Both the position numbers and the translations under genes were made by a program. Source: Pseudodesulfovibrio nedwellii (GTDB taxonomy: Bacteria; Desulfobacterota; Desulfovibrionia; Desulfovibrionales; Desulfovibrionaceae). Taken from it: a stretch of 64,000 bases of DNA. This document shows positions 1 through 64,000 of the stretch, piece after piece (within the stretch, counting starts at the first letter, position 1; every line of letters starts with the position of its first letter). The notes beneath the pieces are model-generated. The model was not told the origin of the DNA, searched no databases, and saw only the letters and a program-made list of their open reading frames with translations. The stretch lies in the NCBI RefSeq assembly GCF_027923765.1, contig NZ_AP026709.1:3461501-3525500 (forward strand). Reading direction: 5' to 3'.

Positions 1-435
1 GCCGGAAGTTTTATCGATTTTGAAACGTTCCTTTTACCTGATCGTATTACACTGGGTGGAACCTGCATAGTTTTCGTAGCCAGTTTTTTTCTTGAGAACG
101 GCGTGGGATGGCAAAGTACTTTTCTTGGGGCAGTGGCCGGTGCCGGTGCCTTTTGGGTTTTGCAACAGGGGTATCGACTGTTGCGCAAAGAGGAAGGACT
201 GGGCACAGGCGACGTCAAACTCATGGCTATGATCGGCGGAATGACCGGATTGGCGGGATTACCTCTGACCATTTTTGTTGGTTCGGTGTCCGGTATGATT
301 GGCAGTCTTTATTATACGATTCGTCCCGGCACGGATGGCATACGCGGGAAGGTGCCATACGGTCCGTTTCTTAGCCTCGGGTGTATGGTGTATCTTTTGT
401 ATGGCAAAGAAATCATGGCTTGGTGGAATGTATGA
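1..435 (+). CDS. Prepilin peptidase (A24 family), C-terminal part
   Basis: The gene is cut by the window edge and is open from base 1. It encodes the C-terminal part of an integral-membrane aspartic protease that cleaves, and in some members methylates, type IV prepilins or type II secretion pseudopilins in the inner membrane. Visible signatures are the first catalytic Asp in the context SFIDFETFLLPD (bases 16-18) and the second in GTGDVKLM (bases 211-213), the GxGD motif of this family. Hydrophobic segments surround both. The stop overlaps the start of the next gene in an ATGA, so the two are probably cotranscribed. The N-terminal half, which would show whether this is a PilD (with zinc/methylase region) or a short TadV type, lies outside the window. 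Confidence 0.9.
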   Translation, partial: AGSFIDFETFLLPDRITLGGTCIVFVASFFLENGVGWQSTFLGAVAGAGAFWVLQQGYRLLRKEEGLGTGDVKLMAMIGGMTGLAGLPLTIFVGSVSGMIGSLYYTIRPGTDGIRGKVPYGPFLSLGCMVYLLYGKEIMAWWNV

Positions 436-1436
436 TCAGACATGCTGCGTTGTACCTTGTTATGATTATGAGTTGTCTATTCTGTTTTCAACCTGCTTGT
501 GCTGCAGAGACTTTTTTGCTTGATCAATGGGACTGGACCAGTGGCGGCGAGGTATCAGAGGATAGTTGGCTTAAAATGTCCGCGGCCTCAACTCCAGTCA
601 AGAAACCTGAATATTTTCCTATAGACGACCCGTATGAGGAAGATCACAAACCCGTGGAGCCGTCCACTCGGCTGTTGCCCATATGGGGGGATGAAGCTCG
701 GGCCAAGGGGTATGAACTTCCTCTGCCTTTCGGGTTGAGTATTACCAGTCTGGTACAGCGGCAGGAACCGAAGATTGAAAATCTCAAGTTTGGATTCGGT
801 GATCCCACAGCGAGACCGGGGATTGATCTTGAGGGGTCCGAAGTGATCAGCGCGACCATGCTGGGCAGAGCCGATGTCTGGTTATTCCCTTTTCTCAATG
901 TGTATGGTTTCGCCGGAGTTATCGCAGGGCATGCGGATATCCGTGTGAACGTGGCCGGGTTTACACTTGGGGGTACTGTCATTGATGATTTTCAGTTGGA
1001 TATTGACAGCGACTACACGGGGTATACCGGTGGGCTCGGTTTGACTCTTGCCGGTGGCTACAAACAATATTTTGGGTCACTAGATATGAATATGGCTAGA
1101 ACCGAGCTTGATTTTCTCCATGGAGAAATCGAAACATATACCGTCACTCCGAGGATTGGTATTCTTGTGGATTCTGAACGGTACGGAAAGGGAAGTTTCT
1201 GGGCTGGTGTCATGTATCTTGATTTGGAAGAACGATTACACGGTTCTATTGAAACCAATATTCTTCCTGGTCCTGGATCCCGTAAGCTTAATTATGATCT
1301 TATTTTTACCACCGAGAATCCATATTCAGCCCTGATGGGCGGCATGTGGGAATTTTCCAAGAGAATGCAGGCGTTGGTTGAGGTGAGCTATGGTGGGCGG
1401 ACTAGTTTGACCGGGCAATTCTCGTATCGTTTTTAG
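432..1436 (+). CDS. Predicted outer-membrane beta-barrel protein
   Basis: I place the start at the ATG at 432, which overlaps the upstream stop (ATGA) and gives a clean signal peptide ending in PACAAET; an upstream in-frame start at 381 would put a charged extension before it. The mature part has an unstructured-looking N-terminal stretch of about 90 residues rich in Pro and acidic residues. About 200 residues of alternating hydrophobic strands follow with aromatic girdle residues, ending in a C-terminal Phe (FSYRF), the usual signature of BAM-inserted outer-membrane barrels. No enzyme motif is visible. Position directly behind a prepilin peptidase gene suggests, but does not prove, a role linked to pilus or secretion. 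Function unknown. Confidence 0.75.
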   Translation: MIRHAALYLVMIMSCLFCFQPACAAETFLLDQWDWTSGGEVSEDSWLKMSAASTPVKKPEYFPIDDPYEEDHKPVEPSTRLLPIWGDEARAKGYELPLPFGLSITSLVQRQEPKIENLKFGFGDPTARPGIDLEGSEVISATMLGRADVWLFPFLNVYGFAGVIAGHADIRVNVAGFTLGGTVIDDFQLDIDSDYTGYTGGLGLTLAGGYKQYFGSLDMNMARTELDFLHGEIETYTVTPRIGILVDSERYGKGSFWAGVMYLDLEERLHGSIETNILPGPGSRKLNYDLIFTTENPYSALMGGMWEFSKRMQALVEVSYGGRTSLTGQFSYRF

Positions 1437-1449
1437 GTTTGGGACGTAA

Positions 1450-1484
1450 GAAAGCCGCCCGAGGATGACAGGCGGTTTCCTTTG
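1450..1484 (+). terminator. Rho-independent-like hairpin
   Basis: GAAAGCCGCC pairs with GGCGGTTTCC across an 11-base loop, just after the barrel gene. The T run is short, so the hairpin is a weak or bidirectional terminator. Confidence 0.5.
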
Positions 1485-1513
1485 CAGTCACCGAAAAGTG
1501 GCCGTGGGCGGGG

Positions 1514-2296
1514 TTAACGCCCCCGATCCGGGTTGGAGACGACCAGTATTGGTGCTACTATTTGTTTTTTTGTGGCGACAGGGCGAGAACGTTTGCTCTT
1601 GGGTTTTTTCTTAGGCGGTGGGGCAATAGTTTTATCGGGTGAAGGCGTGAGGCCTGCCACCATGATGTGCGGTTCCGGTCCTGCGTTTTCCTGATGATAA
1701 AGATAAGAGACAACCCGGTCGATGCCATCCACGCTGAGAGCGTGTGACATGATCCGATCACGTTCCTCTTTTCCCTTGATGACTCCGAGCAGAATCATGT
1801 CTCCATGGACAATTTCGACTTCAATGGGTGTACTTGTTACTTCGAAATCGGCCATGAGTTGTGTTTGAAGGTCCGCATACTTGGCCTGCTCATGGAAATA
1901 TTCGTTTTCTTCCATGTCCTTGCGGAGATAAAGACAACTGATGATAGCCCGCTTCCCTTTCACGTTGTCAGCGCATTCATAGATATACCTGAGTTGTTCT
2001 TGGGAATCGTATTCCCCGACAAGGTAAAGCTTCCCGAAATAACTGTATGTGGTGATTTGTCCGGCCCTGACTTCTTTGCTTTTGTACAGTTCCGCTTGAG
2101 CGTGGCCTGCTATGATGGCATCCATCATCTGCTGTTCAGTTGTTCGTTCATCCACGGCAGTGGCATACATGGACTGGCTGCCACCCACGAGTGATGAGAC
2201 GTATGCTGGTGCACCGGGGATGAGCCCGATGCCAAACGGCACCGCGGCACACCCCGGTGAAAGGAAGATTACGAGTATGAGAATTGCTTTTTTCAC
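1514..2296 (-). CDS. Lipoprotein with two BON-like domains
   Basis: The chosen start is the GTG at 2296-2294, which gives VKKAILILVIFLSPGC, a signal sequence with a lipobox (LSPG followed by Cys). A longer reading back to 2398 places the signal over 30 residues inside the protein and is unlikely. After the lipidated Cys come two segments of BON pattern (conserved Gly in a beta-alpha-beta unit), at about residues 80-130 and 155-205, then a basic, Pro/Lys-rich tail. BON domains bind phospholipid or stabilise envelope structures, so this is probably an envelope lipoprotein of the OsmY/DolP type. The ribosome-binding site is weak. The gene lies downstream of the GT39 gene on the same strand, but a strong hairpin separates them. 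Confidence 0.72.
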   Translation of the reverse strand: MKKAILILVIFLSPGCAAVPFGIGLIPGAPAYVSSLVGGSQSMYATAVDERTTEQQMMDAIIAGHAQAELYKSKEVRAGQITTYSYFGKLYLVGEYDSQEQLRYIYECADNVKGKRAIISCLYLRKDMEENEYFHEQAKYADLQTQLMADFEVTSTPIEVEIVHGDMILLGVIKGKEERDRIMSHALSVDGIDRVVSYLYHQENAGPEPHIMVAGLTPSPDKTIAPPPKKKPKSKRSRPVATKKQIVAPILVVSNPDRGR

Positions 2297-2450
2297 GATG
2301 AGTCTTTGCGCCTTTTCCCGTGGGTATGAACTGGTTCCACCTGCTTCCAACGAAGCAAGAATCTTGCCATAGGGGAACCCTTTTGAATAAAAGGCCAAAA
2401 GACTTAGAGTCTCAAAGGTTTTGCAATAATTGTCTTTTTGTTGATTAAAA

Positions 2451-2522
2451 CAAGTACTCCATAAAAAATAGACTTCATCTACTCACGGGAGCGGGCGAAG
2501 TCTATTTTTTATGGAGTACTTG
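2451..2522 (-). repeat. 26-bp perfect inverted repeat, probable strong terminator
   Basis: Bases 2451-2476 are the exact reverse complement of 2497-2522, with a 20-base GC-rich loop. Each arm carries an A/T block (ATAAAAAATA / TATTTTTTAT), so U-rich stretches occur inside the stem on both strands. It lies 9 bases beyond the stop of the GT39 gene and 155 bases before the lipoprotein start. Confidence 0.75.
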
Positions 2523-2530
2523 TAGAAACT

Positions 2531-4114
2531 CTAATATTTCCCGAGTCCGAGTTGCGGCCAGTATCCGTTGTACCCTTTACAGATGATCAGGGTAAATTTT
2601 CTGGCTGGCTGACCATTGAAGCTCGACTCGTAGAAAATGGGTTCACTCACGGAGTCGAACATTTTTTCAAGCTCTGCGATACGGCCTTTTTGAAAGCGTT
2701 TGCGCACCATAATTCCGTCCCACCCGAGCTGGCCGTTGGCTTCCGGGTTGGGCCAGAGGTCATACTGATTCATGCGTCGGTTATCAGTCCATGGGCAGTA
2801 GGTGATGGGTTGGCCCGGAATATAGAAGGCGAGTTCCGAGGTAAAACCGTAGTTGTCGCTCATGGCAAAGACTTTGGCGGGGTCGTTAAATTCTGTTTGG
2901 GTCAGTTGTTCGATTTTTGTGCCGAGATCTTCCCATCCTTTGAGTCGGTGGGTGGGGTTCAAATTGTCTGGGACCGGCAGAATTGGTGCAACGTAGATCA
3001 AGCCCGTTACAGCGATTGCGGTTGTGACAAGTATAAATTTGCCGCGCATTTTGCGATTGGGAGCGTGCCACCATGCGTGTAGCCCCATGCCACCGAGCAG
3101 GGCGCCAGCCATGAAAGCCACCGCAGTCCAGTTGGCTTCTACTTTTGAGAAAAGCGCTTTGAAAGTAATAATCGCCCAGAGTGGCCAGAAAAACAGGACC
3201 GATTGGAGGTCGCGTCTGTATTTTGCATCGAACGCGCCGACTGGGCCGACAAAGGATTTACCCAATGCTTTTTTACTGCCCATCAGGATGAAGATGAACC
3301 ACCAAGGAGCGAGCAGGCCAATCTGTGCGCCGAGCATTTCAAGAAATGGCATGAAGCGAACGGAAAATTCTCTGCCAACGCCTGTGGAGAGTTTGGCCAC
3401 ATGTTTATAGGCCACCCAGTCGTTGTGCATATTCCATAATATGATGGGAGCAAGGCCGACAATCGTACCGATGAGAGAGGCCAGGAAAAAGCGTCTCCAA
3501 AAGCGGGATGGCATTTGGCCGCGCAGTTGCAAAATCAGGGCGTAGATAATGCCTAGGCCTAGAAAGCTGAGCATCATATATTTAGCCAGAATGCCTATGG
3601 CTACACAGAATCCCAGGATGAAGAAAGGCCAGTTGGATGGCGTGGAGTCCGGGGTGTTTCGTGTGGCTGCCGCCAGAGCAAAGAAGGCGACCGTCCAGCA
3701 GAAAATCAAAGGGTTGTCTGTTGTGGCAAGGATACCCAATCCGTTCAGAAGCGGCATGGTCACGGCAACCAACAGGACAAATATGGCCATGGAATATTCC
3801 CGCCATATTCTGGACACACCTATGTATAGGGCGGCTTGAATACCTGTCATGCCGATGATTGAGCCGAACCTGACACCCAGTTCTGTATTGCCGAACACCT
3901 CGGTCCAAGCGGCGATCATCCATGCGATGAGCGGTCCCTTGGAATAATAGGATAACTGTGGGCGACGAATCCAATCCCAGTACTGAGCCTCATCTTGTAC
4001 CAGATTGAGCTGGCCGGAATCGACGAACCAGTAGCGGACGGCAAAGGACAGGGCAATGATCACAAGTGCGATCAGGTCCCGTGTGGGAGAATATGTATTT
4101 TTAGGCGAAGTCAT
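2531..4114 (-). CDS. GT39-family membrane glycosyltransferase (ArnT/PMT-like)
   Basis: A 527-residue polytopic protein with about 10-12 hydrophobic segments. The first periplasmic loop carries the family signature: an acidic motif (QDEAQYWDW, residues 40-48) followed by SYYSKGPLIAWMIA, the pattern of dolichyl- or undecaprenyl-phosphate sugar transferases of the PMT_2/ArnT group. Such enzymes move a sugar from a polyprenyl phosphate carrier to lipid A, protein or a cell-surface polymer on the periplasmic face. The C-terminal 150 residues form a soluble domain. The substrate cannot be read from the sequence. The ATG at 4114 has no strong ribosome-binding site. The gene stands alone beyond the trp operon, on the same strand. 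Confidence 0.85.
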   Translation of the reverse strand: MTSPKNTYSPTRDLIALVIIALSFAVRYWFVDSGQLNLVQDEAQYWDWIRRPQLSYYSKGPLIAWMIAAWTEVFGNTELGVRFGSIIGMTGIQAALYIGVSRIWREYSMAIFVLLVAVTMPLLNGLGILATTDNPLIFCWTVAFFALAAATRNTPDSTPSNWPFFILGFCVAIGILAKYMMLSFLGLGIIYALILQLRGQMPSRFWRRFFLASLIGTIVGLAPIILWNMHNDWVAYKHVAKLSTGVGREFSVRFMPFLEMLGAQIGLLAPWWFIFILMGSKKALGKSFVGPVGAFDAKYRRDLQSVLFFWPLWAIITFKALFSKVEANWTAVAFMAGALLGGMGLHAWWHAPNRKMRGKFILVTTAIAVTGLIYVAPILPVPDNLNPTHRLKGWEDLGTKIEQLTQTEFNDPAKVFAMSDNYGFTSELAFYIPGQPITYCPWTDNRRMNQYDLWPNPEANGQLGWDGIMVRKRFQKGRIAELEKMFDSVSEPIFYESSFNGQPARKFTLIICKGYNGYWPQLGLGKY

Positions 4115-4184
4115 GATGAGGACAGGTATATTATATATACCCGCCTTGGCAAGAAGGAAGCAGAGGAGCCTCCCCGTGCACCCC

Positions 4185-4220
4185 TATCTCCCTTCCTAAA
4201 CTTTTTGGGTGCGCTTAGCG
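4185..4220 (+). repeat. Tail fragment of the dispersed 3'-UTR element, inverted
   Basis: CCTAAACTTTTTGGGTGCGC, followed by a small GCGC hairpin, matches the tail of the element described at 4321-4376 but points the other way. The head and main hairpin are not recognisable here. Confidence 0.5.
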
Positions 4221-4320
4221 CAAGGGACCTTTGTGTAGGGGATAGTTTTTATTATGAATTACACCATCAAATTGCGAATATTCCGCCAAAGGCGGCACTA
4301 AAAAGTTCTGGAAGGGGAGT

Positions 4321-4376
4321 CCAGAGGGGAAACCTCTTTCAAGAGGTTTCCCCTCTGGCCGCCGGAGGCATTCTTA
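4321..4376 (-). repeat. Dispersed 3'-UTR hairpin element (after trpA)
   Basis: Read on the minus strand: ATGCCTCCGGCGG directly after the trpA stop, then an 18-bp perfect stem (4321-4338 with 4341-4358, 2-base loop), then a CTCCCC-type spacer towards an ACTTTTTAG-like tail. The same head-hairpin-tail design recurs near 5182-5275, 35062-35165, 36995-37076 and 38024-38140, each with a different stem sequence. Confidence 0.75.
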
Positions 4377-4381
4377 ATTCT

Positions 4382-5143
4382 TTATTTCCACGGCTCCATG
4401 AATTCATCACTCGACTTGCCGGATTCGACGTGAGTGATGAGTGCGGAACCGAAAACGGCGGCATCCATCAACCCGTCGAACTCGTCGAGCTGATCGGGAT
4501 GCTTGATGCCGAAACCGAGGGCGATGGGGATGTCGAAGACTTCCTTGGCCTCGGCCAGTTTTTCTTTGATACGAGTGGGTAGGGCTTTACGTTGGCCTGT
4601 GGTGCCGAGTACGGACACGAAATAACAGAATCCGGACGCATTTTTGGCGTACAGCTTCATGCGTTCCTTGCTCGTGTTCAGTCCGACAAGGGGGACCAGC
4701 GCTACGCCGTGTGGCTCAATGGCATCCTTGACGAACTGGGATTCTTCATGGGGTATGTCTGCGATGATCAGCCCGGATACGCCTGCGGCCTCACAATCTT
4801 CGCCGAATTTATCCAGTCCGTATTGGTAGACAGGATTCAGGTAGCCCATGAGCAGTAGGGCGGCATTGAACTGGCCCTTGCGTGCCTTGAGTTCCGCGAG
4901 AATCCACTCGAGGTTGATGCCGTCTTCCAGACATTTCAGCGAGGCCTTTTCCACGACGGGGCCATCGGCCACGGGATCGGAAAAGGGCATACCTATCTCA
5001 ATGACAGAGGCGCCGGCCTTGTCCAGTTCTTCCATTTCCTTCCAGAATTGTTCCCGATTGGGAAATCCTGCCGGGAGGAATGGAATGAGACTGACCTTGC
5101 CTTGCGCGGTGGCCTCTTCAATTTTTATTTGCATTGGATTCAT
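4382..5143 (-). CDS. trpA: Tryptophan synthase alpha subunit
   Basis: Catalyses retro-aldol cleavage of indole-3-glycerol phosphate to indole and glyceraldehyde 3-phosphate; indole is channelled to the beta subunit. It is about 253 residues long, normal for the family. The catalytic Glu lies in IEIGMPFSDPVADGP, which also contains the active-site Asp, and the phosphate-binding glycines near the C-terminus (GFGIKHPDQ, FGSALI) are present. The start is the ATG at 5143-5141, which has GGAG six bases upstream; a reading from 5155 would need a TTG start with no such site. It is the last gene of the aromatic operon, separated from trpB by 131 bases that contain a hairpin element, an unusually wide gap for these partners. 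Confidence 0.96.
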   Translation of the reverse strand: MNPMQIKIEEATAQGKVSLIPFLPAGFPNREQFWKEMEELDKAGASVIEIGMPFSDPVADGPVVEKASLKCLEDGINLEWILAELKARKGQFNAALLLMGYLNPVYQYGLDKFGEDCEAAGVSGLIIADIPHEESQFVKDAIEPHGVALVPLVGLNTSKERMKLYAKNASGFCYFVSVLGTTGQRKALPTRIKEKLAEAKEVFDIPIALGFGIKHPDQLDEFDGLMDAAVFGSALITHVESGKSSDEFMEPWK

Positions 5144-5181
5144 GAATATCTCCAAATTCTATTCTCACAGTAATGATTCAC

Positions 5182-5275
5182 TCCAACTTTTTGTTACTAA
5201 CGCGAAGCGCGCCAAAAAGTTTTGGAGATTCCTAAGAACCTTTTTCAAAAGGTTCTTAGGCCGCCGGAGGCATCC
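5182..5275 (-). repeat. Dispersed 3'-UTR hairpin element (between trpB and trpA)
   Basis: On the minus strand, GGATGCCTCCGGCGG begins at the trpB stop, followed by a 14-bp perfect stem (5231-5244 with 5247-5260), then CCAAAACTTTTTGGCGCGC and a small hairpin. It could reduce transcription into trpA. Confidence 0.75.
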
Positions 5276-6438
5276 TAAAGGATCTGGTCGAGGATGCCGA
5301 GGTCCTTGTCACCGCGTCCTGACAGGCAAACGAGTACGGATTTCCCATGCAGTTTGTCTTTGTTTTCAATGGCGTAGGCCACGGCGTGAGAAGATTCCAA
5401 CGCCGGGATAATGCCTTCGCGGCGTGATAATACTTTGAACGCGTTCAAGGCTTGCTTATCATTGATTGTCACGTACTCGGCGCGACCGATGTCCTGCAAA
5501 TGGGCATGCTCGGGACCGACTCCGGGATAATCTAGACCGGGAGCTACTGAATGGGACGGGAGAATCTGTCCTTCATCCGTTTGTAACAGCTTGGTTTTCA
5601 TGCCGTGCAATACGCCATCCGTTCCGAGATTGAGCGGTGCGGAATTGTCGCAGCCCGGTTCTCCGGTGCCCGCAGCCTCCACGCCGACGAGCTTGACGGA
5701 TTCGTCAGGCACGAAATGATGGAACATGCCGATGGCGTTAGACCCACCGCCCACACAAGCAGTGACTATGTCCGGCAGATTGCCGTCATTGCGATCCATA
5801 TACTGCTGACGGGCTTCTTTGGAGATGATTTGTTGGAATTCACGCACCAAATCAGGGAAGGGGTGCGGTCCGGCAGCCGTGCCGAAACAGTAATGGGTGT
5901 TTTCCTGATCGGCCAACCAGCGTCGTAAAGCCTCGTTGATGGCGTCCTTGAGTGTCTTTGTGCCGGATTCGACAGGGATGATTTCCGCCCCCATGAGTCG
6001 CATCCTGTTGACATTAGGAGCCTGACGTACCACGTCGGCGGCGCCCATGTAGATGACGGCCTTCATGTCGAGCATGGCAGCGGCGACAGTTGTTGCTACA
6101 CCGTGCATACCTGCGCCTGTTTCGGCCAGCAGTACTTCCTTGCCCATCATTTTGGCGAGGAGTCCCTGCCCAAGCGTGTTGTTGATTTTGTGTGCGCCTG
6201 AATGGTTCAGGTCTTCACGTTTGAGCCATAGGTCCAGACCAAGGTCCTTGGACATGTGTTGGCAGTATGTCATGGCCGAAGGACGGCCCACGTTTTCCTT
6301 GAGCATTTGAATAAAGCGCGTCTGAAATTTCTCCGAGGGGAGAATGGTTTTCATGGCTTCTTCAAGCTCGATAAGCGGCGGCATGAGCAGTTCTGGAATG
6401 AACTGTCCGCCAAAATCGCCGAAATAACCCTTTTTCAT
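5275..6438 (-). CDS. trpB: Tryptophan synthase beta subunit
   Basis: PLP enzyme that joins indole and serine to make tryptophan, as an alpha2-beta2 complex with TrpA. About 387 residues. The PLP lysine is in GAHKINNT, following LKREDLNHS, and the phosphate-binding glycine loop is GGGSNAIGMF. The ATG at 6438 has GGAGGAAG upstream and overlaps the trpF stop by one base (TAATG), indicating translational coupling; longer readings run back through trpF in the wrong frame. The N-terminal MKKGYFGDFGGQFIPE is typical of the TrpB1 class that partners TrpA. Confidence 0.97.
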   Translation of the reverse strand: MKKGYFGDFGGQFIPELLMPPLIELEEAMKTILPSEKFQTRFIQMLKENVGRPSAMTYCQHMSKDLGLDLWLKREDLNHSGAHKINNTLGQGLLAKMMGKEVLLAETGAGMHGVATTVAAAMLDMKAVIYMGAADVVRQAPNVNRMRLMGAEIIPVESGTKTLKDAINEALRRWLADQENTHYCFGTAAGPHPFPDLVREFQQIISKEARQQYMDRNDGNLPDIVTACVGGGSNAIGMFHHFVPDESVKLVGVEAAGTGEPGCDNSAPLNLGTDGVLHGMKTKLLQTDEGQILPSHSVAPGLDYPGVGPEHAHLQDIGRAEYVTINDKQALNAFKVLSRREGIIPALESSHAVAYAIENKDKLHGKSVLVCLSGRGDKDLGILDQIL

Positions 6439-7064
6439 TATTCTTCCTCCGCGAGAATCCTGAAGACTTCCCGCAGCTTTGATGCATCCTTGACACCTGG
6501 TTCGAGTTCCACCCCTGAATTGATGTCCAATCCTGGAGGATTTATGGCCAGAGCTTTCTTGGTGTTGTGTGGCCCAAGGCCGCCAGCAAGAAACCAAGGT
6601 GTAAGTATTTCGATATCTTGTAATGTGGCAAAATCAATGGTCGTCCCCGTTCCACCCTGACCTTTGGTCCCTGCATCCAGCAGGAAATGACCACAGGCTT
6701 CAGAGTAGTTTTCCATGTCTCGGAGTAATGCTGAAGCAGAGGAATAGGTGTTTGGCCAGAAAACTCGAATGACCCTATCGGGTCCGATTTTCCAGCATGC
6801 ATCCATATCCTGTCCACCATGGAGTTGGGCTGCGTGCAGTCCGCACCGATCCATGGTCTCAATGATTTCTTCAGCGGTCTGGTCGACAAAAATGCCAACT
6901 TTGGTGACCTTGCCAGTTTTGACCGAGGCCACGAAGTCGGGATCGGCCAACCGAGGACTTTTGGGGTGAAAGATGAATCCAAGCAGATCAACGCCGAGAT
7001 CGACGCACAGCTTAACATCTTCCATGCGGGTCATGCCGCACACTTTGACCAGAGGTCGTGCCAC
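6438..7064 (-). CDS. trpF: Phosphoribosylanthranilate isomerase
   Basis: TIM-barrel enzyme performing the Amadori rearrangement of phosphoribosylanthranilate. It has 208 residues. The general-base Cys lies in KVCGMTR near the N-terminus and the general-acid Asp in LLDAGTKGQGGTG. The start is a GTG at 7064-7062, fused to the trpC stop as TAGTG with GGAG eight bases upstream; this gives a protein beginning VARPLVKVCGM, the expected N-terminus. A longer in-frame reading back to 7208 only overlaps trpC and is not needed. Confidence 0.95.
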   Translation of the reverse strand: MARPLVKVCGMTRMEDVKLCVDLGVDLLGFIFHPKSPRLADPDFVASVKTGKVTKVGIFVDQTAEEIIETMDRCGLHAAQLHGGQDMDACWKIGPDRVIRVFWPNTYSSASALLRDMENYSEACGHFLLDAGTKGQGGTGTTIDFATLQDIEILTPWFLAGGLGPHNTKKALAINPPGLDINSGVELEPGVKDASKLREVFRILAEEE

Positions 7065-7834
7065 TACTTTGCTCCTGTCAACTCGGCCAGTTTTTCGCCG
7101 GGGTTGTCCGCTTCCATCAGGCAGGTTCCGACCAGCACGGCGTCGAAACCGAGGCCGGCCATTTCTTCTACCTGTGCACGTTTGGATATGCCGCTGGCAC
7201 AAATCCAAAGTTCGCCTTCCTGCTTTTGTTTGATGAAGTTGCGGCTTTGATCCAGTGACGTCTCAAGGGTGTCGAGATTTCGGTTGTTGACCTGAATAAT
7301 GTCGGCTCCGGCTGCACGGGCCATGTCAAGGTCTGCTTGGTCGAAGATTTCAACTACCGGGCTTAGGCCGGGCATGCGGGCCAGCTCCACCATCTGTGCA
7401 AGGTGTGTCACGTCGTCACACATACGGGCGACCAGCAGCACGGCGGCTGCCGGGCTGGATGCGGTCATGGCGACCTGAAGCGGGTCGAGGATGAAATCCT
7501 TGCGCAACAAAGGAATACCGGGTTGGCTCATCATGAACAAAAAGTCCGGGGTGCCGCCAAAGTATTGGTGCTCCGTGAGAACGGAGATGGCAGCCGCTCC
7601 ATTGTTGGCATATATATCTGCAAAATCCAGCGGGTTTGCGTTTTCGCGCAGAACACCTTTGCTCGGGCTGGCAGGTTTGAATTCGGCAATGACAGCTCCG
7701 GGGCCTTTGGTTTTGATGGCGTCAACGAATGACGGGCGATCGCCACGGTAAACGGCAGGCAAATGTCCTTCCATGAAGCTTTTACGGAGGGAATCGATTT
7801 CAAGTTGCTTTGCTTCTCTGAATTTATTCAACAT
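7064..7834 (-). CDS. trpC: Indole-3-glycerol phosphate synthase
   Basis: TIM-barrel enzyme that decarboxylates and cyclises CdRP to indole-3-glycerol phosphate. 256 residues, the normal length of the monofunctional form. The substrate loop and first catalytic Lys are in VIAEFKPASPSKG, and the second Lys is in LLRKDFILDP. C-terminal ESGI-type and phosphate-binding segments appear as ICASGIS and DAVLVGTCLM. It overlaps the end of trpD by 11 bases and shares TAGTG with trpF, so translation of trpD-trpC-trpF-trpB is tightly coupled. Confidence 0.96.
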   Translation of the reverse strand: MLNKFREAKQLEIDSLRKSFMEGHLPAVYRGDRPSFVDAIKTKGPGAVIAEFKPASPSKGVLRENANPLDFADIYANNGAAAISVLTEHQYFGGTPDFLFMMSQPGIPLLRKDFILDPLQVAMTASSPAAAVLLVARMCDDVTHLAQMVELARMPGLSPVVEIFDQADLDMARAAGADIIQVNNRNLDTLETSLDQSRNFIKQKQEGELWICASGISKRAQVEEMAGLGFDAVLVGTCLMEADNPGEKLAELTGAK

Positions 7835-8831
7835 ATGGAATTCCTTTCTTCAGTCCTGTGTATACTGTGTCTCGGGCCAGTTCAGCGCATTCGGCCATGG
7901 GTCCCTTGTCCAAAAGATGCAGGCACCCTGCCAGATTCAGGGCCACCATGTCCATCATGGCGCGGGGGCCATCTCCAGCGAGAATCTCCTTGAGTTTGAC
8001 CACGGCATCTTCTTTGCTGGTCACAACAACTTCTTTGGGATCATGCGCTTTAAAGCCGAGTTGCTGAGGGTTGACCGTGGTTTTTTCCATCACGCCGTCA
8101 TGGATGATGTACCCCCGGTTAACGCCCCATGTGGTTAGTTCATCGAATCCTCCTGCTCCGGAGAAAAGGAGTGCGCGGTTAACGCCGGTCAGAAGTAGGG
8201 TTTCGCCCATGAGTTCCAGTCGTTCCGGGTCGCCTACGCCCAAGAGTTGGTGGGATGGACGGGCCGGGTTGAGCAACGGTCCCATGAAGTTGAACAGGGT
8301 ACGGATACCGAGTTGCTGGCGAACGGGCATGACGTGTTTGAAGGCCGGGTGGTAAGCTGGCGCGAACAGAAAGGCGAAGTTGTGTTTCTTTAAACCTTCA
8401 GCGGCTTTTTCTGGGGCCATGTCCAACGGGATGCCGAGGGCTTCCAGAGCATCGGCTGATCCGCATGAAGAAGACAAGGCGCGGTTGCCGTGTTTGGCAA
8501 CGGTGTATCCCATGTCCGCGAGAAACAGGGAGACTGCCGTGGAGTTGTTGAAGCTGCATTGGCCGTCACCACCTGTGCCGCAGGTGTCGATGACCGGTTC
8601 CTTTCGGGTGCCGTCAAAGCCGGGGATCTTGATGGCGTGGGCTACTCCGGCACGGACTCCGGCGGCCAGATCCGTGGAGTCTTCACCCTTGACGCGTAGC
8701 CCCATGAGGAAGGCTCCGGTTTGGGATTCGGTCATTTTCCCGTCCATGAGTTCGGTGAACATAAAGTCCGCCTGCATGTCGGTGAGTGGCTTTCGCTGTG
8801 CAATGATTTCAAGTATTTCAGGTATGGTCAT
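7824..8831 (-). CDS. trpD: Anthranilate phosphoribosyltransferase
   Basis: Transfers phosphoribose from PRPP to anthranilate. 335 residues. The PRPP-binding signature CGTGGDG is present, as is KHGNRALSSSCGSADALEALG, which covers the anthranilate and metal-binding region. The N-terminal all-helical dimerisation domain begins with TIPEILEIIAQRKPL. This is the stand-alone form, not fused to trpG as in enteric bacteria. Four bases separate it from trpG. Confidence 0.96.
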   Translation of the reverse strand: MTIPEILEIIAQRKPLTDMQADFMFTELMDGKMTESQTGAFLMGLRVKGEDSTDLAAGVRAGVAHAIKIPGFDGTRKEPVIDTCGTGGDGQCSFNNSTAVSLFLADMGYTVAKHGNRALSSSCGSADALEALGIPLDMAPEKAAEGLKKHNFAFLFAPAYHPAFKHVMPVRQQLGIRTLFNFMGPLLNPARPSHQLLGVGDPERLELMGETLLLTGVNRALLFSGAGGFDELTTWGVNRGYIIHDGVMEKTTVNPQQLGFKAHDPKEVVVTSKEDAVVKLKEILAGDGPRAMMDMVALNLAGCLHLLDKGPMAECAELARDTVYTGLKKGIPYVE

Positions 8832-8835
8832 ATCA

Positions 8836-9408
8836 TTATCCTTGTATATTCAGAAAGTTCTGGAGTAATTTCGGGCCGTCCGGTGTGAGGATGGATTCCG
8901 GGTGGAACTGGACGCCATGCCATGGCCGGTCCTTGTACTGGATACCCATGATTTCGCCCTGTCGGGTTCGGGCCGTGACATCGAGTGTGTCTGCCGCTTT
9001 CTCAGCCGGAACAATGAGCGAGTGGTATCTGCACACCTCGAAGGGTGAGTCGAGACCGGCAAAAATGCCTTGCCCACCGTGGATTACCTGCGAGGTCTTG
9101 CCGTGCATGATACGTTCGGCGCGTTCTACAGGTGCTCCGGCAAAGTGCCCAAGGGTCTGATGCCCCAGACATACGCCGAATACCGGAATCGCTTTAGGCA
9201 GTCGGCTGAGGAATTCCAGACAAAAACCGGCATTTTCCGGGTTGCTTGGTCCGGGTGAAAGACAAACTCGTTCAAGCGTGCCGCTTTGTGCTAGATCCAG
9301 TACTGTTTCACGGTCGTTGCGGATGACCACGGGGTCGGCTCCAAGTTGTTGGAAGGCCTGTACCAGATTGAAGGTGAAGGAATCGAAATTATCTATCAGC
9401 AAAAACAT
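8836..9408 (-). CDS. trpG: Anthranilate synthase, glutamine amidotransferase subunit
   Basis: Class I glutamine amidotransferase that supplies ammonia to TrpE. 190 residues. The catalytic triad is visible: Cys80 in GVCLGHQ, and His169 and Glu171 in QFHPESI. The N-terminal LLIDNFDSFTFNL is the standard family start. It overlaps the 3' end of trpE by 20 bases. No PabA-specific neighbour is present, and its place in the trp operon argues for anthranilate synthase, although such subunits can also serve p-aminobenzoate synthase. Confidence 0.95.
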   Translation of the reverse strand: MFLLIDNFDSFTFNLVQAFQQLGADPVVIRNDRETVLDLAQSGTLERVCLSPGPSNPENAGFCLEFLSRLPKAIPVFGVCLGHQTLGHFAGAPVERAERIMHGKTSQVIHGGQGIFAGLDSPFEVCRYHSLIVPAEKAADTLDVTARTRQGEIMGIQYKDRPWHGVQFHPESILTPDGPKLLQNFLNIQG

Positions 9409-10846
9409 CGGTTCCCCCCTTGCCTGTGATGACTTCCAGAATAACTCGTGCCTTGTTGTGACATTCGTTCCACTCGGATTCAGCGTCCGAGTCGTACACG
9501 ATGCCAGCTCCGGCCTGCCAGTGGCAGATGCCGTTTCGAATCCACATGGACCGGATGGTAATGCCCGTGTCGAGGGAGATAACGCCGTCGTCCAGCCCCA
9601 TCCAGCCTATGCAGCCGCCATAAGGGCCGCGTTCCTGTGGTTCCAGATCGGCGATAATTTCCATGGCCCGAATTTTCGGTGCGCCGGATAATGTTCCCGC
9701 CGGGAAGGTGGATTGAAGAACATCCACGCCATCCAGTCCGTCTTTTAGCTCGCCTTCCACATAGGAAGTGAGGTGCATGACATGGGAGAAGCGTTCAACG
9801 TTCATGAATTTTTCGACGGTGACTGTGCCGGGTTTGGAAATACGACCCAGATCGTTTCGCCCGAGGTCGACCAGCATGACATGCTCGGCCCGTTCTTTGG
9901 GGTCGGCCAACAGTTCTTTTTCCAGACGCATATCTTCTTTCTCGGTTTCGCCTCTCCAGCGAGTTCCGGCGATGGGACGTACTTCCAGATGTCCGGCCGA
10001 GCTTCTGACCATCATTTCCGGGGATGATCCGAGCAGGGTGGTGCCACAGGTTTTGCCCATGGACGAGCAGTCCGGGAATTTCATGTAGAACATGAATGGT
10101 GAAGGGTTGGCCTGTCTGAGGCGGCGATAAATCTTGAAAGGTTCATCCGGCAAAGGCACGGTGAATCGGGTGGACAACACCACTTGAATGCATTCGCCTT
10201 CGGCAATGAGTTCCTTGCACCGCTCTACGCCGCGCATGTATTCTTCCTTACCGGGATGGACCGTGGGTGTCCCGACCTCGGGAGCAGTCAGGTCCGCGCC
10301 CCATTGAATGGGGGCAGGCATGGGGGTCGCGCCTTTATCAAGGCTGAGATAGCAGCAGGAGTGGCGCAGGTGATCGAAAAGGACCATTTGTCCGGGCAGG
10401 ACTAAACACGCCTCGGCATCGGCTGGTTTGCAGCATTCGGTCAGCTTGCGTTCGAACATGCCAGCTACGCCATATCCGAAGTAGCCGTACAGACCGCGAG
10501 TCAGACCGGGGAGGCCGTCACGCGCGTTGCCACCGGTGGTTTCCTGCGTGATTGAGAGTAGTTTCACGGCCTTTTTAATGCCGGTGAGATACTCCATACC
10601 TTCCAGCTCTTTGAGCTGGGCGAGTCTATCGTCTGAAACTTCTACCACCAGCTTGCCATCCACAGGGTGGAGCATGAGTCGATAGTCCCAGGCGATCAAA
10701 CTGTATCGACCAAGGCGACCATCCACCTCTGCCGATTCCAGCAAAATGCCGGGTTGGTCTCCCACCAGTCCCATATAGAGGGATATGGTGGTCTGGACGT
10801 CAGCCGGGAGCCACTTCCCGTGCTGCGTCAGTGAAATCTTTTCCAT
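9389..10846 (-). CDS. trpE: Anthranilate synthase component I
   Basis: Converts chorismate to anthranilate using ammonia from TrpG. The start MEKISL at 10846 follows AAGGA; an upstream extension to 10903 adds residues from the leader and is not supported. The protein has 485 residues. An LLES motif (residues 35-38) near the N-terminus marks the tryptophan feedback site of this family. The chorismate-binding domain shows PIAGTRWRGETEKED, VDLGRNDLGRI and the C-terminal GAPKIRAMEI. It is the first gene of the trp section and lies behind a candidate attenuator that overlaps the end of tyrA. Confidence 0.96.
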   Translation of the reverse strand: MEKISLTQHGKWLPADVQTTISLYMGLVGDQPGILLESAEVDGRLGRYSLIAWDYRLMLHPVDGKLVVEVSDDRLAQLKELEGMEYLTGIKKAVKLLSITQETTGGNARDGLPGLTRGLYGYFGYGVAGMFERKLTECCKPADAEACLVLPGQMVLFDHLRHSCCYLSLDKGATPMPAPIQWGADLTAPEVGTPTVHPGKEEYMRGVERCKELIAEGECIQVVLSTRFTVPLPDEPFKIYRRLRQANPSPFMFYMKFPDCSSMGKTCGTTLLGSSPEMMVRSSAGHLEVRPIAGTRWRGETEKEDMRLEKELLADPKERAEHVMLVDLGRNDLGRISKPGTVTVEKFMNVERFSHVMHLTSYVEGELKDGLDGVDVLQSTFPAGTLSGAPKIRAMEIIADLEPQERGPYGGCIGWMGLDDGVISLDTGITIRSMWIRNGICHWQAGAGIVYDSDAESEWNECHNKARVILEVITGKGGTDVFADR

Positions 10847-10882
10847 TATTTTTCCTTGTAGGTTCAGTCTCGTTAGTTGAGC

Positions 10883-10909
10883 GGGCGAGGTATAACCTCC
10901 CACCCTTTT
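10883..10909 (-). other. Short hairpin in trpE leader
   Basis: GGGCGAGGT and ACCTCCCACCC can pair closely around a 3-base loop about 40 bases upstream of trpE. It could be a transcript-stabilising or translation-modulating hairpin. Two very short reading frames (MKGT after AGGAG, and MKTEKR) precede it and are probably incidental. Confidence 0.3.
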
Positions 10910-10964
10910 ACCTTTTTTCGGTTTTCATATGACTTTCACGTCCCTTTCATTGTGTGCTCCTTAT

Positions 10965-10999
10965 AAAAAAGGCCGTACCCTTTCTGGGGGTGCGGCCTT
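10965..10999 (-). terminator. Terminator of the tyrA-trpE attenuator
   Basis: AAGGCCGCACCC pairs with GGGTACGGCCTT and is followed by TTTTTTATAA on the minus strand, a canonical intrinsic terminator inside the operon, between tyrA and trpE. Confidence 0.85.
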
Positions 11000-11067
11000 G
11001 GTTCACGTTTGATTCCAAGTAACGGCATGAGCCGCACCATTTATGAAGTTTCGTTACGCCACCACCA
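10965..11067 (-). promoter_or_regulatory. Candidate Trp attenuator using the 3' end of tyrA as leader
   Basis: Three consecutive TGG (Trp) codons (11067-11059) end just before the tyrA stop at 11043-11041. Directly after the stop, GGTGCGGC (11038-11031) is the perfect complement of GCCGCACC (10996-10989), which is the 5' arm of the downstream terminator. Pairing of these two would destroy the terminator. A ribosome that reaches the stop codon would cover the first segment and let the terminator form. A ribosome stalled at the Trp codons would leave it free to form the antiterminator and allow trpE transcription. A further 6-bp pairing (GTAACG with CGTTAC) may act as the pause hairpin. The geometry is that of classical trp attenuation, but with a structural gene as leader. 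Confidence 0.7.
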
Positions 11068-11811
11068 CTGTGCCCGATCTGCGAGCAGATCGAGATCACC
11101 GCCTGCGGCCAGGCTGAGGTAGGACATGAATTTGCGGTTGACTTCCTGAAGAAATGGATTCGATTCAGAGATGATCTCGAAGAGTTCCGTATCCTGTGTG
11201 AGCATTTTACGGGCAGAGTCCAATCTGCGTTTGAACGAGGGGGTGATGAAGTTATCAATACCTTCCACATCTCTGGCTGCAGCTAAAAAAGCCACGGTGG
11301 ACGTGAAATTCAATCCCTGAACAAAGGCCATGGATCGGTCGTGATCTTCAGCTGTTGTCGAGAAACAGTCGTAGCCACATGCCTGCATGAGGCTGGTGAC
11401 TTTGTTTGCGGCATCTGTATCGGTCTCGCGTCCCGGCGCGACAGCAATCTTGGGTGTAAAATCTTCCGGGATGACTGGTCCGAAAAGCGGATGCGTACCG
11501 ACCACTGGACCGTCATAACTTTCTGTCATTGCTTTCATGGGGAGCATTTTGACTGAGCCAACATCGCACAGGATCGTGGTGCCGTTCAGGTACGGCACCA
11601 CCTGGTCCAAGACGGATTTCATGGCCGTTACCGGCACACTGAGCAGCAACATGTCGCAGTCGGTGAGAGCCTCGCGGAGTGTATCCTCGGTGTATGGAAG
11701 GTCCAAAGCAATGACAGTGCGTCCGAGATCGGCAAAGGCTTTGAAAAAAAGCCCGCCCATCTGACCGCTTGCGCCCGCGATGGCGATTGTATGTATATCT
11801 GCCTCAGTCAT
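11041..11811 (-). CDS. tyrA: Prephenate dehydrogenase
   Basis: NAD(P)-dependent oxidative decarboxylation of prephenate to 4-hydroxyphenylpyruvate for tyrosine. With the ATG at 11811 the protein has 256 residues and begins MTEADIHTIAIAGASGQMGG, a Rossmann glycine-rich loop at residues 13-20. LLLSVPVTAM and GTHPLFGP cover the substrate and active-site region. A longer reading from 11871 would overlap aroA by 56 bases. No chorismate mutase or ACT domain is attached. The C-terminus is unusual: ADRAQWWWRNETS, with three Trp codons in a row that appear to have a second, regulatory job for the downstream trp genes. Confidence 0.9.
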   Translation of the reverse strand: MTEADIHTIAIAGASGQMGGLFFKAFADLGRTVIALDLPYTEDTLREALTDCDMLLLSVPVTAMKSVLDQVVPYLNGTTILCDVGSVKMLPMKAMTESYDGPVVGTHPLFGPVIPEDFTPKIAVAPGRETDTDAANKVTSLMQACGYDCFSTTAEDHDRSMAFVQGLNFTSTVAFLAAARDVEGIDNFITPSFKRRLDSARKMLTQDTELFEIISESNPFLQEVNRKFMSYLSLAAGGDLDLLADRAQWWWRNETS

Positions 11812-11815
11812 TGCC

Positions 11816-13156
11816 TTATCCGATGATTTTTTCCCATTCGTCCCAGAAGCCGGGGAATGATTTGTTGACACAGGTCGGATTGTCGAGAGTGACGTCGATA
11901 CCCGCCAATTGAAACAGGGACATGGACATAGCCATGCGATGGTCGCCGTATGTCGTGAAATCTATTGCATGTCCGTTGGGCAGCCTGCCGGGGCGGATGA
12001 TGAGTGTGTCTTCAACGATTTCGGTTTCGGCCTGAGTGCGGGATACTTCCAGAGCACAGGCTTCCAGTCTGTCGGTTTCTTTGATGCGCAGATGGGCCAC
12101 ATTGGTGATGGTGGTCGGTGAGGTGGCGAATGCTGCGGCGGCGGAAACTGTCGGGACCAGATCCGGGCAACGGCCCATGTCCACGGTTATACCATGCAAG
12201 GTGCTCGGTTCAATGAGGATGCCGTCAAAGGTGACTTTGATCGATGCGCCCATCTGGCTGAGAATATCCATGATGGCCCGGTCGCCTTGAAGCGAATCAG
12301 CTGCCAGTCCCTTGATGAGTACGGGGCGTCTGCCAACAGCTCCGGCGGCCAGAAAGTAACTGGCGTTGGACCAGTCGCCTTCCACTCGATAATGTGTCGG
12401 ATCATAGCCGGTCGGTTTGACAATGAACCGAATTTTGCCAGGGCTGACGACCTTGATGGAGCGCCACGGTACGGCTTCCCATTTCTTGCCGTTTTTGATT
12501 TCGACTTCGAACCCTGCCTTGAAATCTTCCATGATGCGTAAGGTCAGAGCCACATACGGCCAGGAAACAGCTTTTTTTCCCGTGACCGTGATTGTGGTTT
12601 CATGGTCAGTCAAAGGCGCACCTAGGAGCAGACCGGAGAGGTATTGGCTGCTTTCTTCCAGGGTGATTTCCACCTTTTTCGAGGTGTAGCCTTTGCTGGT
12701 CATGATAAAGGGGAGGAATTCCTCTTTTTCAGCAAATTCGAATGTGGAGCCGAGTTTTTGCAAGGCTGTCACCAGTTCGGCCATGGGCCGTTCATGCATG
12801 CGCTGGGCGCCGTGTACTTTGAAGGAACCGTATCCGGCAGCGGCCACGGCGGTCATCAGACGGCAGGTGGTCCCGGATTCGTGCATGAATAATTCGTGCG
12901 GTTCTTCATCCTTGTGCTTGCCGTCAGCATTGCCGCCCTTGGGTCCGGACTCCATGCCTGTAACGATGAGTTTCCCGTCCTTTTCATCGATTTTTGCTCC
13001 GCAGGCGGTCAGACAACCGCGTGTGCGGGTGATGTCGTCTGAATCGAGGATAGATGATACTTCGGAGACGCCGTTGGCCAATGCTGCCGCGATGAGTGTG
13101 CGGTGGGAAAGCGACTTGCTGGCCGGTGCATTGATGATAATCGGTTCCTTGGTCAT
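11816..13156 (-). CDS. aroA: 3-phosphoshikimate 1-carboxyvinyltransferase (EPSP synthase)
   Basis: Joins PEP and shikimate 3-phosphate. 446 residues from the ATG at 13156, which has GGAG upstream and shares ATGA with the pheA stop. The N-terminal active-site segment NAPASKSLSHRTL carries the catalytic Lys14 and the substrate-binding Ser and Arg; HESGTTCRLMTAVAAA is the PEP/phosphate loop; LRIKETDRL is the C-terminal signature. An acidic/Lys-rich insert at about residues 75-90 (NADGKHKDEEP) is longer than in enteric AroA. The sequence resembles the divergent EPSP synthase class of Desulfovibrio more than the E. coli type. Confidence 0.93.
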   Translation of the reverse strand: MTKEPIIINAPASKSLSHRTLIAAALANGVSEVSSILDSDDITRTRGCLTACGAKIDEKDGKLIVTGMESGPKGGNADGKHKDEEPHELFMHESGTTCRLMTAVAAAGYGSFKVHGAQRMHERPMAELVTALQKLGSTFEFAEKEEFLPFIMTSKGYTSKKVEITLEESSQYLSGLLLGAPLTDHETTITVTGKKAVSWPYVALTLRIMEDFKAGFEVEIKNGKKWEAVPWRSIKVVSPGKIRFIVKPTGYDPTHYRVEGDWSNASYFLAAGAVGRRPVLIKGLAADSLQGDRAIMDILSQMGASIKVTFDGILIEPSTLHGITVDMGRCPDLVPTVSAAAAFATSPTTITNVAHLRIKETDRLEACALEVSRTQAETEIVEDTLIIRPGRLPNGHAIDFTTYGDHRMAMSMSLFQLAGIDVTLDNPTCVNKSFPGFWDEWEKIIG

Positions 13157-14253
13157 GATCGATTCTCCTGAGTGGGGTAGGTGCCGAGGACTCGCAGCGT
13201 ATGGCACTGCTGACGAATGTCCTCAAGGACGTCTTGGTAACGGTCGCCGCCCAAATCACATTCGAGGTCGGTGAAGAAAACATATTTCCATTTTTCACCT
13301 CGGAATGGACGGGATTCAAGCTTCGTCATATTGATGCCTTGATGGCCCAGAGTGGTCAACACGCGGGCCAGTGCACCCGGTTTGTCGGGCAAAGTGAAAA
13401 GTATGGTTGTCTTGTCGCGTCGGTCTTCTTGTGAAGGAGCTGCGCCGATGATGAGGAATCGTGTCCAGTTGTCGGGCAGGTCCTCAATTGATTGGGACAG
13501 CACGTTCATGGCGTGCATGTCAGCCAGCTTGATATGACCGATAACGGCAGCAGCTTTTTTGCCTGCTACTACTTCGGCAGCCTCAGCTGTTGATTCCATG
13601 GGGATGGTCGGTACATCCGGCAGATGGGTGCGCAACCAATCACGGCATTGGCCCAATGGTTGAGGGTGGGAGTATATGACCTCCACATCCTTAAGGGATT
13701 CGGCTTTGGACATGATCGAGTGGCTGATGCGACTGAAAACCTCGGCCTGAATGTAGACCTTGTATTTCATGAACAAGTCCACGACCTGCCCCACGGTGCC
13801 TTCAATCGTGTTTTCCATTGGTATAACGCCGAGTTCGGCTCCTTCCTCGGCCACGGCCCGGAATATTTCTTCAAAATTTCCCTTGGGAGTCAGGGATGCG
13901 GCACTGCCCATGTGTTCGATGGCAGCAAAATAGGAGAAGGTCCCTTCAGGGCCAAGATAGACCACACGCTCGGGGCGTTGCAGATGGCGCGAGGAGCTCA
14001 TGATCTCGCGGTAGATGGTGCGCAGGTGTTTGTCCGGCAACGGGCCGGGACTGGAACCCGCGATCTTGTTCATGACTTCCTGCTCGCGGAAGGGTTTGTA
14101 GATGGCTTCGCCCTTGGACGCTTTGTATCGGCCTACACCGAGGCTCAGATTTGCCCGTTGATTGAGCAGGTCCACGATTCGACGATCCACGGAGTCGATG
14201 GACTCGCGCAGTTCGCCGAGATCGGGAATATCGTTGTGGTCTTTATCTGCCAT
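13153..14253 (-). CDS. pheA: Bifunctional chorismate mutase / prephenate dehydratase
   Basis: A 366-residue fusion for phenylalanine synthesis. Residues about 10-90 form an AroQ-class chorismate mutase helix bundle (LRESIDSVDRRIVDLLNQRA). Residues about 97-275 form the dehydratase (YLGPEGTFSYFAA; GVIPMENTIEGTVGQVVD; NWTRFLII, with the catalytic Thr). Residues about 285-360 form an ACT domain with the ESRP motif (LESRPFRGEKW), which binds Phe for feedback inhibition. ATG at 14253; the stop is fused to the aroA start as ATGA. Confidence 0.96.
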   Translation of the reverse strand: MADKDHNDIPDLGELRESIDSVDRRIVDLLNQRANLSLGVGRYKASKGEAIYKPFREQEVMNKIAGSSPGPLPDKHLRTIYREIMSSSRHLQRPERVVYLGPEGTFSYFAAIEHMGSAASLTPKGNFEEIFRAVAEEGAELGVIPMENTIEGTVGQVVDLFMKYKVYIQAEVFSRISHSIMSKAESLKDVEVIYSHPQPLGQCRDWLRTHLPDVPTIPMESTAEAAEVVAGKKAAAVIGHIKLADMHAMNVLSQSIEDLPDNWTRFLIIGAAPSQEDRRDKTTILFTLPDKPGALARVLTTLGHQGINMTKLESRPFRGEKWKYVFFTDLECDLGGDRYQDVLEDIRQQCHTLRVLGTYPTQENRS

Positions 14254-14268
14254 GACGTTCTCCGAAGC

Positions 14269-15252
14269 CTAAGCTTCCTTGATTTCTTCTTTGATGCGCA
14301 TGCCGAAGTGTCGACCAGCTTCATCGGTTTTGACCATGATTTTATCACCAACCTTGAGGGTCACGACGGACACTGGTTCACCTTTGTCCGAGACAACGCG
14401 GATGGTTTCGGCGTTTTGCAGGAAAATTTGACCTTCGGTGGTGGCTTCTTTGGTTTTGATTGCGGCCTTAATGAGCAACATGGGCCGAACTTCCACTTTG
14501 ACGCGGCCTACGGTGGCTATACTGGTGTCACCATTTGCACCCACGATGAGCACGTCGTCGCCAGCACCTAACTCATCCAGATAGGTCGTTTTGTCACCGG
14601 GCATTTGGGCATAGGCGTGAACTGCTCCCGCATTGATACGGAAGGGGCGTGCAGCCACATACGGATTGGATTCGGTCTCTGCATGGACAAGGAAGGAGAA
14701 GGCGGAGGAGTTGCCGATGAGCATGCCTTGGCCTTTTTTCAGGACGGAAATGGTGTCGACACAAACGCGGTGTCCCAACCCGGTGGATTCGATCTCGGTA
14801 ACTTCGGCGGTTTGGAGGTCCATGGTTCCCTGCGAGAGTTTGAGTTCGGAGACGATCTGCTTGAGGTCGGATGCGCCTTCGGGCAATACGACCACGGTGT
14901 CACAACCGCGTTCCAGAATTCCTGCGGCCAACACAGCCCGGTCCAGCGATTCACATTCAAGAGCAAGAGAATCCACCTGCGCAAGGATGTTTTCTACTGG
15001 AATGATTTCCCATCCCTTTTTGAGTACGACATCCTTGCCGTCACGAATGCCTTTGATGGCAATGTCTTCATCGGCTTTCTTGGTCAACTCGACCACGGGC
15101 ATATCGTCTGGAGTGATGACCGTGACTCGACCGAGAGATTTGACTGCCTTGGCCTGATCTTTCTCGACCATCACAGCGTCTACACCGGACTCAAGAGCCA
15201 GAGTGACGAGGTTCTTGTCAAAGGGGATGGACTTGAAGATGACTTTTTTCAT
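14269..15252 (-). CDS. 3-dehydroquinate synthase II (AroB')
   Basis: The archaeal-type enzyme that makes 3-dehydroquinate by NAD-dependent oxidative deamination and cyclisation of ADH, replacing classical AroB. 327 residues, typical of the family. Recognisable segments are KGWEIIPVENILAQ, GLGHRVCVDTIS, GSSAFSFLVHAE (here preceded by MLIGNS) and FRINAGAVHAY. It lies 12 bases downstream of the gene for its partner ADH synthase. The two together bypass DAHP synthase and AroB, as established for methanogens and for Desulfovibrio relatives. Confidence 0.93.
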   Translation of the reverse strand: MKKVIFKSIPFDKNLVTLALESGVDAVMVEKDQAKAVKSLGRVTVITPDDMPVVELTKKADEDIAIKGIRDGKDVVLKKGWEIIPVENILAQVDSLALECESLDRAVLAAGILERGCDTVVVLPEGASDLKQIVSELKLSQGTMDLQTAEVTEIESTGLGHRVCVDTISVLKKGQGMLIGNSSAFSFLVHAETESNPYVAARPFRINAGAVHAYAQMPGDKTTYLDELGAGDDVLIVGANGDTSIATVGRVKVEVRPMLLIKAAIKTKEATTEGQIFLQNAETIRVVSDKGEPVSVVTLKVGDKIMVKTDEAGRHFGMRIKEEIKEA

Positions 15253-15264
15253 TGTATGGTACCG

Positions 15265-16062
15265 TTATCCATTGAGGTGATTGAGAGCGGTTTCCACAGA
15301 TTCGTCAGCGTGGACCACCATGTTGAGCGCTTCGACCAGACGGGTCGGATTTTCATGTTGGAATACGTTGCGGCCCACGGACAATCCTGCGCCACCGGCT
15401 TCCAGAGAATCATGTACCATCTGAAGAAATGCTTCTGTGCTGTCAAGTTTGGGACCACCAGCTATGACAACAGGAATACAACAGGAATCGCACACATGGG
15501 CAAAGGTGTCTATGTTGCCAGTGTACGGGACTTTCACAACGTCCGCACCGAGTTCTGTGCCAACACGGGCGCAATGGGCCACGACTTTTGCGTCGTATTC
15601 GTCAGAAATTTTGGAACCGCGAGCGTAGACCATGGCCAGCAACGGGATGCCCCATCTGGCTGCGTCAGAAGAAATTTTGCCGAAGTCGTTGAGCATGGCA
15701 GCCTCGGTTTCGTCGCCGAGGTTACAATGGATGGAAACGGCGTCTGCGCCGAGACGGACGGCATCTTCCACACTTGCGACCAGTGTTTTGGCATTGGGGA
15801 AGGGAGACAAGGAAGTGGAAGCTGACAGATGGACGATCAGCCCGATGTCCTTGCCCTGGGCTCGGTGTCCACAACGAACCAGTCCTTTGTGCTCGATGAC
15901 TGCGTTGGCACCGCCGTCAACAACTTTGCCGACGGCCTCGCGCATATCGACCAGCCCATCGATAGGGCCGACGGTTACGCCGTGATCCATGGGAACTACG
16001 ATAGTTCGGCCGGTATTCCGATTGAAGATTCTTTCCAGTCTGATGGCTTTACCTATGTGCAT
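15265..16062 (-). CDS. 2-amino-3,7-dideoxy-D-threo-hept-6-ulosonate synthase (ADH synthase)
   Basis: Class I aldolase-fold enzyme that starts the alternative shikimate route from a 6-deoxy-5-ketofructose 1-phosphate type donor and aspartate semialdehyde. 265 residues. The Schiff-base lysine is Lys177 in DVVKVPYTG, the acid/base pair Asp26-His27 is in PMDHGVT, and the C-terminal phosphate site is [12 protein letters not shown]. Fructose-bisphosphate aldolase of the same fold is the main alternative, but linkage to dehydroquinate synthase II and the aromatic operon settles the role. It is the first structural gene of the operon, directly after a leader-peptide attenuator. Confidence 0.93.
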
Positions 16063-16113
16063 TTTATTCTCCTTGAGGTTGTCCCTTCACTGAGTGAGCA
16101 TCCAACCGACGAG

Positions 16114-16154
16114 CCACAAAAAACAAGGGCCGCCGGCTTTCGCCCGCGGCCCTT
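16114..16154 (-). terminator. Attenuator terminator in the aromatic operon leader
   Basis: A 13-bp stem with one mismatch (16142-16154 with 16125-16137) closed by a GAAA tetraloop, followed on the minus strand by GTTTTTTG. It lies between the leader peptide and the ADH synthase gene. Confidence 0.85.
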
Positions 16155-16285
16155 GAAGAGGTTTTGTTCAGTTTGTATCCACCAGTTGGCTACAATGCAC
16201 CTCTCCCAAGACCACGAGCGTGGCAATACCAATACCAGAAGGTAAAGTTGGAAAAGGATACGTTGGAGACGGTTGTGGAGTTCAT
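16150..16285 (-). promoter_or_regulatory. Aromatic amino acid attenuator with antiterminator
   Basis: CTTGGGAGAGG (16210-16200, inside the leader-peptide gene) can pair with CCTCTTCAAGG (16161-16151), which includes the start of the terminator stem. Stalling at the Phe/Trp/Tyr codons (about 16240-16226) leaves the first segment free and favours this antiterminator. Translation to the stop at 16190 covers it and favours the terminator. The arrangement senses all three aromatic amino acids, which fits an operon that makes all three. Confidence 0.8.
16190..16285 (-). CDS. Leader peptide rich in Phe, Trp and Tyr
   Basis: A 31-codon frame, ATG at 16285-16283 to TAG at 16192-16190. It contains Phe at positions 11, 14 and 16 followed directly by Trp-Tyr-Trp-Tyr-Cys (17-21), the core being NFTFWYWYCH. 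Runs of rare aromatic codons before a terminator are the hallmark of attenuation leaders such as trpL and pheL. The ribosome-binding site is poor (AATAAAG). An in-frame TGA lies upstream, so no longer protein is possible. It is shorter than most gene-finder cut-offs. Confidence 0.8.
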   Translation of the reverse strand: MNSTTVSNVSFSNFTFWYWYCHARGLGRGAL

Positions 16286-16351
16286 GGCTTTATTAGCTAC
16301 ACAGCCCCGGTCGATCTGTCAACAAAAAAAGTTACAGCGATTTCAGTGTGA

Positions 16352-16365
16352 TACTATATATAGTA
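16352..16365. promoter_or_regulatory. AT palindrome TACTATATATAGTA
   Basis: A perfect 14-bp palindrome upstream of the leader peptide. On the minus strand it contains TATAGT, a possible -10 element. It may be an operator overlapping the aromatic operon promoter. Confidence 0.4.
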
Positions 16366-16374
16366 ATATACTGT

Positions 16375-16389
16375 GTGACCGACGGTCAC
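16375..16389. promoter_or_regulatory. Palindrome GTGACCG-A-CGGTCAC, candidate operator
   Basis: A perfect 7-1-7 inverted repeat at about the -35 position relative to TATAGT on the minus strand. Its symmetry and place suggest a dimeric repressor or activator site for the aromatic operon; the regulator is unknown. Confidence 0.45.
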
Positions 16390-16674
16390 TTCTTTAGCGT
16401 GTTTTGGCCCTGAAATATGACATTTCTTATGAGGGTGAGTTTTGAGGAAATGGCTTCTTTTTGATTAAAATCGTGTTTGTCGTTCTCAAATATTTTTTTG
16501 TAACGTTTGTTAGCATGAATTCTCCAAATGCGCTGGGGGCGCTTTTCGTTATTTGACATTTTTTGTGAAAATATATGGAATAAAAATGAATAAAATCACA
16601 AAAAAGTAAAAAATATAGATTTTAAAAAATACAAAAAACTGTGTTTTTACATAAATCGCAATGGTAAACCATTT
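16390..16674. other. AT-rich intergenic region upstream of amt
   Basis: No gene is seen. The stretch is very A/T-rich with runs of A and T, suitable for bent DNA or enhancer binding upstream of the sigma-54 promoter. TGGTAAACCA (16662-16671) is a small palindrome next to that promoter. Confidence 0.5.
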
Positions 16675-16690
16675 TGGCACGACTCTTGAT
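16675..16690 (+). promoter_or_regulatory. Sigma-54-type promoter of amt
   Basis: TGGCACGACTCTTGAT matches the -24/-12 consensus (TGGCACG, four bases, TTGC) except for GA in place of GC at -12. It lies 48 bases before the amt start and fits nitrogen control through NtrC-type activators. Confidence 0.7.
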
Positions 16691-16738
16691 ATAGGAGGGA
16701 CAGGTTAGAAACGCATTTTATTCAAAGAGGAGTTCCCT

Positions 16739-18097
16739 ATGTTTTTAAGAAAGTCCCCGAACCATGTTTTCAGGAGGCTCGTTACAGGCGCAGTAGTCTT
16801 GACGGCAGCTCTTGCCCCTACCTTTGCCTATGCAGAAGAGGTGGAATATTTGACGCAGTCCAACGCCAATATTTTGTGGACGTTGATCGCAGCATGTTTG
16901 GTCATGCTCATGCAGGCCGGTTTTGGCTGCGTTGAGGCCGGTTTCACTCGCGCTAAATCCGCAGGCAATATCATGATGAAGAACTTTCTGGATTTTTCCG
17001 TCGGTTCGGTCATTTTTTTCCTGTTTGGCTTTGCGTTGATGTTTGGTCTGGATGCAGGTGGGTTCATCGGTACTTCCGGCTACGGTCTGACTGGTGTTGG
17101 TGAGAGCGACATGATGTGGACGTACACTTTCTGGTTCTTTCAGTCCGTGTTTGCCGCTACTGCCGCGACCATCGTTTCCGGTGGTATGGCCGAGCGCACC
17201 AAGTTCTCCAGTTACATTATAGTCTCCATCGTGGTTACCGGCGTGATTTATCCCATTTCAGGCCATTGGGCATGGGGGTCGTTGTGGCTGGGTGATGACG
17301 GAGCCGGTTGGTTGGAAGGTCTCGGTTTCTGTGATTTCGCCGGGTCCTCTGTTGTCCATTCTGTTGGTGGCTGGATTGCTTTAGCCGGTGCCATGGTGCT
17401 TGGTCCCCGTATCGGCAAGTATACTGAAGATGGCAAAGCCAAGGCTATTCCCGGTCACAACATTCCGCTTGCTGGTTTGGGTGTGTTCATCCTTTGGTTC
17501 GGTTGGTTCGGTTTCAATCCCGGTTCTACGACGACAGCCGACAATACTATTGGTTTGATTGCCATGAATACTTCTTTGGCAGCCGCAGCAGGTGTTCTTG
17601 GTGCCATGGTTGTTTCCTGGTTTCGTTATGGCAAGCCTGACATTTCCATGACCTTCAACGGTGCTCTCGCAGGTTTGGTCGGCATCACTGCCGGATGTGC
17701 CACGGTTACTCCGAGTTCTTCCATGGTTATCGGTTTGGTCGCAGGCGTGTTGGTTGTCTTGTCTATTGAATTTATCGATAAGGTTCTCAAGATTGATGAT
17801 CCGGTCGGTGCTTCTTCTGTCCATGGCGTGTGTGGCGCCTGGGGTACTATCGCTTGTGGTCTGTTTAATGCTGATGGCGGGTTGTTTTTTGGTGGCGGTG
17901 CATCGCAGCTTGGAGTTCAGCTTCTTGGTGTCGGTACGTTCTTTGTCTGGGCATTCGGTGGAGGTTTTATTCTCATGACTGCAGTTAAAGCTCTTTTCGG
18001 TCTTCGTGCTGAAAAAGATGAAGAACTCAAGGGATTGGATATCGCCGAACACGGTTCTGAGTCCTACAATGGATTTCAGCTCTTTTCCAACGAATAA
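16739..18097 (+). CDS. amt: Ammonium transporter
   Basis: Amt/Rh-family channel for ammonium uptake across the inner membrane. 452 residues with a cleavable-type N-terminal signal (about residues 1-32, ending AYAEE) followed by eleven hydrophobic segments. Family features include GCVEAGFTRAKS, the periplasmic aromatic region, DFAGSSVVHSVGG with the first pore His, and GFNPGS; the second pore His is in SVHGVCGAWG. AAGAGGAG lies upstream of the ATG. The P-II gene follows 57 bases downstream, the standard pair in which P-II plugs the channel when nitrogen is sufficient. Confidence 0.95.
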   Translation: MFLRKSPNHVFRRLVTGAVVLTAALAPTFAYAEEVEYLTQSNANILWTLIAACLVMLMQAGFGCVEAGFTRAKSAGNIMMKNFLDFSVGSVIFFLFGFALMFGLDAGGFIGTSGYGLTGVGESDMMWTYTFWFFQSVFAATAATIVSGGMAERTKFSSYIIVSIVVTGVIYPISGHWAWGSLWLGDDGAGWLEGLGFCDFAGSSVVHSVGGWIALAGAMVLGPRIGKYTEDGKAKAIPGHNIPLAGLGVFILWFGWFGFNPGSTTTADNTIGLIAMNTSLAAAAGVLGAMVVSWFRYGKPDISMTFNGALAGLVGITAGCATVTPSSSMVIGLVAGVLVVLSIEFIDKVLKIDDPVGASSVHGVCGAWGTIACGLFNADGGLFFGGGASQLGVQLLGVGTFFVWAFGGGFILMTAVKALFGLRAEKDEELKGLDIAEHGSESYNGFQLFSNE

Positions 18098-18154
18098 GTT
18101 GAATCCGTTTACAAGAAGCAATGAATCAGACGTATTTATTAGGAGAATAAGAAA

Positions 18155-18487
18155 ATGAAGCTCATTATAGCATATATCAGGCCCGAAAAGCTCAATGACG
18201 TGAAGCAGGCTTTGTACGCCAAGGAGATTTACTCCCTGTCCGTGTCCAATATTCTTGGTTCCGGTCGTCAGAAAGGGTTTACTGAAACCTATCGTGGTGT
18301 GCAGATGGAAGTTAATTTGCTCAAGAAGGTTCGTCTTGAAATCGGTGTGAACAATGATTTCGAACCGTTGGCTATTGAAGCTATTCAGTCTGCCGGTCAG
18401 ACTGGTACCGAAGGAGATGGTGTGATCTTTGTTCAGGAGCTTGCCAAGGCCATGCGTATTCGGACCGCTGAGGACGGTATTCTTTAG
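18155..18487 (+). CDS. P-II family nitrogen regulator lacking Tyr51
   Basis: A 110-residue trimeric signalling protein that senses ATP/ADP and 2-oxoglutarate and probably gates the adjacent Amt. The start MKLIIAYIRPEKL and the T-loop GRQKGFTETYRG identify the family. Tyr46 is present, but position 51, the usual uridylylation tyrosine, is Met (VQME). Uridylyl control of the GlnB type is therefore unlikely; regulation would be by ligand binding alone or by another modification. GGAG lies upstream. The C-terminal segment lacks the usual TGEIGDGKIF sequence and reads TGTEGDGVIF. Confidence 0.93.
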   Translation: MKLIIAYIRPEKLNDVKQALYAKEIYSLSVSNILGSGRQKGFTETYRGVQMEVNLLKKVRLEIGVNNDFEPLAIEAIQSAGQTGTEGDGVIFVQELAKAMRIRTAEDGIL

Positions 18488-18511
18488 AAGCCGGTCAATT
18501 AATATGGACTG

Positions 18512-18538
18512 CCGGGGCAACAAGATTTGTTGTTCCGG
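18512..18538 (+). terminator. Hairpin after the P-II gene
   Basis: CCGG-GG-CAACAA pairs with TTGTTG-TT-CCGG around a 3-base loop. No long T run follows, so termination may rely on this hairpin plus the stronger one at 18607-18642. Confidence 0.5.
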
Positions 18539-18606
18539 TGAGTTCTTCCCATTTAATTTTTAAAAAGATCAATACGACATACCTCCACCCCCTGACCTTC
18601 GGCCTT

Positions 18607-18642
18607 GTCCGAGGCATGATTTTGACTCATCATGCCTCGGAC
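18607..18642. terminator. 14-bp perfect hairpin
   Basis: GTCCGAGGCATGAT pairs exactly with ATCATGCCTCGGAC across an 8-base loop, with outer GGCC/GGCC pairing. No U tract follows. It could be a transcript end stabiliser for amt and the P-II gene. Confidence 0.5.
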
Positions 18643-18732
18643 TGGCCGAAAATATTATAAGAATTGCAATTCGGAACGGATAGTCAACTAACAAGATTTG
18701 ACATTTAGTAAATGTTCCCGCATACTTAATAA

Positions 18733-19452
18733 ATGTATAAATGCGTATTTTTCGGATGTTCGTTATTGATTCTTATGCTCTGTGCTCTTCCTGCCAAAGC
18801 AGAGGAAGTGGTTTTGGCATATGATGAATATCCGCCATTGAATTATACCGAGAATGGGAAAGCCTGTGGTGAGGTTATAGACCTCATCCGTGAAGCTGGA
18901 CAGCGGTTAGGCGTGGGAACGATTTTTATTAAACGACCATTTGTTAGAGCCATTCAGGAAGTTGAATTTCGTGGTATCGATGGCATTCTGGGCGTCGTAA
19001 AGACCAAAGAACGACAAAAATATTTGTATTATCCTTCAACCGGACATACTCAGGATGGACCTACACTTTTTGCGCATACGCAAAGTGGCGTGAAAGTGGA
19101 TTCTTTGGAAGACACACACGGTCTCACTGTCGGTGTGATTCGAGGCTATCAATACGGTGACAGAGTGCTTGAGTCTTTGACTGGAGAAATACGGCCTGTC
19201 AAAGACGGTGGTACTCTGTACAAAATGATTGCTGAGCGCCGTTTTGATGTAGGTTTGGGATACAGTTTGTCAGGTGAGTATTATTTGAAGAAAATACCGG
19301 GTGGCGATCAGGTCAAACCCGTATTGATGCTGCCGGCACTTTCGTTGTATCTGGCTTTTTCAAAAAAACTTGGTTCCCGTGGTTTGGAACTTGCCGAGAG
19401 TTTTTCCGAAGAAATTGATCGTATCAAGAAAGAACGCACGCTGATGCAGTAG
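18733..19452 (+). CDS. Periplasmic solute-binding protein, family 3-like
   Basis: A 239-residue protein with a signal peptide (residues 1-23, cleavage near LPAKAEE) and the two-lobe pattern of amino acid-type binding proteins: YDEYPPLNYTENGKACGEVIDL near the mature N-terminus in the family position, then IDGILGVVKTKERQKYLYY and GLTVGVIRGYQYG. No permease or ATPase gene is near, so it may be an orphan binding or sensory protein, common in this lineage. The ligand is unknown. A strong terminator follows. Confidence 0.8.
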   Translation: MYKCVFFGCSLLILMLCALPAKAEEVVLAYDEYPPLNYTENGKACGEVIDLIREAGQRLGVGTIFIKRPFVRAIQEVEFRGIDGILGVVKTKERQKYLYYPSTGHTQDGPTLFAHTQSGVKVDSLEDTHGLTVGVIRGYQYGDRVLESLTGEIRPVKDGGTLYKMIAERRFDVGLGYSLSGEYYLKKIPGGDQVKPVLMLPALSLYLAFSKKLGSRGLELAESFSEEIDRIKKERTLMQ

Positions 19453-19463
19453 AACGTAAATTT

Positions 19464-19503
19464 AAAGCCCCGCCATCATGACATGATGGCGGGGCTTTTT
19501 TTG
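19464..19503 (+). terminator. Bidirectional intrinsic terminator
   Basis: GCCCCGCCATCAT pairs with ATGATGGCGGGGC around a short loop, with A runs on one side and TTTTTTT on the other. It serves the convergent solute-binding and MFS genes. Confidence 0.92.
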
Positions 19504-19505
19504 TC

Positions 19506-20882
19506 TTATTTTGTGCGCTTGAGTTTAGCTCGGGCGGAGAGGAAGACTCCCAGAGCGCTGAATGCTGTCAGGGTTATGAATGAAATGTTCATGGCTTCAA
19601 CAAAGGCGTTTGCATTGCCGGTATGTAGGGTCGTCGGACCGACTATGGTTGCTAGAACTGCGCTGATGAAAACAAGGCTGATGGTCATGCCGGTTGTTCG
19701 CATCCCCGCCACCATGGCGGAAGCAATACCGTAGTTTTCCTTTTCCACGGCTCCCATAATGACAGCCGTGTTGGCCGTTGCGAATATGGCACTACCCGTA
19801 CCGCATAGCCCCAGTACTGAAATGATGAGCCACAATGATCCATTATCACCGATGAAAATGGCACCAGCCAGTCCGGCCGTGGCAAAGAGCATGCCGACGG
19901 TTGCAATATGGTGTGCAGCCCATCGCTGGCAAAGTTTGCCGCTGATCGGTGAAAAAAGTGTCTGCATGAGCGGCTGAGCCATGAGTATCATTCCGGCTTC
20001 GCTGGGTGTCATGCCTTGCGCGATCTGAAGATAGAGAGAAATCAGAAAAGTGATGCCAAATGTTGCAGCATAGCTGATGAACTGCACAGTGTTGCCCAGT
20101 GCAAAGGACTGGTTCGTGCTGAATAAGGTCATGTCCAGTAGCGGGGCTTTTGCGCGTTTTTCCCAGAGGGCAAATGCAGCGAGTGAGACCACTCCGCCAG
20201 CGAGCATTGCCTTGCCTGTGAGCAAATGAAAGTGGGAACCGCCTTGCGAGAGCATGACCATGCCTATGGCAATGAGGATGGCACCACCCCAGTCAAAAGG
20301 CGGGCATTTCTTGTGTTCCGGTTTGACCGGAAGAACACAGAGTGTCAGCGCAAGGCAGACAGCGCATGGCACTGCTCCTATATAGAAGATGGCCCGCCAT
20401 CCCATGGTGGTGGCAATGATGCCGCCGAGCCATGGCCCTGCGGATAGTCCTACGTAAACTCCAGTCGACGCAATTCCCAGTGCCATGGATCTGCGTGGTC
20501 CCGTAAAGAGGTCCGCGAGAATGGCCAACCCGGTGGTGACCATCATTGCGCCGCCACACCCCTGGAACACACGGAGTATGATGAAATGTTCGATGGAGCC
20601 TGACAAGGGTAGAATCAGGCTGACTGTTGTGAACAAGGCCATGCCGGTTGCAAAGATAAATCCTCGTCCTGTCATATCAGCCAATCGAGTAACAGGGAAA
20701 AGGAGCATGGCAACAGCTGCTATGTAGCCTGATTCAACAAGGCCGAGTTGTGCGGCTGTTGCACCGAATTCCTTGCCCAGTGACGGAATTGCCACGGCAA
20801 CGGATGAGAGCATAAATACCAGTGAAAACTGGGTGACTGTGATGGCCCAAAGGGCCGCAGTGCGTTCTTTTTCCGAAATCAT
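19506..20882 (-). CDS. MFS transporter, DHA2 (14-TMS) drug efflux type
   Basis: A 458-residue integral membrane protein, close to the usual length for the EmrB/QacA group. The family A-like motif region RLADMTGRGFIFATG lies after the second helix, and RVFQGCGGAMMVTTGLAIL and the motif-C-like GIASTGVYVGLSAGPWLGG, an antiporter signature, follow. A proton-coupled efflux pump is likely. It starts immediately after the stop of the MarR gene and is almost certainly cotranscribed with and repressed by it. The substrate is unknown. Confidence 0.85.
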   Translation of the reverse strand: MISEKERTAALWAITVTQFSLVFMLSSVAVAIPSLGKEFGATAAQLGLVESGYIAAVAMLLFPVTRLADMTGRGFIFATGMALFTTVSLILPLSGSIEHFIILRVFQGCGGAMMVTTGLAILADLFTGPRRSMALGIASTGVYVGLSAGPWLGGIIATTMGWRAIFYIGAVPCAVCLALTLCVLPVKPEHKKCPPFDWGGAILIAIGMVMLSQGGSHFHLLTGKAMLAGGVVSLAAFALWEKRAKAPLLDMTLFSTNQSFALGNTVQFISYAATFGITFLISLYLQIAQGMTPSEAGMILMAQPLMQTLFSPISGKLCQRWAAHHIATVGMLFATAGLAGAIFIGDNGSLWLIISVLGLCGTGSAIFATANTAVIMGAVEKENYGIASAMVAGMRTTGMTISLVFISAVLATIVGPTTLHTGNANAFVEAMNISFITLTAFSALGVFLSARAKLKRTK

Positions 20883-21341
20883 TTATTTTTTCACTTCCTT
20901 GAATTCATTTTGGACATTTGCGTAGATGCGATCGAGCATGGATTTTGCGAGCGCTTTTTCGTCTTTGGAGAATCCTTTGAGCATGACCTGATTATGTCGG
21001 TCGAGCAGAGGGATGAGTGTGGCGTACAGTTGTTTGGCTTTATTCGTGGGATACACAAATTTTTGACGGCGATTCTTCGGGTTTTCTTCTCGCCATACAA
21101 GATTGGAAGCCTCCATGTTTTTCAACATTCTGGCTGTGGCCGCAGGGCAAACTCGTATGCTTGCCGAAAGCTGGTCTTGTGTTTGGCCTTCATTTTCTAC
21201 AGTGGTCATAATGTATGGAATTTGTCCCGAACAGATCCCGTGTTTATTAAGCCAAGAGTCGAGTAAACACCCGTTGAGCCTGAATAGTCGGCTTATTTTG
21301 TATCCAAGACTTGTTGTGCGCCGTCCTGTATTATCCTGCAT
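20883..21341 (-). CDS. MarR-family transcriptional regulator
   Basis: A 152-residue winged-helix protein. Helix-turn-helix at about residues 55-80 (TQDQLSASIRVCPAATARMLKNME), wing at about 85-100 (NLVWREENPKNRRQKFVYPT) and a C-terminal dimer helix. MarR proteins usually repress their own operon and release DNA on binding phenolic or toxic compounds. It lies directly upstream of an MFS efflux gene. Two similar palindromes in its upstream region (21354-21367, 21399-21412) are candidate operators. Confidence 0.87.
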   Translation of the reverse strand: MQDNTGRRTTSLGYKISRLFRLNGCLLDSWLNKHGICSGQIPYIMTTVENEGQTQDQLSASIRVCPAATARMLKNMEASNLVWREENPKNRRQKFVYPTNKAKQLYATLIPLLDRHNQVMLKGFSKDEKALAKSMLDRIYANVQNEFKEVKK

Positions 21342-21353
21342 GAAAGCTCTTTT

Positions 21354-21412
21354 GTTGACATGTTAACAGTGTTGAAAGGAGGTCTTTAAAAAAGATTTGT
21401 TGATGTGTCAAC
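21354..21412. promoter_or_regulatory. Two related palindromes, candidate MarR operators
   Basis: GTTGACATGTTAAC (21354-21367) and GTTGATGTGTCAAC (21399-21412). One is the near reverse complement of the other (11 of 14) and each is itself close to symmetric. They lie 45 bases apart, immediately upstream of the marR start. Confidence 0.55.
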
Positions 21413-21522
21413 TATCTTTGTGAGTGATATTTTATTTCACAAAAAAAATGATGAAGGAGTGGGAGTAGGAAAGTAAAAGATGTGAGAGTATGAGGGCTGA
21501 TTTTATGTGTAAAATATACGCA

Positions 21523-22226
21523 CTAAAAAATGCGACATTCTTCAGTATATTGATTGAAGTCTTCGAGGAAATCTTGATGTTTTTTTAAGAAATCCTTGGT
21601 GAAATAGACTCCAAGAGGTGCATCCATGAGGTGTATTCGTAGTATCTTGTCTTCAGCATGTTGTTTTCTGACAATTTCATCCATGGACCCATTATTAGCA
21701 AGAATTGCATCAATTCGATTTTCAAGGAGGACATTGATCAGGTTGGGATAATCCTTGGCTTTGTACGAAATGGTGTATCCGTTGTTTTCCATCCAGCGTT
21801 CGGCATTGGTCCCCCGAAAACACGCACATTTTGCTTCTGTTGGAAATGTTGGGGCAGTCGGATCGTGAGGATAATCTTTTCTGACATACCAGAAAAGTTT
21901 GTGGTCGTTGAAGGGGGCTGATTGGGTAGCAAATACATCGCGTTCTGACGTTCTGGATGCGGGGAAAAAACCATCAACTTCACCATGGAGTGCCATAGAT
22001 TGTGCTCTGGCCCATGGAACAACATGCAGGGAGAGTTCAATTCCCATTTTTCTCAGAGTGCATTGTATGATGTGAATGCAGCTTCCACTGGGATTTTGAT
22101 TTGTGTTGCAAATAACATACGGAGAAAGTTCAAGTGTAGCCAGTGAGATACGACGAGGTTGTCCTGCGGTTGCTGGCGTGGAAATGATTAAAAAAAAAAT
22201 AGTAAGATAAATATCCGATGCTGCAT
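21523..22226 (-). CDS. Periplasmic solute-binding-like protein, frame interrupted at a T10 tract
   Basis: The body of the protein (STPATAGQPRRISLATLELSP onward in two parts) has the pattern of family 3 binding proteins, with VVPWARAQSMALHGEVDGFF and FRGTNAERWMENNGYTI. An ATG at 22226-22224 with AGAGGG just upstream starts MQHRIFILLFFF, a good signal-peptide start, but it meets a stop inside a run of ten T (22199-22190). One extra T would join it exactly to LIISTPATAG. The uninterrupted frame itself can only start further upstream, inside the metK terminator, and encodes no plausible N-terminus. The gene is therefore phase-variable, rescued by slippage, broken, or affected by a sequence error. 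Confidence 0.65.
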
Positions 22227-22330
22227 ATTGCCCTCTTATGGGGGAGTTTGGCACAGTTTGATGGTTTTGTGAATAGTAATCAAAGCCATACTTTGCAGCA
22301 AAGTCATTAAAATAGAAAAAAGACGAAAAA

Positions 22331-22358
22331 GCCCGGTTCGGCAAAAGCCAAACCGGGC
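22331..22358 (-). terminator. Intrinsic terminator after metK
   Basis: GCCCGGTTTGGC pairs with GCCGAACCGGGC around a 4-base loop, with one wobble pair. T runs follow on both strands (TTTTTCGTC on the minus strand). Confidence 0.9.
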
Positions 22359-22380
22359 AGTTTTTTTGTCTTTAGTGCAG

Positions 22381-23550
22381 CTAAATCTTGGCTGCAGTGC
22401 GCAGATCGTCTACGGCATCAGTCTGTTCCCAAGTGAACTCGGGGAGTTCGCGACCGAAGTGACCGTAGTTGGTCGACTTCTGGAAGATCGGACGACGAAG
22501 GTTCAAGCGTTCCAGAATGTAGTAGGGGCGCATGTCAAAGACTTCGGTGACAGCTTTGGTCAATTGTTCGTCAGAGACCTGGCCGGTGCCGCGAGAGGAA
22601 ACAACCACGGAAACCGGGTTCGCGACGCCGATGGCGTATGCAATCTGGACTTCGCACTGGGCGGCGAGACCTGATGCAACAACATTTTTGGCAACGTAAC
22701 GGGCCATGTATGCGCCGGAACGGTCAACTTTGGACGGGTCCTTGCCGGAGAATGCGCCACCGCCGTGACCACCAGCTCCACCATAGGTGTCGTTGATGAT
22801 TTTACGACCAGTCAGACCGCAGTCGCCAACCGGTCCGCCGATAACGAAGCGTCCGGTGGGGTTGATGTATGTTTTGAGATTTTCGTCGATCAATTCTTCA
22901 GGCAGGGTTTTCATGATGACTTCTTTATGAATGGCAGCCTGAAGGTCAGCCAGTTCGATGCCTTCGGCATGCTGGGAAGAAACGACCACGTTGTCGATAC
23001 GTACGGGCTTGCCGTTGTCGAATTCGACGCAGACCTGAGTCTTTCCGTCAGGACGCAGATAATCGATGATACCCTGCTTGCGTACGTCGGTCAGCCGTTT
23101 GGACAGCTGGTGAGCGTAGTAGATGGGAGTGGGCATCAGGGTCGGGGTCTCGTTGGTGGCATAACCAAACATCATGCCCTGGTCGCCCGCGCCCTGTTCT
23201 TCGGGCTTCTGGCGATCAACACCCTGTGCGATGTCCGGGGACTGTTTGTCCACGGAAGAAATGACAGCGCAGGTCTGCCAGTCAAAACCCATGTTGTCGG
23301 CAGAGTTGTATCCGATATCTTTGATGGTGTTACGGACGATCTCTGGGAAATCGGCGTAAGCAGTGGTGGAAATCTCACCAGCAATGAAGGCCATGCCGGT
23401 CGTGACCAGCGTTTCACAGGCTACGCGTGCCATGGCATCCTGGCCGATGATGGCGTCAAGAATGGCGTCGGAAATCTGGTCAGCCACTTTATCGGGATGG
23501 CCTTCGGTCACGGATTCGGAAGTGAACAGGTACTTGCCTTCAATTTGCAT
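22381..23550 (-). CDS. metK: S-adenosylmethionine synthase
   Basis: Makes SAM from methionine and ATP. 389 residues. Signatures: [21 protein letters not shown] at the N-terminus (ATP and metal site), [10 protein letters not shown] for the core motif, and [19 protein letters not shown] for the phosphate loop and Lys. GGAGG lies 6 bases before the ATG. It is downstream of panD on the same strand with 37 bases between; no SAM riboswitch fits in that gap. Confidence 0.97.
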
Positions 23551-23587
23551 CAGAGTCCTCCTTTAAGGATACTGCTGTAATAAGCGT

Positions 23588-23965
23588 CTAGAAATCTGGG
23601 TTGAGATCGCACTCAAGGATTTCGTCGATGCCATTGTTTTCATCAGCTACGATAACACGCGGTTTGCGGGTTTTGGCTTCATTCTCATCCAGCCACATGT
23701 AGGTGGCGATGATGACACGTTGGCCGACTTTCCCTTTGTGGGCGGCTGCTCCGTTGAGACATATCTCGCCGGGGCCACCGGGAATGGCATACGTGGTCAG
23801 CCTTTCGCCGTTGTCCAGATTGTAAACGTCGATCTGTTCATAAGGAAGGATACCGACCGTCTTCATCAGGATGGGATCGATGGACAGGCTGCCTCTGTAT
23901 TCCAGATTTGCGCAAGTAATTGCGACGCCGTGAATCTTGGCGCTCAAAAAGCATCGTTGAGCCAA
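23588..23965 (-). CDS. panD: Aspartate 1-decarboxylase proenzyme
   Basis: Pyruvoyl enzyme that makes beta-alanine for pantothenate. 125 residues. Self-cleavage is expected at Gly25-Ser26 in YRGSLSID, with the active-site Tyr region DVYNLDNGERLTTY and the loop GEICLNGAAAHKGKVGD-like (here VGQ) that binds substrate. It starts 4 bases after panC, so the beta-alanine-producing and beta-alanine-using steps are coupled. A separate PanM/PanZ maturation factor is not seen nearby. Confidence 0.96.
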   Translation of the reverse strand: MAQRCFLSAKIHGVAITCANLEYRGSLSIDPILMKTVGILPYEQIDVYNLDNGERLTTYAIPGGPGEICLNGAAAHKGKVGQRVIIATYMWLDENEAKTRKPRVIVADENNGIDEILECDLNPDF

Positions 23966-23969
23966 TGGA

Positions 23970-24818
23970 TTATACCTCTATCAAAATGTTGTCTAAGAGC
24001 CGGGCTTTGCCGACGTGGATTGCCACAGCAGCGAGTACCGACGATGAAATAGTCGAGACCGGTTCAATTGAATCCGGAGTAACCAATTCTATATAATCCA
24101 CAATGCCCATGGGCAGGGTGGATGAATATTCTTTTTCAAGCCATTGTTTGGCAGCAGCGGAATCGCGCTCACCATTTTTAACTTTATCGGCCAGCTTGAG
24201 CAGGTCTTGGCGGATGGCTGGGGCTGCTGCCCGTTCTTCATCTGTCATATAGGCATTGCGTGAACTGAGGGCCAAGCCATCGGCTTCGCGGACAATAGGA
24301 TGACCGATGATTTCTATCGGCATATTCAGGTCGCGGACCATACGTTTGAGAATGGCGAGTTGTTGCCAGTCCTTTTGTCCAAACACCGCTTTGGTTGGCT
24401 GGACAAGGTTAAACAACTTGGTCACGACCGTACACACACCTTGAAAATGAATGGGGCGGGACGCTCCGCACAGGTGCTTGCCGAGCGTCGGCACGGTCAC
24501 CCATGTGGCATGGTCTGGTGCGTACATGGCATCCGGGGCTGGTGCGAAAAGCAGATCAGCGCCGTGCGTTTCGGCCTTGGTGCAATCCCCGTCAAAATCG
24601 TGGGGGTAATTGCCAAGGTCTTCGTTCTCGCCGAACTGGGTCGGATTGACGAACAGAGTGACAACGAGTTTGTCGCACTGAGCGCGGGCCATGTCTATGA
24701 GCGACGTGTGGCCGTTATGGAAATAGCCCATGGTCGGCACCAAGCCAACGGTCAGGCCTTGGTTGCGCCATGCCATGCATTGGCTCTGTAGTTCTATAGG
24801 ATCAGTGAGTATTTTCAT
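23970..24818 (-). CDS. panC: Pantothenate synthetase
   Basis: ATP-dependent condensation of pantoate with beta-alanine. 282 residues from the ATG at 24818 (MKILTDPIEL); an ATG four codons upstream is less likely. Motifs: VPTMGYFHNGHTSLI (the HIGH-type ATP site), VVTLFVNPTQFGENEDL, FGQKDWQQL and a KMSKS-like ALSSRNAYM. The order panC-panD-metK is compact and on one strand. Confidence 0.96.
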   Translation of the reverse strand: MKILTDPIELQSQCMAWRNQGLTVGLVPTMGYFHNGHTSLIDMARAQCDKLVVTLFVNPTQFGENEDLGNYPHDFDGDCTKAETHGADLLFAPAPDAMYAPDHATWVTVPTLGKHLCGASRPIHFQGVCTVVTKLFNLVQPTKAVFGQKDWQQLAILKRMVRDLNMPIEIIGHPIVREADGLALSSRNAYMTDEERAAAPAIRQDLLKLADKVKNGERDSAAAKQWLEKEYSSTLPMGIVDYIELVTPDSIEPVSTISSSVLAAVAIHVGKARLLDNILIEV

Positions 24819-24880
24819 TGTATCTCTCAATTTATGATGAACATCTGACAGATTTGGAGGGGGGAGTCAAACAAAATGTT

Positions 24881-24902
24881 TATATCAAGATGTATTGATA
24901 TA
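24881..24902. promoter_or_regulatory. Inverted repeat TATATCAA-N6-TTGATATA
   Basis: A perfect 8-bp inverted repeat with a 6-base spacer, between the divergent panC and sulfatase genes; suited to a dimeric regulator. Confidence 0.4.
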
Positions 24903-25028
24903 GTTAAATGCCGTGTAGAGTTTTAAGGGGAGGGATGTGTCTGAGAATGAGAGAGTTGCCATAATTGTCGACATGCTGATATGTTGAGCATTGTGGAATG
25001 TCCCATTGTAAATTGGTCAAGGTGAAAT

Positions 25029-26696
25029 ATGCGGAAGTTTTCTTGTTGCTTTTTGATGATTTTAATCGTCCTGCCCCTCTTGGGGTGTCAGTCTCAGCCG
25101 GATGAAGCTGCTGTAAAACCGAATTTTCTGGTCATTGTCGCTGATGATATGGGATGGACCGACCTTGGGTGTTTCGGAAGCGAGATACAGACACCGAATT
25201 TGGATACTTTGGCTAAAGAGGGTGTCAGCTTTACTGATTTTCATGTCTCCATGAGTTGCTCTCCGACGCGGTCCATGCTTTTGACCGGGACTGACAATCA
25301 TATTGCCGGACTGGGAACCATGGCTGAATTATTGACCGAAGAACTGGCTGGAGTTCCGGGGTATGAAGGGCATTTGAATGATCGGGTGGTGACAGTGGCA
25401 GAAGTACTTCGCGAAGAGGGGTATCATACTTATATGGCTGGCAAATGGCATCTTGGGCACGATGCCGGACATTATCCTTTTGATAGAGGATTTGGACGGT
25501 CCATAAGCATGCTGTATGGCGGGGCCAGCTATTGGAGTGATATGTCTGGGGTGTTGGCTCGTGTTCAGGAAGTGGCTAAATATGTTCTTGATGGAGAAGA
25601 GTTGAAGAGTCTGCCGCGAGATTTTTATGCCACGCGAAGTTATACTGATTATTTGATGGATTTCATTCGTGAGAACCGGGACGACGGCAAACCCTTTTTG
25701 GCTTATCTGGCTTTTACTGCGCCTCATGACCCTTTGCATGTGCCTGAGCCATGGCGCAGTAAGTATAAGGGACAATATGATGAAGGATATGCCGCTTTGA
25801 AGTCGGGGCGTTCCCAGGGGGCGAGACAGGCGGGTATTTTGTCTTCGCGCATTGAGCCAGCTTCTTTACATCCGATGGCTGCAGCTTGGGGTTCCCTGAC
25901 GCCAGAGCAGAAGACTTACGAGTCCAGAGCTATGGAGGTCTATGCCGGCATGGTTGATAATATGGATTATAATGTCGGTAGGATCATTCGATTTCTCAAG
26001 GATATTAATGAGTACGACAACACTATCATTATTTTCATGAGCGATAATGGTTCCAACCCTCTGACCAATGCGGATTATAGTCCTGGTGAGGCCGGACGGG
26101 AATTTCTCGCTAAATTTGACAATAGTCTCGATAGCCTTGGCAGCCCGAAATCTCACTATGCCTATGGTGTGGGGTGGGGATCGGCTTGTTCCGGGCCACT
26201 TGATTTTTTCAAGATGACCGTCGGAGAAGGCGGGATACGCAGCCCGATGATAATTTCTGGCCCTGGAGTGATAGGCGGACGACAGGTTGACGCGTTTTCG
26301 TATGTCATAGACATCATGCCTACCATCCTTGAATTGGCTGATCTGGTCCATCCAGAAGAGTTCAGAGGCCGACGTGTGGAACCCATGCGTGGGCATTCCA
26401 TTACAGGGTTGCTGTCTGGGGCGCGTGAAAATGTATACGCAAACGATGAGTATGTGGGCGGAGAAATGGGGGCCAATAAGTGGATGCGTCAGGGGGACTA
26501 CAAGGCCATATATGTTCCAGGGCCGTATGGGCCGGAGCATTGGCGACTTTTCAATGTGGTCGAAGATCCCGGAGAAACAACTGATTTATCGAAGGAAAAA
26601 CCGAAACTGCTTGCGCGGTTGAAAGCGGCTTGGGATCAATATGCTGATGACGTTGGTGTTGTGCCTGTGGCAGCCGGGATGGATGTTCTCAATTAA
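25029..26696 (+). CDS. Lipoprotein arylsulfatase (type I, Cys-type)
   Basis: A 555-residue sulfatase anchored by a lipobox (LLGC, Cys20). The metal-binding start NFLVIVADDMGWTDLG supplies the Asp pair, and the signature Cys77-Ser-Pro-Thr-Arg81 contains the Cys that must be oxidised to formylglycine. Further family elements are AGKWHLGH and FMSDNGSNP (second metal Asp/Asn). It probably removes sulfate from an organic ester in the periplasm or at the outer membrane. No maturation enzyme gene (anaerobic SME or FGE) is in this window. Insert-rich middle segments suggest a non-choline substrate, which I cannot name. Confidence 0.88.
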   Translation: MRKFSCCFLMILIVLPLLGCQSQPDEAAVKPNFLVIVADDMGWTDLGCFGSEIQTPNLDTLAKEGVSFTDFHVSMSCSPTRSMLLTGTDNHIAGLGTMAELLTEELAGVPGYEGHLNDRVVTVAEVLREEGYHTYMAGKWHLGHDAGHYPFDRGFGRSISMLYGGASYWSDMSGVLARVQEVAKYVLDGEELKSLPRDFYATRSYTDYLMDFIRENRDDGKPFLAYLAFTAPHDPLHVPEPWRSKYKGQYDEGYAALKSGRSQGARQAGILSSRIEPASLHPMAAAWGSLTPEQKTYESRAMEVYAGMVDNMDYNVGRIIRFLKDINEYDNTIIIFMSDNGSNPLTNADYSPGEAGREFLAKFDNSLDSLGSPKSHYAYGVGWGSACSGPLDFFKMTVGEGGIRSPMIISGPGVIGGRQVDAFSYVIDIMPTILELADLVHPEEFRGRRVEPMRGHSITGLLSGARENVYANDEYVGGEMGANKWMRQGDYKAIYVPGPYGPEHWRLFNVVEDPGETTDLSKEKPKLLARLKAAWDQYADDVGVVPVAAGMDVLN

Positions 26697-26738
26697 ATGA
26701 TGAAGTTGAAAAGTCTGCTATAAGGGGACGGACGCTAA

Positions 26739-26779
26739 CACACCGTCAGGTGTGGGCTTCTCAAACTTTCATTTGAGAA
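26739..26779 (+). other. Two short hairpins before the GGDEF/TPR gene
   Basis: CACACC-GTCA-GGTGTG (26739-26754) and TTCTCAAA-N6-TTTGAGAA (26758-26779) followed by an A run. They may be the sulfatase transcript end or a leader structure. Confidence 0.4.
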
Positions 26780-26809
26780 AAAACACTCTCCGTTGTACCC
26801 TCCCGGATT

Positions 26810-29197
26810 ATGAGGACAAAAAAAGACATCTTTGCGGACCGGGCCATTTCGTTCACTCCTCAGGAGTTGATCGATTTCGAGCATACCATCAAGGATTGCA
26901 TCGCTGAATTTCTTCCTTTTACCTCCTACAGTCTCTTTTTTCCCAGAGAAGAAGCAACGGTCATTCCCGAACCGGAATATCGTGCCGAGGATAAGGAGTT
27001 GATTCTGCCGTTGGTTTTTCAGGACAAGATGCTCTGTTTTTTCATTGCCAAAGGTGTTCGTCTCAAAGCACCGGCCACGGCTCCCAAGTACATTATGGCA
27101 CTTGCTTGTTCCGTGCTGGAAAAACTCGCATTGTACAAAAAAGCCATTACGGACCCCTTGACCGGGCTGTATTCTCGCAATTTCTTTTTCGGGGAATTGG
27201 AGCAGGCCATTGAGCAGGTGCAGGGATGTCTGGCAACAGGCAGTTGTCGAGCCGGTATTGAGGCTCGTAATGCAGACTTGACCTTTTCCGGTACTTTTGG
27301 GGTCATTTTTCTCGATTTGGATACATTTCAGCCTGTGAATGAGCGGTATGGCTATCTGACAGGTGACGATATCTTGTCCGAGATCGGCCGTCTGCTCAAT
27401 ATGGTGTGCCCTAAGTATACAACCGTGTCCCGGTTCGCCAATGACAAGTTCGCCATTCTTGTGCCGGATGCCAAGCCTCGGGCCTGTTTTCAATTGTCTG
27501 AAGTTATTCGTTCGGGCATCAGCAAACTTTCTTTCATTGACGATGTGACCAACGACACCCTTCGGGTTTCCGGCAGTCTTGGGTATGTTTGTTATCCGCA
27601 GGGCCTTGAAGGCGCACAGTTCCGTCGTTCGGGGTCCGAGCAAGCACGAATGATCGTGCGTAAGGCCCGAGAGGCTATGGCCGTGGCCAAGGCACAAGGA
27701 CGTAACCGAGTGTTTGGCTATGCTGATATCTTGGCGCGGGGTGGGCGTGTACTTGAAGTTTTGCCCATGAATCGGGTGAGTGTTTCTTTGGGTGAAGCGT
27801 CGGGAGCCAAGATCGGGCAACGATTTCTCGTACGAGCTCCCAAGGGCGGACAGAAATCGGCCACGCTGCCATTCAAAGGTGAAGTCGTGTTGGTTGAAGT
27901 CCGGGACGATATTGCTTTTGCAGAAGTATTGCATTTGGGTGATGCGGCTTGGAGTATTGAAGAGAATGATCGACTTAAACTTATTGAAGGCGAGGAAAGT
28001 CTTTTCGCCCATACGGAGGAAGCAAAGGACGACGCCATGCCAAGTAAGGACGCAGCTACCAAACTCTACCGATATTCTGAATTTATTTCTTGGTTTTCCG
28101 AGGCACGGCTGACGCCTGAATCCTTTGGACTTACTCTTATACGTATTCTCGACCAGCCTGATGAACAAGCCGAAGGGTATCAAGACGGTATGGACCAGAT
28201 GGCTTTGATCGTGGCTAAATTGGCGCAAGGGGCCTTCGGAGAAAATGCGACTGGCGGCCGGTATGGTCTTAACGGAATGATTTTCTTTCAGGAGGATATC
28301 GATCGGGAAACGCTCATGGAGCGTTGTCTGGAGATAGAAAAGCAGGCCGATGACGCGTTAGGCATCAAGGTGTCTGTCGGCGCAAGTTGCTATCCGTTCC
28401 TTAATTTTGATAGGGCTGATATTTTGGACAATTGCCGGAAGGCTCTTGAACACGCATTGTTGCTGCCCGATCCGCGAGTGGCTGTCTTCAATTCGATTTC
28501 CATGAATCTGTCTGCGGATCGTAAGTTTATGGACGGAGATATTTACGGATCTATCGAAGAATTTAAGTTGTCCTTGCTGGATGATGAGAATAATTTGCTC
28601 GCGCGAAATTCACTCGGCATTTGTTATGCCCAACTTGGTCGTTTCGAAGAGGCTCGGCATGAGTTTGAGACCGTGGTGTCTTTGGACAAGAAAGATGTGC
28701 TTGCATTGTACAATCTTGGCTGGGCCAACCACCGTCTCGGCGATCTCGACAGCGCGGCAAAGGCGTATCGCCAATGCCTTAAAGCAGAGCCGGGGCATGT
28801 TTATTCCCTCATGCGACTGGGATCTATTGAAGAGAAGGCCAACAATCTCAAGAAAGCGGCCAATTTTTATACGAAAGCAGCCGAACAACCCGGTGGCGAA
28901 CGTATGGTTTTTCGTTCACTGGCTCGTGTCTCCTACAAACAGGGGGATGTCGAAGGGACTCGTGAGTATTTGCATCTCGCATTGAATGCCGATCACAACG
29001 ATCATCAGGCTATGCACATGCTCGCCAAGCTCTATCTTGATCAGGGCGAAGATCCGCAGATCGCGGAAGTATTGGCCCGTCAGTCTTCTGCCCTTTCTCC
29101 CGGCATCGACGCCTATTGGGATACCCTCGTGGAGGCGCTTGAGGCGCAAGGCAAGGCTGAAGAAGCCGCCAAGGTTGCGGCCCGGGCGGCGGGTTAA
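26810..29197 (+). CDS. Degenerate GGDEF protein with C-terminal TPR repeats
   Basis: A 795-residue cytoplasmic protein. Residues about 112-245 are a GGDEF fold: DPLTGLYSRNFF at the start and FLDLDTFQPVNERYG at the metal/substrate strand, but the catalytic GGDEF is Ala-Asn-Asp-Lys-Phe (210-214, context SRFANDKFAIL). It should not make c-di-GMP. Residues about 300-370 form a beta-rich segment, and residues about 430-565 look like a second, more degenerate GGDEF-like domain (VSVGASCYPF, DILDNCRKALEHA). Residues about 580-790 carry five to six TPR units (ARNSLGICYAQLGRFEEA, ALYNLGWANHRLGDLDSA). A nucleotide-sensing scaffold is likely. No strong ribosome-binding site is seen. Confidence 0.82.
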   Translation: MRTKKDIFADRAISFTPQELIDFEHTIKDCIAEFLPFTSYSLFFPREEATVIPEPEYRAEDKELILPLVFQDKMLCFFIAKGVRLKAPATAPKYIMALACSVLEKLALYKKAITDPLTGLYSRNFFFGELEQAIEQVQGCLATGSCRAGIEARNADLTFSGTFGVIFLDLDTFQPVNERYGYLTGDDILSEIGRLLNMVCPKYTTVSRFANDKFAILVPDAKPRACFQLSEVIRSGISKLSFIDDVTNDTLRVSGSLGYVCYPQGLEGAQFRRSGSEQARMIVRKAREAMAVAKAQGRNRVFGYADILARGGRVLEVLPMNRVSVSLGEASGAKIGQRFLVRAPKGGQKSATLPFKGEVVLVEVRDDIAFAEVLHLGDAAWSIEENDRLKLIEGEESLFAHTEEAKDDAMPSKDAATKLYRYSEFISWFSEARLTPESFGLTLIRILDQPDEQAEGYQDGMDQMALIVAKLAQGAFGENATGGRYGLNGMIFFQEDIDRETLMERCLEIEKQADDALGIKVSVGASCYPFLNFDRADILDNCRKALEHALLLPDPRVAVFNSISMNLSADRKFMDGDIYGSIEEFKLSLLDDENNLLARNSLGICYAQLGRFEEARHEFETVVSLDKKDVLALYNLGWANHRLGDLDSAAKAYRQCLKAEPGHVYSLMRLGSIEEKANNLKKAANFYTKAAEQPGGERMVFRSLARVSYKQGDVEGTREYLHLALNADHNDHQAMHMLAKLYLDQGEDPQIAEVLARQSSALSPGIDAYWDTLVEALEAQGKAEEAAKVAARAAG

Positions 29198-29265
29198 TCT
29201 GTTTTGCTACTTCTTCTTTTATGATTTGTAAGAGCATAGTGTCTTTTTAGGTGGTATTGTAAAAA

Positions 29266-30153
29266 ATGTGTGCCCTATTTAAAGATCGCAGGTCTTTTTT
29301 TTATAAATATGTGACAGCTTCAACTTGTGAAACCATATTAAAAAATGGAACGCTTCAATATTCTTGCCCATTGGTCTTTAATGATCCATTTGACGGTCAG
29401 GCTACAATAAACCCCAATTATTCAGCAGATGACTTGCAAAGGGTTTTGTTTGCATTCATTCAAAATCTTCTAAAAACTGACACACCACCAAAATTTGCAA
29501 GTTCGAATGAGGATTCTGAAAGATTGTATATATTGTGGCTGAATAGGCAGACCATATTGGCGGAAGGTTTGTTAGATAACATGGCTTCTTGTTTTAGTAA
29601 GATAAAAGATAATGATGTTTGGAGAGAATTAAATGATAAATTAAAAGAAAGTATTAAAAATACGAAGGTACTTTGTTTAGCGGAGAAAAAAGACAACCTT
29701 TTGATGTGGTCTCATTATGCTGACAATCATAAAGGGGTCGTGTTTAATTTTATAATAGATGAAAAATATGATTCTGCATGGAGTGCCGCGCAGAAAGTTC
29801 GTTATTGTAGTGGCTATCCTACTGTTTCCGCAGAGGAAATGGCGAGCTCCCTTGTCGGTTTGAGTTCCCAGCCGATTGAAGAAATTGTTTTAGATCGTTT
29901 TATTACATCCAAAAGTATGGACTGGAGTTATGAAAAGGAATGGAGGGTTGTTGTCCATATGAGTGACGACGATAGCTATGTGTATTATGGTTTTCAACCT
30001 GCAGAGCTTAAAGAAATTTATTTTGGATGTCGGGTTTCTGAGGAGAGTAAAAATCGGATTCTTCAGCTTGTGAAGAGCCGTTACAACCATGTGGATCTTT
30101 TTCAGTGTGTAAAGAATGATACTTGCTATAAATTAGATTTTGAGAGCCTATAA
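29266..30153 (+). CDS. DUF2971-type protein
   Basis: A 295-residue protein with the DUF2971 pattern: FYKYVTAST and NDPFDGQ near the N-terminus, CLAEKKDNLLMWSHYADNH-KG in the middle and YEKEWR towards the C-terminus. The function of the family is unknown; members are scattered and often sit on mobile or defence-related DNA. The gene is clearly richer in A and T than its neighbours, suggesting recent transfer, although the flanking genes are ordinary chromosomal ones. No signal peptide or membrane segment. It could be confused with nothing else I recognise. Confidence 0.75.
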   Translation: MCALFKDRRSFFYKYVTASTCETILKNGTLQYSCPLVFNDPFDGQATINPNYSADDLQRVLFAFIQNLLKTDTPPKFASSNEDSERLYILWLNRQTILAEGLLDNMASCFSKIKDNDVWRELNDKLKESIKNTKVLCLAEKKDNLLMWSHYADNHKGVVFNFIIDEKYDSAWSAAQKVRYCSGYPTVSAEEMASSLVGLSSQPIEEIVLDRFITSKSMDWSYEKEWRVVVHMSDDDSYVYYGFQPAELKEIYFGCRVSEESKNRILQLVKSRYNHVDLFQCVKNDTCYKLDFESL

Positions 30154-30176
30154 ATGATAGTGATGCTCTAAGTTTT

Positions 30177-30674
30177 TTATTGATTCATGGAACATTCTTC
30201 CAATTTGTCTTCTAATTCCAATATGCGGGCATTGGCGTCCCGGACGCGGGCGGATAGCATCTCGGAAAATATGCGGTAAAAGAGTGCTTCCGCCAACAAT
30301 TTGTCCACGCCCTCCAGACGTTCCATGAAATTGCTGTCCAGCACGAGACAAAGTACGGGTTTTTCAGCTCTGACAGTGGCAGACCGAGGTTTTTGGTCAA
30401 TGATGCCCATTTCGCCAAAAATGTCGCCGATTTTATTGATTGAATTGACCTTCACTCCTTCAATGACAACGGTGCAACTGCCCATTATGAGGAAATAAAC
30501 TGTTTGATCCGTATCCCCTTCTCGGATGATGGTTTCATCTTTTTCATAGCGGCGTAGTGTCGTCATCCCAAGGACATTGGGCAAACGGTCTTCGGTTATG
30601 GCTCCGAATACCGGCATTTGTCGTAGCCTTACCACTGTCTCCCTGTCGTTCGGGTCAAAGGGGATTTCTTTCAT
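30177..30674 (-). CDS. Small cyclic nucleotide-binding domain protein (downstream copy)
   Basis: A 165-residue stand-alone cNMP domain. The beta-roll and phosphate-binding cassette are seen in IFGEMGIIDQKPRSATVRA, with YEKDETIIREGDTDQTVYF before it. No DNA-binding domain follows; the C-terminal 40 residues are a coiled-coil-like helix (LSARVRDANARILELEDKLEE). It cannot act as a Crp-type regulator alone and probably works through partner binding. AGGAGG lies upstream. A close paralogue is 17 bases upstream on the same strand, evidently a tandem duplication. Confidence 0.82.
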   Translation of the reverse strand: MKEIPFDPNDRETVVRLRQMPVFGAITEDRLPNVLGMTTLRRYEKDETIIREGDTDQTVYFLIMGSCTVVIEGVKVNSINKIGDIFGEMGIIDQKPRSATVRAEKPVLCLVLDSNFMERLEGVDKLLAEALFYRIFSEMLSARVRDANARILELEDKLEECSMNQ

Positions 30675-30691
30675 ATGCGCCTCCTGCCAGA

Positions 30692-31183
30692 TTATTCTTT
30701 CGATGCTTTTAACTCTGTCTGCATATCTGCAATTTTCTGATTTGCAGCCCGCAAACGGACCGCAAGTACTTCGGCGAATACCCGGTACATGACGGCTTGT
30801 GTGAAAATCTTGCTGGTATCCCCCAATGAGCCAATGGCCGTGTCGTCCATGCTTATGACCAGTGAGGTTTTTTTCGTGGTGATGGTGGCTGACCTTGGGC
30901 TGCCATCGATAATCCCCATTTCACCGAATACATCGCCTAGTCGTTTCAATTGACCGACTTCGGTGCCTTGCACGGAAATTGAGAGACACCCGAAGATGAG
31001 GAAGAAAACCTGATTATCAAATTCCCCTTCTTGAATGATGGTTTCATTGGCCTCATAACGGCGGATGGAGGCCGCACGCATGGCTTCGCGGATATGACTT
31101 TCAGGGAGGTTGTCAAAGACCGGAACACTTTTCAGTCGTTCCATGATGTCGTCATTATCTGGATCAAAGGGTACTTCGCGCAT
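30692..31183 (-). CDS. Small cyclic nucleotide-binding domain protein (upstream copy)
   Basis: A 163-residue paralogue of the next gene, with the same plan: REVPFDPDNDD start, YEANETIIQEGEFDNQVFF, cassette GEMGIIDGSPRSATITT and a C-terminal helix. It lacks a helix-turn-helix. The pair is probably one transcript. The copies have diverged well beyond recent duplication, so they may form a heterodimer or bind different ligands. Confidence 0.82.
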   Translation of the reverse strand: MREVPFDPDNDDIMERLKSVPVFDNLPESHIREAMRAASIRRYEANETIIQEGEFDNQVFFLIFGCLSISVQGTEVGQLKRLGDVFGEMGIIDGSPRSATITTKKTSLVISMDDTAIGSLGDTSKIFTQAVMYRVFAEVLAVRLRAANQKIADMQTELKASKE

Positions 31184-31251
31184 AACAACTCACCGGGTTA
31201 GGGGTATCAACTATCCCGAATATTGCCATAATGGCAGGAAGAAATCGAATA

Positions 31252-32490
31252 TTATTTGCGGTGCGATTTTAGTGCCCTGATGCGGTCGAGGACCGGGGGG
31301 TGGCTGTACCCGAGCCAGACCGTTAGTGGATGCGGAGTCAGATTGGACAGATTACTGGCCGAGAGTTTTTTCAAGGCCGAGATCATGCTGTCAGGGTACT
31401 CTGTGGTCGTGGCGGCAAAGGCATCTGCTTCATATTCATGCGTACGGGATATGCGGTTGGAAATTACAGACAGGATCAGTGACAACGGTGTGTAAAGGAG
31501 AACGAAAAAGACCAGTCCCGCGTAGATGGACGTCTGCTCCATGCCAAAGGCATCAAATAATGGACGGGAGTCGAGAAACAGGGACATGAGATAGAAGATG
31601 GCCCCGGTTTTGAGAATGCCGGTGAACATCCGTTTCTTGATATGTCCGAGTTTGGCGTGTCCGACCTCATGCGCGAGTACGGCCACGATTTCGTCCACGG
31701 TCATTTCCTTGATGAGCGTGTCAAACAGTGCGATGCGGCGACGCTTGCCGAATCCTGTAAAAAATGCGTTGCTTTTGGTGGATCGTTTGGAGCCGTCCAT
31801 GACGAAGATGCCTGAGAGTTCAAAGCCTGCTGAATCGGCGTATGTTTCAAGAGCTAAACGCAGTTCACCTTTTTCAAGTGGAGTGAATTTGTTGAATATC
31901 GGTAGAATCCAGGTGGGGGCCACATACGTCAAGCCTAATGAGACTGCCACGGCAAATCCCCAACAATATAGCCAAGCGTATCCTCCGGCCTCCCTCAAGA
32001 AGAGTAGGATAGCAGCAACCAGTATGCCGCCGATCAGGCCTGTAAGAAATAATCCTTTGATGCGATCAGTGACGAAAGTCGTCAAGGATGTGGTGTTGAA
32101 GCCGAATTTTTTTTCCAGCACAAATGTATGATAGGCTTCAAACGGCAGGCTCATGGTCCCGCTGATGAGTCCGAGTGCTCCGATATATATCAGGCCGGTA
32201 GAGAGCGTGGACAAGCCGAGCGAGCGGATTATCTGGTCCAGCAGATTGAACCCGCCGAAGAGGATGACAATAAGAATGACTGCGGTGTTGAATGAATCGG
32301 TCAGGGAGGAGAACTTCATGGAAGCTCGTGTATACTCCTGTGACTGGCGATACGTGTCTGTATCAAAGACATCGCGAAATTCTCGCGGTGGGGCAGGTCT
32401 CATGGCCCGTGCATTCAGAAAATCAGAGGTGACGCCGAGCAGCCATGATATGATGAGAGAAGTGATAATGACCGCGAAGTATATGTTCAA
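31252..32490 (-). CDS. M48-family membrane zinc protease (Ste24/HtpX-like)
   Basis: A 412-residue integral membrane metalloprotease. About six hydrophobic segments precede the zinc site HEVGH (274-278), and the third ligand Glu is in SRTHEYEADAFA. The N-terminal PPREFRDVFDTDTYRQSQEYT and LPFEAYHTFVLEKKFGFN segments are typical of the CAAX-protease-1-like group rather than short HtpX. The probable role is quality control of membrane proteins or peptide processing. The start is a TTG at 32490 with GGAG six bases upstream; no ATG lies near. Confidence 0.88.
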   Translation of the reverse strand: MNIYFAVIITSLIISWLLGVTSDFLNARAMRPAPPREFRDVFDTDTYRQSQEYTRASMKFSSLTDSFNTAVILIVILFGGFNLLDQIIRSLGLSTLSTGLIYIGALGLISGTMSLPFEAYHTFVLEKKFGFNTTSLTTFVTDRIKGLFLTGLIGGILVAAILLFLREAGGYAWLYCWGFAVAVSLGLTYVAPTWILPIFNKFTPLEKGELRLALETYADSAGFELSGIFVMDGSKRSTKSNAFFTGFGKRRRIALFDTLIKEMTVDEIVAVLAHEVGHAKLGHIKKRMFTGILKTGAIFYLMSLFLDSRPLFDAFGMEQTSIYAGLVFFVLLYTPLSLILSVISNRISRTHEYEADAFAATTTEYPDSMISALKKLSASNLSNLTPHPLTVWLGYSHPPVLDRIRALKSHRK

Positions 32491-32695
32491 ATCAGGCTCC
32501 TGAATGGGGTAATTTCACTTGATTGGATGGTCGAGTACGCTAGCCCGACCGAGTGTTGTGCGTCAACTGCTGTGCAGGAAAAAGGGCAGAGCATGTTGGG
32601 AAAGCTGGAACGTTTTCATGTGCTCTTGATAAAATCTATAGGCTGATGTACTTTACGTAAGAATCTCAACATATTTGACGTAGGAATCGAAGTTC

Positions 32696-33568
32696 ATGCC
32701 ACGTGTGAAGATGACTGCCAAAGAAATTCGGGAAAACATAGCCCGTGCTCGCGCTTATGCCAAAAAGAGTGATTATCTGCGGACGCTCAGTTGTTTGGCC
32801 GGTGCTATCAAAGGGCTGGTAACCAGTCAGGTTTTCGGTGCCGAAAAATTTGAGATTCATGCCCATCTGGATGAAGCTCTGCGCGATCTCAATAAGATGA
32901 AGATGATACGCAAGCTTTTTCCCAAGGGGCTCAAGTGTGAAAAGGGCAAGGAAAAGGCCTTTTATCAGACTCTCATGCGGCTGCACAAAAAGCTGGGTGA
33001 GGCCATGGAAAAGGCTCGTGTCGCCAAGATGCGGAAACGATTGGGCGTATTGGATGACAATCTGATCAAGGCCGCCAATCTCGTCAAGGCGGGCAGTCCG
33101 CTCGAAGCTCGGAAGCTTTATTCTAAAATTTCAGAATATTTTCAGGATATTGAAGGGATTAATTCGGACATTGGTAATCGGATGACCACCTTCGGCATGT
33201 TTTCCGAGGCCGTGCCATATTTGCAAAAAGCTCTTGAAACCCAGAACAATGACGCCCGTGCCCACAATGCACTTATCCTGAGTTATGAGGGGATGCATGA
33301 AACGGGAAAAGCCATGGCTGCCATCAAGGATGCCATGCGGTGGCTCGGTCCGAGCGAAGGGTTGTACCTGCGGATGGCCAAGCTTCATTTCGCCCGGCGC
33401 GAGTGGGGCGAAGTCTTCAACAATGCCAAGGCGGCATTAGATCGCAACCCACTCAACACCGCGGCCGAAAAGCTCATGAAGAGGGCAGAGCCAAAGATTT
33501 TCAGTGCGACGAAAAAAGCACCAGGCAAAGGCAAACCTGTCAAAAAGACCCACGACCTGAGCTTTTAA
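32696..33568 (+). CDS. TPR-repeat protein
   Basis: A 290-residue soluble, Lys-rich protein. The N-terminal 130 residues are helical and basic (RARAYAKKSDYLRTLSCL). Residues about 165-265 contain three TPR-like units (FSEAVPYLQKALETQNNDAR; HNALILSYEGMHETGKAM; LYLRMAKLHFARREWGEV). The C-terminal tail is very basic (KKAPGKGKPVKKTH). Similar proteins occur widely in Desulfovibrio without a known role. No signal sequence. Convergent with the next gene, the two ending next to each other. Confidence 0.75.
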   Translation: MPRVKMTAKEIRENIARARAYAKKSDYLRTLSCLAGAIKGLVTSQVFGAEKFEIHAHLDEALRDLNKMKMIRKLFPKGLKCEKGKEKAFYQTLMRLHKKLGEAMEKARVAKMRKRLGVLDDNLIKAANLVKAGSPLEARKLYSKISEYFQDIEGINSDIGNRMTTFGMFSEAVPYLQKALETQNNDARAHNALILSYEGMHETGKAMAAIKDAMRWLGPSEGLYLRMAKLHFARREWGEVFNNAKAALDRNPLNTAAEKLMKRAEPKIFSATKKAPGKGKPVKKTHDLSF

Positions 33569-34045
33569 TTACTTCCTGCTATCTGTTAGTTCTTTCCGTT
33601 CGACAGTGATGACTGAGCCATTGCCCATGCCAATGACCAATCCGCCGTCACGGTCCACGCTCAATCCAATAATTCGCCCATCGCAGCGGTAAGCCTCACG
33701 AACACTCCCATTCCGTGTCACTGCAAGGACTCGTCCTGATGCTGTGCCTACATACAGTGTTTGTTTGCTGTCTACGGCCAACACCGTTGGGGTGTCCTCC
33801 ACCTGAGCATACATGATGGGTTCGCCTCCTGAAGGCAGGCAAAATATCTGACCTGTCTGGCCGCATGCGGTGTACACGTTTGACCGGTTGTCCATGACCA
33901 ACCCCACTGGTTTGGCTCGGTTCGGGCAGGCAAAATCTGTCGTTTTTTTGACCGGTTGCGCATATGCTACGGTGATTCCTGCAAGCATGATAAGCAGGCC
34001 GGTTAACCCTAAAACACACAGTCGGCGATTCATTGTTTTCTGCAT
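33569..34045 (-). CDS. Secreted beta-propeller-fragment protein
   Basis: A 158-residue protein with a signal peptide (RRLCVLGLTGLLIMLAGITVAYAQ) followed by three to four repeats of about 35 residues with NHL/propeller character: GLVMDNRSNVYTACG, VLAVDSKQTLYVGTA and GLSVDRDGGLVIGMG. A full propeller needs more blades, so it probably oligomerises or is a truncated relative. GGAG lies seven bases before the ATG at 34045. Divergent from the LysR gene. Function unknown. Confidence 0.65.
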   Translation of the reverse strand: MQKTMNRRLCVLGLTGLLIMLAGITVAYAQPVKKTTDFACPNRAKPVGLVMDNRSNVYTACGQTGQIFCLPSGGEPIMYAQVEDTPTVLAVDSKQTLYVGTASGRVLAVTRNGSVREAYRCDGRIIGLSVDRDGGLVIGMGNGSVITVERKELTDSRK

Positions 34046-34089
34046 TGAGAGTCTCCTAGGTATGCTCAGAAACTAGGAGCGAGGCATCA

Positions 34090-34106
34090 ATATGTCCAAT
34101 ACATAT
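34090..34106. promoter_or_regulatory. Inverted repeat ATATGT-N5-ACATAT, candidate LysR box
   Basis: A perfect 6-5-6 inverted repeat containing a T-N11-A core, 35 bases before the LysR start and in the divergent promoter region. Confidence 0.5.
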
Positions 34107-34140
34107 TTACACCTTGATTGATATGTTGTACCTCTTGATG

Positions 34141-35064
34141 ATGGAACTTAGACAGCTCAAATATTTTATTGCCGTGGCAGAGGAACTGCATTTTGGGCGG
34201 GCCGCCGAGCGGTGCCATATCGCGCAACCGCCGCTTTCCCAGCAGATCAAGCGACTCGAAGAAGAACTCGGTGTCATCTTGTTGGAACGAACCAGCCGGA
34301 AGGTGTCGCTCACGGACGAGGGCAGTATGTTTCTTGCCGTGGCGCGTGATACCCTGTGTACGCTTGATGGCGGTATCGAGAAAATGCACATGATGGCCGA
34401 GGGCCTTATCGGTAAGTTGCGGGTCGGGTTTCTCAGTTCCGGCTTGCATACTGATTTTTTCAAAGGAGTGACCGCTTTTCGAAAGAAATATCCCGGCATC
34501 ATGTTAGATATCCGCGAGATGCAGTCTTCTGATCAGAACAACGCCCTACGCGCAGGTGATCTCGATGTCGGGCTGTCGCATCATTGCTATGCCAACCATT
34601 ACAATCTCGAAGCCAAAACGTTTATGGCGGATCGCTATTTCCTTGCAGTGCATCATGAGCACCCGCTCGTTGCCCAGGGCCATGCGGGCTATCCGGACAT
34701 CGACAAGGAACCGTTTATCATGTTCTCGCGGCAGCATTATCCGGAAGCCTATGATCGCGCTATTGGTCGCTATTACAAGTATGGCGTTCAGCCCCGTGTT
34801 GTGCAGGAAGCCAAGACACACCAGACAAAGCTTTCCCTCATTGCCGCAGGTATGGGCATTGGTTTTGTACCCGAGCGTATGTGTGCCGCGCTCCCTGATT
34901 GCGTTCGTATGATTCCTTTTGATTTTCAAGGCGAAGTACACAACACCCCTCTCAAGCTTGTTTGGCGCAAGGGCGACAAGTCCCCGACGCTCAAATGCTT
35001 TCTTGAGGTGCTCAGTGAATTTTGTCGTGAAGTCGATGATGTCGCGAACGGCTGTAATACTTAG
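34141..35064 (+). CDS. LysR-family transcriptional regulator
   Basis: A 307-residue regulator from the ATG at 34141 (MELRQLKYFIAVAEELHFG), the standard LysR start; longer readings to 34114 add a poor N-terminus. The helix-turn-helix covers FGRAAERCHIAQPPLSQQIKRLEEELG. Residues about 90-295 form the periplasmic-binding-like effector domain of the BenM/CatR type (VGFLSSGLHTDFF, AAGMGIGFVPERM). It likely controls its own promoter and the divergent gene through the palindrome at 34090-34106. The effector is unknown. Confidence 0.9.
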   Translation: MELRQLKYFIAVAEELHFGRAAERCHIAQPPLSQQIKRLEEELGVILLERTSRKVSLTDEGSMFLAVARDTLCTLDGGIEKMHMMAEGLIGKLRVGFLSSGLHTDFFKGVTAFRKKYPGIMLDIREMQSSDQNNALRAGDLDVGLSHHCYANHYNLEAKTFMADRYFLAVHHEHPLVAQGHAGYPDIDKEPFIMFSRQHYPEAYDRAIGRYYKYGVQPRVVQEAKTHQTKLSLIAAGMGIGFVPERMCAALPDCVRMIPFDFQGEVHNTPLKLVWRKGDKSPTLKCFLEVLSEFCREVDDVANGCNT

Positions 35065-35165
35065 GCCTACTGGCGGTCGCTTTCAGCGGGACCAGAGAAC
35101 CCTTTGAAAAGGGTTCTCTGGACTCTCCTAAACTTTTTGGGTCGCCTTCGGCGAGGTTGTTTAGG
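35062..35165 (+). repeat. Dispersed 3'-UTR hairpin element (after the LysR gene)
   Basis: A diverged head AGGCCTACTGGCGG at the LysR stop, a small GCTTTCAGC hairpin, a 14-bp perfect stem (35092-35105 with 35108-35121), then CTCTCCTAAACTTTTTGG and CGCCTTCGGCG. Sense orientation relative to the gene, as in the other copies. Confidence 0.75.
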
Positions 35166-35213
35166 GGAGTTTTTTATCCGTCTGGGAGGGGTGGAGGAAA
35201 GGGTGGTTCCTTT

Positions 35214-35438
35214 TTATTCCGATTCAGTTAATTCGTCGGTTTCATACCGCAATATATCGCCGGGTTGGCAGTCCAAATGTTTGCAGATGGCATCCAGTGT
35301 GGTGAAGCGGATAGCCTTTGCCTTGCCTGTCTTCAGGATAGAAAGGTTTTGAGGAGTGATACCCACGGCTTCCGCCAGTTCTTTTGAGCTGGTTTTGCGT
35401 CTCGCCAGCATGACATCAAGGTCAATGATGATACCCAT
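35214..35438 (-). CDS. Small XRE/Cro-type helix-turn-helix protein
   Basis: 74 residues, almost entirely a helix-turn-helix: RRKTSSKELAEAVGITPQNL then SILKTGKAKAIRFTTLDAIC. It resembles the YozG-type regulators that follow DUF2975 membrane protein genes; here the partner is 8 bases upstream. Probably a regulator controlled by, or controlling, that membrane protein. Confidence 0.85.
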   Translation of the reverse strand: MGIIIDLDVMLARRKTSSKELAEAVGITPQNLSILKTGKAKAIRFTTLDAICKHLDCQPGDILRYETDELTESE

Positions 35439-35446
35439 AGCGCCCC

Positions 35447-36019
35447 CTAAACCGTCAGCTCGTTCACTTCGCGGAGTTTACGGCCCTCTTCCATGATCCA
35501 ACTCACCAGTATGATGACACCGGCTATAACCACTTCTTCAAAGTTGGCCGAGTCCAATGATATGGATATCATACGTTCTCCCGGTGGGTTGTTGATGGTC
35601 AAAACAAGGGTCAGCAAAGCCTCATGTATCGGTCCGACGCAGACTCCAATCAGCATGGTCCAACCCGTGCGACGAATATACATGACCGTGTTTCGCGTGA
35701 ATATTTCACCCGCAGCAAAGCAACTGAACAGTTGAACCAGCCACCACAAGGAAAGCATGCCTATGGCCGTCGGGAGCATATCAACACCCAGTCCAAGAAT
35801 ACGTGTGCTCCACGCCAGCGGGTAAGCCGGGGCCTGAGCTTCATCTATGCCCAAATCCTCAGTCAGGAATTCAATGGCCATTGAAGGGCTATCATCATCC
35901 ATGAGCATTATTTCGCCGCCAGTAAGCCAGATGCTTCCCACAATCAGCGGGCTTGCAATAAGGGCAACAAGGAATATCGCGCGGAAAAATTTGGCAAATT
36001 TCTGAATACGTTCGTTCAT
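35447..36019 (-). CDS. DUF2975-type membrane protein
   Basis: A 190-residue membrane protein with four hydrophobic segments (about residues 12-34, 75-98, 115-140 and 160-180). The start is the ATG at 36019 with GGAG seven bases upstream; a reading from 36079 adds a hydrophilic tail without a ribosome-binding site. WWLVQLFSCFAAGEIFTRNTV fits the DUF2975 core in the usual place between helices two and three. The gene pair DUF2975 plus small XRE protein is a recurrent two-gene unit; its role is not established. Confidence 0.75.
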   Translation of the reverse strand: MNERIQKFAKFFRAIFLVALIASPLIVGSIWLTGGEIMLMDDDSPSMAIEFLTEDLGIDEAQAPAYPLAWSTRILGLGVDMLPTAIGMLSLWWLVQLFSCFAAGEIFTRNTVMYIRRTGWTMLIGVCVGPIHEALLTLVLTINNPPGERMISISLDSANFEEVVIAGVIILVSWIMEEGRKLREVNELTV

Positions 36020-36226
36020 AACAGACTCCTGTGTTGTCGTGATGAGTCCTTTTTGCGATGATTTATTATCGTTTATCAATAAATTTTTGCTGAAAAAGGA
36101 CGTTTTTTATATTTGCACTTCTCGGTGTGCGTAGGGAATTTGCAGGAAGATGAGAGATGTGTTTGACCGTTGTGGGAGTTGGCCGTTACATTGTAAGTAA
36201 TGCATAAGTGAAGAGGATAACACCAC

Positions 36227-36547
36227 ATGGAAGAAATGAATAAGCGGGAAAGGGCCGAGGCCGATATCAAGGATGCCGAAGAGCGCATTCGTTTTTTTAA
36301 CAAGCATTGGTTGAATCACAGGAATATTCTTCCTGCCTTCGCCGTTTCCTTGATGGTGCTCATTTTTCTCGGGATGCTGGTTCCCATTATCATGGTGCCG
36401 GTGTGGATTCTCGGTGGCGTATACGTAGCTGTCTTTGTTGGCGCCATGTATTGGCGGTCCCGCCGAGCGGATACGTTGAATGAGGAGATGGAAGCCGTTC
36501 AAAAGGCGTTCAAGGAATACGAACGTGGACGGCGTAAAAGGAAATAA
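36227..36547 (+). CDS. Small membrane protein with coiled-coil ends
   Basis: 106 residues. An acidic/basic helical N-terminus (MNKRERAEADIKDAEERIRFF), two hydrophobic segments (about 34-54 and 56-76) and a charged C-terminal helix ending in GRRKRK. No family recognised. It precedes the PH-domain gene by 64 bases on the same strand. Confidence 0.6.
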   Translation: MEEMNKRERAEADIKDAEERIRFFNKHWLNHRNILPAFAVSLMVLIFLGMLVPIIMVPVWILGGVYVAVFVGAMYWRSRRADTLNEEMEAVQKAFKEYERGRRKRK

Positions 36548-36611
36548 GGCATCAAAAATTATTGTTCATCATGCGCCCAAAGCGCAATTAACTTTTTGAA
36601 AAGGACTGAAA

Positions 36612-36989
36612 ATGGGATTTTTAGATGGATTGATGGGGAATGCAACGGAAGTAAGTGTTGAGGAAATCGAGCAGGAATTTTCCCCTATTCTCGGCAACAA
36701 CGAGCACGTCGAGCGCGCCTTCAAAGTCGTGCGTGATATGTATATCTTCACCTCCGGTCGTCTGATTCTTATCGACAAGCAAGGACTCACAGGCAAAAAA
36801 GTCGATTATCTCTCCATCCCCTATCGCTCAATCTCAACCTTCAGTGTCGAGTCCGCTGGGCATTTCGATCTCGAATCAGAACTCACCCTCTGGGTTTCCG
36901 GGCGGCACGATCCCATCAAAAAAGAACTCAAAAAAGGCAGCGACGTAGTCGGTATTCAGAAATTACTGGCTAACAAGATTTTGAAATAG
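36612..36989 (+). CDS. Bacterial PH-domain protein
   Basis: 125 residues matching the bPH_1 (YvbH-like) fold: GFLDGLMGNATEVSVEEIEQ, then YIFTSGRLILIDKQGLTGKK and the YLSIPYRSISTFSVES strand pair, ending in a C-terminal helix. Function of the family is not known; it may bind membranes or proteins. Followed by a remarkable chain of hairpins. Confidence 0.85.
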   Translation: MGFLDGLMGNATEVSVEEIEQEFSPILGNNEHVERAFKVVRDMYIFTSGRLILIDKQGLTGKKVDYLSIPYRSISTFSVESAGHFDLESELTLWVSGRHDPIKKELKKGSDVVGIQKLLANKILK

Positions 36990-36994
36990 TTTTC

Positions 36995-37076
36995 TGGAGG
37001 GGATGCCTACCGGCGGTCTCCTTCGGAGAGAGCAGGGCGCTGCCCTGCACCCGCCTAAGGCCGAGGGCCTTAGGAA
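36995..37076 (+). repeat. Diverged 3'-UTR element made of consecutive hairpins
   Basis: The head GGGGATGCCTACCGGCGG after the PH-domain stop matches the dispersed element. Instead of one stem there are three in a row: TCTCC-TTC-GGAGA, GCAGGGC-GCT-GCCCTGC and CCTAAGGCC-GAG-GGCCTTAGG. Confidence 0.7.
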
Positions 37077-37131
37077 TCCCATGTCGCCTAGCGGCGAAGG
37101 GTAAGGGGGTGCAGAGGCCGGGCCATGGAAT

Positions 37132-37210
37132 GCTTGCGAGAAACGGGGAATCCCCAGCTGGTCGCGTCTTTCGACGCTCTCTGGCTGAGGATTCCCCGTT
37201 TCTCGCAAGC
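37132..37210. repeat. 22-bp perfect inverted repeat with structured loop
   Basis: 37132-37153 is the exact reverse complement of 37189-37210. The 35-base loop contains inner CCAG/CTGG pairing. Together with the preceding hairpins it forms a folded block between convergent genes. Confidence 0.75.
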
Positions 37211-37276
37211 GGTTGCCAACGCCGCCTGTTAAGTTAGAAAAGCGCGAGGGGGAGGGATGGCGGCGTGGTTGTTTGT

Positions 37277-37927
37277 TTATGGGCAAGAATTCATTTGTTT
37301 TAATTTTCTCTGCCAAGAAGTTAACTGTTTAGTAAGGATTTTTTTTATAGTGTCGTTAACGAATTCTGGATCGCTGTATTCAAGGTCTTCTTCAGCTTCT
37401 GTCCAGTAATTCGTTAAAGTGTCGTTTGTAACAATATTTGTTTGTATTAGTAATAAGATCGGAAATTCGGTTCGGGATATCTTTATACTGCAGTATAAGG
37501 CAGCTGGATTTGTTCCGAATTTTGATTCACGCCATGCTATTTCATATGCATCTAGTTTGTCGAAAAAATTCTTATCATTTTTGTATTTGGAATAGATTTT
37601 ATTAAAACGTTTGTTGTACCCTTTTGTAGTGTCATGATAGGGTAAATCCTTTTTTATAAGTCGTTCGAATTCATGAAAGTAATATTTCTTTAAGTTGTCA
37701 GCTACATGATACACGCCAACAGATGATTTAGACCCTAGTTTTAGTGATTTTATGGCACCAGAATTATAATAAAAGTCAGAGACAGAGATATTGACTTTTG
37801 CCCAGTACCTAATGTCTCTGTATTTATTATAATATTTAGAGCAATATTGATTATAGTCGCTAGCAATAGAGGAGGCCGGGATTAGGCTAGCCAATACACA
37901 GATGGTAAAGATGTAGATATGCTTCAT
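37277..37927 (-). CDS. AT-rich secreted protein, unknown
   Basis: A 216-residue protein from the ATG at 37927 (MKHIYIFTICVLASLIP) with a signal peptide ending near SIASD. The mature part is rich in Tyr, Lys and Asn and contains ESKFGTNPAALYCSIK and YWTEAEEDLEYSDPEF. No family recognised. A/T content and codon use differ from the neighbouring hairpin region and groEL, so it is probably acquired DNA. Confidence 0.6.
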   Translation of the reverse strand: MKHIYIFTICVLASLIPASSIASDYNQYCSKYYNKYRDIRYWAKVNISVSDFYYNSGAIKSLKLGSKSSVGVYHVADNLKKYYFHEFERLIKKDLPYHDTTKGYNKRFNKIYSKYKNDKNFFDKLDAYEIAWRESKFGTNPAALYCSIKISRTEFPILLLIQTNIVTNDTLTNYWTEAEEDLEYSDPEFVNDTIKKILTKQLTSWQRKLKQMNSCP

Positions 37928-38023
37928 GATAAGTGTTTGGTTGAGTAACAAAGAATATTATATAATATTCTTATTCGTTTGATTTTACAACTATTTAAAT
38001 ATTATTCCCACCTCTTGCGCGAA

Positions 38024-38140
38024 GAGCACACAAAAAGTTTAGGAAGGGAGAAAGGGATGGGGGTCTGGGGGAAGGGGAAGAGGGGAAGCCCTTTCCAAAG
38101 GGTTCCCCTCTTCCCCTTCCCCCAGCCGCCGGAGGCATTC
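38024..38140 (-). repeat. Dispersed 3'-UTR hairpin element (after groEL)
   Basis: On the minus strand: GGAATGCCTCCGGCGGC, a stem of about 29 bp with one bulge (38065-38125) made of alternating G and A blocks, then TTCCTAAACTTTTTGTG and a small GCGC hairpin. It follows the groEL terminator and points the same way as the gene. Confidence 0.75.
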
Positions 38141-38185
38141 CAAAAAAGAAAAACCCGGCCCGCGATGAGAATCGCGGGCCGGGTT
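38141..38185 (-). terminator. groEL intrinsic terminator
   Basis: A 15-bp perfect stem (38152-38166 with 38171-38185) with a 4-base loop, followed by TTTTTCTTTTTTGG on the minus strand. Confidence 0.93.
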
Positions 38186-38213
38186 ATTTAATTGGCTATG
38201 CGTACGTACTAGT

Positions 38214-39890
<1,677 letters not shown>

Positions 39891-39931
39891 TTAGAAGAAA
39901 TGTTTGTGTATGAATTCGGTGAATGTAACGA

Positions 39932-40219
39932 CTAGTCGACGATAGCGAGGATGTCTTCCTCACGCATGACCAGATGTTCCACGCCTTCGATGTTGATTTC
40001 CATTCCGGCGTATTTGGCAAACAGCACGGAATCGCCGACCTTAACGGTCAGGGCAACGCGGTCGCCAGCGTCGTTCGGCTTACCGGGACCGGCAGCGACG
40101 ATTTCACCCTTCATGGGCTTTTCCTTGGCAGAATCCGGGATGTAGATGCCACCCGCGGTTTTCTCTTCCATTTCCAGACGCTTGACCAAGACGCGGTCGT
40201 TCAGCGGTTTCAGTTCCAT
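39932..40219 (-). CDS. groES: Co-chaperonin GroES
   Basis: 95 residues, the lid of the GroEL chamber. [20 protein letters not shown] start, mobile loop [18 protein letters not shown] and roof segment [24 protein letters not shown] lies upstream of the ATG. No CIRCE inverted repeat is seen upstream, so HrcA control is not supported. Confidence 0.97.
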
Positions 40220-40298
40220 CCTTTATTACCTCCAAAGGGAATAATTTGATTTTTTGTGGGTCGGCATGTGCTACCAGACGGCCCATTATGCTGCGTGA

Positions 40299-40326
40299 AA
40301 GATAAACACCGCGTTCAGAGTGTCAA
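40299..40326 (-). promoter_or_regulatory. Promoter of groES-groEL
   Basis: TTGACA (40326-40321), 16-base spacer, TATCTT (40304-40299) on the minus strand, 80 bases before the groES start. CTTGACA also resembles a heat-shock -35, but the -10 is of the housekeeping type. Confidence 0.6.
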
Positions 40327-40506
40327 GCTGGATAGGCAAAAAAAATCCAGTCCGTAGAGAGTGAAAAACAGGTTTATATCCCATTATTTGAGATATGTCG
40401 GTTAACCTACTGATTTTATAAAAATATTATAAATAATAATAGTTACTGCTAATTGAAGCCCGTTGATTGCATAATATTTGATGTACCGCAAACGGAGGTC
40501 GTCAAT

Positions 40507-40599
40507 ATGTCGAGTGCAGATCGTTCCGGTTATTTGGCATTATTTCATAAGGACCACGACACGGAGCCGGTGCTTCACGCCATTGATTATGAGCATTGA
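40507..40599 (+). CDS. Possible 30-residue small protein
   Basis: ATG at 40507 with GGAGG nine bases upstream, ending TGA at 40597. The peptide starts MSSADRSGYLALFHKDHD and is rich in His, Asp and Glu. A terminator follows about 100 bases downstream, so the unit could be a short mRNA or a small RNA. No family recognised. Confidence 0.35.
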   Translation: MSSADRSGYLALFHKDHDTEPVLHAIDYEH

Positions 40600-40697
40600 G
40601 CATGTGCCCTCCCCATTCCGTGCAAACATTGGTCGGTACGGTGTGACCTTGTAGGTTCGCTCCAGTGAGAGAGAATTGATAAATAGAAGATACTTTG

Positions 40698-40731
40698 ACC
40701 CCGGATATGTCGGTGTCCGGGGTTTTCCTTT
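40698..40731 (+). terminator. Intrinsic terminator of an unassigned short transcript
   Basis: ACCCCGGA pairs with TCCGGGGT across a 10-base loop and is followed by TTTTCCTTTT. No long gene lies upstream on this strand, only the 30-codon frame at 40507; the rest of 40600-40860 holds no gene I can support. Confidence 0.65.
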
Positions 40732-40860
40732 TGGATGAGATTGCTGTCACAGAACAGTCGAAAGAGCGTCACCAAAGTGTGGTGTTTTGTCATGAAGGCG
40801 GCGCGAATTCGGCAGGGATTCATCATAGGGTTCGGCAACCAATCACCCTAGGAGGAATGA

Positions 40861-42699
40861 ATGGAAGATCGCATAGCCGGTCCGATTTTCAATCTTGATT
40901 CGCCTTTTGCCGACCCTGTTCGTCACACCTTGTTTTCCATACTCAAGAAGCCGCTTGCCAAGGTGCTTCGGCTTGATACGCTTAATTCTATGTATTCGAC
41001 GCTTCAGGAAAAGGGCGGCGATGCTTCGTTTGTGGAGCAGACATTGGATATGCTCGGCGTGAAGTTCTCCGTGGACGGCCAACCTGTAGGCCGTGTGCCA
41101 AAGACCGGGCCGCTGGTCGCGGTGTGTAACCATCCATTTGGCGTACTGGAGGGACTGCTGCTCGTCCGGGTTTTGCGTGAGGTTCGGTCGGACATTAAGA
41201 TTATGGCGAATTTTATGCTCGGAATGATTCCCGAGATGGACGACTTGATTATCGAGGTTGATCCGTTCGGGAACCTCGGCTCCACCAAGAAGAATATAGC
41301 CGGACTCAAGGCGTGTATGCGTTGGCTCAAGGGCGGCGGTATGCTCGTGGTTTTTCCGGCGGGAGAAGTGTCGAGTCTTAAGGTCAAGAAAGGGATGGTG
41401 GCCGATCCAAAATGGAGTCCCATGATCGGCAGGATTATTCGCAAGACCGGAGCTAACGCGCTACCGGTCTTTTTTGATGGCCGCAATTCCGGACTGTTTC
41501 AGACGCTTGGTTTGATCCATCCTCGTTTGCGAACCATGCTTTTGCCGCATGAGAACCTGCGTCATGCCTCGAAGGATGTCATCCGTATGGGGCTTGGCTC
41601 GACCATTGCCAGCGAGAAGATGCGCGAGTTCGATAGTGATCAGGAGTTGGTGGATTACCTACGGTTCCGCACCTACTTGTTGCGCAAGGATAAGAAACCG
41701 CGTTTCAATTTTAAGCCGCGTGAAGCCAGCCGGAAGTTGGACCCCATCGCCAATTCGCGGGGCAAGCATATTTTAGCCAGTGAGGTCGCCAGTCTGCCGG
41801 ACGAGAATATCTTGATAGAGAACACGGAATTTGTGGTGTTCCATGCCAACGCCGAACAGATTCCCCGGATTCTCCGCGAGATTGGTATCCGGCGCGAAGA
41901 GACGTTTCGTCAGGTGGGCGAGGGCACGGGCAGGGCCATGGATATCGACGAGTTTGACGATACATACCGTCATCTCGTGTTGTGGAATCGCACTGATCGA
42001 GAAGTTGCCGGTGCGTATCGATTCGGCCTGACTGATGAGATTCTCAAACAGCAGGGCGGCAAAGGGCTGTATACCTCAACCCTGTTTAAATACCGAGAGA
42101 GCTTTTTGCACGAGCTTGGTCCCGCCCTTGAAATGGGCCGGTCATTCATCACGCCGAAATATCAGAAAAGCTACCAGCCGTTGCTGCTGTTGTGGAAGGG
42201 CGTTGCCGAGTTTGTTGTGCGGAATCCGAAGTACACCCGACTGTTCGGCTGTGTGTCCATATCCAGTGAATACTCCGGCGTGTCCCGTGAGTTGATCATG
42301 GGGTTTATGGAGCGTCACTCATCCCTGCCAGAACTGGCGCAAATGGCGTTACCCAAGCGGCCACCCAAGGTCAGGAAACTCAAGAAAGTGGATTTCACCT
42401 TGCCGGATAACATGTTCGACGATCCAGCCGACGTTGCGGATTGCGTGCGTGATGTGGAAGACGGACGATCCATTCCGGTTTTGCTCAAGCAATACCTCAA
42501 GCTGGGCGGGAAGATTATCGGCTTCAATGTTGACCCAGATTTCGGCGACTGTCTGGACGGGTTGATTCTGGTGGACCTCATGAAATCCGACCCCAAAGTG
42601 CTGGGCCGATTCATGGGGAAAGAGGGTGTACAGCAATTTCTGGCAGCCAATGCGGGCGCGGGCGTTTTGCCTCTTCGAGACACCAATGCGGCGGCCTGA
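40861..42699 (+). CDS. Fused acyltransferase, OlsF-like ornithine lipid synthase candidate
   Basis: A 612-residue two-domain protein. The N-terminal part (about 60-290) is a PlsC-type lysophospholipid acyltransferase: NHPFGVLEG (90-98) as the catalytic box, then FPAGEVSSL. The C-terminal part (about 320-560) resembles the GNAT-like/hemolysin acyltransferases that N-acylate ornithine (RHLVLWNRTDREVAGAYRFG; SFLHELGPALEMGRSFI). The order OlsA-like then OlsB-like is that of the bifunctional OlsF, which builds phosphate-free ornithine lipids. A different aminolipid substrate is possible. GGAGG before the ATG. The next gene follows 55 bases later. Confidence 0.75.
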   Translation: MEDRIAGPIFNLDSPFADPVRHTLFSILKKPLAKVLRLDTLNSMYSTLQEKGGDASFVEQTLDMLGVKFSVDGQPVGRVPKTGPLVAVCNHPFGVLEGLLLVRVLREVRSDIKIMANFMLGMIPEMDDLIIEVDPFGNLGSTKKNIAGLKACMRWLKGGGMLVVFPAGEVSSLKVKKGMVADPKWSPMIGRIIRKTGANALPVFFDGRNSGLFQTLGLIHPRLRTMLLPHENLRHASKDVIRMGLGSTIASEKMREFDSDQELVDYLRFRTYLLRKDKKPRFNFKPREASRKLDPIANSRGKHILASEVASLPDENILIENTEFVVFHANAEQIPRILREIGIRREETFRQVGEGTGRAMDIDEFDDTYRHLVLWNRTDREVAGAYRFGLTDEILKQQGGKGLYTSTLFKYRESFLHELGPALEMGRSFITPKYQKSYQPLLLLWKGVAEFVVRNPKYTRLFGCVSISSEYSGVSRELIMGFMERHSSLPELAQMALPKRPPKVRKLKKVDFTLPDNMFDDPADVADCVRDVEDGRSIPVLLKQYLKLGGKIIGFNVDPDFGDCLDGLILVDLMKSDPKVLGRFMGKEGVQQFLAANAGAGVLPLRDTNAAA

Positions 42700-42754
42700 C
42701 CACGGAGAATAATTCGCGGTTGGCATCGGGCGGAGAACCGTATAAAGTCCGGCC

Positions 42755-43387
42755 ATGCAGCGATATATACCGATACTTCTTCTGGTTTTGGTCCTTTCTG
42801 TTCCTGCCCTTGCCTCTGGTGAAGAGCGGAATGGATGTGAGCCCGGATATCGGGCCTTGTATGACAACAGCGTGGTCGAATTCACGGGTACGGGTGAACT
42901 GGACATCGTGGTCGTGACCGATCCTTTGTGCTGGCATTGCCGTCTGGGCCACAAGCTCCTTGGTGAATATCCCGATCAATATCGCACTCTGCGCCTGTCC
43001 TTTTTCCCGCGCTTGAGTTTCCCCGGTTCCGATATGGCTGCCTGGATTTTGGAGGATGCTGTCGGAACGGACCACCTCAAGGAATATGTGGACTTTGCAT
43101 ACTCCGATCTCAAGATGGTCAAGACGGATGATCTGATGCAGGCGCGTATGCTTATGCTCATGCAGTTTACCGAAGCCTTCCCGGATATGCTGAAAGATAC
43201 GACGCTGCCGGAATTGGCTGTTCGTCTGCAAAAGGAACACGAGCCGCACACCATGCTGACCACTGATCTTGCCAAAACGGTGGACCTGCCCGGTACGCCG
43301 ATTCTTATCGCCGGGAGCACGGTTCTTGTCGGTTACGGTCCCGGCCCATGGCTGGACGCTCTCAAAGAGAAAAAGATATGCAAGTAA
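42755..43387 (+). CDS. Periplasmic thioredoxin-fold protein, DsbA/DsbG-like
   Basis: 210 residues with a signal peptide (residues 1-20, ALASG). Thioredoxin fold with active-site Cys59-Trp-His-Cys62 in TDPLCWHCRLGHK and the cis-Pro loop DLPGTPILI; a helical insert lies between. CxxC plus cis-Pro context fits a thiol:disulfide oxidase or isomerase in the periplasm. No DsbB gene is adjacent. A strong terminator follows. Confidence 0.82.
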   Translation: MQRYIPILLLVLVLSVPALASGEERNGCEPGYRALYDNSVVEFTGTGELDIVVVTDPLCWHCRLGHKLLGEYPDQYRTLRLSFFPRLSFPGSDMAAWILEDAVGTDHLKEYVDFAYSDLKMVKTDDLMQARMLMLMQFTEAFPDMLKDTTLPELAVRLQKEHEPHTMLTTDLAKTVDLPGTPILIAGSTVLVGYGPGPWLDALKEKKICK

Positions 43388-43414
43388 TCGAAGTAGATTT
43401 TTAATGCTGAAAAG

Positions 43415-43450
43415 ATGAACCCCCAACAGTGTATGCTGTTGGGGGTTCAT
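43415..43450 (+). terminator. Intrinsic terminator
   Basis: ATGAACCCCCAACAG pairs with CTGTTGGGGGTTCAT around a 6-base loop; convergent to the transporter gene and usable in both directions. Confidence 0.85.
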
Positions 43451-43513
43451 TATTTGTATGAGAAGTGAACGGCTTGCGTGCGTAGAATCTTTTTGCCGCG
43501 AGGGGAATTGGTA

Positions 43514-44143
43514 CTACGCGGTGACGGGCCTGACTTTTCCTCGGATAAGCGCGACGAGCATGTAGACCACGGGGGTATCGAGTGCCGCAATCAGCAGTTT
43601 TACCAACCATTGTCCGATAATGACTTCTCCCAGAGGAAGGATGCCGTAAAAGGCGACGGTGACAAAAATGGTCGAATCTATAAGCTGGGAGGCCATGGTG
43701 GAGAGGTTGTTGCGAAGCCACAGGGAGCGGCCGTTCATGCGGCGTTTCAGCAGATGGAAGAGCCAGATGTCATGCTTTTGGCTCACGACATATGCCAAGA
43801 GCGAAGCCACAACGATACGTGGCGTGTTGCCGATAACCCCGGCGAACGCTTCCTGATTCTGCCAGAAAGGTGCTGCGGGCCAGTAGACGGCCAGCCATGC
43901 GATTCCCGTGATGAAGATGAGGGTTATGAATCCGCAGGTCACGGCTTCGTTTGCCAGTTCCTCGCCCCACACTTCGCTGATGACATCGGAAACGGCAAAG
44001 GTGATGGAATACGCCAGCACTCCGGCGGGTACGGCAAGGCCAAAAATAGTGATGATTTTGCTGGAGATGATCGCAGCGACAACCAGCCCGCCGATAAACA
44101 GGCTAATGAGCAAGACATACGCCTTGCGTTCGAAGGTTTTCAT
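43514..44143 (-). CDS. Queuosine precursor transporter (YhhQ/VUT family)
   Basis: A 209-residue membrane protein with six hydrophobic segments. Family signatures: AYSITFAVSDVISEVWG (about 44-60) and, later, LRNNLSTMASQLIDSTIFV. YhhQ-type proteins import preQ0/preQ1. The gene is divergent from queF, which reduces preQ0, so salvage of a queuosine precursor is the consistent reading. Confidence 0.9.
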   Translation of the reverse strand: MKTFERKAYVLLISLFIGGLVVAAIISSKIITIFGLAVPAGVLAYSITFAVSDVISEVWGEELANEAVTCGFITLIFITGIAWLAVYWPAAPFWQNQEAFAGVIGNTPRIVVASLLAYVVSQKHDIWLFHLLKRRMNGRSLWLRNNLSTMASQLIDSTIFVTVAFYGILPLGEVIIGQWLVKLLIAALDTPVVYMLVALIRGKVRPVTA

Positions 44144-44303
44144 TTTTTCTTCCTTGGATTGAACTGTCCAAAAGTATTGGTACGAACCTGCCGCTTGGGG
44201 GAAAAACTGTCCCCGGCGGCGCCTCTGTTACGCAGCACTTGCCATTGGGTCCGGTAAAAGTCAAAATATCCGCCAAGAGCCTCGACGGATAAAGGAGAAA
44301 ATT

Positions 44304-44801
44304 ATGTCAAAAAGCCAAGATAAAACCAGCCACCTGCAAACCCTCGGTGAGGGTGGACAAACCAAATACCAGATGGATTCGCCCAATCCCGGGATTCTCG
44401 AAGCCTTTCCGAACAACTATCCCGGTCGGCCATACGTGGTGTCCATTTCATTCCCGGAATATACATCGCTTTGCCCCATGACAGGCCAGCCCGATTTCGG
44501 AACCATTGTCATGGAGTATATCCCGGACCAGAAGATCGTCGAATCAAAGAGTTTCAAGCTCTATATGTTTGCCTACCGCAACCATCAATCCTTCATGGAA
44601 ACATTGACCAACAAGATGCTCGACGATTTCGTGGAAGTTCTCGATCCTCTTTGGTGTCGGGTCAAAGGACTCTTTGCCCCCCGAGGTGCCACGGATTTAC
44701 ATGTCTTTGCGGAACACTACAAAACGGATTCCCCTCAAGCCGAACAAGTAAAAGAGCTTGTCTCGGACTGGAAACAGGAAGTCGGCAAACACACTGCCTA
44801 G
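44304..44801 (+). CDS. queF: preQ0 reductase (NADPH-dependent 7-cyano-7-deazaguanine reductase)
   Basis: 165 residues, the short unimodular form. Catalytic Cys57 and Asp64 in SLCPMTGQPDFG, NADPH motif ESKSFKLYMFAYRNH, and the zinc/substrate His-Glu region near LHVFAEHY. It makes preQ1 for tRNA queuosine. AAAGGAG before the ATG. No preQ1 riboswitch could be drawn in the 160-base divergent region. Confidence 0.94.
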   Translation: MSKSQDKTSHLQTLGEGGQTKYQMDSPNPGILEAFPNNYPGRPYVVSISFPEYTSLCPMTGQPDFGTIVMEYIPDQKIVESKSFKLYMFAYRNHQSFMETLTNKMLDDFVEVLDPLWCRVKGLFAPRGATDLHVFAEHYKTDSPQAEQVKELVSDWKQEVGKHTA

Positions 44802-44829
44802 AAAAAAGCCCCAAATTTGGGGCTTTTTT
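44802..44829. terminator. Palindromic bidirectional terminator after queF
   Basis: AAAAAAGCCCCAAA and its exact complement form a 14-bp perfect palindrome flanked by A and T runs. Confidence 0.93.
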
Positions 44830-45602
44830 TGTGGATGGCGGAGGTGGTTCCAGGTCAAATGCTTGAGGGGCGATTTCCTTTTTTGATTTATAGCTAAAAT
44901 TTTAAAATAAATCAAGCATATAGGTTGACATAGAGAACGCAGGCCTAGGTCCGTCTTGAGTGCCTTGATATACGGATTGATATACATTTGAGTGCAAGGG
45001 GATGCTCTGGGGTGGCAGGCGTGTATACCCCACTAAAACAAAGGCCCTCAGGTCATGGGGCTTGATGTGGAGGTTGGGATTTTTCCCAAAAATGGATGAG
45101 TATGAAACTCTCTGCCACAAACGATCCTGAACAATTCATTAATGATCTCAACTCAGCGGCAGAGAAGGTGGGATACTCGTTTTGAAAGACAGACAGATGG
45201 ATCAAAAAACTTCTTAATAATCTTAAATACATGGATATAGTAGCAAATCTTTGATATCCCTTTATCCATTGAATTTTGCTCAAAAGTACCCATTTATGTC
45301 CCATTATTCAGAAAGCTGAGATTGTGGGGTACACACTGAAGCTGCGGATGCATATAATAAAGTTCCTTAATTTGAGGGGCTTTATTATTGGTAATGAGCA
45401 GAGGAAAAAGTCTCTCCGGGGGGGGCAAAAATTTTAGATAATAATTACAACAGTTGCTGAGGCGCACATCTTTTGACAGCCTATTAATAGCCTCAACTGG
45501 GGGCAGTCGCTAAGGGGCTATATATATGAACATACGTTTGACATGAATTGTACGAATGATTTATTTGTTTGAATCTTTTTCACATTGCATGGGGATTCTT
45601 AT
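44830..45602. other. Gene-poor boundary of the accessory region
   Basis: About 770 bases without an intact gene. Base composition becomes A/T-rich and patchy. The only protein-like trace is the broken frame at 45096-45254. No tRNA and no clear attachment-site repeat could be found. Confidence 0.5.
45096..45254 (+). pseudogene. Possible decayed small gene
   Basis: Reads MSMKLSATNDPEQFINDLNS and onward to a TGA at 45183, then continues in the same frame (TDRWIKKLLNNLKYMDIV) to a second TGA at 45252. The two halves together look like one small helical protein with an internal stop. Low support. Confidence 0.3.
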
Positions 45603-47897
45603 ATGCCAGTTAAAATTGAATTTATTCGCAGTGTAGGCCGTTTCTCAGATTTTACATCCAAGGGAAATACGACCTTTTTCTCTTTGGTTTCGTTGTTTGC
45701 TCCAAATGGCAACGGTAAAAGTACTCTGAGTGACCTTCTTCGCTCCCTCCAAAGCGGCGATGCAGATATTTTGGTGGGTCGCCATACTCTTAATAGCGAC
45801 AAGCCAAGTGAAGCTGCGATTAAGCTTCAGGATGGCAAACAAGCTCGATTCAATGGAACCAAGTGGAATCGGATTTGTCCTGATATTGCAATCTTTGATG
45901 AGGTGTTTGTTGCAGAGACAGTTCATTCAGGCAGTGCCGTGGAACCGCATCAACGTCAACGGTTGCATCAAGTTGTTATCGGAAAAGAGAGTGTTGCTCT
46001 TCAGTCAAAGATGGATGCTATTGATGAATCCAGTCAACGTATCAAGGATAAAATTACAATCATTACTGACAAGTTGGAAACTGTTTTTCCTGATTTAAAA
46101 CCAAAGACAGTTTCCGACATCCCTGAAATTGAAGATATTGATAATAAGATAAAGCTTTTGAAGATTAATATTGCGAACCTGAAACTTTCCAACGAAATAA
46201 AAAAAGCATCGCCACCTCAACAACTTATCGGGTTGGCATCTCCTTGTAATACAGCTTCTTGCCTCGCTACGGGGCTGCCAGGCTTAACCGCTGCCGCGAG
46301 GGAAAAAGTCACGGATCACCTCAAGTCGAAAAAAATGGAGACGAAGGGGGAAAAGTGGTTACAGATGGGAATGGACTGGAGTGATGATGGGTATTGCCCA
46401 TTTTGTGCTCAAAATCTTGCGATGAGCCCTCTCTTTGAGTTGTTCGAGACATACTTTGATGAGACATACAAGGAGCATTTAAGGGAACTGGAACAAGTTG
46501 GTTCCGATATAAAAGTAGCTTTAGGGGATAAGATCCTCCATGAAATCCAATTGGCTGTCACCCGTAATGAAACCGCAATGGCCTTTTGGGAGAAAAAGAT
46601 TAATGCTAAACTACCTGTGATTGACGTTGATATCCTTATATCTTCGCCTGTTAATCTTGCCTTTACTGGTCTCATCGACCTTCTCGAAAGTAAAAAACAG
46701 AATCCGATCAAAAGTATCCAGATTGTTCCTGATACGGAATGGATCACAGAGTTGCAACAAGCCTGTGAGTTGATTCATGTCTATAATGAAGCTGTTGCCA
46801 TTGTTTGTGAACAGGTGGAAGAACTTCGTGAATCTCTTGAAGCTGGCAATCTCGTTGATTCAGAAAAGTCATTAATTTCTTTTCTTGCTTCAAAAAAGCG
46901 TCATAGCCCAGATGTGTCGGATCTTTGCAAAAAATATATCCGGTACGAAGCTGCGAAAAAGAAATTGACGAATAAAAAAGCGGAGATCAGGGCTTCATTG
47001 AATAAACTTTGCGAAGAGGTACTTGTTAAGCACGGTCGTAATATTAACAAGTATCTCAGGCAATTTGGGACAAATTTTAAGATCGACAACCTTGGGACCA
47101 ATCATATCGGTGGTAAGGCCAGAACAAATTTTGAGATTTCAATCAATGACTGTTCAGTGAAAACAACCAATGGAAAAAATGATACTCCTCATTTTGGGAA
47201 TACAATAAGTACTGGTGACAAACGTGCTCTCGCTTTCGCATTTTTCTTGTCGGTCCTCAATCAAGATGCTGATTTAAAGCATAAAATGGTTGTCTTTGAC
47301 GATCCGTTTTCAAGTCTGGACAGTTTTCGCAGAAGCCGGACGAAGGATCGGATTTTGGAACTTGTTGGGAAGGCTAGGGTGGTATTCGTCATGTCTCACG
47401 ACAGGGATTTCTTGTGGCATGTAAGTGAGAAGGCTGGAAAGCAACAAACTGCATTGAAAATTATTCAGGAAAATGGTTCGAGCGTAATAGCTGAGTGGGA
47501 TATTTCGGCTGATTTAATGGATCAGTATCAGAAGGACGTTATGCAGGTGCGTGATTATGCAAACGGGGATACGCCAAAGGATTTATTGAGCGTTGCACGG
47601 GCTCTTCGTCCTGTCTTTGAGGGCATGTTTAGACGGGAATTTCCTGAGATGTTTGGGCCTCAACAGTGGCTAAACAATATGATTGATGCCGTAGTTAATG
47701 CTGGAGAAGATGATCGGATAGCTCGATTCAAACCGGTTGTCAGAGACTTCATAGATATCAAGAACTATACGAACTCGTTTCACCACTCAGATGAGAAAAA
47801 AGACAAGGTGGCAATCGACCCAGAAGAATTGAAGAGCTATGCGGTTAGCGTGCTGTATATTCTCGATGGTGGGTTTGAAAAAGAAGTTGCTGCATAG
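45603..47897 (+). CDS. AAA_13/RloC-like ATPase with zinc-hook motif
   Basis: A 764-residue ABC/Rad50-like ATPase. Walker A is APNGNGKST (33-41), Walker B VVFDDPFSSLDS (Asp566-567) with signature-type STGDKRALAFAFFL before it and a switch His in VMSHDRDF. Coiled-coil segments flank Cys265-Pro-Phe-Cys268 (GYCPFCAQ), a zinc-hook-like motif. After the ATPase, a C-terminal domain contains Arg669-x3-Glu673 and the His pair 727-728 (NSFHHSD), reminiscent of the Arg-Glu-His triad of PrrC/RloC anticodon nucleases, though I cannot confirm its spacing. The start ATG at 45603 has GGGGA upstream. Likely phage defence. Convergent with a DUF4365 gene. Confidence 0.75.
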   Translation: MPVKIEFIRSVGRFSDFTSKGNTTFFSLVSLFAPNGNGKSTLSDLLRSLQSGDADILVGRHTLNSDKPSEAAIKLQDGKQARFNGTKWNRICPDIAIFDEVFVAETVHSGSAVEPHQRQRLHQVVIGKESVALQSKMDAIDESSQRIKDKITIITDKLETVFPDLKPKTVSDIPEIEDIDNKIKLLKINIANLKLSNEIKKASPPQQLIGLASPCNTASCLATGLPGLTAAAREKVTDHLKSKKMETKGEKWLQMGMDWSDDGYCPFCAQNLAMSPLFELFETYFDETYKEHLRELEQVGSDIKVALGDKILHEIQLAVTRNETAMAFWEKKINAKLPVIDVDILISSPVNLAFTGLIDLLESKKQNPIKSIQIVPDTEWITELQQACELIHVYNEAVAIVCEQVEELRESLEAGNLVDSEKSLISFLASKKRHSPDVSDLCKKYIRYEAAKKKLTNKKAEIRASLNKLCEEVLVKHGRNINKYLRQFGTNFKIDNLGTNHIGGKARTNFEISINDCSVKTTNGKNDTPHFGNTISTGDKRALAFAFFLSVLNQDADLKHKMVVFDDPFSSLDSFRRSRTKDRILELVGKARVVFVMSHDRDFLWHVSEKAGKQQTALKIIQENGSSVIAEWDISADLMDQYQKDVMQVRDYANGDTPKDLLSVARALRPVFEGMFRREFPEMFGPQQWLNNMIDAVVNAGEDDRIARFKPVVRDFIDIKNYTNSFHHSDEKKDKVAIDPEELKSYAVSVLYILDGGFEKEVAA

Positions 47898-47923
47898 CTG
47901 GTGTAATTCTTCTTATTCCGTTT

Positions 47924-48868
47924 TTAACGTGCTTCAACAAGCAGGATTGCGTCCTCTTGCAAGAACTCATCAATAAGAGAGAATGCTTTTCCAAGCTCGT
48001 TTAATGACAACAGTAGGCGGTAAGAAGCTGTCTCCCCATCTTCAGAACACGGCATGATTTCCGTTGGTGGAGTGTACCATTCATCAAAGGGCATCGTATG
48101 ATGAACCGTTCCCGTTTCTTTATCCGTTCCCCAGTAACATTCTGCATCCCATATTGCTTCAGCTCCCTCGCGGTGTGAATCTTCATCAAGATTAAATTTC
48201 GCCCATGGGATGACATGCTGTAAGGCTCTTTCCATTGAGCCTGAACCATAAATCATCGGCCATTTTAATTCTGGAACATCTGGACGGCCCTCACAACCTA
48301 TACGAAACACAAATCTAGCCAGAGATTTATTTATCCAGTCTTCAAATTCTACATAAACTGTTTCACCTTCAGTAATTAGGTCCATCCACTTTTTATCGAG
48401 GCGTAACCTATTTAATCGCCTTATATAACTTGGTGGTTGTACCAATTCATTGAGGTCTTTAAGAGCCTCCTTGGACAGTAAATTGCTCTTTGGAATATGA
48501 ATTTTCCAGCCTTTCCCTGTGCTTATAAGCGTGTCGCTATTTATGATTTGCCATACTAGTATATTTTCTGAGGGGTGGCACATTACAATTATTACTGGGA
48601 GACTGTGACTAGTCCAATATGTGGCATGCCGAGAATCAAATCGGAATATATAGTTGTCCTTGTGGCTTTCTTCAAAAAAACTATTACCAGTCTTGATTTG
48701 GATGCCAATTAGCAAGCCCGTTGGTCCATCTTCATCCACAATTTCAACATGTGCATCAATCCCGTAATCATTTACTGGCTGTTCGCGGAACAACCAACCA
48801 TTTATCGAGAAGAAGGCATTTATTTTTCCTACGCCAATTTGGTCAGTGATTGGGGGAAGGCTATTCAT
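47924..48868 (-). CDS. DUF4365-type protein
   Basis: A 314-residue protein. The N-terminal 150 residues fit DUF4365, a PD-(D/E)xK nuclease-like fold: YGIDAHVEIVD and GLLIGIQIKTG, the latter with the Q-x-K pattern of the catalytic strand, followed by YWTSHSLPVIIVM. The C-terminal half is not recognised. DUF4365 proteins are common in defence islands and as parts of composite systems. It ends 26 bases from the stop of the convergent ATPase. Confidence 0.72.
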   Translation of the reverse strand: MNSLPPITDQIGVGKINAFFSINGWLFREQPVNDYGIDAHVEIVDEDGPTGLLIGIQIKTGNSFFEESHKDNYIFRFDSRHATYWTSHSLPVIIVMCHPSENILVWQIINSDTLISTGKGWKIHIPKSNLLSKEALKDLNELVQPPSYIRRLNRLRLDKKWMDLITEGETVYVEFEDWINKSLARFVFRIGCEGRPDVPELKWPMIYGSGSMERALQHVIPWAKFNLDEDSHREGAEAIWDAECYWGTDKETGTVHHTMPFDEWYTPPTEIMPCSEDGETASYRLLLSLNELGKAFSLIDEFLQEDAILLVEAR

Positions 48869-49066
48869 GTATGGGCTCTCATTATTTTTAGTTTGATGAA
48901 ATCCAATATCCCGATATCACACATGAATCAATGTGTAATCCATCTAGAGTAGACACATCTTGGACAACTTCGGTGAGTTGAATTTCTGTCTATCTGGAAT
49001 CCAAAATCCTTAAATCGGCACTCTGTTTATTTGGAGCTAAACTCAGAATAAACACAGTACCGCAGT

Positions 49067-49651
49067 CTACAGCCCTTTTTTCTTGTCAATCCACTTGTCC
49101 ACCTGCGGCGGATCATACGTCTCGAACTGATCGAGCAACCCATCGGGCGATGAATCGGTCAACACCATTCCTCGGTGCTCCTGCACAAGGAACCCGTTCA
49201 GCACCATACGGTCCATGTGCTCGGCAAGGCAGGTGTAATAGCCTTTCACGTCGAGCAGGCCACATGGTTTAGCGTGATATCCTAATTGGTTCCACGTTAA
49301 GGCCTCAAAAAATTCCTCCAGCGTGCCTATGCCGCCGGGCAGGGCGATGAAGCCGTCAGAAAGATCGGCCATGAGTTGCTTACGCTCATGCATGGAGCTA
49401 ACCACGTGCTGCTTGGTCAAGCCGTCATGCGCGACCTCTTTTTCCACTAATAACTCCGGGATAACGCCAATGACTTCGCCACCAGCATCTAGGCAAGTGT
49501 TGGCAAGCAGGCCCATGAGTCCGACGTTGGAGCCACCGAAAACCAGCCCGATTTCGCGGGCTGCCAGTTCCTTGGCCAAGGCTTTAGTCGCCTCTGCATA
49601 GGCTTCGTCAAAGCCGGGGTTGGAGCCGAGATAAACACAAATACGTTTCAT
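49067..49651 (-). CDS. LOG-family protein (cytokinin riboside 5'-monophosphate phosphoribohydrolase-like)
   Basis: 194 residues, Rossmann-like. Signature PGGIGTLEE (105-113) with the upstream Arg-Lys pair (SMHERKQLMADLSDGFI), and N-terminal VYLGSNPG and GLVFGGSNVGLMG. Members release the base from nucleoside 5'-monophosphates. AAGGTG before the ATG. Its presence inside an accessory region is not unusual; relation to the neighbours is unclear. Confidence 0.92.
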   Translation of the reverse strand: MKRICVYLGSNPGFDEAYAEATKALAKELAAREIGLVFGGSNVGLMGLLANTCLDAGGEVIGVIPELLVEKEVAHDGLTKQHVVSSMHERKQLMADLSDGFIALPGGIGTLEEFFEALTWNQLGYHAKPCGLLDVKGYYTCLAEHMDRMVLNGFLVQEHRGMVLTDSSPDGLLDQFETYDPPQVDKWIDKKKGL

Positions 49652-49758
49652 GATGTCACCTTGATATTTTTTCAGCGAAAGGTGGAGGTTGCTCCCCCTT
49701 CAAGGCTGTTCATATACGGAAGATGCCAGTATGGCGTCAATGACGAAGCCAAGGGAAT

Positions 49759-50067
49759 TCACCCGCTCCTCACCTCCCGCAGAACGTCCGCGAACCGCCT
49801 CAGCACCTTCCGACGCATGATCATCATGCCTGGCGTCATCATCAGGTGGGCCAAGCTGAATATTCCCCATCCAGCTTTCTCGTAGTCGCCGTCCAGGACG
49901 ACGTACCCGTAGTACGATCCATCGCCGTCGGTCTCTGCTGCCATCCAGTGCGAGTCCGTTTCAATGACGAAGAAGTGGAGCCATATCTCCTTGTCCTCAA
50001 AAGAAACGCCATCCGTCTCGTCAAGCCTGGGCATCTTCGCCTCGTGCCGCCGAAACCCCTCAGACAT
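49759..50067 (-). CDS. DUF2958 protein (second copy)
   Basis: 102 residues from the ATG at 50067, which has GGGGA upstream and overlaps the end of the first copy. Core pattern: MPRLDETDGVSFEDKEIWLH, then SHWMAAETDGDGSYYGYVVL and GWGIFSLAHL. DUF2958 genes are typical cargo of integrative elements and plasmids; function unknown. It carries a basic C-terminal helix (RRKVLRRFADVL) unlike the first copy's tail. Confidence 0.78.
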   Translation of the reverse strand: MSEGFRRHEAKMPRLDETDGVSFEDKEIWLHFFVIETDSHWMAAETDGDGSYYGYVVLDGDYEKAGWGIFSLAHLMMTPGMMIMRRKVLRRFADVLREVRSG

Positions 50068-50386
50068 CCCATTCCCCTTGGTGCCGCTCATCCATTATCT
50101 CTTTGAACTCACGCACCTTCCAGCCATCCTCGACGCAAACCACGAACGGTCCCACCTTGAGTTCCGTCAGCTCGGCCAGCGAGAAGTATCCCCACTCGGA
50201 GTTCTGCATGTCGCCGTTCAGGACGACGTAGCCGAAGAACGTGTCCTTGCCGTCGAACTCGGCGGCGTACCAGTGGGAATCGCCAAGGAAGAAGTGTGTC
50301 CAGATCAGCTTCTCGTCTACGGGCGAGTCCTCGGTCTCGTACAGCCGGGGCATCTTGGGCACCCAGCCCTTGTTCTCGTTCGTCAT
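50060..50386 (-). CDS. DUF2958 protein (first copy)
   Basis: 108 residues with PRLYETEDSPVDEKLIWTHF, SHWYAAEFDGKDTFFGYVVL and EWGYFSLAEL, the complete DUF2958 core. GGAG lies upstream of the ATG. Tandem and overlapping by 8 bases with its paralogue; the two share about half of their core residues by eye. Confidence 0.82.
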   Translation of the reverse strand: MTNENKGWVPKMPRLYETEDSPVDEKLIWTHFFLGDSHWYAAEFDGKDTFFGYVVLNGDMQNSEWGYFSLAELTELKVGPFVVCVEDGWKVREFKEIMDERHQGEWDV

Positions 50387-50484
50387 ATATTGCTCCTGCC
50401 ACGCCGCCTAGGCGCGGCTGCTTCGCAAGTTGATAAGCTATGCCGAGCGAGAAGCTTCCGCGTCCCTGCTCGGCCCTAGGAAAC

Positions 50485-50518
50485 GAAAAAGCCCGTCGAT
50501 CATTCGACAGGCTTTTTC
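50485..50518 (-). terminator. Intrinsic terminator after mucR-like gene
   Basis: GAAAAAGCC-GTCGA and its partner TCGAC-GGCTTTTTC form a hairpin; complementary A/T runs make it work in both directions. Confidence 0.8.
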
Positions 50519-50521
50519 AAT

Positions 50522-50953
50522 CTAAGCGTCCTTGGTCTTGTTCTTAGCGGGCTTCGGCTTCTCCTCTGCGTTCTTTCCCGTCCGAGTCCAGAGCTTCATC
50601 TCCTTCATGCGTTCTGACCGCGCCTTGGACGTCTCACGGCACGAAAGCGGTGCGCGTTTCTTGTACCCCCATTTATTCCTGTACTCGTCAGGCGTCAGCC
50701 CATGCGACTCAAGATGCTTCTTGGAAAGGGTCTTGAAGGTCCGTCCGCACTCAAGGCACACGATGGACTTGTTCCTGATCGCCCGTTTGGGATCACAAGG
50801 CGGCTCCTGCTTTGGCGGTTCAGCATCGCCATCAGCAATCTTTTTCAGACCTTCCGTCAACCTCTCGACCGTCTCGCACAACTCTTCAGCCGTCATGGCC
50901 CTAACTCCGGCCTGAGCCTCAACAATCCTCGTCGCTTTTTCAACGTAATCCAT
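50522..50953 (-). CDS. Ros/MucR-family zinc-finger transcriptional regulator
   Basis: 143 residues from the ATG at 50953 (AAGGAG six bases upstream). C-terminal Ros/MucR domain: CLECGRTFKTLSKKHLESHG with Cys66, Cys69, His80 and His84 as zinc ligands, then LTPDEYRNKWGYKKRAPLSC. The N-terminal 55 residues include a helical segment (MTAEELCETVERLTEGLKKI) and a Pro-rich linker. Such proteins bind AT-rich DNA and often silence acquired genes. Likely controls the element in which it lies. Confidence 0.9.
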   Translation of the reverse strand: MDYVEKATRIVEAQAGVRAMTAEELCETVERLTEGLKKIADGDAEPPKQEPPCDPKRAIRNKSIVCLECGRTFKTLSKKHLESHGLTPDEYRNKWGYKKRAPLSCRETSKARSERMKEMKLWTRTGKNAEEKPKPAKNKTKDA

Positions 50954-51167
50954 GCACATCTCCTTGTTTTAGCTTGATATCCAAGGAGACGTCGTTATCT
51001 CGCCCTATGGGTTTCGTACACCCCTACTTTGTTGAAGAAGACTGCATTGAGGATATCCAATCTTTCTTGCGCGGCACTTGATTGCAAGGTCGCTGCTAAT
51101 AATATATCATTTGAGAAATCAAGTAGTAAGTTAATATCCACTGCCCAAAAGGACTGCGAAAAGACTC

Positions 51168-52016
51168 ATGCCGCGAGTAGACAAAATTAATACAAAAAAA
51201 TGGAAGGAGCTCTTCAGATACAATCGTGAAAATATCCGATTTGATTTTAACAAAAAGAAAAAAGGAAACCGCTCACACCAGCATGCTTTTTTGGCGAGCG
51301 ACTTAGTCCCTAAGATCAACCAATTCTTAACAAATGCTCAAAAACCAAAAGAGCAGCAAGAAACTATCAAATGGGAAGCTTGGCATACTCAATTCGCATT
51401 CTCTTTCAGTGCAGCACTCTGCTCGACAGCGAGACCAAGAGTCAAACAAGGCGCGGTAACCACTGCCATGGAAGTGATTGACTTCTACTGTTACGCTTTG
51501 AAAAGCACTTCAGATACGCATTTTTTGGACTTGTCAAAGCGTAAACAGAAAGACTTCATCAAAATTGCAACTGATCGAATAGGAAGGCTGGCCTACTGCT
51601 ATTTCACCGCCTATACCGCCTCCAGCTTATTCGAAGCATCAGATTGGGATGAAGCAAGCCAAATACATACTGATGCTGTTCAAAAATTAGGCACAGACCA
51701 ATTCTACTTAATCAAGCATCATGCCGCAAAGCTCATTGAGGACATCTGCCCTTCGCCTCCTGATGCCCCATGGCTTTACGCCGATTATGATCCTAGCTCC
51801 CACCGATTAATCCCTGATAGGGAACGAGCAAACATCAGAAAACGTATCGCCAGACTGATTGACAACATCCCTGTTGAAAGACTTGCTTATGAAGCGGCAT
51901 ACTTCTCTGTTGAGAACTGCGCACATGATGTCATCAAAAAATTCGACCTTAAAACTACACGGTACACTTTTGTTAACGGACTGTATGTAGAAATCCTCCC
52001 CCCTAAAAAACAATAA
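51168..52016 (+). CDS. Unknown helical protein, member 1 of an element-specific family
   Basis: 282 residues, no family recognised. A basic N-terminus (residues 1-45, many Lys/Arg/Asn) is followed by a predicted all-helical region. Core motif KWEAWHTQFAFSFSAAL (about 72-88), then TAMEVIDFYCYAL. Later, WDEASQIHTDAVQKL and YDPSSHRLIPDRERANIRKR align by eye with YHDATQIFHNVIKNL and YDPFTPRHHALGKRQKERL in the protein at 53504. The same Ala-Trp core recurs at 61398. No signal peptide or membrane segment. Codon use is more A-rich than its neighbours. Confidence 0.6.
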   Translation: MPRVDKINTKKWKELFRYNRENIRFDFNKKKKGNRSHQHAFLASDLVPKINQFLTNAQKPKEQQETIKWEAWHTQFAFSFSAALCSTARPRVKQGAVTTAMEVIDFYCYALKSTSDTHFLDLSKRKQKDFIKIATDRIGRLAYCYFTAYTASSLFEASDWDEASQIHTDAVQKLGTDQFYLIKHHAAKLIEDICPSPPDAPWLYADYDPSSHRLIPDRERANIRKRIARLIDNIPVERLAYEAAYFSVENCAHDVIKKFDLKTTRYTFVNGLYVEILPPKKQ

Positions 52017-52452
52017 TCAAGCCATAGCCCCCATCAGAGCTCACTAAGAACCTCCACTGGCTTTCCCTAAAAGCCAAGCACCAGTCTTCTCCATCCAATA
52101 GATTCCAATTTTGCGCCTTGCCTTCATCTAAAATGGCAGATTCAGTACAACTTTGTTCTCAAAAAACGGCAGATTCGGTGCAAGTGCGTCATTCTTAAAC
52201 AAAAAGCCAGCCACACAACAACGCCATAAGAACCTATTATATCTACTTTTTCTTGGGAAGCCTGAAAAAAGTTTATCTTTTTTCCAAAAAGCCACGATCA
52301 CAGCTTCAATCAGTTCGCCTATAATTCACGAATCGACGCCAAGATTGGTTTGGCACTCGAAAGTCCAACGACAAATGGCCCCATGCTGGGAATACATCCC
52401 AGTCGTCCAAAAGCGGCGCAAGAAAGCGCAGCAAGTACCAAGGAGGTACAAC
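52017..52452. other. Intergenic region with a 16-bp direct repeat
   Basis: No intact gene supported; an in-frame extension of the next gene to 52153 exists but lacks a ribosome-binding site. Direct repeats GGCAGATTCAGTACAA (52135-52150) and GGCAGATTCGGTGCAA (52168-52183) differ at two bases and are spaced 33 bases apart, three helical turns, as expected for cooperative regulator binding. Confidence 0.5.
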
Positions 52453-53361
52453 ATGGCAAATTTTGCATCCAAAATGATCAGATTCATCGAAACCCTTACC
52501 ACTCACGGCGAATACGCCAACGCAACTGAAGACCGCGATCCCGACACGCATTTTCGCGCACCTCAGGGAGTGCAGGACTTGATGATCTTTGGGGCAAAGG
52601 CAGGAGAAGCTGCCGAGAAGCTTGACGAAGGAGATGCGACGCCTGTCGGCGAAAACCGCGCCAATTACAGTGACATTTCTGCGCTCGCAGCTGTGGCTGC
52701 CACCCGTGCCTCTCTCTGGAACTCCATGGAAGAGTGGCTGAACAGGACAATTAACCCGATCATCGCTTCGCTGGACACCTCGGAGTTCGCTGAAAAATGG
52801 AGCCACGACGAGTTTAAACACCATGATTTCATAGCCAGCATTGCTTACGGAGCTACTCAGGAAATCATCAGAGACATTCCTATGGCGTTGACCATGAAAG
52901 CCCTACTCCTCTCTTTAAAGAAGTCCGATAATATGGCTGAGCAGGTCTCCTTCCTCATGCCTTACTTGAAGGATCAGTGCGCAAAGTTCATGTCAACAAG
53001 TGGGATGCCATTCCGTCAGTTGGCATTGGGAACCGCTATCAGCATCGTCGAGAATTCGACAGACATTAACGAGACATGGGCAACCGACGCCCTCCAGGCT
53101 CTCCAGACCATTGACCTCGATTCGAACTATGATCTGACGGAGGAGAACAAGCTGATCGCCGATCAGGTTCATGACGCCTACTGGGAGGAAGTGACCCCCA
53201 AAAGCATTGCCACCTTCGCAGCTTGGCTCACCGCGATCTGCCGCTACACCGAGTTCGGCAACACCATTGAGATGCTTTACATGAACTCCAGGGACACCCA
53301 GGAACTGGAAGACCACCAGGGGGACGTTGACGAAAACGCTCCTGATGGTCTTGCCGCATAA
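52453..53361 (+). CDS. Unknown helical protein
   Basis: 302 residues from the ATG at 52453, which has AAGGAGG six bases upstream. Predicted largely helical and acidic. Recognisable stretches: MANFASKMIRFIETLTTHGE, AALAAVAATRASLWNSMEEW-type (here SALAAVAATRA) and KSIATFAAWLTAICRYTEFG. No known domain, no signal peptide. It lies between two members of the Ala-Trp helical family and may be a distant or unrelated partner. Followed by a GC-rich hairpin. Confidence 0.65.
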   Translation: MANFASKMIRFIETLTTHGEYANATEDRDPDTHFRAPQGVQDLMIFGAKAGEAAEKLDEGDATPVGENRANYSDISALAAVAATRASLWNSMEEWLNRTINPIIASLDTSEFAEKWSHDEFKHHDFIASIAYGATQEIIRDIPMALTMKALLLSLKKSDNMAEQVSFLMPYLKDQCAKFMSTSGMPFRQLALGTAISIVENSTDINETWATDALQALQTIDLDSNYDLTEENKLIADQVHDAYWEEVTPKSIATFAAWLTAICRYTEFGNTIEMLYMNSRDTQELEDHQGDVDENAPDGLAA

Positions 53362-53372
53362 CCTAAAAAACC

Positions 53373-53402
53373 GAGTGGGGGCAGTGGGCGCTGCCCCCGC
53401 TC
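53373..53402. terminator. GC-rich hairpin
   Basis: GAG-GGGGGCAG and CTGCCCCC-CTC pair around a short loop (53373-53402). A run of A precedes it, giving a U tract only on the minus strand; on the plus strand it may act as a weak terminator or transcript stabiliser. Confidence 0.5.
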
Positions 53403-53503
53403 AAAGGTCTTCCTGTTAGTCACGTAAAAACAACATTATCTTAAAGATAACCAAATGTGAATGTCCTTCCCGTTGGCATTCCAAAACGAAAAGGAACAAG
53501 AAA

Positions 53504-54226
53504 TTGATTACTAATACGCATATCGACAACACAAAGTTCACTTTCCCTCATGCATCCGAAGCTACACAAAAGGCTGACAAAGCCAAACACTTTGCCAACA
53601 AATACAAATCGTCAGGAACTCATTCGCTCAAATCGGCATGGTTCCATGGCGGCGCACATTGCTACCTTGCCGCTTACTCGGCACTCAGCCCTATAGTTGA
53701 GGAGTTGGTTATCACTTCGGCGGTGGCTGTGGTCGAACACATAATCCATGTCGCTGATGAACTCGACAAAATGGACTTGATCGATATGCCAGACCGACGC
53801 AAGCGAAAGGAGCAAAACAAGTATCTGCGCAAAGCACTGGAAGCCTACCTTCCGACCTTTTACCAGACTCCTGTAGAGAAAGCCCTGTACTATACCACGC
53901 CTGACGCCGGTTACCATGACGCCACCCAGATTTTCCATAACGTCATCAAAAACCTGCCCAACGACATCAGCCCGCAAACCATCTACGAGAACAAACAGCC
54001 TATCTTGACCCTCATGATGGAGCATGTCTCTGAAAAAGTGGACCAAGCCGACGTGATCAAGTTTGTGACCACCTACGATCCCTTCACCCCTCGGCACCAC
54101 GCACTCGGAAAGCGGCAAAAGGAGCGTCTTACCCGAAGAGCTAATGAACGCTTCCAGAGACTTGATCCCAGCCGAACAGCCTACGATGTAGCCATGGCGA
54201 CCCACTACCAAGACATGGTCGCCTAG
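53504..54226 (+). CDS. Unknown helical protein, member 2 of an element-specific family
   Basis: 240 residues. Core LKSAWFHGGAHCYLAAYSAL (about 44-63), followed by VAVVEHIIHVADEL; compare LREAWYKGGAISFGAVYGV then VSHTIAEEL in the protein at 61398, and EAWHTQFAFSFSAAL in that at 51168. C-terminal region TYDPFTPRHHALGKRQKERL and DPSRTAYDVAMA. It starts after AAGGAACAAG and is followed 115 bases later by the helicase gene. Function unknown; all-helical and cytoplasmic by appearance. Confidence 0.65.
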   Translation: MITNTHIDNTKFTFPHASEATQKADKAKHFANKYKSSGTHSLKSAWFHGGAHCYLAAYSALSPIVEELVITSAVAVVEHIIHVADELDKMDLIDMPDRRKRKEQNKYLRKALEAYLPTFYQTPVEKALYYTTPDAGYHDATQIFHNVIKNLPNDISPQTIYENKQPILTLMMEHVSEKVDQADVIKFVTTYDPFTPRHHALGKRQKERLTRRANERFQRLDPSRTAYDVAMATHYQDMVA

Positions 54227-54340
54227 TATTGATCAATACCGAGAAAGGCTGGTGTGACCAGTCTCTCATCAAGGACGACAATCCACAGATATTGAAATCC
54301 ATTCACTATCAAAAAAATCAGACCAACAAGGAGAAAGAAC

Positions 54341-56065
54341 ATGAACTATAATCCTGAAATCGCAACCGACGACAACCAGCACCAGTCCACCCATCACACG
54401 ACAAAAGACATACTGACTTTACCAACTTTACCGACTTCCATACCCGCTAAGAAAAAAACTTCTCTTGAGGAAAACGTAATCTCGCCCAACCCTGGCAATT
54501 CGGCCAAAACCCGTAACACTGCTGATGAATTCGTACAGACCATCTTCTACGATGGCCTCACTCACCCCGACGACATCATGCTGCTCGAAAAAATGAATCA
54601 CGAATTCTTTGTCGCACGCCACAACGGGAAGGTGGGAGTCCTGCAAGAGACCACAAACGAGCACGGGCAAACCGAAATCATCGCATTGACTGACCGCGAA
54701 CTGTTGTTGCACAAGTCCCACGAGACTCTCAGGCAGGTCAAGGGGTACGACAAGAATCACAACCCTGAGTACAAAACCGTACGGATTGCCAAAGCCTGGC
54801 TCAACTGGGAATTCCGGCGCACGTTCGAGGCGACAGTCTTCCGCCCTGGAGGGCTGAATGAAGAGGAAGCTAAACGCTTCTACAACCTGTTTCGCGGCTT
54901 CGAAGTAACGCCCGCTGAAGGGAAATTCTCTAAAATCGAGCACCATCTCAAGGAAATCTGGTGCAAAGGAAACTGGCGGCATTACAGGTACCTGACCAAC
55001 TGGTTCGCACACCTGCTCCAGTACCCCAAGGAGAAAGCCAAAGTCGCATTGGTCATTAAGGGGGGCAAAGGCGCGGGTAAATCCACCATCTTTGAGGGCA
55101 TCTTCGAGCGTATCCTGGGAGCCGCGTATTGTAAGGTAGATCGTCCCGAACAGGTCACAGGCAAATTCAACGCACACCAGCGTGGCAAGCTTCTCCTGGT
55201 CCTCGAGGAGGCTGTCTGGGCCGGAGACAAAGCGGCAGAGGGTGCACTCAAGAGCATGATCACTGATAGAAAAACCATGATCGAGCCCAAAGGTGTGGAC
55301 GCGTACCAAGAGGACTCGTACTTCCGTTTGGCGTTCGTCTCCAACGAGCGCCGCGCCGTTCCCGCCACCGCTGATGAACGACGCTACTTTGCACTGTCCG
55401 TGTCCGGCGACAAAGCCATGAACATCGACTACTTCCGCGACCTGTGGGAAGAAATCGAAAACGGCGGCGTGGAAGCCTTTATGCATTACCTCCTTAATTG
55501 GAATGTGGACAAGGTGGAGCTGTTGAACCCACCCCTGACCGAGGCCCTGTTTGAGGACATCTACGAATCCTTCAGTGCTTTCGAGAAGTGGGCCTACGAG
55601 GTGCTCCACGATGAAAATGCTTTCGATTGGGGCCACCCCGTTCGGACCCGTGACCTTTACGACAACTACAAGCAGTGGTTTGAGGAAGCTCGCGATCTCG
55701 GCGGCTACCTTAAAGGCGGTCAGATCACCAGCCAAGGCAAGATGCGATCGATAGCCGAAGCATTCTTCTCTGCGCCATTCCGAAAAATCGAAGGCCAAGC
55801 GCACCTGAAAATGCCAACCAGGGCCCAAGCTCGAAAAATCTTCGAAGCTAAGGTCAAGGCTGTGGTCCTGTGGCGAGATGAAGTCGCTAAAGCGAGCAGG
55901 CACACCGCAGGAAAAGATATTTCTGCAAGCCAGCTCCACAGCAAGGATGCTCTCGACTGGTTCTTCGAAGACGAAGTGAGACCGGAGCCGAGCGAACACT
56001 TCAACATCCGCAGCAACGACCCGCTTTTCCAAGACGAGATTGCCGCTGCATGCACTGACGACTAA
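54341..56065 (+). CDS. SF3-type replicative helicase (DUF5906-like)
   Basis: 574 residues. The ATPase region has Walker A GGKGAGKST (Lys247), Walker B LLLVLEEAVWAG and the SF3 motif C-like FVSNERRAVPATADERRYF with the Arg finger. The N-terminal 200 residues would hold the recognition or primase-like part. Such helicases start replication of phages, satellites and integrative plasmids. AAGGAGAAAG lies before the ATG. The long open frame on the opposite strand is a codon-bias shadow. Confidence 0.87.
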   Translation: MNYNPEIATDDNQHQSTHHTTKDILTLPTLPTSIPAKKKTSLEENVISPNPGNSAKTRNTADEFVQTIFYDGLTHPDDIMLLEKMNHEFFVARHNGKVGVLQETTNEHGQTEIIALTDRELLLHKSHETLRQVKGYDKNHNPEYKTVRIAKAWLNWEFRRTFEATVFRPGGLNEEEAKRFYNLFRGFEVTPAEGKFSKIEHHLKEIWCKGNWRHYRYLTNWFAHLLQYPKEKAKVALVIKGGKGAGKSTIFEGIFERILGAAYCKVDRPEQVTGKFNAHQRGKLLLVLEEAVWAGDKAAEGALKSMITDRKTMIEPKGVDAYQEDSYFRLAFVSNERRAVPATADERRYFALSVSGDKAMNIDYFRDLWEEIENGGVEAFMHYLLNWNVDKVELLNPPLTEALFEDIYESFSAFEKWAYEVLHDENAFDWGHPVRTRDLYDNYKQWFEEARDLGGYLKGGQITSQGKMRSIAEAFFSAPFRKIEGQAHLKMPTRAQARKIFEAKVKAVVLWRDEVAKASRHTAGKDISASQLHSKDALDWFFEDEVRPEPSEHFNIRSNDPLFQDEIAAACTDD

Positions 56066-56069
56066 ACAC

Positions 56070-56110
56070 AAAACGGGTGTCCTGACAGTTTTCAGGACAC
56101 CCGTTTTCTT
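56070..56110. terminator. Bidirectional terminator after the helicase gene
   Basis: AAACGGGTGTCCTGA pairs with TCAGGACACCCGTTT around a 6-base loop; A run on the left and TTTT on the right; convergent genes on both sides. Confidence 0.92.
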
Positions 56111-56124
56111 ATTAACCAACGAAA

Positions 56125-57057
56125 TTATTGCGCCGATCTAGACTTAATGACTCCAGGCGCGGCCAGTATCTTGTACTTCAAGCCAACGGACTCTGTGGGC
56201 TTATATCCAACCGTAAAAGAGACGCTGTAAAGCACTTCTTGCCCAAGTAGAAAAGGCTTGTCGTAAATAGACAGCATGACCAAACTGCTCACTCCGCCTG
56301 GAAGGGAAGCAAATGATACTCGCACGCAGCCTGCCTCCCCAAGCTTTTCAGTAAACTCTTCTTTATTCCTCAACGCGACTTCTGCCCGCTGGGTGGCCTC
56401 ACCAAGCAACTCAACCAATCTTTTTGTTTCCTCTTCAGACAACTCAAACTTTCGCATTTTTCCGCCCCAGCGATCGTGAGAAGAGAATGTCTCCCACTTA
56501 AAGGCTCCGGCATCATCAACATAAAATGTTGTAACGAGGCTACAAATCGCTGAGTCACCGCACTGATCTGCTGGCATAACATGATCATAAACGGTTATTC
56601 CCATGTCCGTAATGTCTTGACGAGCTAAAGCATTCGCCGCTTCGGCCAACAACACATCACTCCTATCGGCAGACTTAATGGTGCTGGCTGCCTTTTCTTG
56701 CCCCACATCTCCCGTTCTCACAGCTTGCTGTGAGTTACTCTCTGCTTCTTCACTATTCGACTTCACCCCAGAAAGTTCTGGGCCATCGACGCAAAACCCC
56801 CAAGTCGGATGATCTATGACAAGCCCGTTCACAGTAGCTTTTTTCCCCACATTATTTGCCAAAAGCTCCCGCACTTCAGGGGTCAGCTCTGATTCATCGC
56901 TGCATCCGACAAGAAAGCCCATGCCCGAATCGTAGAGTCGATAATACGTTTTACCACCGTCCTCGGATCGCTCAACCACGCCCGTTACTGACTCAGCAAC
57001 CGCCGTCCCACACATCGCCGTCAACACCATCGCCAACGCCATCACAAATTTCCGCAT
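56125..57057 (-). CDS. Secreted protein of unknown function
   Basis: 310 residues from the ATG at 57057, with AGGAGG upstream; an open frame back to 57195 overlaps the TM2 gene and is not used. Signal peptide MRKFVMALAMVLTAMCGTAVAE. The N-terminal 75 residues of the mature protein contain paired Cys (FLVGCSDES, WGFCVDGPE) and an OB-like strand pattern. A Ser/Glu/Gln-rich linker follows, then a C-terminal beta-rich domain with further Cys residues (DQCGDSAIC). No family recognised; probable periplasmic protein with disulfides. Confidence 0.65.
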   Translation of the reverse strand: MRKFVMALAMVLTAMCGTAVAESVTGVVERSEDGGKTYYRLYDSGMGFLVGCSDESELTPEVRELLANNVGKKATVNGLVIDHPTWGFCVDGPELSGVKSNSEEAESNSQQAVRTGDVGQEKAASTIKSADRSDVLLAEAANALARQDITDMGITVYDHVMPADQCGDSAICSLVTTFYVDDAGAFKWETFSSHDRWGGKMRKFELSEEETKRLVELLGEATQRAEVALRNKEEFTEKLGEAGCVRVSFASLPGGVSSLVMLSIYDKPFLLGQEVLYSVSFTVGYKPTESVGLKYKILAAPGVIKSRSAQ

Positions 57058-57166
57058 TAGGATATTGCCTCCTATCATCAAGGCAAACGTCACGCGCCTG
57101 CCCTTGTGCATGAAAAAGGCCGAGGACGCAGCCCTCGACCCATCATCGTTCGCCGATAAGCAAGTG

Positions 57167-57472
57167 CTACCACTCCCTGAGAGGTGCTCCCGCATTGTCC
57201 TTGAAACTTCCTGTCCAAATCGTCACGGAGTCCCAGAACCAGCCGATTCCAAACAGCCCGTCCGTCAGCGCATACGCTATGCCTTTGCCGATCCTGCCAA
57301 CGTAAAAAAGATGCACGCCAAAGAAGCCACTCACAGCGCACAAGATAAGAGCCGTCTTCCGGCTCTTATCTGACGACACAGTCATGTACTTCCTGCCGCC
57401 TGCGTTCACATTAACGTTAATTGTCTGTTGCCCTTGCTCTGTTGTTGTCTGTTCAGATGTAGCCTGTGTCAT
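57167..57472 (-). CDS. TM2-domain membrane protein
   Basis: 101 residues. A polar Gln/Thr-rich N-terminus (about 1-38) and a TM2 domain: two hydrophobic segments with ALILCAVSGFFGVHLFYVGR and GIAYALTDGLFGIGWFWD. GGAG before the ATG. Role of TM2 proteins unknown. Divergent from the XRE gene and sharing its candidate operator region. Confidence 0.87.
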   Translation of the reverse strand: MTQATSEQTTTEQGQQTINVNVNAGGRKYMTVSSDKSRKTALILCAVSGFFGVHLFYVGRIGKGIAYALTDGLFGIGWFWDSVTIWTGSFKDNAGAPLREW

Positions 57473-57554
57473 TAAGAATTCTCCTCATCTTGTGTTCGAA
57501 CATGAAACCTCAAAACCTTTAACCGGATATATCCACCCTTTGAGAACATGTAAA

Positions 57555-57597
57555 CATATATATACGGTTTAGATTTCAAGTAAGCCGTCTATATATG
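57555..57597. promoter_or_regulatory. Inverted repeat operator between TM2 and XRE genes
   Basis: CATATATATACGG (57555-57567) and CCGTCTATATATG (57585-57597) are inverted with one mismatch, 17-base spacer. They sit just upstream of the XRE gene and within the divergent promoter region. GGATATATCC (57522-57531 region) is a second small palindrome. Confidence 0.6.
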
Positions 57598-57613
57598 TCG
57601 AATGGAGACAAAC

Positions 57614-57940
57614 ATGGACGATATCCTGCTCAAACTCGGCAAACGAATCAAAGAGCTCAGAACAAAAGAGGGGCTTTCCCAAAGTAAGCTGGCCGAACTC
57701 GCTGGCCTCAACGACAAGTATCTTGGCGAGGTCGAGAGAGGGTCCAACAACATCTTCATCAAGAATCTCGCCCAGATTGCCGCAGGCCTTGACGTCGATA
57801 CCCATGAGTTGCTCGCCAGCTCACATGAGCGCATCATCGACCGCGAAGCCATCACCCAGAAGCTCCACAAGACCATCGAATCAGCATCTGATGAGGAACT
57901 CTGCGCCATCTACGGCTTCGCTTCTGACATCGTAAGCTGA
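57614..57940 (+). CDS. XRE-family regulator (cI/SinR-like)
   Basis: 108 residues from the ATG at 57614, with GGAG six bases upstream. Helix-turn-helix: LGKRIKELRTKEGLSQSKLA then ELAGLNDKYLGEVERGSNNI, and a C-terminal helical dimerisation segment (QKLHKTIESASDEELCAIYG). Likely the repressor of the element, acting on the inverted repeat in front of it. Confidence 0.87.
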   Translation: MDDILLKLGKRIKELRTKEGLSQSKLAELAGLNDKYLGEVERGSNNIFIKNLAQIAAGLDVDTHELLASSHERIIDREAITQKLHKTIESASDEELCAIYGFASDIVS

Positions 57941-58038
57941 ACAATATTTCCGTTCGCATAAATAGAATCGTGAGAGGCTCGTGGATCGACCGCCTGTCTT
58001 GCTCACGCTCTTCTATTATATGTAATACGGAGGATACG

Positions 58039-58629
58039 ATGCTCGAAACCATCGACTACCAAAGCCTTTTCGCCGAGCTTGGCCTCGACGCGGCCACCCA
58101 CAACGGAAACCACGTCTGCCCGTTCTGCGGCATGAAAGCCTTCACGCCGTACCGAGACAACGGCGTCGCTCGATGCCACTCATGCGGATGGGGAGGCAAC
58201 GCCATCAACCTTGTCGCCAAGGTCAAAAGCGTGGACAACGACGAAGCCTTCGCCGCACTTGTCAAGATGTACAATCTCAAACTCATCGCCCTGAAGCCAA
58301 AGACACGCAAAGACGCCATCGGCCAGCTTGCCAACGACCTTGACTTCCTTGCGTCCGTCCGACTCCACTTCGCCTTTTACAAATCCGAACGCATGGGCGC
58401 GGCTCACTACCAACGAAGGTCAGGCTAAAGCCGATCGCACTTCACCAAGGTCTTGAACGGCCAGTTCGACAAGGTGTCACGCAAGGCGTGGAACGAGATC
58501 GTGATGATGCTGAGGCAGTCCATCAACCTGGGCCAGCTCAAGAAAGACATGGGAAGGAGGTCGGCATATTGGGTGGAACACATCGGAAGCGACGGCCAGC
58601 TGAGGGAGAGCGTGTCGAAGTTCCAATAG
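58039..58629 (+). pseudogene. CHC2 zinc-finger primase-like gene, disrupted
   Basis: The intact-looking part (58039-58428, GGAGG upstream) has a CHC2 zinc finger: CPFCG (Cys27, Cys30) and CHSCG (Cys46, Cys49), as in DnaG-type primases of mobile elements. It stops at TAA 58426-58428, but the same frame continues to 58629 as convincing protein (FTKVLNGQFDKVSRKAWNEI; RRSAYWVEHIGSDGQLRE). Between them, about 50 bases read better in the +1 frame (RLTTNEGQAKADR), which suggests two compensating indels. A terminator directly follows 58629, supporting one original gene of about 196 codons. Confidence 0.6.
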
Positions 58630-58658
58630 GATCGATGCGTGAGACTTGAACGAATGTT

Positions 58659-58697
58659 GGGCGTTTGTGGGCATGGCCTGCAAATGCCCTTTTTTTG
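58659..58697 (+). terminator. Intrinsic terminator
   Basis: GGGCGTTTG pairs with CAAATGCCC (one wobble) and is followed by TTTTTTTG. Confidence 0.85.
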
Positions 58698-58803
58698 TTT
58701 TGTTCAGCATTGTGAAGTCGGAATTGGTCCAAAACGACGATCGGCTTGATGATGGTTGCACACATATTGAACACTTGACTTGCCCATGTGTTTAAATTTC
58801 ACA

Positions 58804-58979
58804 CACGTCAATTTTCGTTCATTGAAATATCCATTCAAAATTTTCATTCTCGAATTTGAAATTTTGAAGTCCATTGAACTGCTCATGGCTTAAACATCCC
58901 ACATGTCAATTCTCATTCTTTAGAATTTTCATTCAGCATGTTTCAAATTTGAAATTTCAAAATTTTGAAGTTCATTGAA
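58804..58979. repeat. AT-rich imperfect tandem repeat with TTCATTGAA units
   Basis: Two diverged copies of about 100 bases: each runs from CAC(G/A)TGTCAATT-like sequence through A/T-rich blocks to ATTTTGAAGTYCATTGAA (58861-58878 and 58962-58979). The TTCATTGAA unit occurs repeatedly. Position between the primase remnant and the recombinase is compatible with an origin or a partition/regulatory site. Confidence 0.55.
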
Positions 58980-58989
58980 TGAGTCATTG

Positions 58990-59059
58990 TACGCTTCGCG
59001 TATGACCACACTCACGTACGTGGTGAGCAAAGCTCACCCATACGATGAGCGATGCTCAT
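58990..59059. repeat. Row of four short hairpins
   Basis: TACGC-TTC-GCGTA (58990-59002), CACGTACGTG (59013-59022), GTGAGC-AAA-GCTCAC (59023-59037) and ATGAGC-GAT-GCTCAT (59045-59059). Three of the four have 3-base loops. Confidence 0.65.
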
Positions 59060-59376
59060 GAGTTGCATTTCTTGAAAGAAACACACCTCCGTTGAACCGC
59101 TCCCGCCGCTTCATCTCCGATTGCTATTATTTATCAAATCAATGTTTCCACGAACGTGATTCTAGCCATGTTTTTTCAAAAACATTCCACTTTTTTTCTT
59201 TAAAGCACGTTCACGCAAACCCTCAAGAATATTAAGTTTTAGATAAAAGTTAACATTTCAAGAAATGGTGTTGTGATTTTGGACACTTACACACATCTCG
59301 AAATCGTCCCCTTCGACAACGTTAAGTAACCACCAAAAATCAAGCACATACTTAACATTCAAGGATTACCAACGAA
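59060..59376. other. Non-coding region before the first recombinase
   Basis: No gene supported. A/T-rich with several short repeats of GTTAA/TTAAC type; probably the promoter region of the recombinase gene. Confidence 0.4.
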
Positions 59377-59976
59377 ATGACGTCTAGAAACCCGAATCAT
59401 CCCGTCAAGGGAAGTTCCACCATTGTCGAGCCAATCCGCTCCCTCGACGCTATCTCCACAATCAAAGAGATGCTCCACGACAAGCCACGCGATTTGCTCT
59501 TGTTCGTCATGGCAACCAACAATGGCATTCGTTGTGGCGACCTCCTCAAGCTCAAAGTCGGCGACCTGCGTGGCAAGAACGTCGACGACACACTCACTAT
59601 CAAAGAGTCCAAGACGGGCAAGCCAAACTTCATCGCAATCAACGACTCCGTCCACTCGGCCCTGACGCGATTTCTCGCGTCAGGCTCGTTCGGCGACGAG
59701 GCTTATCTATTCCGATCCCAAAAGGGTGAGAACAACCCTCTGACCATCCAGTCCGTCAACCGCATGGTGAAATCATGGTGCCGAAATGTCGACCTCGAAG
59801 GCAACTACGGAGCTCACAGCCTACGCAAAACGTTCGGCTACGTGCAGCGCGTTCACTACGGAGTCGGCTTTGAAGTGCTCTGCAAGCGATTCAACCACGC
59901 CTCGCCAACTATCACCATGCGCTACCTCGGAATCAACGACGCGGAAGTCATCGGAATATTGAAGAATTCAATCTAA
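59377..59976 (+). CDS. Short tyrosine recombinase
   Basis: 199 residues containing only the catalytic domain; the N-terminal DNA-arm and SAM-like domains are missing. Catalytic residues visible: Arg52 (NNGIRCGDLLKL), Lys79 (ESKTGK), His147 and Arg150 (GAHSLRKTFGY), His174 (FNHASP) and Tyr183 (MRYLGI). Similar short recombinases occur on mobile elements of Gram-negative bacteria. The ribosome-binding site is weak (GGATTACC). Confidence 0.87.
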   Translation: MTSRNPNHPVKGSSTIVEPIRSLDAISTIKEMLHDKPRDLLLFVMATNNGIRCGDLLKLKVGDLRGKNVDDTLTIKESKTGKPNFIAINDSVHSALTRFLASGSFGDEAYLFRSQKGENNPLTIQSVNRMVKSWCRNVDLEGNYGAHSLRKTFGYVQRVHYGVGFEVLCKRFNHASPTITMRYLGINDAEVIGILKNSI

Positions 59977-60083
59977 TTTTGTGAGGTGCGTTTACTATTA
60001 ACCCCAAAATATGAGCGTAATAACAATGGAGGAAGCGTTTTCCTCCGTTTGGACGAACCATTTCACACAGGAGTTTATTAGTA

Positions 60084-60320
60084 ATGATCAGGCCCATCAC
60101 TGTCGAAAGGCAGTTCTACACCCAGAAAGAAGCAGCGGAATACTGCGGATACTGCGTGGTCACGTTCAGGAGCTTCGCCAAAGACTATGAAATCCCGAAG
60201 TGCGGCCCCAAGGGTGATCGCTACCGCAAGGATGATCTTGACGATTTCATGTCCGATCCTGCCAACTTCCACAATCCCGTGCGAACCCGCAGGCACGGTC
60301 ATGCACAGGTGGTGGTTTAA
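60084..60320 (+). CDS. Excisionase-like helix-turn-helix protein
   Basis: 78 residues with an MerR/AlpA-type HTH: RQFYTQKEAAEYCGYCVVTF then RYRKDDLDDFM. GGAG lies upstream of the ATG. The stop abuts the integrase start, so it is the likely recombination directionality factor. Confidence 0.85.
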   Translation: MIRPITVERQFYTQKEAAEYCGYCVVTFRSFAKDYEIPKCGPKGDRYRKDDLDDFMSDPANFHNPVRTRRHGHAQVVV

Positions 60321-61346
60321 ATGAGTGTAGGCTCCACCAAAGACGGCCGTTTTTATGTCCAGTACAGAGTCCCGCACAGCAAAAGCCCGAAGCGTGAGTA
60401 TTTCGGGAGAGGGATTGAAGCCAGGAAAGCAGCCAAAGAGCGCGATGCTGAGGTTAAGCTCATGAAGGCTCGACAGGAAGATGTTAGGGAAAGCGACGTC
60501 TACCTTGACGAGCTTGCTCAGACATACATCGATCACGAAAAAGCCATCGGAAAGAAGTCGATCAAAGACCTCACTGAGCTTGCTAACAGGCTCAACAGAT
60601 CATATCTACCCGTGCTGAATCATGCTCCGATCCACAAGCTCAAGGCCAGAGACTTTGACAAGCTGGCACTTGAGTACAAGGGGCTCTCCAATTGTTCGTT
60701 CAACCGCTACCTCGCTTACCTCAACGTCATTTTCAACTTTGGGATGGACTCTGACTACATCGAAAAGAATCCCATGGCGAACTGGTGGAAACGAGTCAAG
60801 AAACAAGAAAAGCCCAGAGAGCTTGAGATCGGTCGAGAGGAAATCCAGGCCATCTCTGACAACGCCCCTCCGCACATCCAAAGGGTCATCAAGATAATCA
60901 TGAACACCGGGTGCCGCCCTGGGCAGACCGAATTGCTCAAGATCAAGTACAGCGACGTGGACTACGAGAACAAGGTCATCAGGATTCGTGGAACCAAGAC
61001 AATCAGGAGTGATCGGTACGTCCCTGTCCAAAACGAATTCCTTGAAGTCATCAAGGAATGGGAGAAAGAAGCCAGGACGGAGCACCTTGTCGAGTTCAGA
61101 GGCAAGCCCATCAAGTGCATTAACGGCGCATTTTTGAAATCCGTGAAAAGGGCGGGCATCACCAAGGATGTCGTACCGTATCATTTACGCCATTACTTTG
61201 CTTCCATCCTGGTCGCGCGCAAGGTCGACTTCAAGACACTCTCCGTACTCATGGGACACTCAAGCCCGGCGATGCTGTTTAGCACTTACTGTCACAGCGT
61301 CGACGGCACAGGAAGGAAAGCCATCGAAAAGCTTCCCCGCTTTTAA
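60321..61346 (+). CDS. Phage-type tyrosine integrase
   Basis: 341 residues with the full plan: N-terminal arm-binding part, core-binding helical domain (about 58-155) and catalytic domain. Catalytic residues: Arg199 (NTGCRPGQTELLKI), Lys226 (RGTKT), Arg290 (YHLRHYFAS), His313 (MGHSSP) and Tyr323 (STYCHS). The residue at the usual His of the HxxR box is Tyr287, a variant. Directly follows the excisionase gene. Probably integrates the element; the attachment site is not identified. Confidence 0.92.
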   Translation: MSVGSTKDGRFYVQYRVPHSKSPKREYFGRGIEARKAAKERDAEVKLMKARQEDVRESDVYLDELAQTYIDHEKAIGKKSIKDLTELANRLNRSYLPVLNHAPIHKLKARDFDKLALEYKGLSNCSFNRYLAYLNVIFNFGMDSDYIEKNPMANWWKRVKKQEKPRELEIGREEIQAISDNAPPHIQRVIKIIMNTGCRPGQTELLKIKYSDVDYENKVIRIRGTKTIRSDRYVPVQNEFLEVIKEWEKEARTEHLVEFRGKPIKCINGAFLKSVKRAGITKDVVPYHLRHYFASILVARKVDFKTLSVLMGHSSPAMLFSTYCHSVDGTGRKAIEKLPRF

Positions 61347-61397
61347 ATTAACCAGCTTGGGTGCCTTTGCCCCGAGCACAAACCTTCCACTAAAACC

Positions 61398-62612
61398 ATG
61401 ACTAAGAAAAATTTCATTTCGACGACCAAAGGCAAGCACATCAATGGCGGGTTCCAGCCGATCACCAAGTCCAAGCTCGACCTCCTGACAGACTCCAAGG
61501 ACGTCCAGCCTTTGTTCCTTTTCATTCTCGAGAACCTAGGCTTTCATGCCTGCCTCGGTGCAATGGACGCTGCTCCATACATGTACGAAGAATTCATCGA
61601 CAAGACGCTTCGGCTGCTGGCTCTCGACGCAGCGTATCGCACCATGCTTCTGTGGGCAGACACCGAAGTCAGCCAGGACGGCCTCAAAGAGATCATGCGC
61701 TTGGCCCATCTCTATGCCCATGGCGAAATCGAATACGAGCAACTCCAGGAACGCCTCTTTGAAAAGCCCCATCCGACCGTGATCAAGGACAAGGCCAGCA
61801 GGCACTTATTCGCAGCTCTGGACGCGAGAGACTGTGCCTTGCTCACGGCGTCTTACAATCTCATGTCCTCACTTGAGAAAGCCCGCGAAGCCCTGAGCGA
61901 CCACCACGGATGCATCGCCCGAAGCAGCGCATACGCATTCAAGGGAGACCAAGAACACGCCTTGCGCGAGGCATGGTACAAAGGCGGGGCGATCTCGTTC
62001 GGCGCGGTCTACGGCGTCACGTCCAAGCATACCCTTGCCGCTGTCGAAGCGGAGATATGGCACGTCTCTCACACCATCGCCGAGGAGCTGCTCGGCTTCA
62101 TCGGCTACGACAACATTCAGATCAGCGAAAAGGACATGAGGGACTTCCTCATGGAGTCTCTGGAGTCAGCAGGGAAGGACATCGCGCATGACGTTATGCA
62201 CAAAGGAGCACGGCTCGTGATCGAAGCGGTGCAGGCTGCCGAGTCCTTTGAAGAAGCACGTACACTTGCACTCAATGCCGCCCAAAAATTCTTCATAAGT
62301 TCTTGTGAGTACCCTGATTTATACGAATATCTCGCAATAGGAAGGGTTGCCATCGCCGCAGCCAGCTACGACTTCGACGAGCAAGAGACGTTGGCACTCT
62401 GCCACACCCTGCACTATCTCCATAACGGAAGCTTCTACAAAGTCCACCCGATCAACGCCAAGGCAAACGAGATCGCTGAGAAAGTCGCCTTGAGCGTTAG
62501 GAAACAACTCGACATCGAACAGTTGGTGTATGCAGCGGCCAGCAGCTACGCAAGGAAATGCGAAGAAGACGTCCAAGCAGAAGTCCTGGCTCGCCTTTTG
62601 TCGGACGCTTAA
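61398..62612 (+). CDS. Unknown helical protein, member 3 of an element-specific family
   Basis: 404 residues, almost entirely helical, acidic, no membrane segments. The central part carries the family core: LREAWYKGGAISFGAVYGV (about 195-213) followed by WHVSHTIAEELLGFIGYD, closely resembling LKSAWFHGGAHCYLAAYSAL and VVEHIIHVADEL of the protein at 53504. The N-terminal 180 residues and the C-terminal 110 residues have no counterpart in the shorter members. The start ATG at 61398 lacks a strong ribosome-binding site. Its 3' end overlaps the convergent gene by 4 bases. Confidence 0.65.
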   Translation: MTKKNFISTTKGKHINGGFQPITKSKLDLLTDSKDVQPLFLFILENLGFHACLGAMDAAPYMYEEFIDKTLRLLALDAAYRTMLLWADTEVSQDGLKEIMRLAHLYAHGEIEYEQLQERLFEKPHPTVIKDKASRHLFAALDARDCALLTASYNLMSSLEKAREALSDHHGCIARSSAYAFKGDQEHALREAWYKGGAISFGAVYGVTSKHTLAAVEAEIWHVSHTIAEELLGFIGYDNIQISEKDMRDFLMESLESAGKDIAHDVMHKGARLVIEAVQAAESFEEARTLALNAAQKFFISSCEYPDLYEYLAIGRVAIAAASYDFDEQETLALCHTLHYLHNGSFYKVHPINAKANEIAEKVALSVRKQLDIEQLVYAAASSYARKCEEDVQAEVLARLLSDA

Positions 62613-62986
62613 TAGCGCACGATGTTCGGATACTTCTCGGCCATCTTCGGCCAGAACGTCTTGGCTTCGCCATCCGTGGAGTCATAAACGCACACCTTCA
62701 TATCTTCGGGCAAGCAGTCCATGACCACGGACACCAGCCCGGTACCTCCACCTTTGATGCACGACTCAACCGTCACGATCTGCATGTGTTCCCCATACTC
62801 CTTATCCTCAAGGTCAAAGTTGAAATGAAGCGCGATGCAGACGTTGTTCGGCTCGGTGTTGGCTTGGCATTCTCCGTTCAGCGAGGCGACAAGAACGTCT
62901 TTCGACCAGGATATGGTGGGAAGGTTTAGCTTGGTCAGTCCGTCAATGATGTTTCTGGCAATGGGGTGGTTTCGGTACTTTGGCAA
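62609..62986 (-). CDS. Unknown small protein
   Basis: 125 residues, soluble. Segments such as SLNGECQANTEPNNVCIALH, GGGTGLVSVVMDCLPED and WPKMAEKYPNIVRY suggest an alpha/beta fold; the last part recalls the C-terminus of GNAT acetyltransferases, but no acetyl-CoA loop is clear. Convergent with the gene at 61398. Confidence 0.5.
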   Translation of the reverse strand: MPKYRNHPIARNIIDGLTKLNLPTISWSKDVLVASLNGECQANTEPNNVCIALHFNFDLEDKEYGEHMQIVTVESCIKGGGTGLVSVVMDCLPEDMKVCVYDSTDGEAKTFWPKMAEKYPNIVRY

Positions 62987-63087
62987 TTCGTTGCTCCATT
63001 CGCGCTTGGCGTAATCTCGTTACTACGGATTCTTTCCGTCAGAGCTATTTATGTCAGCCGAATGGGTTCAGAAACTTTGCGCTGTCA

Positions 63088-63637
63088 CTATATATTTGGG
63101 TCGCCAGCCTCGATTTGTTCCTCTACATCACCCCAATAGTCATAATCCAACATTCTCAATGCATTGGCATCATAATAGAATAAAAAAGATTCTTTATCTA
63201 AAAAATGCGTTAATGAAAGACTGTAGCCACCAAACAAATCCTTTGGCCCTTTGTTAAAAAGAGCGAACGGTGCGATACAATTATAGGATTGCTTATTGCC
63301 ATAAGCCCTCTCAACATGTTTATAAACAATCCAATCTGCCAAATTATGAGAAAGACGCGGAGAAACAGCTTTGATTAGATCCTCTAGTTGTCTGTCTTCT
63401 ATTATCTTAGCGCTTTGACTCGTGTCGAGAGTCGTAAGTTTTGTAAAGATATCCATAGCCTTTTCCAATCCAGATGGAGCTTTGGACGGAAAAACGTATG
63501 GGAAAACCATAAGTCTGGTAAAAAAAATTACCATTTCGAAAATATGTGACTCCTCGCTCATCGAAGTAGACATCAATTCCGTATTTTCTATACTTATAGA
63601 TGGAAAAAACTATGTATGACAAACGTTTATTGTTCAT
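63088..63637 (-). pseudogene. Unknown gene with a frameshift at an A8/T8 tract
   Basis: The downstream part (63088 to about 63520) encodes a plausible soluble protein (IIEDRQLEDLIKAVSPRLSH; YYDANALRMLDYDYWGDVEE). Upstream, a different frame from the ATG at 63637 (MNNKRLSYIVFSIYKYRKYG) reads well to the run of eight T (63527-63520). Seven T would join the two frames into one protein of about 180 residues. The 5' end abuts the likely end of an IS3-type element, which may have removed the promoter. An alternative is an intact shorter gene starting at 63534 or 63510. Confidence 0.45.
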
Positions 63638-63640
63638 TGC

Positions 63641-64000
63641 TGACCGTGTAAAGTCCCCATTCTTCGGTCCACCTAGGAGTAGAGACTTCCGCTCAGTTGA
63701 AGGTCTCCCCGTTTTAGGGCCCAGCACTATGCGAGTTTTCGGCTCTTTTGAGGTTCATCCATGCCGGGCAATTGCCCGGCATGGATGGCAAATTCTAGCG
63801 ACGTCAGATTTCTCATGGATTCATGAAGACGCTCCTCATTGTATTCCCGGATAAATTCTTCTGTAGATTTTCGAACCTCACTCAAGCTATTAAAAATATA
63901 AAAATCAAACACTTCTTCTCGGTGTGTGCGGTTGAAGCATTCGATATATGAATTTAGCGTTGGCTTTCCAGGTTGAATAAATTGCAGCTCAACGCTATGT
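63641..64000 (-). mobile_element. End of an IS3-family insertion sequence
   Basis: The transposase end (63727-63999) is followed by a non-coding stretch to TGACCGTGTAAAGTCCCC at 63641, a likely terminal sequence (IS3 ends begin TG on the outside). The rest lies beyond the window; the partner repeat cannot be checked. Confidence 0.65.
63727..63999 (-). CDS. IS3-family transposase OrfB, C-terminal end
   Basis: Open to the window edge. Reads GKPTLNSYIECFNRTHREEV, with the last acidic residue of the DDE triad, then FIREYNEERLHESMRNLTSL, the invariant C-terminal block of rve-type IS3 transposases (EYNxxRxHxxLxxLTPxEF pattern). It ends in QKSRKLA. Confidence 0.9.
   Translation of the reverse strand, partial: HSVELQFIQPGKPTLNSYIECFNRTHREEVFDFYIFNSLSEVRKSTEEFIREYNEERLHESMRNLTSLEFAIHAGQLPGMDEPQKSRKLA

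Follow-up and report, generated by a model that had tools for sequence, protein, structure and literature searches.

The 3′ end of tyrA as a probable leader of a tryptophan attenuator before trpE in Desulfovibrionales

Leader peptides are usually encoded by small genes of their own. In Escherichia coli, the leader trpL is a dedicated ORF of 14 residues; its tandem Trp codons are followed by competing antiterminator and terminator helices before trpE, with the antiterminator arm 14 nt past the last Trp codon. In E. coli rph-pyrE, it is the 3′ end of a structural gene that is translated ahead of an attenuator and acts as its leader; this system senses UTP through the distance between the polymerase and the ribosome. 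In the aro-trp supraoperon of Desulfovibrio vulgaris, an attenuator is listed, apparently ahead of aroA' (PMC1173090, Table 7); the available part of that account mentions none between tyrA and the trp genes. A literature search, mostly in open-access sources, revealed no structural gene with regulatory codons described as a leader and no description of a tyrA-trpE attenuator, which may nevertheless be described elsewhere.

In the sulfate-reducing bacterium Pseudodesulfovibrio nedwellii, there is, with high probability, an internal, Trp-specific, ribosome-mediated attenuator before trpE whose leader ORF is the 3′ end of tyrA. Like trpL, it combines tandem Trp codons with a competing antiterminator and terminator in front of trpE. 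In contrast to trpL, the predicted leader is a complete enzyme gene within the operon, so that the sensing ribosome has already translated about 270 codons on arrival, and the control point comes after tyrA itself. As in rph-pyrE, the 3′ end of a structural gene is the translated leader, but rph-pyrE is not known to have a regulatory codon run or a comparable antiterminator. The tyrA arrangement thus appears to be a variant of trp-type ribosome-mediated attenuation that is new in using a structural gene as the leader. The last codons of the enzyme seem to sense an amino acid other than its own product.

The window, i.e., the whole analysed stretch of 64,000 nt, contains on its minus strand the gene order aroA'-aroB'-pheA-aroA-tyrA-trpE-trpG-trpD-trpC-trpF-trpB-trpA, as read from the ORF list (Table 1). 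Ten of the ORFs were scanned against NCBIfam: trpG, trpD, trpC, and trpB matched their families, the best matches of the tyrA and trpE ORFs fell below the curated cut-offs, and trpF and trpA were named from their translations alone. The nearest named relative is Pseudodesulfovibrio sp. OB3, with a 99% identical TyrA. TyrA ends in AQWWWRNETS, and the three Trp codons are found where the original prediction had placed them, five sense codons (RNETS) ahead of the stop. The same prediction described GGTGCGGC as a perfect complement of the 5′ arm of the terminator located directly after the stop codon. It is indeed an exact 8-base complement of GCCGCACC; its position needs a small correction, as it starts 2 nt beyond the stop, which is 20 nt past the last Trp codon. 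The terminator hairpin ends in TTTTTT and is absent from the output of a simple consensus terminator scan. The fold of the window also includes a local hairpin that takes in region 2, a candidate for the 1:2 pause hairpin that keeps ribosome and polymerase in step in trp-type attenuators. Judged by eye, most rows of alignment A1 have a GCC after region 2.

Table 1. Features of the aro-trp supraoperon and of its two attenuators (window coordinates)
Feature	Position	Strand	Basis
Aromatic leader peptide ORF MNSTTVSNVSFSNFTFWYWYCHARGLGRGAL, with Phe, Trp, and Tyr codons	16190..16285	-	Sequence
Terminator of the head attenuator	16124..16155	-	Hairpin of -29.0 kcal/mol, then TTTTTT
tyrA, prephenate dehydrogenase type, 276 aa; 3′ end is the proposed leader ORF	11041..11871	-	ORF; TyrA models top, below cut-off
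TGG TGG TGG, proposed stall site	11059..11067	-	Sequence; WWW in 103/105 loci passing the fixed criteria
tyrA stop codon, TAA	11043-11041	-	Sequence
Region 2, antiterminator 5′ arm GGTGCGGC	11031..11038	-	Sequence, folding, genus covariation
Region 3 GCCGCACC, common to antiterminator and terminator	10989..10996	-	Sequence, genus covariation
Intrinsic terminator hairpin and U tract (regions 3 and 4)	10965..10999	-	-16.6 kcal/mol; covariation
trpE, first controlled gene	9389..10846	-	ORF; NCBIfam best match trpE_most, below curated cut-off
trpG-trpD-trpC-trpF-trpB-trpA, remaining controlled segment	4382..9408	-	ORFs; part NCBIfam, trpF and trpA from translations

The proposed mechanism is as follows. 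At low levels of charged tRNA-Trp, the ribosome that directly follows RNA polymerase would stall on the TGG run and leave region 2, about 20 nt further on, free to pair with region 3 once that is made. This pairing would block the terminator and allow transcription of trpEGDCFBA. When Trp is plentiful, the ribosome would reach the tyrA stop and cover region 2, and region 3 would pair with region 4, forming a terminator that stops transcription before trpE while aroA' to tyrA are still made. The stall, Trp as the signal, and termination in vivo are what we infer from this arrangement. It assumes that the lead ribosome is still close behind the polymerase at the end of the 830-nt tyrA, which makes the locus a natural test of how long the coupling of the two lasts. 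The leader carries a codon run for the end product of the pathway, a terminator precedes the first controlled gene, and a mutually exclusive antiterminator is placed where a stalled ribosome would free it, all as expected of a trp-type attenuator; a departure is that the leader is tyrA (276 aa) rather than a short dedicated peptide gene.

Taken alone, the complement in this genome is only moderately unusual. The arm duplex reaches a p value of 0.020 against 200 dinucleotide shuffles; for the 119-nt region, the folding z score is -1.4 (18 of the 200 shuffles fold equally well); and TGGTGGTGG occurs twice in the window where 0.45 occurrences are expected. With a single-genome p value of just 0.02, the comparison across genomes had to decide.

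TyrA searches in 297 genomes of the order gave matches in 278. From these, a set covering the numbered genera was taken, and named genomes were added to it. Collapsing identical 180-nt junctions left 183 distinct loci of the order; the counts exclude L227-L249, 23 TyrA loci from outside it. In 143 of these 183 loci, trpE directly follows tyrA. The other loci are nonadjacent in the sense that no trpE match falls within the stretch examined, which in some cases stops at a contig end. Fixed criteria (a terminator plus an arm 8 to 26 nt past the final Trp codon, with a shuffle p value of 0.1 or less) identify the device in 105 of the 143 trpE-adjacent loci, with p at most 0.01 in 71 of them. Seven subthreshold loci (L012, L095, L096, L156, L184, L193, and L197) were accepted by eye, bringing the number to 112. 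An absence of terminator/antiterminator pairing in relatives, which would have counted against the original prediction, is thus not what the order displays. Among the trpE-adjacent loci whose gap is 60 nt or more, 112 of 124 have an intrinsic terminator; these are not the same 112 as the device-bearing loci.

The device is present in 25 of the 47 numbered genera examined, in 24 of them in every examined locus. Among its named carriers are Pseudodesulfovibrio, Humidesulfovibrio, Nitratidesulfovibrio, Desulfomicrobium, Halodesulfovibrio, Desulfonatronum, and Desulfonauticus; L181 and L182, relatives of Nitratidesulfovibrio vulgaris Hildenborough, have it as well. It is missing from 12 of the 47 numbered genera even though trpE is adjacent, and from the three inspected records of Solidesulfovibrio, in which tyrA and trpE overlap by 4 nt and the TyrA tail is AWW. 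Four loci (L046, L047, L157, and L166) combine WWW with a gap of 130 to 250 nt before trpE in which no terminator was found; L046 and L047 contain, by eye, a GC-rich inverted repeat 3′ of the tyrA stop with no T run. These four possibly represent a decayed or Rho-type attenuator. WWW without a terminator before trpE is also seen in L059, L060, and L061-L063, with tyrA and trpE overlapping in the last three, so the Trp run can be retained where the switch is missing.

The arm keeps its distance from the Trp codons. In the 105 loci, it starts 16.4 nt after the last TGG on average (standard deviation [SD], 3.2; range, 8 to 23), whereas its start relative to the tyrA stop averages -9.1 nt and is far more scattered (SD, 9.3; range, -29 to +8). 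Among the 112 loci with a terminator, the 8- to 26-nt distance criterion alone removed just three (L113, L156, and L197); therefore, the narrow spread of the arm is not a product of that criterion. The antiterminator cores, searched for 5 to 27 nt past the last TGG, start at 17.2 nt (SD, 2.6) and comprise 73 distinct sequences in the 105 loci, with a median length of 9 bp (range, 5 to 14). In 60 of these loci, the arm begins within tyrA, in 59 of them by more than 2 nt, and these 59 are distributed over the three reading frames 25/17/17. With the distance fixed to TGG and not to the stop, and with arms in all three frames, it is the RNA, rather than the peptide, that is conserved. This suggests that the 3′ end of a coding sequence may be molded by an RNA switch.

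The same spacing bears on the best-surviving alternative, which is nevertheless improbable: both RNA structures exist, but what they sense is the general proximity of a ribosome, through translation coupled to transcription at the end of tyrA as in rph-pyrE of E. coli, and the Trp run is just structural in TyrA. An arm that tracks the TGG run and not the stop speaks against this reading, while the distribution of the run itself cuts both ways. WWW or a longer run is found in 110 of the 112 device-bearing loci (L197, scored as LKW by the script, is in fact WWWW), the exceptions being L069 (CWW) and L118 (LWW). By contrast, only 11 of the 31 trpE-adjacent loci without the device have WWW, and the other 20 start with another residue (11 AWW, 3 RWW, 2 SWW, 2 GWW, 1 KWW, and 1 TWW). 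The first Trp thus deviates in 2 of 112 versus 20 of 31 loci, although the loci are related to one another. The second and third Trp, however, are invariant in an alignment of 28 TyrA sequences that includes device-less loci, as the structural reading would have it. WWW is also found in 26 of the 40 loci with no trpE in the stretch examined, two of these 26 being contig ends that carry the device. The remaining 38 nonadjacent, device-less loci have WWW in 24 cases, another residue before WW in 8, and a single Trp in 6 (GRW, RRW, QKW, QRW, ASW, and KGW). Altogether, 35 of the 69 TyrA loci without the device, adjacent or not, retain WWW, and therefore the Trp run is also, or sometimes solely, a feature of the protein. 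Its second and third residues probably have a role in the protein as well. WW is absent from the last 60 residues of all 23 best TyrA relatives outside the order. On a midpoint-rooted tree of the TyrA core, parsimony assigns 10 changes to the device and 16 to WWW, with L197 counted as deviating.

Trp runs in TyrA proteins that are not encoded upstream of trpE had been named beforehand as an argument against the Trp-sensing role, and this argument applies in part, as 26 of the 40 such loci have WWW. The RNA evidence stands all the same, since these lineages belong to the same order and trpE, where located elsewhere in them, mostly has a WW(W) leader of its own with an arm of the same type. In these loci, the run may reflect a role in the protein or be a relic. 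Conservation of the Trp codons, suggested as a check, is seen in the spacing described above, where the distance to the arm is kept and that to the stop is not.

In Desulfovibrio-like genera, tyrA and trpE are separate; no trpE match was obtained in 5 of the 45 genomes searched (G105, G292, G232, G275, and G120). Upstream of the detached trpE, 30 of 33 loci (L257-L261 and L265-L292) have an ORF in which two or more Trp codons stand in a row, with three in 21 of them, as in MNVFSNTISNSFKGWWWRIQLRGGDVRA. In L280 and L292, there are single Trp codons before trpE, and no convincing leader ORF was found upstream of trpE in L266. An arm 12 to 20 nt past the last Trp (p at most 0.05) is present in 24 of the 33 loci; among the other nine, the leader ORFs of L265 and L267 were missed by the script, and the rest fail on distance or p. 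Like the tyrA device, these stand-alone leaders show WW(W), an arm within the ORF, a terminator, and then trpE; they differ in being short separate ORFs with no tyrA directly upstream. Free of the constraints of the TyrA protein, they carry WW(W) nonetheless, which again argues against a purely structural Trp run. A switch of this type thus appears to occur in two settings, embedded in an enzyme gene and as a stand-alone leader of the classical form.

Nitratidesulfovibrio and Halodesulfovibrio, both with the device in their tyrA tails, are the genera with which the main detached clade groups in the TyrA-core tree. There is also a similarity between the tails of stand-alone leaders, for example RVVDVKGGVRPA, and the end of the Nitratidesulfovibrio TyrA, RSHTERGGVRPS. 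Of eleven leaders compared with tyrA tails for homology, eight passed the filter: in L257, the alignment has 24 identities in 39 positions against a shuffle maximum of 21, while the seven other leaders have 21 to 23 identities against shuffle maxima of 21 to 23. These figures are only suggestive of homology, and the likeness could instead be convergence on the same RNA pairing. We lean, by a small degree, toward a history in which the C terminus of an enzyme became a sensor in the ancestor of a large part of the Desulfovibrionales, RNA pairing shaped its tail, and the tail was later cut loose as a stand-alone leader. If so, a leader-peptide gene would have been born from the 3′ end of an enzyme gene when trpE moved away in Desulfovibrio-like lineages, and this could be a case where the origin of such a gene might be traced.

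A second alternative, very unlikely, is that an ordinary terminator or processing site provides a fixed step-down between tyrA and trpE and that the arm reflects chance or mRNA stability. The modest single-genome values (arm p of 0.02, region z of -1.4) speak for it, as does, in part, a control in which each terminator arm was paired with 35-nt windows from other loci less than 60% identical. A terminator arm pairs with its own window better than with a foreign one by 5.9 kcal/mol on average. However, foreign windows pair as well as the locus's own in 18% of cases on average and in 30% for this genome, and fewer than 5% of them are as good in just 37 of the 112 loci. All arms are G-rich, and the specificity of pairing between genera is therefore limited. 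Against a fixed step-down stand the 105 loci with 73 different helices, each self-complementary and all in a fixed position, as well as covariation of both helices within the genus.

The genus alignment comprises 27 of the 33 genus loci (L001-L027), with 26 distinct rows; L028-L033, with longer TyrA tails, were left out. RNAalifold, tried on this alignment, recovers the terminator and misses the antiterminator, because region 3 can pair just once; the antiterminator pairs were therefore counted explicitly. The arm pairing is intact in 97.9% of the cells and drops to 38 to 53% when the partner is slid by 1 to 3 columns. Two of the nine arm pairs are changed on both sides, by G-C to A-U changes in L006 and L025, a count that 1 of 500 shuffles reaches. 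In the terminator, 98.8% of the cells are paired, and none of 500 shuffles reaches its 21 doubly changed cells. Covariation between regions 2 and 3, which had been named as a check on the prediction, is thus seen as two compensated pairs in the genus and, strongly, as 73 distinct helices across genera. Chance as the source of the arm complementarity is excluded by this genus comparison together with the 105 of 143 trpE-adjacent loci that pass the fixed criteria. Together, the order-wide spacing, the variety of helices, and the covariation in the genus lend support to the predicted role of the tyrA C terminus as the sensing leader for trpE-A, and the tyrA tail very probably doubles as a Trp sensor for the trp genes, one kept across much of the order.

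Folding is consistent with this Trp-sensing role, within the limits of equilibrium calculations. In a masked folding test, the front edge of the ribosome was set 10 nt past the A-site codon and the RNA ended at region 3. With the second Trp codon in the A site, at least 5 pairs are expected between upstream RNA and region 3 in all 105 loci (median, 13.9). A ribosome placed at the stop lowers the median to 5.6 expected pairs; there are still at least 5 in 55 of the 105 loci and fewer than 2 in 19. E. coli trpL behaves the same in this test. Minimum-energy folding of the full region was discarded as a test of the switch, as the terminator stays in 93 of 105 loci with a stalled ribosome and in 104 of 105 with the ribosome at the stop. 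The E. coli trpL terminator also persists in full-length folding, which is why folding up to region 3 was used instead; with the terminator kept at equilibrium despite the stall in both systems, the switch would be kinetic in both.

Control by Trp through a protein or a tRNA-binding RNA (TRAP, T-box, or TrpR), with incidental Trp codons, is the least credible alternative: such systems control trp genes elsewhere, and PMC5343134, in its accessible text, describes TrpR regulons in lineages of gammaproteobacteria, but TrpR (PF01371) is not matched in this genome (the E. coli positive control is), Rfam has no match in the window at gathering scores, the Trp leader family included, and an Rfam search of seven loci at E values up to 1 yields a single unrelated subthreshold small-RNA family.

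Published RNA-seq data for Desulfovibrio hydrothermalis offer a hint. In the part of PMC4162548 considered here, a table lists the aldolase-to-trpF genes in the same order by locus number. At 10 versus 0.1 MPa, trpE, trpG, and trpD are significantly down (log2 of -2.70, -2.73, and -2.60), and that column holds no value for aldolase to tyrA, trpC, and trpF; at 26 versus 0.1 MPa, all these aldolase-to-trpF genes fall (PMC4162548). As far as this table goes, the pattern fits a control point between tyrA and trpE; trpC and trpF also lack a value at 10 MPa, and the step between tyrA and trpE may thus be a threshold effect.

The general aromatic attenuator that the original prediction assumed at the head of the operon has been located in this genome. 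The element spans 16285-16063 and consists of the leader ORF, a terminator, and a 13-bp alternative pairing before aroA', with the antiterminator arm within the leader ORF. The attenuator in Table 7 of PMC1173090 belongs to the same supraoperon in D. vulgaris and, by that table, apparently has a position like that of the 16285-16190 leader. A single supraoperon would thus be read as two units, with aromatic control at the head and Trp control past tyrA. Screens for terminators would tend to overlook such internal devices when they use a 1:1 distance rule, under which, as given in the available text of PMC2965389, a hairpin is dropped if it is closer to the upstream gene than to the downstream one.

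Between the attenuator and trpE lies a conserved ORF of 26 codons (10950-10873, minus strand) with an in-frame TGA at codon 5, a ribosome-binding site upstream, and the consensus M(K/N)GT-TGA-K..EN(R)KK.KGW.VIPRP(Y/L)(H/N). Its variable columns are distributed 10/8/22 over the three codon positions. Of 149 family genomes searched at the protein level with Cys at the TGA site, 6 gave a match; all six are Pseudodesulfovibrio and have TGA at this site. A pattern requiring TGA has 35 hits, of which 23 are copies of equal length, 4 are degraded, and 8 are chance hits in other genera. The genome encodes a tRNA-Sec (78.7 bits); the search for a SECIS element after the TGA revealed a weak hairpin alone, nothing convincing. 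This ORF is a candidate for a tiny selenoprotein or a recoded ORF. In the subclade of L009, L010, L016, and L018, it has decayed to MRDT-TGA-K followed by unrelated sequence.
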